From a virus, in the IMG/VR virus record IMGVR_UViG_3300046804_001650, positions 1-24,298 of that record: a DNA stretch of 24,298 bases. One strand, given 5' to 3'. Made by a program: the position numbers and the translations under genes. Below are positions 1 through 24,298 of this stretch, in pieces. Within the stretch, counting starts at the first letter, position 1, and each line of letters opens with the position of its first letter. The notes under the pieces are model-generated. The model had not been told where the DNA came from. It saw only the letters and a list, made by a program, of their open reading frames with translations, and made no database searches.

Positions 1-762
1 GAATGCCGAGCCGGGGCCGTTTGCATCACCATCGAAGCTGGAGCCGGGGGTGATGACATACTGTTCCTGACCGACATAATCCTGCGCGAGCAGGGTCCAA
101 GTGCCGAAGCCGCAAACGCCAAAGGTCGGGACTTCCGCACCGTTCTTGACCGTGCCAGAGATATACTGGAGCACGTTCTGACGGGTCGGGTTGACCGAGC
201 CAGCGGCATAAACCTTCGAACGCCACCACGGGTTCGTCGAAGCCGAACGAGTGATGTTGCCGTAAGAGGCGGCAGTCGTGCCATCGTCAACCGCAGCGGG
301 GAGACCGATGAACGCCTGGGTGTTCGTGGTGTTGGTGTAGAGGGCCGTCGCCATCGCATCCATCATCACGTTGGTCGCATCGTTCATGCGAGCTTCAATG
401 AGAGGGATGATTGCGTGGTCCTGCTGGACAGCGCCTTCCATGCCGAGAAACGGCACAGGCGCAATCATCAGCTTCAGGTTGAATTCAGCGTTATAAGCGC
501 CCTGTTGGACGGCTGGCTGCGTGAAGGAGCCAGAATAGTCCGACCACTGAGCGTTCACAAACTGAGCACCCTGAACCGGAACCGTCACGGAGGACACACC
601 GCCCGTAGCCGTCTGGCTATTTGCGATGAGAGCCGCCATGAGCGGGGTTGAGTTGTAGATCTGCACGACCATCTTGGGGATGAACGCGCGGCGTGTTACG
701 TAGGTCAGTTCCGTAAATTGGGTACTGCCCGTTGCAGGAACGATACCGCCACCGATTGCCAT
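1..762 (-). CDS. Major capsid protein, C-terminal part outside the window
   Basis: The frame is open from an ATG at 762 to the left edge, giving 254 residues without a stop; the true C-terminus lies outside. The start is preceded by GAGGTAA eight bases upstream. The N-terminus runs MAIGGGIVPATGST, then a VTRRAFIPKM segment and a YNSTPLMAAL segment, which resemble capsid proteins of phages whose coat follows a scaffold gene. The remainder is rich in Ala, Gly, Asn and Thr and polar, as expected for a coat protein, and has no signal peptide or membrane segment. It follows the coiled-coil scaffold-like gene at 805-1347 and lies downstream of portal and terminase, the standard head-gene order. It would form the icosahedral shell, probably with an HK97-type fold; the fold is inferred. 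The capsid assignment rests on sequence resemblance plus position. Confidence 0.82.
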   Translation of the reverse strand, partial: MAIGGGIVPATGSTQFTELTYVTRRAFIPKMVVQIYNSTPLMAALIANSQTATGGVSSVTVPVQGAQFVNAQWSDYSGSFTQPAVQQGAYNAEFNLKLMIAPVPFLGMEGAVQQDHAIIPLIEARMNDATNVMMDAMATALYTNTTNTQAFIGLPAAVDDGTTAASYGNITRSASTNPWWRSKVYAAGSVNPTRQNVLQYISGTVKNGAEVPTFGVCGFGTWTLLAQDYVGQEQYVITPGSSFDGDANGPGSAF

Positions 763-804
763 AGCTTACCTCATAGTTTCTGTAACGTCCGTCCCCTACA
801 TCGC

Positions 805-1347
805 TCAAAGACCAATGGGCTTCGGGTTCTTCCGAAGTTCCATTAGTGCCTTAGCAGCCTCATCGCGCGCAGCGACTTGAGGATTCTTCCAGAAGCCTCT
901 CAACGTATCCCTTGCGGTCTCGTCAAGCACATTCCGAGAGAAGGTTTTTTCTGGAGTAGGCGTTGCCGCCTTACGCATCCAGTCATAATAGTCTGCGGCG
1001 CTTTCATGGGAAGTAATGCCCTTTTCGAGCATGATCTTCTCAATTTCCGCGATGTCTTCGTCCTTAATCCCGCGCTTTTTAAGCAGCGTATTGCGACGGC
1101 GCTCCAGTTCGTCCAGAGCTTCCTTTTCGCGCAGCTTACCTTCAAGCTGATCGACGCGAGACTGAGCTTCCTCAAGTCGCTTCGTCATTTCGTCCTTGAG
1201 GTCGATTTCACCAATCGGCATCTGCGGACGCGCTTTCTTGGTCAAGCGCAGGAAATGCTCGCGCGTATCTGGATTGTCGGCCAGTTCACGAGCAAGTGCC
1301 GCGAGTTCGTCGCGGGCTTCAGGAGTAAGATCTTCGAGCGAAGCCAT
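805..1347 (-). CDS. Putative capsid scaffolding protein
   Basis: This 180-residue protein is highly charged and predicted largely helical, with a heptad-like coiled-coil stretch at about residues 52-105 rich in Glu, Lys, Arg and Leu. It has no Cys, no signal peptide and no membrane segment. Scaffolding proteins typically have this composition and lie directly upstream of the major capsid gene, as here (43 bases apart). It would organise coat subunits during prohead assembly and then leave or be degraded. The start at 1347 is supported by AGGGGAC followed by AGCT and ATG, the GGGGAC leader seen at several genes in this window. No protease gene is adjacent, so scaffold removal by a phage protease cannot be assumed. 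Function is inferred from position and composition. Confidence 0.68.
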   Translation of the reverse strand: MASLEDLTPEARDELAALARELADNPDTREHFLRLTKKARPQMPIGEIDLKDEMTKRLEEAQSRVDQLEGKLREKEALDELERRRNTLLKKRGIKDEDIAEIEKIMLEKGITSHESAADYYDWMRKAATPTPEKTFSRNVLDETARDTLRGFWKNPQVAARDEAAKALMELRKNPKPIGL

Positions 1348-1367
1348 AGCTGTCCCCTATTCTATGG

Positions 1368-1553
1368 TTAGATGACTTTTTTGCCGTCACCGGGAGGAAC
1401 GATCTTGTAGATGTTCTTCGCAGCGGTCTTGGAGGCGTTCGACAAACCGCCCATGCGATCATAGCGCGGGGTGTTTGTGATCTGACCATTCTGCTGCTGA
1501 TCGGAAGTCGGATTGCGGGGCTTGGCCGCGCCACGGGGCTTAAAAACGTCCAC
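1368..1553 (-). CDS. Small hypothetical head-region protein with GTG start
   Basis: This is a 61-residue basic protein starting VDVFKPRGAAKPRN. The GTG at 1553 is chosen because AAGGAG lies six bases before it; the longer reading from 1589 would begin upstream of that ribosome site inside the preceding gene. The AAGGAG overlaps the TAA stop of the upstream gene (1564-1566), so the two are probably translationally coupled. The sequence is polar and Gln/Asn/Lys-rich, probably partly disordered, and ends VPPGDGKKVI. It sits between the Pro/Ala-rich protein and the scaffold-like gene. I do not recognise the family. Position suggests a minor head component or assembly factor. Confidence 0.6.
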   Translation of the reverse strand: MDVFKPRGAAKPRNPTSDQQQNGQITNTPRYDRMGGLSNASKTAAKNIYKIVPPGDGKKVI

Positions 1554-1563
1554 GGTAGTCTCC

Positions 1564-2061
1564 TTACATGGGTGCTGGAGTGGGGCCACCAGGCGGCATA
1601 CCGGGCGGCATTGCAGGGGGAGCGCCCGCCGGAGCCGGAGCCGGGGCAGGAGCCGGTGCGCCCATCAAGCCAAGGTTCGGGGGGCCACCGCCAATCGCCT
1701 TAGAAAGGGGAGTACCGCCGCCAGCCTGGGGCAAGTTCTGGAGAAGCTGCAAAATTTCGGCAGACTGAAGCTCGCCGGTTTTTTGCTTCTTGGGTCCAAG
1801 AACGGAGGAGAGCTTAGAGAGCGCTGACATGAGAGACGCACCTTCAGGGGTCTCAGATCCAATGGCAGGCAGAGATTGTTCGATGAGATCAAGTGCCATG
1901 CTGACATTGATCAATGCTGCTTCGCGATCACCGGCCTTGGGCTCTGGTGTAGACATCGGCGAAGGCATAGGGGGAGGCGTCATAGCTTCAGGGCCAACCG
2001 GGGACGGTGCACCCGCTCCCTGCGCGCCTTGCATCAAAGCTAGAATGTCCTGATCGGCCAT
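1564..2061 (-). CDS. Pro/Ala/Gly-rich virion-region protein
   Basis: This is a 165-residue protein starting MADQDILALMQGAQ. Its N-terminal and C-terminal thirds are low-complexity Pro, Ala, Gly and Met, including an alternating Pro-Ala tract near residue 140. The middle (about residues 45-115) looks helical and contains LMSALSKLSSVLG. Such proteins are common between portal and scaffold genes, but the family is not one I can name. The start is weakly supported: GGGG lies about nine bases upstream. It is the first gene after a 131-base gap with hairpins that separates it from the tiny basic ORFs. A head-completion, internal or decoration role is possible but unproven. Confidence 0.62.
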   Translation of the reverse strand: MADQDILALMQGAQGAGAPSPVGPEAMTPPPMPSPMSTPEPKAGDREAALINVSMALDLIEQSLPAIGSETPEGASLMSALSKLSSVLGPKKQKTGELQSAEILQLLQNLPQAGGGTPLSKAIGGGPPNLGLMGAPAPAPAPAPAGAPPAMPPGMPPGGPTPAPM

Positions 2062-2192
2062 GTAGAAAGCCCCAATTTACGTTTAGTAGCCGCTATTAGC
2101 GGAAGAAAGTCAAGGAGGGGTAGTTTTTAGTAACGTCCCGCCCCTCACAGGACGATGAAGCTGCCGAAGCACCGGTCTAACCGGTACTTTAG
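2062..2192 (-). promoter_or_regulatory. Structured gap between portal-side and scaffold-side genes
   Basis: No gene is seen here. Two inverted repeats are visible: ACCGGT-CTA-ACCGGT at 2171-2185, just after the third tiny basic ORF, and CCGCT-ATT-AGCGG at 2090-2102. A TTGACT hexamer on the minus strand near 2109-2114 could be a -35 element, but no good -10 follows at normal spacing. Neither hairpin has a clear U-run, so these are more likely RNA processing, attenuation or stability elements that reset expression before the scaffold and capsid genes. This reading is inference. Confidence 0.35.
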
Positions 2193-2225
2193 TTAGCGGC
2201 GAGCCTTACGACCCTTGCGACGCAT
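2193..2225 (-). CDS. Tiny basic peptide, 10 residues (MRRKGRKARR)
   Basis: The ORF encodes MRRKGRKARR and stop; eight of ten residues are neither Met nor Ala and seven are Arg or Lys. The ATG at 2225 has GGAGG five bases upstream, a near-ideal ribosome site. An ATG four codons further up is in frame but contains the ribosome site itself, so it is less likely. Its RKGRKA-basic-Arg core matches the neighbouring ORF at 2292-2327, so one probably arose by duplication. It is the last of three consecutive tiny basic ORFs between portal and scaffold. A DNA-binding or condensing role in the head, like gpJ of microviruses, is only analogy. Confidence 0.5.
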   Translation of the reverse strand: MRRKGRKARR

Positions 2226-2291
2226 GAGCGCCTCCATATTACGAGGGGTTGAGGGGTTATTTGCCAACGGAACCGGATTTACCGGAACCGA

Positions 2292-2327
2292 TTAGCGCTT
2301 TGCCTTGCGGCCCTTACGCTTAGCCAT
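2292..2327 (-). CDS. Tiny basic peptide, 11 residues (MAKRKGRKAKR)
   Basis: The ORF encodes MAKRKGRKAKR and stop, with eight Lys/Arg in eleven residues. GGAGG lies about seven bases before the ATG. It shares the RKGRKA core with the next tiny ORF downstream (2193-2225). The spacer between the two holds a direct repeat of CGGAACCG at 2268-2275 and 2283-2290, period 15, consistent with local duplication. Too short for family assignment. The strong ribosome site and the repeated pattern argue that it is translated. Confidence 0.5.
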   Translation of the reverse strand: MAKRKGRKAKR

Positions 2328-2360
2328 GTGTAGGCCTCCGTTTGAGTTGGCGTCCCCGAA

Positions 2361-2405
2361 TTACTTGCGGCGGCTACGGCGCGACCGCTTCACAGACTTG
2401 TACAT
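2361..2405 (-). CDS. Tiny basic peptide, 14 residues (MYKSVKRSRRSRRK)
   Basis: The ORF encodes MYKSVKRSRRSRRK and stop; eight of fourteen residues are Lys or Arg, with protamine-like Arg-Arg and Ser spacing. Its ATG overlaps the TGA of the 61-residue gene upstream (TGATG, sharing base 2405), and GGAGG lies five bases before the start, so it should be translated by coupling. It is the first of three tandem tiny basic ORFs. Confidence 0.52.
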   Translation of the reverse strand: MYKSVKRSRRSRRK

Positions 2406-2590
2406 CACGACCTCCGCATCTGCCGGTCATAACGCTGAATGTTACGACCTGTCGAATTATTGACAGAGGTATTACGATATTGCAAGTCCGCGCTATAATC
2501 TTTCGTGAGGACACGCCCAGCATCTTTCGATTGTTGCGGCGTCTGAGCGCGAGGCTGGTCCCCAACAGTGACTTGACGCATCTGTGCCAT
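2405..2590 (-). CDS. Small hypothetical protein after portal
   Basis: This is a 61-residue protein starting MAQMRQVTVGDQ and ending RYDRQMRRS. The ATG at 2590 lies one base beyond the portal TGA (2592-2594), with AAGAAGG upstream inside the portal gene; a second in-frame ATG three codons later is possible. It is rich in Gln, Asn, Ser and Arg, with a basic C-terminus and no Cys. No family is recognised. Tight packing with portal upstream and the tiny basic ORF downstream puts it in the head operon. Confidence 0.6.
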   Translation of the reverse strand: MAQMRQVTVGDQPRAQTPQQSKDAGRVLTKDYSADLQYRNTSVNNSTGRNIQRYDRQMRRS

Positions 2591-2591
2591 A

Positions 2592-4208
2592 TCACGACGC
2601 CTTCTTCGGCATGGGTTGAACATTTGCAGGCGGTGGCTGCATAGCCTGCTTTTCTTCCTGCTTTTTCAACTTTTCTTTGAGCATCTGCTTCATCGGGGGA
2701 TCAAGCATATCAATTAAGCTGGCCTTATCGATAGCCTGTGCTTTGTAGAGATTGAATGCCAAAGCGCGCAGATCTTCCATGAAAATCGGACTATTTGAGT
2801 GAGCATCGACCTTCACAACATAGTTTTTCGTGAATTGCTCTGCGATAAACTTCTGACCTTCAACATCAGTGTAATGCGTGGGGTCATAAGCCTGAATGAG
2901 CTTCAGATAGAGCGTCGATAGCTTTTCAAGCGAGCTTTCAACGATAAGAGCGCGTTTCTTGGCGCGCGAGGAGCCCAGACGCGCAAGTTGCGAAGCATGA
3001 CCAGCCGAACGAACGCCCTGTTCGCCACGACCCGACAGAACGCTAGAAATACCAGAGGCTTCAGCAAACATCTCATCGATTTCACGCAACTGCTCGTAAA
3101 CGCTTTGCGGAATGTCAGGGGCCAAACGCTCAACTTTGGCGTTAGGCATATCCGTACCGAATAGGCCACCGGCGCGGTTCAAAGCAAAGTTCTTTTCGTC
3201 CAAGATGCCGGTAAAGCCAATCAAGGCCGTCGGCGGGGCAACTTGCTTTGACAGAAGGTCCAAGATTTCCTGCATACGCTTGTTGCGCATATCTTGCAGA
3301 TACATCAAGCGCTGCACTTCAGATTGGCCCCAATAATAGTGCGGCATGGGGTTCGGGCAGACTTGAACGAAGGGGCTTTCGCCCTTCAAGAACATCTTTT
3401 CGTTTTCACGATCATAGATGATCACATCCGGATCTGCTTTCGTCACGACTTGATAATCGTGCGTCTCATCGTTCCAGACATAAAGTTCTGTCATCTCTAC
3501 GGTGTCTTCATCAACCGATGGTTTCATACGGTTGTAGCCGTAAAGGTTCATGTTGACGTTGCCGTAGATCTGCGGATCAACCGCCGACAGGATCACGCGA
3601 TCAAGGCCATCAGGCACATATTCTTCGTGATGTTGTGAGGCCATAATTCGCTTGATCAGCTCTTCGCGTTTTGGATGCGAATAGAGGCGCGCATAGAGAT
3701 CTGACTTGGTGATGTAGAAGGTGTGAACAAAGGCTTCCTGCCGGTCGGTGTAAGGGATGTCCTCACGCAAAACACCAAAGCTGGAAGGGTCCACAAAGTA
3801 GGGATGAATACCGCCATTGGCGTAAACGAGCTTCACAAAGCCGCTGTTGTAAACCATTGCCCAGGTCAAGGCCGTGGCAAAGACTTGGTCAGCGTTCGAA
3901 TTGTTCCACTCGTCATTGAGCACTTGCTCAAGTTTAGGAATGTAGCGGAATTGCTCGTCCCTGGCCGATGCACCCAGATTGATAGAGAACCTGGTGGTGT
4001 CAGCCGAATAGAGGAACGAGATCAGTTGGTCGATGTGAGGGTAGATCTTGTTGAAAAGAGCCGGAGATTCCTCCGGCCCATTCCCGAACAGATAGTAAGA
4101 GCGAAGGGCTGAATAATCAGCGCGGCGGTCTTCGCGGGAGACCAAGCACTTACGGATCAGATCCAGATAGAATTCTTCGCGATCTTGCGGGTTCTTCGGG
4201 ATAATCAT
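2592..4208 (-). CDS. Portal protein
   Basis: This 538-residue protein has the size and pattern of a phage portal. It forms the dodecameric ring at one capsid vertex through which the terminase pumps DNA and to which the tail attaches. Visible portal-like parts include an N-terminal helical region with KIYPHIDQLISFLYSAD, a central beta-rich clip/wing region with YVWNDETHDYQVV, and a late segment near residues 310-420 (MQEILDLLSKQVAPP, GISSVLSGRGEQGVRSAGHASQLA). The C-terminal 40 residues are a charged helix followed by a Pro/Gln/Lys tail. It starts by a four-base ATGA overlap with the zinc-ribbon protein and is separated from the terminase by only two small genes. The identification combines residue pattern, length and the terminase-portal-scaffold-capsid order. 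Confidence 0.9.
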   Translation of the reverse strand: MIIPKNPQDREEFYLDLIRKCLVSREDRRADYSALRSYYLFGNGPEESPALFNKIYPHIDQLISFLYSADTTRFSINLGASARDEQFRYIPKLEQVLNDEWNNSNADQVFATALTWAMVYNSGFVKLVYANGGIHPYFVDPSSFGVLREDIPYTDRQEAFVHTFYITKSDLYARLYSHPKREELIKRIMASQHHEEYVPDGLDRVILSAVDPQIYGNVNMNLYGYNRMKPSVDEDTVEMTELYVWNDETHDYQVVTKADPDVIIYDRENEKMFLKGESPFVQVCPNPMPHYYWGQSEVQRLMYLQDMRNKRMQEILDLLSKQVAPPTALIGFTGILDEKNFALNRAGGLFGTDMPNAKVERLAPDIPQSVYEQLREIDEMFAEASGISSVLSGRGEQGVRSAGHASQLARLGSSRAKKRALIVESSLEKLSTLYLKLIQAYDPTHYTDVEGQKFIAEQFTKNYVVKVDAHSNSPIFMEDLRALAFNLYKAQAIDKASLIDMLDPPMKQMLKEKLKKQEEKQAMQPPPANVQPMPKKAS

Positions 4209-4681
4209 TTGTCGATCTTCAGCGTTGGGTCATTCGCATGGACGACCGTGGGGAGAGTTTTGGGAAGATTAGCATCTTTTGGATTAAATCCAACAGCCTC
4301 GCCCATAGCTGATTTGACCATGCCGCCCTGCAACATGGCATTCATCGAATAGCGCTGGTCGCCGCCCCAAATGACGCCATTCATTTTTTGTTGCACTTCA
4401 AAATCGCGCTCTTGCGCCGACTTCTCCGCGTTGTTGCGGGTCAGATAGCCGTCTTGAGCCTCACCCTCGCGGGTTGATTTGATGTTTGTCATGCCAAAAT
4501 CTTTGGCTAACTGTTTGATATTGTTATCATTTTTCTTTGATCGGCCACCGACAACGCTATCGCGCATCGTGGGGGCTTTTAGGATCACAGAATAGACTTC
4601 ACGGTCGCAATGCTCGCATTTTGGCTCCCATGCGGTGAAGTAACCATGTTCCTCGCACTTATAGTCACGCAGAATTCCCAT
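4205..4681 (-). CDS. Zinc-ribbon protein between terminase and portal
   Basis: This is a 158-residue protein with an N-terminal FmdB-like zinc ribbon: C9-x2-H12-G followed by C22-x2-C25. The rest is polar and helical with MTNIKSTREG and MNAMLQGGMVKSAMG segments. Small FmdB-type proteins are common in this position in podovirus-like head operons, but their role is not established; nucleic acid or protein docking during packaging is a guess. The ATG at 4681 has GGAGG five bases upstream, inside the end of the HTH gene, giving a 17-base overlap. The 3' end overlaps portal by four bases. Confidence 0.72.
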   Translation of the reverse strand: MGILRDYKCEEHGYFTAWEPKCEHCDREVYSVILKAPTMRDSVVGGRSKKNDNNIKQLAKDFGMTNIKSTREGEAQDGYLTRNNAEKSAQERDFEVQQKMNGVIWGGDQRYSMNAMLQGGMVKSAMGEAVGFNPKDANLPKTLPTVVHANDPTLKIDK

Positions 4682-5081
4682 TTCGTCCTCCAGCGGTCAG
4701 TTCTTCCTCAAATGTGGGGTCTGAATAGTCAGATTTGTTCTTCAGGCCCACTTTCAAGCCTATTTTGCCGTCCTTGATGGTCAGAGTGTTGGCTTTGACC
4801 ACTCTGGGCTTCGGTTCCTGCCGGTAAAGCAGTCTCCGGCGCTGGTCGCGGCCATAGACCATCACGACATCGCCCCTCGCCATCCGTTCTAGGGCGCGAG
4901 AGACGCAGATTTGGGTGTGCTCCGTCATAGGGAGTGTTTTGTCGTGGAACACACGGTACAGGAGGCTTGGAGAAAGGCCACAAAACTCTGCGAACATTTG
5001 GATCGACAGAGTTCTGTCCTCGTCCTGCCAGAACCTTTCCATCCGGCGATAGATCTCGGCTTTGGTGAGGATCTTCATCAT
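4665..5081 (-). CDS. Helix-turn-helix protein, possible small terminase or regulator
   Basis: This is a 138-residue basic protein. Residues about 27-60 (FAEFCGLSPSLLYRVF and the following helix ending ICVSRALERM) look like a helix-turn-helix. The C-terminal half is short beta-like segments rich in Lys and Arg, ending in a polar tail. Two adjacent ATGs exist; the first (5081) shares a base with the terminase TAA in a TAATG junction. A DNA-binding protein beside the large terminase could be the small terminase subunit, which usually precedes it, or a late regulator. I see no decisive family signature, so the name stays structural. Confidence 0.7.
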   Translation of the reverse strand: MMKILTKAEIYRRMERFWQDEDRTLSIQMFAEFCGLSPSLLYRVFHDKTLPMTEHTQICVSRALERMARGDVVMVYGRDQRRRLLYRQEPKPRVVKANTLTIKDGKIGLKVGLKNKSDYSDPTFEEELTAGGRNGNSA

Positions 5082-6838
5082 TAGCCATATCCAATCCGCT
5101 TCAGATAGTCAGAGACATTGCGACCAACCGTTACTTCTTCCGGCGTCAAGGCTTCTTGAGCCTTAGAAACGTCACGGGTCAAGCGACGGATCAAAAGCTG
5201 GGGCTGGACTTGCTCGGCATAGGCGGCTGCGGCCAAGGCTGCGGCAATGACGCGATCATCTTTGCCACGACCAGGAGCTTGAATCGAGCCGCCGTCACGC
5301 ACGATGCCCTTCATCTCTTCAAGAAGCTCCATTGAATGCACGCGCATGATGTCGCGCTCGAAATAATCCTTGAAGTAGTTGAGCATACGTTCTTTGGATG
5401 CGTGTGTGGTCAGCCAACCAATCGAATTTGAAATGCCACCAAGCGTATCGTTCTTACGCCAGATGTAATTGGTCATGTGAGATAAGACGGCCATGAGTTC
5501 ACGGCCACCTTGCTCAATCGGCGTCACGCTTGCTTGTCGCTTGAGGTTTCTAAGTTCGTTGATGACGGCTTGGCCGGGGCCGTTAACTTCCAGATTAAGC
5601 GTAGAATTTTTATACGCTCCAGCCAAGTGAGCGATGACCCACGCAAATTGGTAAGTGTTAAGCTCACTAGTTGCGAATTCGGCGACCTGATCGATGCCAT
5701 CAGCGTAGCACCGGAAAACTTGAATACTGAAACGGTCGGCCCAATCGCTACTCCCGTAAGCTGGATCGGCTCCAATGACATAGTAGGCTGTGTCGATGGG
5801 CTCTTCCCAGATTTTGAGAGTGCAGACTTTGTCTGAGCTTTTGAGGACTTCGGTGTCTTGGAAGTTCGCGCCAAACGCATAGCGGTAAGCGTCGAATTTT
5901 TTATTTTTCGCGGAGCGCGCGGCATCAGAGCACCTTGCGTTAGAGAAGAAGTTCGTGCCTGTCATTACGAAGGCATAGTCTTCCGTTGGCGGGAATTCTT
6001 GATACATGAGTGCATCGTCTTTAATACCTTCATGCAGTTTCCAGCGCCACCAAGCGATCTGACGCGAATTGATTTCAACGCCATACATCTTCTTGATGTC
6101 GCGAACCCATTCTTTTTCTTCGCCGGTCAGTCGTCCATCCCAATAGGTCTTGTATTCAGGCGTTGATGGGTCAGCCGAGTAGAATTGGTTATGCCACCAG
6201 CCACAGAAAATAGCTCGCTGTGTGCGAGCGCGTTTAGCTGTGACATACATATCGTGAAACATATTGAACCCACGCGCCGTGCTCTCAAAGAGATAGAGAC
6301 GGTCAGGGTTCTTTTCAGCTAACGAGGCAAGCAGAGAAGCAAGCCCTTCTTCATCGCCCCAAGAGCTTGTTTCAGTGCCGTGTAGGTAGGTGATTGCCTT
6401 ACCGCGTCCAAGCGAGCCTTTAGCGCGCAATCCCGCCACCTGATAGAACAGTCGAGAGCGATTTCGGAGAGAGAGCGCATTACGATTATGTGTAACTTGC
6501 GGTATTTTGAATTGAGGAGGAAGTCCGTCCATGTACATAGCCAGTGTGGTGCGGAACATATCCCTATTTTCTTCTGTATCAGTAGTGAGAGTTCCTTGGA
6601 GACCTGGATGAGTAAAGTGCCAGTAAAGATCAAGAGCCAGAGAAATGGTAGTAATGCCCAACTGACGGCCTTTAAGAATAACGAAGAAATGGCAGTCATC
6701 TTCTAGCCCCTTGGCGATCTCATTCATCGTATAGGTCTGAGTGCCCAACAAAGTGTCGAGCCGCTTCAAACCTTGCTCTTTCGTTTCGATACGAAGCTGG
6801 CGACAGAAATGATAAAACTTCTCGACGTTGAATGTCAT
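5081..6838 (-). CDS. terL: Terminase large subunit (packaging ATPase and nuclease)
   Basis: This 585-residue protein contains both expected domains. The N-terminal ATPase has a Walker A-like LKGRQLGITT at 55-64 and an acidic SSWGDEEG stretch at about 158-165 in the Walker B region. The C-terminal RNase H-like nuclease has GADPAYG with D357, the second acid in LEVNGPG (E416) and GKDDRVIAAA with D526/D527. It would cut concatemeric DNA and drive it through the portal. It begins one base after the radical SAM stop (TAA, C, ATG) with only a weak GGCGG upstream, so translation probably depends on the upstream gene. The full set of catalytic residues indicates an active enzyme. Packaging type cannot be told by eye. 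Confidence 0.93.
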   Translation of the reverse strand: MTFNVEKFYHFCRQLRIETKEQGLKRLDTLLGTQTYTMNEIAKGLEDDCHFFVILKGRQLGITTISLALDLYWHFTHPGLQGTLTTDTEENRDMFRTTLAMYMDGLPPQFKIPQVTHNRNALSLRNRSRLFYQVAGLRAKGSLGRGKAITYLHGTETSSWGDEEGLASLLASLAEKNPDRLYLFESTARGFNMFHDMYVTAKRARTQRAIFCGWWHNQFYSADPSTPEYKTYWDGRLTGEEKEWVRDIKKMYGVEINSRQIAWWRWKLHEGIKDDALMYQEFPPTEDYAFVMTGTNFFSNARCSDAARSAKNKKFDAYRYAFGANFQDTEVLKSSDKVCTLKIWEEPIDTAYYVIGADPAYGSSDWADRFSIQVFRCYADGIDQVAEFATSELNTYQFAWVIAHLAGAYKNSTLNLEVNGPGQAVINELRNLKRQASVTPIEQGGRELMAVLSHMTNYIWRKNDTLGGISNSIGWLTTHASKERMLNYFKDYFERDIMRVHSMELLEEMKGIVRDGGSIQAPGRGKDDRVIAAALAAAAYAEQVQPQLLIRRLTRDVSKAQEALTPEEVTVGRNVSDYLKRIGYG

Positions 6839-6839
6839 G

Positions 6840-7724
6840 TTAGCCGCCGCTGTTATAGAGGGTCACGCGCTTATTGATTGTTTCTTCTTTTTCCAACAAT
6901 ACGGCTTTGCGATCATTCTTCAAAGCGATGTCTGCATTGCTGATTGTATAGGTATCAATCTCGTCGCTGTCGCGTGCTGCTTTCTGTTTTGCAGGCACAC
7001 CGCAACCAGGACAGAAGCGCTTGATCTGATCTTCGAAGTCACGCGCCACAGATTTCCACCAGCCATCTGTCACCGGCTGACCATGATCTTGTCCACGAGC
7101 CAAGTCAAAGCTCGCAGCAACTTCACAGAAGTAAACACGAAGTTCGCCCTTGTTCTGGACGATAGAGGCTGACCATTCTTTGTTGATGTCGCAGTTAGAA
7201 ATTCTTTCCCACATTTCTTTCTCAGGAAAGAGATCTTTGACTGCGGTTAAAAGCGGTGCGTGTTCAGAATGACCACCGTAAAACCATGACAGAGCGCCGT
7301 TGCTTGAGACAGTTTTGTGTAGGTCAAGAAGATTAGCTTCCGCACGAGCCTCACCGTGGCTGTTGAGGTTAAACGTGCCAAAGGTCTCTTCGATGATCGT
7401 GCGATGCTTGAAGTAGTTGTTGGTCCACAGACCGCGCTGCAACTTGTTGGGCACTTCCTCGACAAAGATCCTGCACAGTTCCTCAAAGTCTTTGTGCATA
7501 CATGGATTGCCGCCGATCATGGCGATAACGCCAAAATAGCCTTTGAGGCTTTGCAGGGCTTTGCGGAAATTGTCAGGCGTCATTTCCCAAAACGCATCCT
7601 GGTTCTCAAGGAGCCTGGTGCAGTTCGAGCAAGCAAGGTCGCATTTGTTGGTCACATCAATGCAGATGATGTGCATATTGCGCGGCCCGCGCATTTTCAG
7701 AATGGCGTTATCTGCGTAGGTCAT
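6840..7724 (-). CDS. Radical SAM enzyme with C-terminal auxiliary Cys region
   Basis: This 294-residue protein has the radical SAM signature CxxxCxxC at C28, C32 and C35, which binds the [4Fe-4S] cluster that cleaves S-adenosylmethionine. A MIGGNP segment at 69-74 stands where many family members have GGEP. The C-terminal third has further Cys in SNCD, YFCEVA and FCPGCG, spaced like a SPASM or twitch auxiliary cluster. These occur in enzymes acting on peptides or other large substrates. The ATG at 7724 is chosen because it overlaps the upstream TGA (ATGA) and has AAAGGA upstream; a start six codons earlier lies inside the previous gene. It is the last gene before terminase in a coupled run of regulator, sugar-nucleotide enzyme and glycosyltransferase. 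Substrate unknown; peptide maturation, sugar chemistry or base modification remain open. Confidence 0.85.
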   Translation of the reverse strand: MTYADNAILKMRGPRNMHIICIDVTNKCDLACSNCTRLLENQDAFWEMTPDNFRKALQSLKGYFGVIAMIGGNPCMHKDFEELCRIFVEEVPNKLQRGLWTNNYFKHRTIIEETFGTFNLNSHGEARAEANLLDLHKTVSSNGALSWFYGGHSEHAPLLTAVKDLFPEKEMWERISNCDINKEWSASIVQNKGELRVYFCEVAASFDLARGQDHGQPVTDGWWKSVARDFEDQIKRFCPGCGVPAKQKAARDSDEIDTYTISNADIALKNDRKAVLLEKEETINKRVTLYNSGG

Positions 7725-8425
7725 TTGGTGTCCTTTGCCCAAGGATAGCCATCGGGAAACTGTGCGCGTGTCTTGATGTTGCCTTCAAAGAAAAAGCTAC
7801 GCAAATCACGCTTGCTATTGAGGCGGTAGTTTAAACTGTAAAGACCCGAGCAGGCGCTATCGAGTTTATTTTCTTTGAGTGCCTGGTAAACAAAGCGGTC
7901 GCCAACCATAAGTTCGCCGGTGGTGCGATACCAGAGCGGCGCGATCTGGACTGCGATCATGCGGTCCATAAGGTAGCAATTAAGGTCAATAAAGCCGCTG
8001 TAGTGCCCAAGGCTTTCAAAGTCATCGTTGGCAAAGAATGAGCCATCGACATTGCGAATACTACGCAGAGAATAAGCATAGGGCCGTTCACCTTTAGCCT
8101 CCACGAGTTTTTCGATGTGATTAGGCTCAAACCAATTATCATCGTCTAGCCAGCATATCATATCTTCTTGAACGAGATATGCGGAGGCCGCAACGATGCC
8201 GCCATTCATCATGCCATTGATGCCGGTACGAACAGGCAAGGCGCATTTGTGAACAATGCGCGGTTTGTTGCTAGGACCAAGGCTTACTTCAAATGTGTCA
8301 TGTTCATACATCCCGTCAACAAAGATGTAATGCTCGCAAGGATATGTCTGAGCAGCGACACTATCCATTGCCTGTTGAAGTTCTTTGCGCCCGGTGGTCG
8401 CGGTGACGACGGCAACAGTTTTCAT
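7721..8425 (-). CDS. Glycosyltransferase, GT-A fold (family 2-like)
   Basis: This 234-residue protein begins with the GT2-like strand [13 protein letters not shown] and SVAAQTYP helix. It has a DDD metal/nucleotide-sugar motif in [11 protein letters not shown] at residues 94-96, preceded by [15 protein letters not shown]. No membrane segment is seen, so it should act in the cytoplasm on a nucleotide-sugar donor. It overlaps both neighbours by ATGA junctions: the decarboxylase-like enzyme upstream, which could make its donor, and the radical SAM gene downstream. The acceptor is unknown; virion protein, peptide, DNA base or host surface glycan are all possible. Confidence 0.85.
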
Positions 8426-9339
8426 TTTACGATCCCCTTGAAGTATTCGATGGTTGTCTTGAGGCCGTCTTCAAGATCGACGCGCGGCGACCATTTCAAT
8501 TCATCCATAGCTTTCATAATGGACGGGCGACGGCGGGTTGGGTCATCGGTCGGCAGAGGCCGGAACGCAATCTCAGATTTGCTGCCTGTCAAAGTTTTGA
8601 CAGCTACAGCTAGTTCCAGCATCGTAAATTCTTTAGGATTGCCCAGGTTGACCGGCTCGGTGACGTTTGAGTTCATCAGTTTGACCAGGCCGTCGATCAG
8701 GTCTGAGACGTAGCAGAACGAGCGGGTCTGTCGTCCATTGCCATAGATAGTTAGGGGTTTGCCTAACAGGGCTTGGACAATGAAGTTTGAGACCACACGG
8801 CCATCATCAACGGCCATGCGCGGCCCGTAGGTATTGAAGATACGGGCGACACGCACATCGACCCTGTGCTGCCGGTGGTAGTCGTAGCAGAGTGTCTCTG
8901 CCGCTCGCTTGCCCTCGTCATAGCAGGCCCGTGGGCCATTTGGATTGACGTTACCCCAATAGCTTTCGGCCTGGGGATGCTGCGTCGGATCGCCATAGAT
9001 CTCAGACGTCGAGGCTTGCAAGACGCGACCACCGTGGGCCTGGGCGTTGCGCAAGGCGCAATGCATGCCAATGATATTGGTCATCAAGGTTTCGATGGGT
9101 TGACGTTGATAGGCCACCGGCGAGGCGGGGCAAGCCAGGTTATAGATCTGGTCAAACTTCTCAGGAATGCCGTGCTTGACGTTAATTTCCCAAAGCCGAA
9201 CCTTTTCAACGTGCGGAATGTTTTCAAGACTGCCGGTCGAAAGATCATCGAGCACGGTAATGTTGTGACCGTCCTTCAAAAGCCTATCGACCAGGTGAGA
9301 CCCCAAGAAGCCAGCGCCGCCGGTTACTAGAATTTTCAT
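8422..9339 (-). CDS. NAD-dependent epimerase/dehydratase, UDP-glucuronate decarboxylase-like
   Basis: This 305-residue short-chain dehydrogenase/reductase has the Rossmann motif GGAGFLG at 7-13. Its catalytic Tyr and Lys lie in YDEGK (Y140, K144), preceded by TSEIYGDP (111-118). The segments [30 protein letters not shown] and [11 protein letters not shown] closely match UDP-glucuronate decarboxylase (UDP-xylose synthase), which converts UDP-glucuronate to UDP-xylose with CO2 release. The family is well established; exact substrate is inferred from motif similarity. Length matches soluble bacterial forms, and no membrane anchor is present. It overlaps the winged-helix gene and the glycosyltransferase by four bases each, so regulator, donor synthesis and transfer are one transcriptional unit. 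Confidence 0.87.
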
Positions 9340-9725
9340 AATCCACAGACCTTTGCGAGATGTCGTTTATCGAAGTCTGGCATTTTATAACCAATGCCAC
9401 GAACCGTCTGAATGTGAACGCCGTGCTTTGCGAGCTTGTGTCGCAACTTGCAGATCGTGACCTTCACCCTGCCGGTGATGTGGTAGTTATTGGTCGATCT
9501 GCTTTGGTGGCAGAAGCCTTCCATGATCTCATCCAGAAAGTCCTGCGTTGCCACGTTTGCGTTATAGAGCGCTTGCGTCAAAAGCGCCTGCTGCGGCGAT
9601 AGGCTCAACTTTCCAGCGAACGGATTGATCTTAGGACTAAGCGTATCTTTCAGATACTCGACCTCGCCCTCAAGATAGGCCACCCGTTGCCGCAAGGCGG
9701 CGATTTCTTTTTGATAAGCATCCAT
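9336..9725 (-). CDS. OmpR/PhoB-type winged-helix regulator with coiled-coil N-terminus
   Basis: This 129-residue protein has a short coiled coil at about residues 1-30 ([20 protein letters not shown]). It is followed by an OmpR-type winged helix with [16 protein letters not shown] and the wing [13 protein letters not shown]. That recognition region resembles CtrA of alphaproteobacteria, but the receiver domain is absent, so it is probably not phosphorylation-controlled; the coiled coil may replace it for dimerisation. The ATG at 9725 is chosen because GGGGA lies five bases upstream, matching other starts here; an adjacent ATG at 9728 and a GTG at 9737 are alternatives. It heads the coupled run into sugar, radical SAM and terminase genes, so it could control late transcription. 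Repeated TTAA sites lie just upstream. Confidence 0.75.
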
Positions 9726-9741
9726 CATCGTCCCCACGATG

Positions 9742-9797
9742 TTAATGAACCTTAAATAAGGAAGAACCGTTATTAAAGCAAAACGCCTCTTCCTTAA
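9742..9797 (-). promoter_or_regulatory. TTAA cluster and hairpin upstream of winged-helix gene
   Basis: The gap between the tRNA and the regulator contains four TTAA motifs (9742, 9752, 9773, 9794). The first two are direct repeats spaced by six bases, one short of the TTAA-N7-TTAA layout of CtrA boxes. A 9-bp inverted repeat (9757-9765 with 9788-9796, AAGGAAGA/TCTTCCTT core) with a 22-base loop could form a hairpin in the transcript, perhaps marking processing of the tRNA from the mRNA. It could be an autoregulatory site of the downstream protein. Both roles are inferences from motif and position. Confidence 0.4.
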
Positions 9798-9802
9798 ATA
9801 GT

Positions 9803-9879
9803 TGGTTGCAGGGGCAGGATTTGAACCTGCGACCTTCTGGGTATGAACCAGATGAGCTACCAGACTGCTCTACCCTGCG
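9803..9879 (-). tRNA. Initiator tRNA-fMet (anticodon CAT), CCA encoded
   Basis: The 77-base gene folds as a complete cloverleaf: acceptor CGCAGGG with CCCTGCA, D stem GAGC/GCTC, anticodon stem TCTGG/CCAGA with loop TTCATAC, T stem GCAGG/CCTGC with loop TTCAAAT, discriminator A and encoded CCA. Two bacterial initiator hallmarks are present: unpaired C1 with A72, and A11-T24 in the D stem. The anticodon stem keeps only the two inner of the usual three G-C pairs, the outer being T-A at 29-41. The gene lies six bases after the Cys-rich peptide ORF and before the regulator, all minus strand, so it is probably cut from a polycistronic RNA. A phage copy could raise initiator supply during infection. 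An elongator Met tRNA would have a paired first base. Confidence 0.95.
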
Positions 9880-9885
9880 CCAATC

Positions 9886-10044
9886 TTAGTAACAGTTCGT
9901 CGTGCAGTTATTGCCGTAGCAGCAAGTCGTGCAAGTCGTATAGCGACCGTTCACATAGTAGGTGTGCGTCGAGCAAGATGCTGCCGCCACCGTCGGTGCA
10001 AGAAGGCCCATCGTCAAGGCCAAACCAATCAAGAATTCACGCAT
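9886..10044 (-). CDS. Small secreted Cys-rich peptide
   Basis: This ORF encodes 52 residues. It starts MREFLIGLALTMGLLAPTVAAA, a short basic start and hydrophobic core typical of a Sec signal peptide, with likely cleavage near residues 21-23. The mature part is about 30 residues with six Cys (24, 38, 41, 42, 47, 51) plus many Thr, Tyr and Asn, suggesting disulfide bonds outside the cytoplasm. AASC could be a poor lipobox, so a lipoprotein is an alternative. The ATG at 10044 has GAGGAG upstream and a closer GGGACG. It is 12 bases after the upstream gene and six before the tRNA. I recognise no family. It might act on the envelope, block superinfection, or be modified by the nearby glycosyltransferase or radical SAM enzyme. 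Confidence 0.7.
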   Translation of the reverse strand: MREFLIGLALTMGLLAPTVAAASCSTHTYYVNGRYTTCTTCCYGNNCTTNCY

Positions 10045-10056
10045 CGTCCCATCTCC

Positions 10057-10290
10057 TCAGTCAATGCGCCACACGCGCATTCCCTCATCCAGCGCCCGCG
10101 TCGCAAAACGCCCGCCATAGGTCCGGCCATACCGGCTGATCAAGCTCCTCGCCGTCGCCAGAAACTTCTCCTTGCCCGTCTTAGGCCACTCCACAAAGAA
10201 GCTGTCACCAACCTCCATGTCAGCCAACGGAAACCGATACTTTGTCGGTCTCGTGTAGGACGGGATCGGAACCCCAGTCTCAATCCTCAT
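10057..10290 (-). CDS. Small conserved-type phage protein (basic, MRIETGVPIP start)
   Basis: This is a 77-residue protein with MRIETGVPIP, then MEVGDSFFVE, a helix ATARSLISRYGRTYG and the end TRALDEGMRVWRID. This layout recurs in small phage and plasmid proteins of unknown function that may bind nucleic acid; I cannot give a certain family name. The ATG at 10290 is preferred over the one at 10296 because GGGGA lies six bases before it, like other starts here. It is the first gene of the leftward transcript, next to the divergent control region, and lies 12 bases upstream of the Cys-rich peptide. Confidence 0.72.
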   Translation of the reverse strand: MRIETGVPIPSYTRPTKYRFPLADMEVGDSFFVEWPKTGKEKFLATARSLISRYGRTYGGRFATRALDEGMRVWRID

Positions 10291-10432
10291 GTTCATTCCC
10301 CAATCAAATCAGTACGCAACACTAACACAATAGTATTCAGAACGGAAATTTTTTTGGGGGAAGAGCGATGTGGGGTGCACGTTCTATAGAGCCCAGGGAC
10401 CATTCACCTTTCCCAAAGCACCTGTCAGTCCT

Positions 10433-10445
10433 TTGACACTGTCAA
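10433..10445. promoter_or_regulatory. Palindromic operator candidate TTGACA-C-TGTCAA
   Basis: A perfect 6-bp inverted repeat with a one-base centre. Its left arm is a consensus -35 hexamer; 17 bases on is TCTACA, a poor -10. The same arms occur with a three-base centre at 14491-14505 in the other divergent promoter region. This suggests a shared phage regulator, perhaps the ribbon-helix-helix protein, though the differing centre means one protein may not bind both. Confidence 0.45.
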
Positions 10446-10570
10446 TCTAATGACATCTACATGGTAAACGTGTGTATTAGGGTAATCTACTGCATGATTG
10501 CGTGTAATGACAGGGCGACCCAAAACCAAACGGACCGGCGCGCGGGTGGAGACAGTCTCACTTCTATATC

Positions 10571-10592
10571 AAAACCCTAAACTGGGTTTTTT
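10571..10592 (+). terminator. Rho-independent terminator or attenuator before the early operon
   Basis: AAAACCC at 10571-10577 pairs with GGGTTTT at 10584-10590 around a six-base loop, followed by more T and an AT tract. The orientation is rightward. No rightward gene lies upstream, so it would end a short leader started near the 10433 palindrome, or block readthrough. It may be an attenuator for the early genes. Stem strength is modest. Confidence 0.55.
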
Positions 10593-10706
10593 ATATATAT
10601 TATATATATTACACCACTATGAGTTATTTATATATATATGGGGCATGAATAGATTGACTATATGATAAGGTGTGACAAGATGTGCATATGAACAAGGGAG
10701 CACACA

Positions 10707-10790
10707 ATGTCACATGAAACCGCATCTATTATCGCAATGGCCGTCATGACGTTTGGGCCTTTCGTTTGGCTTCTATGGCCTACTGAATAA
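10707..10790 (+). CDS. Single-pass membrane miniprotein, 27 residues
   Basis: The ORF encodes MSHETASIIAMAVMTFGPF and ends VWLLWPTE: a short polar start, then about 18 hydrophobic residues and a Trp-rich end. GGGAG lies seven bases before the ATG. It is the first gene of the rightward early operon, and its TAA is followed at once by GGGGA of the next ribosome site. Such miniproteins early in phage genomes often act on host membrane proteins, but no target can be named. Confidence 0.6.
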   Translation: MSHETASIIAMAVMTFGPFVWLLWPTE

Positions 10791-10802
10791 GGGGATCTCA
10801 CC

Positions 10803-10961
10803 ATGCAATATGCTCAATGGCTCAAAACAGTTTCCGATAGATCTCTGACAATGCTTTGGGTGCGTTACTGCGGACCTAGTGAAATAAACTGGCAATCAAG
10901 CCGAGACGTTGAACGGGCTTATTTGATCGACAATGAAATGACGGAAAGGGGCTTGCTATGA
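10803..10961 (+). CDS. Small early protein, 52 residues
   Basis: The ORF encodes a soluble, polar protein starting MQYAQWLKTVSDRSL and ending NEMTERGLL, with several Trp and an acidic-basic mix. The ATG has AGGGGA eight bases upstream, overlapping the previous stop. The end overlaps the next start by four bases (ATGA). No family recognised; the middle SSRDVERAYLIDNEM could form a helix. Its position argues for an early role. Confidence 0.6.
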   Translation: MQYAQWLKTVSDRSLTMLWVRYCGPSEINWQSSRDVERAYLIDNEMTERGLL

Positions 10962-11059
10962 AAAACACTCTTATCGTCATCGAATTCCTGGGCTTTCTGG
11001 TCGGGGCTCTCTTTATGGGAGCCTTAGCAGCCTTGTGCCTGATTTACCTGTTTCACTAA
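10958..11059 (+). CDS. Membrane miniprotein, 33 residues
   Basis: The ORF encodes MKNTLIVIEFLGFLVGALF followed by a second hydrophobic stretch ending IYLFH; nearly the whole chain could span the membrane once, with small-residue GxxxG-like packing (GFLVGALFMGALAA). AGGGG lies about seven bases before the ATG, which overlaps the previous TGA. The stop TAA is joined to GGGGAC of the next gene. A host membrane target or a minor lysis helper is possible; nothing decides. Confidence 0.6.
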   Translation: MKNTLIVIEFLGFLVGALFMGALAALCLIYLFH

Positions 11060-11070
11060 GGGGACGTAAC

Positions 11071-11319
11071 ATGGATCTTACATCTGCATTCCTGGACGGC
11101 TATAACTGCCAATGCGGCGATATAGATAATCCCTATATCTACTCGAGCCCTTTGTGGCTCGCATTCCGTGCCGGATCTCAATTTGCAAAGTATGGCACTA
11201 GCACCCCGATTAAATGCCGATCGAGCCGGGGCTACACTCTGCGCGTGTTCAGCCATTCAAATGAATGGATCGCAAAGCCTGATAACACTCTCCTCTCATG
11301 GGAATTCGCTCGCAAGTAG
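11071..11319 (+). CDS. Small early protein, 82 residues
   Basis: The protein starts MDLTSAFLDGYNCQCGDIDN, has a middle LWLAFRAGSQFAKYG and ends LLSWEFARK. The ATG at 11071 is chosen because GGGGAC lies five bases upstream, as at several other starts; a longer frame from 11035 would begin inside the previous gene. Two Cys (CQC) lie near the N-terminus, but there is no metal-site pair elsewhere except a single Cys later. No family recognised. It precedes a hairpin-containing leader of the sliding clamp-like gene. Confidence 0.65.
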   Translation: MDLTSAFLDGYNCQCGDIDNPYIYSSPLWLAFRAGSQFAKYGTSTPIKCRSSRGYTLRVFSHSNEWIAKPDNTLLSWEFARK

Positions 11320-11331
11320 CATTGCAGATCC

Positions 11332-11370
11332 GAGAGCCTCACGGGGCTCTCCAGTGTGCAATGGTGCACA
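11332..11370 (+). promoter_or_regulatory. Two hairpins in the leader of the clamp-like gene
   Basis: GAGAGCC (11332-11338) pairs with GGCTCTC (11345-11351), then TGTGCA (11355-11360) pairs with TGCACA (11365-11370) around a four-base ATGG loop. Both stems are perfect, and the second ends four bases before the GGGGAC ribosome site. No U-run follows, so these are not simple terminators; mRNA processing or translational control of the clamp gene is more likely. Confidence 0.5.
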
Positions 11371-11384
11371 ACATGGGGACGAAC

Positions 11385-12008
11385 ATGCAGATCAATCTCA
11401 AAGCACTCAAGGTGGCCGCTCTATTCGTTTCGAGCGACGAGGCCCGTTACTATCTTATGGGCGTTTGCGTCGAGTCACGTCCAGACGGATTCGTGTTTAC
11501 CGCCACGAATGGTCATTACCTCACTATGGTTCGGCATGATTACATGGATGGTCAGGTCATGCAGTCCTGGGCACCGTTCATTATCCCGATCAGCCTGATC
11601 GACCGTGTAAAGCTATCCCGCCATTGCGACGTCGCGGATCTCGACCTGAATGGCGACGCAATCTCAATTCACTACATGGGCGCGACGTACACCGAGAACC
11701 GTGTAGATGGCACATTCCCTGACGCGCGCCGTGTCGTACCGGCTTCAGTATCGGGCGAAGTAGCACAATTTAACCCGGCCTATATCGCCCTGTTTGGCAA
11801 GGCTAAGGCTCTAATCAAAGGCTCAAAAGGTGAGAACCTGATTACCATTGCCCACAATGGTGGAAGCCCTGCCCTGGTCGATTTTGTGCCATCTGATGCA
11901 GACTTCCAGGGCTTTGGCGTTCTGATGCCATACCGCGCAGCCGAGTGCCTGACAGCGCCTCCAGCCTGGGCAAATGTGATCGGCTCAAGTGTCGCTCAAG
12001 CGGCATAA
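11385..12008 (+). CDS. DNA sliding clamp-like protein (short DnaN-type)
   Basis: This 207-residue protein resembles the last two domains of the bacterial beta clamp. It has ARYYLMGVCVE followed by DGFVFTATNGHYLTM (compare ATDGHRLA in DnaN), the domain-3 start DGTFPDARRVVP and a C-terminal GVLMPYR matching the clamp end MPMR. Bacterial clamps have three domains and about 365 residues, so one domain is missing. T4 gp45 likewise has two domains and forms a trimer. It would encircle DNA and hold a polymerase or other partners; no polymerase gene is in the window. The start at 11385 has GGGGAC five bases upstream; a longer frame from 11298 lacks this. Assignment is by motif recognition. Confidence 0.72.
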   Translation: MQINLKALKVAALFVSSDEARYYLMGVCVESRPDGFVFTATNGHYLTMVRHDYMDGQVMQSWAPFIIPISLIDRVKLSRHCDVADLDLNGDAISIHYMGATYTENRVDGTFPDARRVVPASVSGEVAQFNPAYIALFGKAKALIKGSKGENLITIAHNGGSPALVDFVPSDADFQGFGVLMPYRAAECLTAPPAWANVIGSSVAQAA

Positions 12009-12010
12009 GA

Positions 12011-12053
12011 TTAACTTTACATTAACTGAGCCCGTGCTACCATGTGCGGGCTC
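12011..12053 (+). promoter_or_regulatory. CtrA-box-like TTAA repeat and hairpin
   Basis: TTAA (12011-12014), seven bases, then TTAAC (12022-12026) fits the full CtrA box TTAA-N7-TTAAC exactly. It lies two bases after the clamp stop and upstream of the next gene. Directly after it GAGCCCG (12028-12034) pairs with CGGGCTC (12047-12053), a strong 7-bp stem without a U-run. The site may be bound by host CtrA or by the phage regulator encoded at 9336-9725. Confidence 0.45.
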
Positions 12054-12071
12054 TAACCATAGGGGACGAAC

Positions 12072-12344
12072 ATGAGCGACTACAACGGATGGACTAATTA
12101 CTCGACCTGGCGCGTCAATCTCGAGCTGATCGACGGGCTCGATCCGCGTGACATGGGATGGCACAAGCTCGATCGATATGACCTGGCAAGCGCGCTTAAA
12201 GACTACGTTGACGAATTGCTCGAGAGCTCGACGCCCGAGGGAATTGCGCTCGACTATGCCAGGGCCTTTGTGTCCGATGTAAACTGGTACGAGATTGCCG
12301 AGGGCATGATCGAGGCATACGCCGACGAAACCGAGGAGGCATAA
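12072..12344 (+). CDS. Small early phage protein with NGWTNY motif
   Basis: This is a 90-residue acidic protein starting MSDYNGWTNYSTWRVNLEL. The NGWTNY-x-TW opening is common in small phage and plasmid proteins that lack a known function. The rest is helical and acidic (SALKDYVDELLE, AEGMIEAYADETEEA). The ATG has AGGGGAC four bases upstream. It is followed by the next gene with two bases between stop and start. Some acidic early proteins mimic DNA or inhibit host enzymes, but nothing here proves that. Confidence 0.75.
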   Translation: MSDYNGWTNYSTWRVNLELIDGLDPRDMGWHKLDRYDLASALKDYVDELLESSTPEGIALDYARAFVSDVNWYEIAEGMIEAYADETEEA

Positions 12345-12346
12345 CC

Positions 12347-12586
12347 ATGCGACCGAGCACCCCCGACACACCCCGCGATGAAATATGCGCAGACGTAAAT
12401 CCGCAGCTCTGGCACTTTTTTCTCGGTCGCATAGGCGAACGCCTAAAGCCATCAAACTATACCGAAGCCGAGGTAGTCCAGATTCTCGATCAAATGGAAC
12501 TAGCTTCCAAAGCCATAGAAAGCACCCTGGAACGGCTGGCATTGTTTTTCACCCCTACATACCCGGGAAACACTCGACCGCACTAG
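12347..12586 (+). CDS. Small hypothetical early protein, 79 residues
   Basis: The protein starts MRPSTPDTPRDEICADVN and has helices QLWHFFLGRIGERL and EAEVVQILDQMELASKAI, ending PTYPGNTRPH. GAGGAGG lies eight bases before the ATG, within the end of the previous gene. It is the last gene of the early operon, 30 bases before the terminator at 12617-12642. No family recognised. Confidence 0.62.
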   Translation: MRPSTPDTPRDEICADVNPQLWHFFLGRIGERLKPSNYTEAEVVQILDQMELASKAIESTLERLALFFTPTYPGNTRPH

Positions 12587-12616
12587 ACGGGCTTCTAATT
12601 CAATCTGAGAGCATAG

Positions 12617-12642
12617 TGGGGGCGAGAGCCCCCATTTTATTT
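12617..12642 (+). terminator. Rho-independent terminator of the early operon
   Basis: TGGGGGC (12617-12623) pairs with GCCCCCA (12628-12634) around a GAGA tetraloop, then TTTTATTT. It ends the rightward early operon at the convergent meeting point with the leftward replication operon, whose last stop codon (12637-12639) lies within the U-run. On the minus strand the same stem lacks a U-run. Confidence 0.88.
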
Positions 12643-12948
12643 ATCCCAATACCTATTCCGCTCTGAATAGGTCGCCGCATAGGCCCGATCAAACTCCATC
12701 GGGTTAGCACATGGCAGCGTGAGACCCTTGCCGCCAGTCGCCAGATGAGCCCTCCAGGCGCGCAGGGTTCGCTTTTCGCCCGCGCGCTCGAGATAGGCTT
12801 GCCATTGCTCCCAGATATGCTTTTCGGCCTCGGCGTTTTCCGGCTCCGGCCTTGCCATGATAGCAACGGCCTGCCCTGGATGGTCCTGCATATAGGCCAG
12901 GATGCGCCCGTAAATGTCGTGTCCCTTCACCATGCCACCGGTTGCCAT
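12637..12948 (-). CDS. Hypothetical protein at the end of the replication operon
   Basis: This is a 103-residue protein starting MATGGMVKGHDIYGRILAYM, with AEAEKHIWEQWQAYLERAGEK and a C-terminal EFDRAYAATYSERN segment. It is helical and Trp/Tyr-rich with a basic middle. The ATG at 12948 shares one base with the upstream TGA (TGATG) and has GGGAGGG upstream, so it is coupled to the replication protein; the longer frame from 12984 is less likely. It may assist replication, but no family is recognised. Confidence 0.65.
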   Translation of the reverse strand: MATGGMVKGHDIYGRILAYMQDHPGQAVAIMARPEPENAEAEKHIWEQWQAYLERAGEKRTLRAWRAHLATGGKGLTLPCANPMEFDRAYAATYSERNRYWDK

Positions 12949-13604
12949 CACTTGCCCTCCCGCAGTTGAATGCGCTTGCGCCAATACTCATCATTCGTCA
13001 GTTGGTAATCAGGCACATTGCGCAGATCGCGTTCCCGCGCGCGCGCCGGTTGAGGCGCTTCCTTGGCAGGCTCGTCGAGAAACCGGTCCTGATTGAGAAA
13101 CGTCGCCGGGTTTAGCCACGGCCTTTCGGGGGGTTTTGAGTTAACATAGCTCGTAAGCCCCTTGATGATCTGGTCCAGCGTGTTCCCGCGTTTGCGAGCT
13201 CGCACATAAGCCGCAGCCGCAGCGGGCTTGCCGACCTTGTTCGGCCACACCGGCCAGAACTGTTCCTTGAATTCCAGATCGAAAGACAGAGAGCGCGTCT
13301 CGCGCGCGTTTTTATCTAAGGGGATTATATTCTGAGAGGGGGGGTATATATTATTACTATATACGGCGGGGGGGAGAGAGTCCGCTGACATAGGTGTGGA
13401 CATTCCACTGGACGTTCCTGCTGACTGTCCACTGGACACCTTCTTTCGTTGATTGTTTTTGTGTCTGCGCCAGCGTTCGCGCTTGGTCGAAATCTCTTGG
13501 TCGAGCGCGTTCTGTTTTTGCTCCATCTCGCGCGCAGCAAAGAGCGCAGCTTCCATCGGCGCTCCAAGATCGACTAGCTTTTGAATGAACTCTGATATTG
13601 TCAT
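12948..13604 (-). CDS. Putative phage replication initiation protein
   Basis: This 218-residue protein has a C-terminal pattern frequent in phage replication proteins: FKEQFWPVWPNKVGKPAAAA, a helix TLDQIIKGLTSYV and WLNPATFLNQDRFLDEP (about residues 112-178). These proteins usually recognise the origin or load the helicase. The N-terminus is a charged helical region (residues 1-55) with a basic KRERWRRHKNNQRKK. A low-complexity Ser/Pro/Asn linker near residues 58-95 is encoded by the AT-rich palindrome at 13338-13374. This arrangement recalls lambda O, whose gene contains the origin. The ATG at 13604 has AAGGG upstream. It is downstream of a DnaA domain IV-like gene. Exact biochemical role is inferred. 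Confidence 0.7.
   Translation of the reverse strand: MTISEFIQKLVDLGAPMEAALFAAREMEQKQNALDQEISTKRERWRRHKNNQRKKVSSGQSAGTSSGMSTPMSADSLPPAVYSNNIYPPSQNIIPLDKNARETRSLSFDLEFKEQFWPVWPNKVGKPAAAAAYVRARKRGNTLDQIIKGLTSYVNSKPPERPWLNPATFLNQDRFLDEPAKEAPQPARARERDLRNVPDYQLTNDEYWRKRIQLREGK
13338..13374. other. AT-rich palindrome between G-tracts, candidate origin element
   Basis: Seven G (13338-13344), then GTATATA-N7-TATATAC (13344-13364), an inverted repeat with a TTATTAC centre, then GGC and seven more G (13365-13374). The element lies within the linker-coding part of the replication gene. An easily melted centre with strand-asymmetric G/C flanks suits an origin unwinding site. No iterons are visible nearby, which weakens the claim. 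Confidence 0.4.
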
Positions 13605-13630
13605 CGGTTTAACCCTTTTATTGTTTTGGG

Positions 13631-13659
13631 TTGCACGATGACCAGGGCCACTGTATATA
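13631..13659 (+). promoter_or_regulatory. Candidate plus-strand promoter for antisense RNA
   Basis: TTGCAC (13631-13636), exactly 17 bases, then TATATA (13654-13659): three of six and four of six matches to sigma70 consensus. Transcription would start near 13667, in the direction opposite to the replication operon. The -10 lies in a CCACT-N6-AGTGG inverted repeat. Support comes mainly from the terminator placed about 70 bases downstream. Confidence 0.4.
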
Positions 13660-13666
13660 GTGGGTC

Positions 13667-13738
13667 AAGCCAACGCGCACCTGTCCTGCGTGTTGTTTCA
13701 GAAGCCCCGTCGGTTCTTCCCCCGGCGGGGTTTCGTTT
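13667..13738 (+). ncRNA. Candidate OOP-like antisense RNA, about 70-75 nt
   Basis: The plus strand here, which carries no credible gene, has two hairpins: AACGCGCA/TGCGTGTT (13672-13679 with 13687-13694, one wobble), then a G/C-rich terminator with a U-run. With the promoter-like hexamers just upstream this forms a short RNA unit lying opposite the leader of the replication protein transcript. Lambda OOP RNA is similar in length and also runs against the replication operon. No expression evidence exists. Confidence 0.45.
13702..13737 (+). terminator. Strong plus-strand terminator in the replication operon gap
   Basis: CCCCGTCGG (13705-13713) pairs with CCGGCGGGG (13722-13730) with one wobble and can extend by AA/TT; TTTCGTTTTC follows. 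The U-run is on the plus strand although the flanking genes are on the minus strand. Read leftward, the hairpin directly follows the DnaA-like stop and could still stabilise or attenuate that transcript. Confidence 0.7.
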
Positions 13739-13744
13739 TCTACT

Positions 13745-14257
13745 CTACACCTTTTCAGTCCAGCGCCAAGCACTACTCTTCGTCACTTCGCCAGCCTCTT
13801 CATGGTCTCTGCGCCAGAGCGAGATGGCGTGTAAGACTGTCGTGTGATCGTGGTTCGACCGGCGACCAATCTCGGCAATGCTCATGTGCGGCAGATCCCG
13901 CGCGCAGCGATACCAAAAATACCGGCGAACCATCACCAGCTCTTTCAGCCTGCGACGCCCGACAATCTGCTTTTCAGGAATGCCGGTCTCCTGGGAAATC
14001 TCTCTCAAGATCGACTTGTAGGTCGGCTTGCCCTCCGGCTCAGAATTTTTCCAGGGGATAACCTCATGGGCCATCCTGTACCATTGCTCGATATTCTGAA
14101 CGGGCTTGCGTTCTTCTTTCGTTGCTAATTCGGTCTCGTTGACTGACTCAATTTGAGGTTTTGGAATGAAAACGGGTTTCGGCGTTTGAACATATCCCAA
14201 ACGCTTACGCACCTGTGCATAATGTGTGGATAATTCTCGCTCATAATCTGTCAACAT
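13745..14257 (-). CDS. DnaA domain IV-like DNA-binding protein
   Basis: This is a 170-residue protein. The C-terminal part, about residues 83-145, resembles the DnaA DNA-binding domain: ILREISQETGIPEKQIVG, RRRLKELVMVRRYF, then MSIAEIGRRSNHDHTTVLHA, with the DHTTV box-recognition motif at 137-141. The AAA+ ATPase domain is absent, so it could bind DnaA boxes but not form the ATP-driven initiator filament. It may recruit or block host DnaA, or mark the phage origin. Two perfect DnaA boxes lie in its own 5' coding region. The ATG at 14257 has GAGGAA nine bases upstream; a GTG five codons earlier is an alternative. The start overlaps the ribbon-helix-helix gene by 17 bases. Confidence 0.8.
   Translation of the reverse strand: MLTDYERELSTHYAQVRKRLGYVQTPKPVFIPKPQIESVNETELATKEERKPVQNIEQWYRMAHEVIPWKNSEPEGKPTYKSILREISQETGIPEKQIVGRRRLKELVMVRRYFWYRCARDLPHMSIAEIGRRSNHDHTTVLHAISLWRRDHEEAGEVTKSSAWRWTEKV
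14214..14233 (-). promoter_or_regulatory. Two perfect DnaA boxes in tandem
   Basis: On the minus strand the sequence reads TTATCCACA, CA, TTATGCACA: two exact matches to TTATNCACA, same orientation, 11 bases apart centre to centre. They lie at codons 9-15 of the DnaA-like gene. DnaA boxes in direct repeat at about one helical turn are typical of origins and DnaA-regulated promoters. Binding could start replication or autoregulate the operon. Confidence 0.75.
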
Positions 14258-14441
14258 CTTGAATTTCCTCACTAATCTGAGGTTCCTGCGACAAGTTGTC
14301 GCACTTTTCTTCTTCCAGGCTTAGCGCCTGTTTAAGCAGGCATCTTACCGCATCTGCTTCGCTCTTGAAGCGATTTTTGAAACGGAATTCGTCGATTGCC
14401 TGCGACAATCTGTCGTCGATGAGCCAAACTTTGCGTTGCAT
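14241..14441 (-). CDS. Ribbon-helix-helix regulator
   Basis: This is a 66-residue protein with the CopG/Arc-like pattern: a basic strand MQRKVWLID, helix DRLSQAIDEFRFKNRF and helix KSEADAVRCLLKQAL, then an acidic tail of about 25 residues. Such dimers bind short inverted repeats. The ATG at 14441 has AGGGGAC five bases upstream; the longer frame from 14462 lacks a site. It is the first gene of the leftward replication operon, divergent from the exonuclease gene, and palindromes with GACA-N3-TGTC lie within and before it. It is the best candidate for the early repressor or autoregulator. Two of the palindromes are inside its own coding sequence. Confidence 0.75.
   Translation of the reverse strand: MQRKVWLIDDRLSQAIDEFRFKNRFKSEADAVRCLLKQALSLEEEKCDNLSQEPQISEEIQDVDRL
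14287..14303. promoter_or_regulatory. Palindrome TGCGACA-AGT-TGTCGCA
   Basis: A perfect 7-bp inverted repeat with a three-base centre, inside the ribbon-helix-helix gene. Its GACA-N3-TGTC core is shared with sites at 14403-14415 and 14491-14505. Candidate operator for the regulator encoded here. Confidence 0.45.
14403..14415. promoter_or_regulatory. Palindrome CGACA-ATC-TGTCG
   Basis: A perfect 5-bp inverted repeat with a three-base centre near the start of the ribbon-helix-helix gene. Same GACA-N3-TGTC core and spacing as the two neighbouring sites, about 116 and 88 bases away. Candidate operator. Confidence 0.42.
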
Positions 14442-14490
14442 GGTAGTCCCCTGTTTTGACAATAATAGTGTTTAACCCATGTTAATCTAC

Positions 14491-14517
14491 TTGACAAGGT
14501 GTCAAATCACATATTAT
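14491..14517 (+). promoter_or_regulatory. Rightward early promoter with embedded operator
   Basis: TTGACA (14491-14496) is a perfect -35; TATTAT (14512-14517) is a five-of-six -10, but the spacer is only 15 bases. The -35 is one arm of TTGACA-AGG-TGTCAA (14491-14505), so a bound regulator would block polymerase. On the opposite strand TATTAT (14462-14467) may serve the leftward operon. TTAA-N6-TTAA lies at 14471-14484. Confidence 0.6.
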
Positions 14518-14522
14518 TTGGA

Positions 14523-14543
14523 CTTTGTGCAACCGACACAAAG
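14523..14543 (+). promoter_or_regulatory. Hairpin touching the exonuclease ribosome site
   Basis: CTTTGTG (14523-14529) pairs perfectly with CACAAAG (14537-14543) around a seven-base loop. Its 3' arm includes the first G of GGGGAC (14543-14548), the ribosome site of the exonuclease gene, so the stem could limit initiation or shield the 5' end of the mRNA. It lies just downstream of the promoter. Confidence 0.5.
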
Positions 14544-14552
14544 GGGACGAGC

Positions 14553-15446
14553 ATGGACGGTTTCTCACAAGCAGAACGCGCAGCCGCGTGGTGGGCTACT
14601 GACAGCCGCAGAGCGGTGTCTGGGCATCTGATGGATGTCATTCTCGAGAAGCGTGGCGAGAAAGAGCGCGCTGATCTCTCCGAGGTCGAGGCGGTGCAGA
14701 TGGGGCTCATCATGCAGCCGACCATCGCGCAGATCTTCACCGAGCAAACCAAGATCAATACCAGGCCGCTCGACATTGCCGGTACACATCGCCAGCACGA
14801 ATGGCTTCGCTCGCACTTTGACTTCTTGTGCGAAGACGGCGGGCTCCTGGAGGTTAAAAACTTCAATGCAAGCGTCATCAACAAATACTCAGAGCCAGAC
14901 GAGCCGATTAAGCTCCCTGAGGCTGATTATGTGCAATGCCTTCACGAAGCGACCGTCTATGGATGCTCGCACGTTTACTTCGCGGTGCTATTTGGTGGTC
15001 AACGCTTTCGCTATTGGAAGCTCGAATTCACTGACGCCGAGAAAGAGGCATTCATCCAGCGCGCAGCGCAATGGTGGGCCTACATCCACTCGCACACATT
15101 GCCACCAGCAGAAAACACCGAGCACCTGAAGATCTTGCACCAGCAAGACAACGGACACGTTGTGACAGCAACGGCGCAGATTGAGAATGCTTGTGAAGTT
15201 CTTCGCAGGATCAAGGCGCAAATGACTGCGCTCGAAGAGGCTGAAGAGAAGACAAAATTCATCATTCAAAACTTCATGGCCGACAAGGCCGAGTTGGTTT
15301 CTGTTGCTGGCGACACGCTTGCAACATGGAAGACGAGTAAAGCGAGTAAAAAGTTTGACGCGAAGGCGATGGAGAAAGAAATTCCAGAGACCTACAAGCG
15401 TTATCTACGTGACGCACCTGGCTCACGCCGCTTCCTTCTAAAGTGA
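14553..15446 (+). CDS. YqaJ-type viral recombinase exonuclease
   Basis: This 297-residue protein has the PD-(D/E)XK pattern of YqaJ/lambda exonuclease: D90 in SHFDF, then LLEVKNF with E100 and K102, and the downstream QCLHEATVYG helix at 128-137. It should resect double-strand ends 5' to 3', giving single strands for the RecT protein encoded two genes later. The region MQPTIAQIF near 54-62 occupies the place where many relatives have an acidic residue before Pro; here it is Gln, so activity deserves testing. The ATG at 14553 has GGGGAC four bases upstream; a longer frame from 14499 lies in the promoter. It is the first gene of the rightward recombination operon. Confidence 0.88.
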   Translation: MDGFSQAERAAAWWATDSRRAVSGHLMDVILEKRGEKERADLSEVEAVQMGLIMQPTIAQIFTEQTKINTRPLDIAGTHRQHEWLRSHFDFLCEDGGLLEVKNFNASVINKYSEPDEPIKLPEADYVQCLHEATVYGCSHVYFAVLFGGQRFRYWKLEFTDAEKEAFIQRAAQWWAYIHSHTLPPAENTEHLKILHQQDNGHVVTATAQIENACEVLRRIKAQMTALEEAEEKTKFIIQNFMADKAELVSVAGDTLATWKTSKASKKFDAKAMEKEIPETYKRYLRDAPGSRRFLLK

Positions 15447-15453
15447 GGACAAA

Positions 15454-15675
15454 ATGGAAAACAATTCACATCGCATTTTGCGAATTTACGAAGACAAATA
15501 TGGGCAGGAACAAGGAGTTGCCTTGGTGGAGGTTCCGACTATGCGCGACCAGTTCGCGATGGCGGCGCTGAATGGCATTACAGCGAATGCTTTCAAAGTT
15601 GGCGGGCCGGAATACTTTGCAAATCAAGCCTATGCCATTGCTGATGCAATGCTCAAAGCGCGGGAGGCTAAGTGA
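15454..15675 (+). CDS. Small phage protein between exonuclease and RecT
   Basis: This is a 73-residue protein starting MENNSHRILRIYED, with MRDQFAMAALNGITANAF and a C-terminal NQAYAIADAMLKAREAK. The MRDQFAMAALNG...AYxIADAML pattern recurs in small proteins of recombination and early regions in many phages; function is unknown. GAGGAC lies before the ATG. Its TGA shares a base with the RecT start. Confidence 0.72.
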   Translation: MENNSHRILRIYEDKYGQEQGVALVEVPTMRDQFAMAALNGITANAFKVGGPEYFANQAYAIADAMLKAREAK

Positions 15676-16439
15676 TGTCCAATGCTATCGTTCCGTACAA
15701 CGATCAAGAACGCATGGCGCAGGCTATTGCGAAAAGCCAGCTATTCGGCCTTAAAAACGCTGATCAAGTCTTGGCTCTCATGGCAGTCGCGCAAGCAGAG
15801 GGACGCCACCCAGGGTCCGTTGCGCGTGACTATCATATCATTCAAGGCCGACCGGCCCTTCGTGCAGACGCAATGCTCGCGCGTTTCCAGCAAGCAGGCG
15901 GATCTGTTCGATGGATCAAATACGCCGATGACGAAGTGAAAGCAGAATTCAGTCATCCGCAAGGTGGCAATCTCACACTGTCATGGACATTCGATCAGGC
16001 TAAACGTATTGGCCTGACCGGCAAGGACAACTGGCGCAACTATCCACGCGCTATGTTGAGAGCCCGTGTGATCAGCGAGGGAATTCGTACGGTGTACCCT
16101 GGCGTTCTCACGGGCGAATACACGCCTGAAGAGGTGATGGATTTCACGCCCGACCCGATGGAGAAGATTACGGTCGAAGTCGATGAGGGCGAGTACACAG
16201 ATGGTATCGTGCTTTACGTCCCTGAAGCAGACGGCTCGGTTCGTCCCTATAAGACCTGTGCTTCAATCGACGAATGGCGCGATACCTACTTCACTCTGCT
16301 CGACACTGTTCGCAATGCCAAAAAGCTCACTGACGAGCAAAAGGCAGAAAAAGTGCAGGGATTGACAGATGCGAATAGAGAAACTGTCGAGAAGTACATT
16401 CTTAACAACGAGGACATGGAAGATGGCGAGCAACTTTAA
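15675..16439 (+). CDS. recT: RecT-family single-strand annealing protein
   Basis: This 254-residue protein matches RecT-type annealing proteins. It has GLKNADQVLALMAVAQAEG, then RDYHIIQGRPALRADAMLARFQ, the TWTFDQAKRIGLTGKDNW-like segment and NYPRAMLRARVISEGIRTVYPG (about residues 115-140), then an acidic C-terminal third. It coats single strands and anneals homologous DNA, working with the YqaJ-type exonuclease two genes upstream. The ATG at 15675 overlaps the previous TGA (TGATG) and has GGGAGG upstream; a GTG one codon earlier is less likely. Length and order are typical. Confidence 0.87.
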   Translation: MSNAIVPYNDQERMAQAIAKSQLFGLKNADQVLALMAVAQAEGRHPGSVARDYHIIQGRPALRADAMLARFQQAGGSVRWIKYADDEVKAEFSHPQGGNLTLSWTFDQAKRIGLTGKDNWRNYPRAMLRARVISEGIRTVYPGVLTGEYTPEEVMDFTPDPMEKITVEVDEGEYTDGIVLYVPEADGSVRPYKTCASIDEWRDTYFTLLDTVRNAKKLTDEQKAEKVQGLTDANRETVEKYILNNEDMEDGEQL

Positions 16440-16680
16440 GCAAAAAGAGGGCACGGGCGTTCTTTTCACCAATAGCGACAAGAAGCACGAGAAAGCACCT
16501 GATTATAAGGGCACTCTTTTGCTTGATCGTGATTATGCGAAAGGTTCAGAGGTGAAAATCTCTGGATGGAAGAAAGCGACGGTTAAAAACCATCTTATTT
16601 CACTGAGTATCGACAACTACTCAGCGAACAAGGATAAACAGTGGCCTAAGCCGGTGCATGACGATGAGGTTCCGTTTTGA
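16423..16680 (+). CDS. Small protein with SSB-like C-terminal tip
   Basis: This is an 85-residue protein starting MASNFKQKEGTGVLFTN, with DYKGTLLLD, a basic VKISGWKKATVKNHLISLSI and the final tip HDDEVPF. The tip resembles the DDDIPF end of bacterial SSB that binds many repair proteins. The body is beta-like and Lys-rich and could be a minimal OB fold, though it is much shorter than SSB. It overlaps RecT by 17 bases; the ATG at 16423 is chosen because the earlier frame lies within RecT. It probably works in single-strand DNA handling with the exonuclease, RecT and RusA. Confidence 0.68.
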   Translation: MASNFKQKEGTGVLFTNSDKKHEKAPDYKGTLLLDRDYAKGSEVKISGWKKATVKNHLISLSIDNYSANKDKQWPKPVHDDEVPF

Positions 16681-17141
16681 CGACGGTGATCTTCACCATT
16701 CCAGGCACAGCGCGGGGCAAGCAACGGCCTCGCGCAACGCGCCAAAACAGGGTTTACACGCCTAAAGAAACTGTAAACCAGGAAGCCTATATCAAGATGC
16801 TCGCCGCAACTGCCATGCGCGGCTTTGCACCGTTTGGAGGTCCATTAGAGGCTACTTTCAACATAAGCGTGGCAATACCAAAATCTTTTACCCGACGAGA
16901 CCTCGAATTGAGTTTAGCGGGTAAAAAATGGCCTACATCGAAGCCGGACATCGACAATGTGGTGAAACTGCTTTGCGACGCAATGAACGGGATCTGTTAT
17001 CACGATGATAAGCAGATCGTGGATCTATTGGTCACAAAGTCATACGCATCACACGCCGAGACGACGGTGATGATTAAGATGAAAGGGGTCGAGCATGGCT
17101 GCGGTGAAAGACAAGCTGATGAAGTTGGAGGAAGCGTATAG
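16677..17141 (+). CDS. rusA: RusA-type Holliday junction resolvase
   Basis: This 154-residue protein has the RusA pattern: an N-terminal FTIPGTARGKQRPRA, then KPDIDNVVKLLCDAMNG with paired catalytic Asp and YHDDKQIVDL (about residues 89-115). RusA is a dimeric nuclease that cuts four-way junctions, resolving recombination or replication intermediates. The start is unusual: TTG at 16677 overlaps the previous TGA and has GAGG upstream; the next candidate is GTG at 16686. The C-terminus is extended and overlaps the next gene by 47 bases. Confidence 0.87.
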   Translation: MTTVIFTIPGTARGKQRPRATRQNRVYTPKETVNQEAYIKMLAATAMRGFAPFGGPLEATFNISVAIPKSFTRRDLELSLAGKKWPTSKPDIDNVVKLLCDAMNGICYHDDKQIVDLLVTKSYASHAETTVMIKMKGVEHGCGERQADEVGGSV

Positions 17142-17328
17142 CTTCTTTCGTGATCCAGAAATCGGCATGGCAATCGACACAATCAAAGTGATGGAAGCTC
17201 GCATTGATGTTCTTGAGGACGCGCTGCGCGATGTTCTGACGTACTTCATTCAGTCGAGTGCAACATCTGTCATGCCGCCCAAGCCAATCGACAACGCATG
17301 GCGTGTGTTGGAGGAGGGCATCGTATGA
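17095..17328 (+). CDS. Small helical protein, 77 residues
   Basis: The protein starts MAAVKDKLMKLEEAYSFFRD, with a coiled-coil-like region IDTIKVMEARIDVLEDALRD and ends NAWRVLEEGIV. GGGG lies about nine bases before the ATG inside the resolvase gene, which it overlaps by 47 bases. No family recognised. The end overlaps the next gene by ATGA. It could act as a small oligomer in the recombination region. Confidence 0.62.
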   Translation: MAAVKDKLMKLEEAYSFFRDPEIGMAIDTIKVMEARIDVLEDALRDVLTYFIQSSATSVMPPKPIDNAWRVLEEGIV

Positions 17329-17708
17329 CTGATGATCTTGTGAAGCGGTTGCGTGATGCAACTGAATGGCCAAATGATTTACGCGAAGAAGCAGCGGATC
17401 ACATTGAAGCATTGGAAGCGGCGCGTGATGGTGCATACACAGAACGCAATCGCTTGGTTGCATTCCTTGCCAGCATCTATTCATCTGGCGTGAAGAAGAC
17501 AGCCATCCCCGGTTGGGATGAGTCGTGGCATGGATGCGTTTATATTGACCTACCAGTGGGACAAGCATCCTGGCATTTTCACGACAGTGAAGCACACCTA
17601 TTTGCTCATTTGCCTCCGTATGAAGGTGAATGGGATGGGCATACAACGGAAGAAAAGTATGAACGCATTGCTCGCGCTGCACTAGGGGAGAAGAAAGATG
17701 ACCGATGA
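17325..17708 (+). CDS. MTDDLVKRL-family small protein A
   Basis: This is a 127-residue protein starting MTDDLVKRLRDATEWP, with a helix REEAADHIEALEAARDGAYTER, a middle WDESWHGCVYIDLPVG, and the end ARAALGEKKDDR. Proteins with this opening (a short helix pair followed by a coiled coil) are frequent in alphaproteobacterial phages, often in tandem, function unknown. It overlaps the gene upstream by four bases and downstream by 11. Its N-terminal codons and its C-terminal codons are both repeated in the next gene. Confidence 0.7.
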   Translation: MTDDLVKRLRDATEWPNDLREEAADHIEALEAARDGAYTERNRLVAFLASIYSSGVKKTAIPGWDESWHGCVYIDLPVGQASWHFHDSEAHLFAHLPPYEGEWDGHTTEEKYERIARAALGEKKDDR

Positions 17709-18199
17709 TCTTGTGAAGCGGCTTCTGGATTGGTCTGAATACGATGAAGGCAAGATCAACGACGCCCGTGAAGAAGCCGCGTACCGGATTGTGCAATTAC
17801 AGGAAACGGTTGAGGTAATGCAAGACCAGATTAGAGAACTTCAATGGAATTTAGAATGTAAAGATGATTTGCATCAGCAAGACTACGAGCGTCTTAGGCA
17901 TTACCAAATCGCATTAAGCGATATATCAAAAATGACTATGTGCATGGCTGTTAGTTACGCTGATCTTGCACAAAAACAAAAGGACATTGCTATCGCTGCA
18001 CTAGGAGAGAAGAAAGATGACTGACTATACAGGCAAGAATGGCATTCAAGTGACGCCAAACAAAGAAGATCAGGTCATCAAGCTGCATATGTTCCTTGAT
18101 GGCGCATATACAACTTGGGTTGAGTTTAATGAAGAGCAAATAGAAAGCTTGCTCCGTGAAATTGAAATTGCCCGCGCTGCACTTAGGGAGAAGAAAGAA
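17676..18199 (+). repeat. Three copies of a stop/ribosome-site/start junction
   Basis: A segment beginning GCTGCACTAGG and running into GAGAAGAAAGATGAC occurs at 17676-17702 and 17995-18021; a diverged third copy is at 18176-18199 without ATG. Each encodes the end of one protein (AALGEKKDD or AALREKKE) and carries the ribosome site of the next. A second repeat covers the starts at 17325-17348 and 17698-17721. The pattern suggests tandem duplication with shuffling of central parts. Confidence 0.75.
17698..18024 (+). CDS. MTDDLVKRL-family small protein B
   Basis: This is a 108-residue protein starting MTDDLVKRLLDWSEYDEG, with a long coiled coil at about residues 24-65 (EEAAYRIVQLQETVEVM and IRELQWNLECKDD) and ending AIAALGEKKDD. 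It is a paralogue of the preceding gene at both ends, while the middles differ. GGAGAAGAAAG upstream is the ribosome site and also codes the end of the previous protein. Function unknown. Confidence 0.7.
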   Translation: MTDDLVKRLLDWSEYDEGKINDAREEAAYRIVQLQETVEVMQDQIRELQWNLECKDDLHQQDYERLRHYQIALSDISKMTMCMAVSYADLAQKQKDIAIAALGEKKDD

Positions 18200-18214
18200 C
18201 AGGAGTGGGACTAA
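18017..18214 (+). CDS. Small protein sharing the repeated C-terminal module
   Basis: This is a 65-residue protein starting MTDYTGKNGIQVTPNKED, with beta-like IKLHMFLDGAYTTWVEF, helix NEEQIESLLREIEIA and the end RAALREKKEQEWD. Only its tail resembles the two upstream proteins. The ATG follows GGAGAGAAGAAAG in the repeated junction and overlaps the previous stop by eight bases. No family recognised. Confidence 0.65.
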   Translation: MTDYTGKNGIQVTPNKEDQVIKLHMFLDGAYTTWVEFNEEQIESLLREIEIARAALREKKEQEWD

Positions 18215-18300
18215 TGAGTGAGCCACCGTTAGGACCGTGGCCGTTCATAGCGGTCATCGTGCTATCACTGCTATCTATCTACTGGGGACTGACGAAATGA
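18214..18300 (+). CDS. Membrane miniprotein, 28 residues
   Basis: The ORF encodes MSEPPLGPWPFIAVIVL then SLLSIYWGLTK: a short Pro-rich start and one transmembrane helix of about 17 residues. AGGAG lies nine bases before the ATG, which shares a base with the previous TAA (TAATG); the end overlaps the next start by ATGA. It resembles in size the two membrane miniproteins of the other early operon, but is not similar in sequence. Role unknown. Confidence 0.62.
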   Translation: MSEPPLGPWPFIAVIVLSLLSIYWGLTK

Positions 18301-18656
18301 ACCACAAAGATCTACTCGCTGACGCCGTTGCAACGCTTCGTGATCGCGGCAATCGTTACGGGCCTATGGAAGAGATGTTCGACCGTACTGCTCGCCTCGC
18401 ATCCATCATTCTTGATCGTACCGTGACGCCTTACGAGATCACTACGATCTTGAAGTGCCTGAAGGACGCTCGAAAGAAATATGATCGTGGCAATCCAGAG
18501 CACTACATGGATAACGTGAATTACGAAGCCTTCTCTGCTCAGTTTATTCTTGCACCAGTCGAGGCAAGTGCTGCTGACATAGCAGAAGATCAAATGATCA
18601 AAGCGATGGCTCAAAAACTTGCGCCTCACCAGCCTGAAGGGGAAACTGATGTCTGA
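18297..18656 (+). CDS. DUF6378-like phage protein
   Basis: This is a 119-residue protein starting MNHKDLLADAVATLRDRG, with NRYGPMEEMFDRTARLASIIL, ITTILKCLKDARKKYDRGNP and DNVNYEAFSAQ. This order (RxxxYG, helix, lKxaRk, Asp-x-x-x-Tyr) matches the DUF6378 family, found in many phages and resembling all-alpha nucleotide pyrophosphohydrolase folds; activity is not known. The ATG at 18297 overlaps the previous TGA. The tail is Ala/Gln-rich and overlaps the glycosyltransferase gene by eight bases. Confidence 0.72.
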   Translation: MNHKDLLADAVATLRDRGNRYGPMEEMFDRTARLASIILDRTVTPYEITTILKCLKDARKKYDRGNPEHYMDNVNYEAFSAQFILAPVEASAADIAEDQMIKAMAQKLAPHQPEGETDV

Positions 18657-19407
18657 TACCAAGAAGATCTTTATCGCGACGCCTATGTACGGTGGTATGT
18701 GCACAGGGTTCTATGCGCAATCACTGCTTATGATGCAGAGCATCTTTGCTGCCAATCAGATCGAAAGCTGCTTGTCTTTTGTGTTCAACGAAAGCCTGAT
18801 CACGCGCGCTCGTAATTCGCTTGTGAATACCTTTCTCAAAACAGACAGCACGCATCTTCTGTTCATTGATGCTGATCTGAAGTTCGATCCGTCTGGCGTG
18901 TATCACATGATCATGGCTGACAAGGATGTCATCTGCGGCATTTACCCTAAGAAAGAAATCAACTGGTACACAGTTGAGCAAGCCGTCAAAAACGGAGTGC
19001 CGACTGATCAACTCAAGCACCATACCGGCTCTTGGGTGATCAATCTGGTTGGCTATGAGGGGAATGTCGAGGTTCCTATCAATGAACCTTTCGAGATTTG
19101 GAATGGCGGCACAGGCATGATGCTGATCAAGCGTGAAGTCTTTGAGAAGATGAAAGAAGTCACGCCGATCTATAAGAACGACATGGTGGATCTTGGAGGC
19201 CAGACGCAAATGGCTGAAGAGATCTATATGTTCTTTGATACGTCTATCGAACCAGAGACGCAGCGCTATCTGTCAGAAGACTATCATTTCTGCCGTAACT
19301 GGAGACAGTTGGGCGGCAAAGTATGGGCTGCGCCTTGGCTGACGCCTGGACATATCGGTTCTTATGTCTTTGAAGGCCAGCTAACCCAGAACAAGCCTAC
19401 TGAGTAA
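18649..19407 (+). CDS. Glycosyltransferase-like protein (GT-A, Anp1-like)
   Basis: This 252-residue protein has IFIATPMYGGMCTGFYAQSL, NESLITRARNSLVN and THLLFIDADLKFDP, with the DAD metal motif at 74-76. Later WNGGTGMMLIKREVFEKM and SEDYHFCRNWRQLGG match acceptor-side motifs of phage GT-A enzymes. No membrane segment is present. It probably transfers a sugar in the cytoplasm; DNA base, host protein or surface-glycan precursor are open. It is unlike the glycosyltransferase at 7721-8425. GGGG lies eight bases before the ATG. It is the last rightward gene, and its stop lies inside the endolysin gene on the other strand. Confidence 0.83.
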   Translation: MSDTKKIFIATPMYGGMCTGFYAQSLLMMQSIFAANQIESCLSFVFNESLITRARNSLVNTFLKTDSTHLLFIDADLKFDPSGVYHMIMADKDVICGIYPKKEINWYTVEQAVKNGVPTDQLKHHTGSWVINLVGYEGNVEVPINEPFEIWNGGTGMMLIKREVFEKMKEVTPIYKNDMVDLGGQTQMAEEIYMFFDTSIEPETQRYLSEDYHFCRNWRQLGGKVWAAPWLTPGHIGSYVFEGQLTQNKPTE

Positions 19408-19915
19408 GCATCTTTAAAGCTGTGGCGCGGACGCGCTCTACACGGGCAGTCCAGCCACGGCCATAATATCTAAACGTGCTCAGGTTTTCTAAGAAACCAA
19501 GACGCTCATTGCAGACGCGCTCTATGATCAATCTAGGCATCATCATTTGAACAGCGTTCAATGTGATAGGACCGATCTTTCCATCTGCCTCTACGCTGAC
19601 AGCGTGTTGAAGCATCTGCGCGGCTCTACCAGGGCCAGAGTTAACGGCAAGATCCATCACCGCATAGTCCACGCCTGAGGGAAGCTCATCGCATCGGCAC
19701 TTATCCCAATACATCTTCTTGTAGAAGGGTTTGACGATGAAAGGTTCGAGGTCTTTCATGTCTTGTACGGTCACTGGATGGCCTACATAGGCTTCCCAGG
19801 ACGCTTTGGTGACGCCGAGGTTAGTCGCACCACCGGGATCGTTCTTGTCGTTGTTAAAGCCGCCCTCTTCTCGGAGGATAAGAGGGAAAACGATTTCCCA
19901 ATTCTTCGCGCTCAT
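19397..19915 (-). CDS. Endolysin, GH108 N-acetylmuramidase
   Basis: This 172-residue protein has the GH108 signature EEGGFNNDKNDPGGATNLGV with likely catalytic Glu at 17, then PFYKKMYWDKCRCDELPSG, DLAVNSGPGRAAQML and a C-terminal DGKIGPITLNAV segment like peptidoglycan-binding domain 3, followed by RYYGRGWTARV. It cleaves the glycan chains of peptidoglycan and frees progeny. There is no signal peptide, so it depends on the holin upstream, with which its start overlaps (ATGA). The 3' end overlaps the oppositely oriented glycosyltransferase by 11 bases. Length is typical. Confidence 0.93.
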   Translation of the reverse strand: MSAKNWEIVFPLILREEGGFNNDKNDPGGATNLGVTKASWEAYVGHPVTVQDMKDLEPFIVKPFYKKMYWDKCRCDELPSGVDYAVMDLAVNSGPGRAAQMLQHAVSVEADGKIGPITLNAVQMMMPRLIIERVCNERLGFLENLSTFRYYGRGWTARVERVRATALKMLTQ

Positions 19916-20304
19916 TTGCTTGCGACGCCCTTGATCTTCTCGTAGGTGCGCAGACCACCCATGCCGAGCATACCGAACATCAGCTGCCAGAGCGTGTCAT
20001 CCAACTTTGGTGGAGTGCCGAGATTATAGTGGAACATAGCTGCCAGCCACATAGAAAGAGGGACAGCAACGTACTGATAGCCAAGAGCAACAGCGCAAAT
20101 CCACCCAATAGCGGGACGCCAGCCAGCGACAAAAACACTAGAAGAAGATGCTTCATTCTCGTTCACCTTATTCTGTGCGTCATCCCACTTCATAAGGGCA
20201 TTACGAAGCTCGTTCTCTGCGTTCACCTTAGCAACTGGATCTGGAACAAATTTATCCAGAACCTTCAGGCCAGCAGCAATGGCATCATCAATTCCGAAAG
20301 CCAT
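19912..20304 (-). CDS. Holin of the GTA three-helix type
   Basis: This is a 130-residue protein with an N-terminal amphipathic region IDDAIAAGLKVLDKFVPD, a charged helix, then hydrophobic segments at about residues 58-85 (VFVAGWRPAIGWICAVALGY and on to VPLSMWLAAMF) and 104-120 (LWQLMFGMLGMGGLRTYEK). The AGWRPxIGWIC motif is typical of holins of the gene-transfer-agent type. It would open the inner membrane for the endolysin that follows. The ATG at 20304 shares one base with the previous TAA; an upstream TTG is less likely. Confidence 0.87.
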   Translation of the reverse strand: MAFGIDDAIAAGLKVLDKFVPDPVAKVNAENELRNALMKWDDAQNKVNENEASSSSVFVAGWRPAIGWICAVALGYQYVAVPLSMWLAAMFHYNLGTPPKLDDTLWQLMFGMLGMGGLRTYEKIKGVASK

Positions 20305-20540
20305 TATCTGCACCCCCAACGCCGACGCGCAGCACGGCCTCGTTCGCCTTTCCAGCTACGAGACCGAGCGCAGAAGCTCTTGTGACGGGGGCTCTTGGGA
20401 TCTTTGGTTGGAGCCTTCAGCTTGCTGCCGGTAGCTCTATTGTACTTTGCGCGGCCTTTAGCAGTCAGGCCACCACCCGCCTTGACCGAGAGCTTTTCGC
20501 CACGACCAACAGAAAGTGATGGGCCTTTCTTCTTAGCCAT
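20304..20540 (-). CDS. Basic DUF6321-like protein
   Basis: This is a 78-residue protein, very rich in Lys, Arg and Gly. It contains GGGLTAKGRAKYNRATGSKLKAPTKDP and SPRHKSFCARSRSW, a pattern I associate with the DUF6321 family of phage virion-region proteins. It probably binds nucleic acid or acts in the virion; no activity is known. The start overlaps the previous stop (TAATG), with AGGTGCGG upstream. It has two Cys and a Trp-Gly-Cys-Arg end. Confidence 0.75.
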   Translation of the reverse strand: MAKKKGPSLSVGRGEKLSVKAGGGLTAKGRAKYNRATGSKLKAPTKDPKSPRHKSFCARSRSWKGERGRAARRRWGCR

Positions 20541-21055
20541 TACCGCACCTGTACAGCCGTTAAGATGATGGAAGGAACAGCTGGCGTATCAGCGGTGGCG
20601 TTTTCCTGTTCAAACAGAATGTTCGCATTGTCTGTTTTGAACACCATCTCGACATATTGACCAGCGGTCACGCTAACGATGAAGTTCCAAGCTGCGACAA
20701 CATAAGGCGCATTAGAAGGAACAGTCACCTTGGTGTCAGAATTAGCAATGTCGCTGCCATTCAGCCTGAACCAAATGTTGATGGTACTTCCAGATCCACC
20801 GCCACCCGTATTGTGCAGCTGCGCCGAGAATTGAATGTTGTAAGTGCCAGCATAGGCAAAAGTCATGCGAGACTTTTTACCGCTAGTACCCAGCTCCATC
20901 GTGATGCCAGCCGCATCAGCCGTGTTTTCAGCGTACAACAAAGTGGGAGTGTTGACGCCATCAGACTGATCTAAACTGGAATAGAACGAGCCATAGTAAC
21001 CCTGATTGCCAGAGGCATAGGTGATGTTCAGAGTGTTGGCTGTTCTAAAAACCAT
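20540..21055 (-). CDS. Putative tail fiber or receptor-binding domain protein
   Basis: This is a 171-residue beta-rich protein. It begins MVFRTANTLNITYASGNQG and has AYAGTYNIQFSAQLHNTGGG, INIWFRLNGSDIANSD and SVTAGQYVEMVFKTDN. The order matches C1q/TNF-like jelly-roll domains found at the tips of phage fibers. Such trimers bind host glycans or decorate capsids. It lies between the metalloprotease-containing virion gene and the lysis genes, where fiber genes are common. There is no N-terminal tail-attachment domain, so it may be a separate tip or head fiber. Confidence 0.68.
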   Translation of the reverse strand: MVFRTANTLNITYASGNQGYYGSFYSSLDQSDGVNTPTLLYAENTADAAGITMELGTSGKKSRMTFAYAGTYNIQFSAQLHNTGGGGSGSTINIWFRLNGSDIANSDTKVTVPSNAPYVVAAWNFIVSVTAGQYVEMVFKTDNANILFEQENATADTPAVPSIILTAVQVR

Positions 21056-21382
21056 TTAAGCACCGTCGCCTGGGGTGATGTTGACGATAGCCGTGCCGGT
21101 TGCAGTCGCGCCCGTGAAATACTGATTGGCGTTCAGCGTGAAGATCTCAACGCCGCCACCAACCAAGCTCAAGGTCGAACCGGCAGGAGCCGTATTAGCC
21201 ATAGTCGCAGCCGCATTAGCAGTTGAACCAAAGCCAAGATAAACGACCACATTGCCGGTGTTATGGATGCGGTACTGCGTTGCGCCAATGATCGTACCCT
21301 GTGCCTGAACGGCAGTGGGAGGAGATACAGCCGCGACAAAGCTCACCGTATTGCCCATAGGGCTGAAAGGCATGATACCCAT
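21056..21382 (-). CDS. Small beta-rich virion-region protein
   Basis: This is a 108-residue protein starting MGIMPFSPMGNTVSFVAAV, with ATQYRIHNTGNVVVYLGFG and VEIFTLNANQYFTGATATG. It lacks Cys, is Ala/Thr/Gly-rich and beta-like, and probably belongs to the virion (decoration, fiber or baseplate). The ATG at 21382 shares a base with the previous TAA; the longer frame from 21454 lies inside that gene. Its stop is adjacent to the fiber-like start. Confidence 0.68.
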   Translation of the reverse strand: MGIMPFSPMGNTVSFVAAVSPPTAVQAQGTIIGATQYRIHNTGNVVVYLGFGSTANAAATMANTAPAGSTLSLVGGGVEIFTLNANQYFTGATATGTAIVNITPGDGA

Positions 21383-21600
21383 TAGAGAGTACCTTTCTCC
21401 GGCTTGCTGGTCGGGCTGTTCTTCATGTCGCCAGTGCGACCAGAAAAGTCCCAAACAGAAGTAAAGCCACCAATCGGAGCTTTGCCGGGAGTGAAGGTGT
21501 TATGGCCTCGACCCATCGTGTTACGGACGGTCTGTGGCTTGGTCGCCTTAGCGGGCCATGCCTCTTCATTCAGGTTCTTGTTGGATGACGGCTCTTTCAC
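21382..21600 (-). CDS. Small hypothetical protein with GTG start
   Basis: This is a 72-residue protein starting VKEPSSNKNLNEEAWPAK, with GRGHNTFTPGKAPIGGFTSVWDFSG, polar and probably disordered at both ends. The GTG at 21600 has AAGGAG seven bases upstream and overlaps the membrane protein gene by 35 bases. No family recognised. It may be a virion-associated linker. Confidence 0.6.
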   Translation of the reverse strand: MKEPSSNKNLNEEAWPAKATKPQTVRNTMGRGHNTFTPGKAPIGGFTSVWDFSGRTGDMKNSPTSKPEKGTL

Positions 21601-21817
21601 GGGCAGGCTCCTTCTTAGATGAGCGGGCTTCTTTTGCGAGACTTGGGATAAAGACTAAGACCGCAAACCCTCCGGCGACGTATAGGCGCTCCGTCGTTGG
21701 AGCATACATTGCCCAGGAAGCAAGCCCGAAAGTCATCCAAAGCCCCATAAGGGTTAGTAGGCGAGCCGTGATCACGGTGAAGGCCGTGCGCACGAGCGCT
21801 AGAACAGTAGCATCCAC
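21566..21817 (-). CDS. Small membrane protein, two predicted helices
   Basis: This is an 83-residue protein with hydrophobic stretches at about residues 10-38 (TAFTVITARLLTLMGLWMTF and on) and 46-60 (VAGGFAVLVFIPSL), then a charged tail EARSSKKEPARERAVIQQ. The GTG at 21817 has GGGGA six bases upstream, matching the window's common leader. Location near the lysis genes might suggest a lysis helper, but no spanin or holin signature is visible. Confidence 0.62.
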   Translation of the reverse strand: MDATVLALVRTAFTVITARLLTLMGLWMTFGLASWAMYAPTTERLYVAGGFAVLVFIPSLAKEARSSKKEPARERAVIQQEPE

Positions 21818-21847
21818 GATTTGTCCCCAACGGTAGTTGAGCGGTCA

Positions 21848-22048
21848 TTAGACCTCATCCTCCGTCAAAAATCCAGACCCGTAGACATCATCGTTCATTT
21901 TTTGTTTAATTTTTTCAAGGTTCATTGCGCGGTCTATAACCTTGAGTTTGACTTCTAGCTCAACGTCTGGGTCGCGCATGACCGTCTCAAGCAGCGTGTT
22001 GATCGCTATCTCAAGATCTGGGTTGATGCCGTTTTGCTTCTTAGCCAC
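21848..22048 (-). CDS. Small helical protein with GTG start
   Basis: This is a 66-residue protein starting [20 protein letters not shown], with [21 protein letters not shown] and an acidic end. The GTG at 22048 has GGAAGAG upstream, inside the end of the preceding gene, with which it overlaps by eight bases. Mostly helical; no family recognised. Confidence 0.6.
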
Positions 22049-22184
22049 GGTCGCTCTTCCGCTTAGACTTGCCAGCCGATGACAGAGCAATCGCTACAGC
22101 CTGTTTCTGAGGCTTGCCGCGCTTGATCTCTTTGCTGATGTTCTCGCTGATCGTCTTTTTAGACGAGCCTTTTTTAAGGGGCAT
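22041..22184 (-). CDS. Small basic DUF6496-like protein
   Basis: This is a 47-residue protein starting [18 protein letters not shown], then [18 protein letters not shown] and a basic end. The pattern MPLKKGxSKKxIxxNIxxE, [12 protein letters not shown] is common in phages and matches DUF6496-type proteins of unknown function. The ATG at 22184 lies inside the last codons of the large virion gene (11-base overlap), with AAGGA about nine bases upstream. A nucleic-acid-binding virion role is plausible. Confidence 0.72.
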
Positions 22185-24298
22185 TGCGTTTTTTCCTTTT
22201 GCTGCGGTCGATCTCCTGGCCGACAGTGCCAGCCGCCACACGCTCACCGAGCAAGCGAGGCATCACAGGTTGACCAGGCTCCATGCCTCTCTGGATAGTA
22301 CGCGCCGTCTGAGTGCGGCCACCAAGCACAGTGCTAAGAGCACGACCGGCACGACCCATAAGAGCAGTGACAACATCTTGACCGGCATATTCAGGGCCAG
22401 CAGCGCGACCACGAATTTGAAGCTGTTCACCGATTTGACCGAGCTTATAAAGCGGGTGGCGCTCACTCACACCTCGTGACGCAAGCTCTTTGCCTAGCTG
22501 TTCGAGATCCACATTGCCACCAAATATACCAGGCGAACGACTTTGGATTAGACTCTCAAGGGTCTTAGCCGCCGTGTACTTGCGATTAGCTTCTGCAAGT
22601 TGCTTGGCAAGTTTAGGGTTTTCCCTAGCAATGGCTGCATCAATCTGTTGAAGCAGATCACGCGCACGATTGGCGTTCAATCCATCACTAACAGAAATCT
22701 CGCTCAAGCGACTGCGAAGCGCCTGCAACTGGCTGCCGTCAATCTTGGCCGTGGTCTTGCCAACAGGCTCAACAGGCGTGGCAACAGGCTTACCACCGAC
22801 TGGTTCAGCGGCCTGCTTGAGTTGAAAGACTTCGCGAATAGCATCTTCGCCAATCGCTTTGCCTTCCCAATTCTGACGCATGAAGTTATCAACTTCTTTA
22901 GTCAAAGGCGTATGACCGACAACCCTGGTGTAGATTGCCTTCCACATATCCGCGATGCCTTTGAAGAATTTATCAACGACGGTCAGCGGTTCAGACTTAG
23001 TGGTAATCCAACGCGAAACTTGCTCGGCATACCACTCGTTAAAATTGCGGATGTAACGGCCATATTCACCAGGCTGGACAAGCGCTTGACGGCTGGCTTC
23101 TCCATACTTGGCAGACGTAATGGGTCGATATTGTTCGACCGTCTTAGTGCCGTAAGGAATAGCTTTATTCTCTGCCGACCATGCGTCAGTTATAGCTTTC
23201 TTAACCGAAGGGTCTGCATACTTGAATAGCTGGAATTCGGCTTGATGACCAAATTCATGGATAGCTGTTTCAATCGCATCTTTGCCAGACTTGAGCACAC
23301 GTTCATTGAGAACGATGTGACCCATAGGATGAGTAAATCCGTAAGTGCCGCCAGCGTGTTCACCAACATAAAAACCTGGACGAACGCGCAGACCTAGCTT
23401 GTCTGTCAGTTCATCCATAACCTTCATAACGTCTCCAGCCCACTCAGGAGCATTAACGGTAATTGGGCGAAGGTTGTTCCACTGACCAACATCCATACCC
23501 TGATAGGCTTTCCAAACTTCAGGAGTAATCGGAGGCGCGTCAATTCGTTCACCAGGCGCAAACTTGCGCATGACAAATTCGCCGACTTCTTCGACGCCCT
23601 TGCGGCCTTTTTTGCCAAGCAACTGCTGGATCTGAAGTTCTTGTTGTTTGAGGTTCTCCACCTCCCATCGACGGAAAATGTTCTCGCCGATGCTTGCAAC
23701 ACGAGGATCAGACGCAGCGCCGATCTGACGTTCAAACTCAGCGGCTTCACGCGCAGCTGTTGCAAGTTGACCGTCAATAGTAATCTCGCGATTGTAGACC
23801 TTGTTGAGATCGTCGCCGATAGAACGCAATCTTTCCTGAACAAACTCAGGAGTGATGGACGATGTTTCCTTGCCAGTTTCTTTTGAGACCAGGCGATTAG
23901 CAAGTTGCTGGTTTTCGACCTGGGCCTTCACGCCAAAGCCAGGCGAACCCATAGGCTTTGCTTCGCGTACCTGGGCAGGCTCTAGCTTAAAACCAAGCGC
24001 TTCTGCTTCACGGGCCAGGTTTGCGCTCATTTGACTAGGTGTGCCAATCAAAGCCTCAGTGCCGGTACGAACACCTCGTGCAACAGCAAAGGGGCTGACG
24101 AGACCGCCAACCATACCGCCACCAGTTCGATACTTTCCAAGTTGTTCTGTCTTGGGTTTACCGAATAACGCAGTGCCAATTTCTTCAGTTGTAGGAAGAA
24201 AAGTTGTCGGGCTGACATTGCCACCAGCCGCACTAATCACTGCTCGACCAAGCTGCTCGATGTCACCAAATTGACCAGGCACACCAGCAACAAAACCT
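22174..24298 (-). CDS. Large virion protein with zinc metalloprotease motif, N-terminus outside
   Basis: The frame is open to the right edge; over 700 residues are seen, and no convincing start is inside the window (the GTG at 24282 has no good ribosome site). Counting from that GTG, HEFGH at 342-346 is a zincin HExxH motif, with a possible third ligand in NEWYAE at 415-420. The N-terminal part has Gly/Ala helices, coiled coil follows at about 190-225, and the C-terminal 200 residues are helical ([33 protein letters not shown]) with a basic KRKKRNAP end. Length, composition and place before fiber and lysis genes suggest an internal ejection protein. Protease activity is inferred from the motif. 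Confidence 0.72.

What the first reader, a model, noticed from the sequence alone, without database searches (positions are those of the whole stretch)
9803..9879. Phage-encoded initiator tRNA with a relaxed anticodon stem
The cloverleaf has the C1/A72 mismatch and A11-T24 pair of bacterial initiator tRNA, so it is not a plain Met tRNA. Phages that carry tRNAs usually carry elongators. The third G-C pair of the anticodon stem, important for P-site selection, is replaced by T-A. It may supply starts at this phage's GGGGAC-led, GTG and TTG start codons.
Basis: partly seen in the sequence, partly recalled or inferred. Interest (0 to 1): 0.8.

Follow-up and report, generated by a model that had tools for sequence, protein, structure and literature searches.

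The report
Phage initiator tRNA, altered anticodon arm
A freshwater phage carries its own translation-starting tRNA, which keeps the features needed to begin proteins but has a phage-specific version of the arm that some bacterial toxins cut; many unrelated phages carry tRNAs of this kind.

Summary
In detail: 9879-9803 on the minus strand is an intact tRNA with anticodon CAU, C1·A72, A11-U24 and an encoded CCA. A host-initiator covariance model scores it 96 bits, against 59 for E. coli elongator tRNA-Met. It lies in a phage late operon, and relatives carry the same gene just upstream of terminase, usually with tRNA-Arg(ACG).

The 'relaxed' 29:41 pair needs correcting. A29-U41 is already normal in the likely host class: 82 of 83 alphaproteobacterial matches have it. 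The phage-specific part is the flipped pair U29-A41, the loop U32/C38 instead of C32/A38, and A26. U29-A41 was found in 1 of 289 alphaproteobacterial genomes, and that copy sits inside a Mu-like prophage. A scan for initiators with U29-A41 plus the UUCAUAC loop hit 96 viral contigs.

Across 106 intact viral initiators 1:72 is G-C in only 2; in the 119-sequence set 30:40 is G-C in 116 and 29:41 drifts. Within the window's family the anticodon arm changed at least nine times on the terminase tree.

Best reading: a working replacement initiator whose remodelled arm is likely to evade host nucleases that cut tRNA-fMet at 38/39. Function is inferred; evasion is untested. Support for GUG/UUG starts was not found.

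The parts
9803..9879 (-). initiator-type tRNA gene (CAU), encoded CCA at 9805-9803
   Evidence: ARAGORN, Rfam RF00005, initiator covariance model 96 bits, fold
9879..9879 (-). C1, mismatched with A72 at 9807 (formylation determinant)
   Evidence: sequence; 1:72 is G-C in only 2 of 106 viral initiators
9838..9850 (-). inner anticodon stem and loop: U29 (9850)-A41 (9838), G30-C40, G31-C39, U32 (9847), CAU 9845-9843, C38 (9841)
   Evidence: sequence; host comparison; viral survey
9853..9853 (-). A26 (G in nearly all sampled host initiators)
9757..9796 (-). strong hairpin immediately 3' of the tRNA (AAGGAAGA / TCTTCCTT); role unknown
   Evidence: fold z=-4.76
6840..9737 (-). cargo genes between tRNA and terminase (DNA-binding regulator domain, NAD epimerase, glycosyltransferase 2, radical SAM); relatives have tRNA-Arg(ACG) here
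   Evidence: Pfam/PHROG; synteny
5081..6838 (-). terminase large subunit
   Evidence: PHROG phrog_2, Pfam Terminase_6C; 523 relatives in IMG/VR
2592..4208 (-). portal protein (SU10-like)
   Evidence: Pfam PF23899, E=2.3e-16

Best explanation
The gene makes a working initiator tRNA transcribed with the phage's late genes. It is charged with Met and formylated because the 1:72 pair is weak and A11-U24, G2-C71 and C3-G70 are kept (inferred from known determinants). It enters the ribosomal P site because G30-C40 and G31-C39 are kept and 29:41 is read only through the backbone (inferred from structures). Its anticodon arm differs from the host's at 26, 29:41, 32 and 38, which flank the A38/C39 bond cut in tRNA-fMet by VapC-type toxins. 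The most likely reason is that host initiator tRNA is cut during infection and the phage copy is not, so late proteins can still be started. Retention of initiator features is shown by sequence. Formylation, initiation and especially nuclease resistance are inferred.
For: Initiator identity: model score 96 bits against 59 for elongator Met and 57 for tRNA-Arg. Constraint in 106 viral initiators: 2:71 to 7:66 are 99-100% paired, 1:72 is G-C in only 2, and many different mismatches are used; 30:40 is G-C in 116 of 119. Phage-specific arm: U29-A41 in 23 of 106 viral initiators and 0 of 97 Pseudomonadota host matches, p=1e-7; 1 of 289 alphaproteobacterial genomes, inside a prophage. The U29-A41 + UUCAUAC arm sits on 73 unique viral initiator bodies. 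The arm turns over: 8 types in 27 phages, at least 9 changes on the terminase tree, and the arm moves between bodies (L040/L042 against L031). Literature: enteric VapC cuts tRNA-fMet between A38 and C39 (PMC4105405); VapCs of the alphaproteobacteria Bosea and Rickettsia target tRNA-fMet (PMC8522696, PMC12321070); phage tRNAs with anticodon-loop mutations were proposed to evade such nucleases (PMC10264068).
Against: The host and its nucleases are unknown, and no cleavage or initiation was measured. The partner tRNA-Arg(ACG) keeps CUACGAA, which I take to be the ordinary loop, so evasion is not a general property of the cassette. Most viral initiators (96 of 106) keep the usual CUCAUAA loop, and Komagataeibacter phage phiKX1 has the arm typical of alphaproteobacterial hosts. 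The D arm and nt 8-9 also vary more than in hosts, so drift contributes. Some relatives have lost or broken the tRNA (L007, L011, and a clade without any), so it is not always needed. The recognition elements of fMet-cutting VapCs for 29:41 and 26 are not known to me.
Confidence: 0.45

Rival explanations
1. Supply without evasion: the phage adds an initiator tRNA to raise initiation capacity when host tRNA is limiting; arm differences are neutral changes tolerated by the P site (29:41 contacts only the backbone, 32/38 are lenient).
For: Variation falls where structures predict tolerance while 30:40 and 1:72 are held (PMC11497404). Most viral initiators keep the usual loop. D arm and nt 8-9 vary too.
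Against: Alphaproteobacterial hosts do not drift at 29:41 or the loop (82 of 83 A-U). The same U29-A41 + UUCAUAC combination recurs on many bodies, and arm changes are frequent on a shallow tree.
Confidence: 0.35
2. Broader start-codon use: the changed stem loosens P-site gripping, so the phage initiates at GUG, UUG or other weak starts.
For: Changing 30:40 in E. coli reduces discrimination against CUG in vitro (PMC11497404).
Against: 30:40 is kept; the anticodon is unchanged; most starts in the window look like ATG and 8 of 9 GGGGAC-led starts are ATG. Alphaproteobacterial hosts also lack G-C at 29:41.
Confidence: 0.05
3. Selfish or structural role: the tRNA genes are recombination substrates or RNA processing signals at the head of the late operon, with no role in initiation.
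For: Cassette recombines between T arms (L007) and decays (L011); conserved place upstream of terminase; hairpin just 3'.
Against: Initiator-specific features (weak 1:72, A11-U24) would not be held across phages if only folding or homology mattered; no integrase was seen among the window proteins scanned.
Confidence: 0.1

Closest known systems
Bacterial initiator tRNA-fMet (alphaproteobacterial type)
   Same: CAU anticodon, C1·A72, A11-U24, G2-C71, C3-G70, G30-C40, G31-C39, AGGUC variable loop, UUCAAAU T loop, CCA
   Different: U29-A41 instead of A29-U41, U32/C38 instead of C32/A38, A26 instead of G26, A4-U69 instead of G4-C69
Phage tRNAs with anticodon-loop mutations that evade anticodon nucleases (van den Berg et al. 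2023, PMC10264068)
   Same: phage-encoded; changed at and near a known nuclease cut site of the host counterpart (VapC, A38/C39)
   Different: an initiator, which that paper says enterobacterial phages generally avoid; changes extend into the stem and nt 26; resistance not tested
Initiator tRNAs annotated in Caulobacter phages (CcrSC, CcrColossus) and found in Ochrobactrum phage POI1126
   Same: phage initiators with weak 1:72 and U29-A41; POI1126 also has the UUCAUAC loop and A26
   Different: different phage groups; Caulobacter ones keep the CUCAUAA loop
E. coli '3GC mutant' initiator tRNAs used to study P-site selection
   Same: not all three G-C pairs present
   Different: only 29:41 is changed here; 30:40 and 31:39 are kept

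Membership tests
bacterial initiator tRNA (tRNA-fMet) | CAU anticodon in a complete cloverleaf | tested here: met
bacterial initiator tRNA (tRNA-fMet) | weak or mismatched 1:72 pair | tested here: met
   C1·A72
bacterial initiator tRNA (tRNA-fMet) | A11-U24, G2-C71, C3-G70 (formylation helpers, PMC7949028) | tested here: met
   sequence
bacterial initiator tRNA (tRNA-fMet) | three consecutive G-C pairs 29:41, 30:40, 31:39 | tested here: not met
   29:41 is U-A; but 82 of 83 alphaproteobacterial initiator matches have A-U there, so full 3GC does not define the class
bacterial initiator tRNA (tRNA-fMet) | is formylated and initiates translation | not testable with these tools
   needs biochemistry
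elongator tRNA-Met | paired 1:72 and no A11-U24; no preference for initiator model | tested here: not met
   C1·A72, A11-U24; 96 bits against 59 bits for E. coli metT/metU on the initiator model
nuclease-evading phage tRNAs | host counterpart is a documented nuclease target | tested here: inconclusive
   literature only, other hosts: PMC4105405, PMC8522696, PMC12321070
nuclease-evading phage tRNAs | differs from host tRNA at or beside the cut site | tested here: met
   C38 for A38; U32, U29-A41, A26; host class itself is inferred
nuclease-evading phage tRNAs | resists the nuclease and rescues phage growth | not testable with these tools
   needs experiment

The most novel reading that the evidence does not exclude
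Phages of many lineages carry replacement initiator tRNAs whose anticodon arms are diversified and swapped as modules in an arms race with host nucleases that shut down translation by cutting tRNA-fMet; initiator tRNA would be a contested immune target.
Probability: 0.35. Interest if true: 0.8.

Novelty: new variant of a known kind. Interest (0 to 1): 0.55.

Why it matters
Initiator tRNA is thought to be nearly fixed by P-site selection, and phages were said to avoid carrying it. Viral sequences offer a natural mutation series: 1:72 stays weak by many different mismatches, 30:40 is held and 29:41 is free, which matches the A-minor contacts seen in structures. If the remodelled arm blocks fMet-specific nucleases, it would show that bacteria fight phages by cutting initiator tRNA and that phages bring a resistant copy. 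This can be tested directly in laboratory strains.

Tried and rejected
Exact 77-base match in viral contigs: none. Host chromosomal gene or contamination: rejected, phage flanks and no sampled host with this arm. Elongator: rejected. Arm borrowed from an elongator tRNA-Met: the 23-base arm occurs in viruses almost only on initiator bodies, so not supported. My first reading, that losing 29:41 G-C is itself phage-specific, was dropped when the genome scan and alphaproteobacterial sample showed A29-U41 is the host norm. The region diversity comparison is partly circular for the host anticodon arm, because the host set was chosen by a pattern; (stem-agnostic pattern) are the sound baseline. Host identification: terminase has no close isolate relative; tRNA-Arg best matches are mostly Alphaproteobacteria, so the host class is only inferred. 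Winther and Gerdes 2011 is not held and was not read.

Full report
What is there. The window is a 24,298-base virus record. ARAGORN and Rfam find one tRNA, anticodon CAU, at 9879-9803 on the minus strand. Read 5' to 3' it is CGCAGGG UA GAGC AGUCUGGUA GCUC A UCUGG UUCAUAC CCAGA AGGUC GCAGG UUCAAAU CCUGC CCCUGCA ACCA. C1·A72 is mismatched, A11-U24, G2-C71 and C3-G70 are present, and CCA is encoded. The anticodon stem has G30-C40 and G31-C39, but 29:41 is U-A. A covariance model built from 16 host initiators scores it 96 bits, against 59 for the two E. coli elongator Met tRNAs and 57 for a phage tRNA-Arg. It is therefore an initiator-type tRNA.

Surroundings. The gene lies in a minus-strand operon: a 79-aa ORF, the tRNA, then a regulator-like DNA-binding protein, NAD epimerase, glycosyltransferase, radical SAM protein, terminase and SU10-like portal. 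A RecE/RecT/RusA-type recombination set lies on the plus strand. At least 523 IMG/VR stretches encode relatives of the terminase. Of the 80 loci kept, 26 carry tRNA-Met upstream of terminase, mostly followed by tRNA-Arg(ACG) and sometimes with Gly(TCC) or Trp(CCA). Others, including a whole clade, show none.

Host baseline. A pattern that leaves the anticodon stem open was run on 96 Alphaproteobacteria genomes. I count 83 matches in 59 genomes: 29:41 is A-U in 82 and G-C in one, and the loop is CUCAUAA in 82. In 70 Pseudomonadota genomes I count 97 matches, 69 G-C and 28 A-U, all CUCAUAA. A search for U29-A41 initiators in 289 Alphaproteobacteria gave one hit. That hit has the UUCAUAC loop and lies between what look to me like Mu-type phage head genes, so it is a prophage gene. 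The likely host class is Alphaproteobacteria: the family's tRNA-Arg matches mostly genomes of that class best. Lacking G-C at 29:41 is therefore not unusual for the host. The flipped pair, U32/C38 and A26 are.

Viral survey. The same open pattern in viral contigs gave 119 unique initiators: 29:41 A-U 58, G-C 32, U-A 28; 30:40 G-C in 116; 31:39 G-C in 95. In the 106 with intact stems, acceptor pairs 2:71 to 7:66 are 99-100% paired, partly required by the filter, but 1:72 is paired in only 25, and 2 of those are G-C. U29-A41 in 23 of 106 against 0 of 97 host matches gives Fisher p=1e-7. The viral sample spans hosts of many phyla and the host sample only Pseudomonadota, so this p-value is indicative. 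A complete scan for U29-A41 with UUCAUAC found 96 viral contigs. Those read give 73 unique tRNAs, with 1:72 non-pairing in 66 and nt 26 A in 21. Isolates show it too: Caulobacter CcrColossus and CcrSC have U29-A41, and Ochrobactrum POI1126 has U29-A41, UUCAUAC, A26 and A1·A72.

Evolution in the family. Twenty-seven members carry eight anticodon-arm types. On the terminase tree this needs at least nine changes, and 29:41 switches between U-A and A-U at least five times without becoming G-C. L040 and L042 keep their clade's A1·A72 body but carry the UCUGG-UUCAUAC-CCAGA arm of the other clade, which indicates exchange of the arm. L007 is a fusion of the initiator with the 3' part of tRNA-Arg, and L011 has lost CCA and keeps an Arg remnant. 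The cassette therefore recombines and can be lost. Terminase and tRNA may have separate histories, so the change count is only indicative.

How it most likely works. Weak 1:72 with A11-U24 and G2-C71/C3-G70 are the known formylation determinants (PMC7949028). In ribosome structures A1339 reads 30:40 and G1338 touches 29:41 only through the 2'-OH of nt 41 (PMC11497404), which fits a fixed 30:40 and a free 29:41. The tRNA should thus be formylated and initiate; this is inferred. Enteric VapC cuts tRNA-fMet between A38 and C39 (PMC4105405), and alphaproteobacterial VapCs also target tRNA-fMet (PMC8522696, PMC12321070). The phage tRNA has C38 at the cut and further changes at 32, 29:41 and 26. I take nuclease evasion as the leading explanation of the altered arm (0.45), neutral change in a supplementary initiator as the main rival (0.35), and wider start-codon use as unlikely (0.05). 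Against evasion: the partner tRNA-Arg loop looks ordinary, and most viral initiators keep the usual loop.

Relation to known work. Phage tRNAs with anticodon-loop mutations were proposed to evade nucleases, and phages of enterobacteria were said to avoid tRNA-fMet (PMC10264068). Among the papers I could search I found no study of viral initiator tRNAs as a group. This is a new variant of a known kind.

Noticed in passing
L353:1471-1548 (minus strand): Initiator tRNA with U29-A41 and UUCAUAC loop lying between what look like Mu-type prophage head genes in an alphaproteobacterial genome.
   Followed up: partly
L007:9910-9985 and L011:3467-3600: Broken tRNA cassettes: in L007 the initiator is fused to the 3' part of tRNA-Arg at the shared T arm; in L011 it lacks CCA and is followed by a tRNA-Arg remnant.
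   Followed up: partly
window 9757-9796: Strong hairpin (z=-4.76) directly 3' of the tRNA on its strand; no terminator T-run was reported there.
   Followed up: no
window 6840-9737: Cargo genes (regulator-like DNA-binding domain, epimerase, glycosyltransferase, radical SAM) sit where relatives have tRNA-Arg before terminase.
   Followed up: no
window 11298-12008: 236-aa protein matching the central domain of the DNA polymerase III beta clamp (Pfam) and a RusA-named PHROG family.
   Followed up: no
window, e.g. 11071, 12072, 14553, 9725, 1347: GGGGAC precedes a possible start of an ORF of 60 aa or more at 9 of its 13 occurrences; 8 of these starts are ATG. Possibly the phage's ribosome-binding motif.
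   Followed up: partly
G001 contig 15:81796-81833 and G014 contig 1:2943714-2943751: Second initiator tRNA with a CAAGG/CCUUG anticodon stem beside the usual ones in two alphaproteobacterial genomes; may be on mobile elements.
   Followed up: no
L082:6248-6270: ARAGORN misses an initiator tRNA-Met (U1-A72, UUCAUAC loop) in an 11-tRNA viral cluster, so automatic annotation may undercount viral initiators.
   Followed up: no
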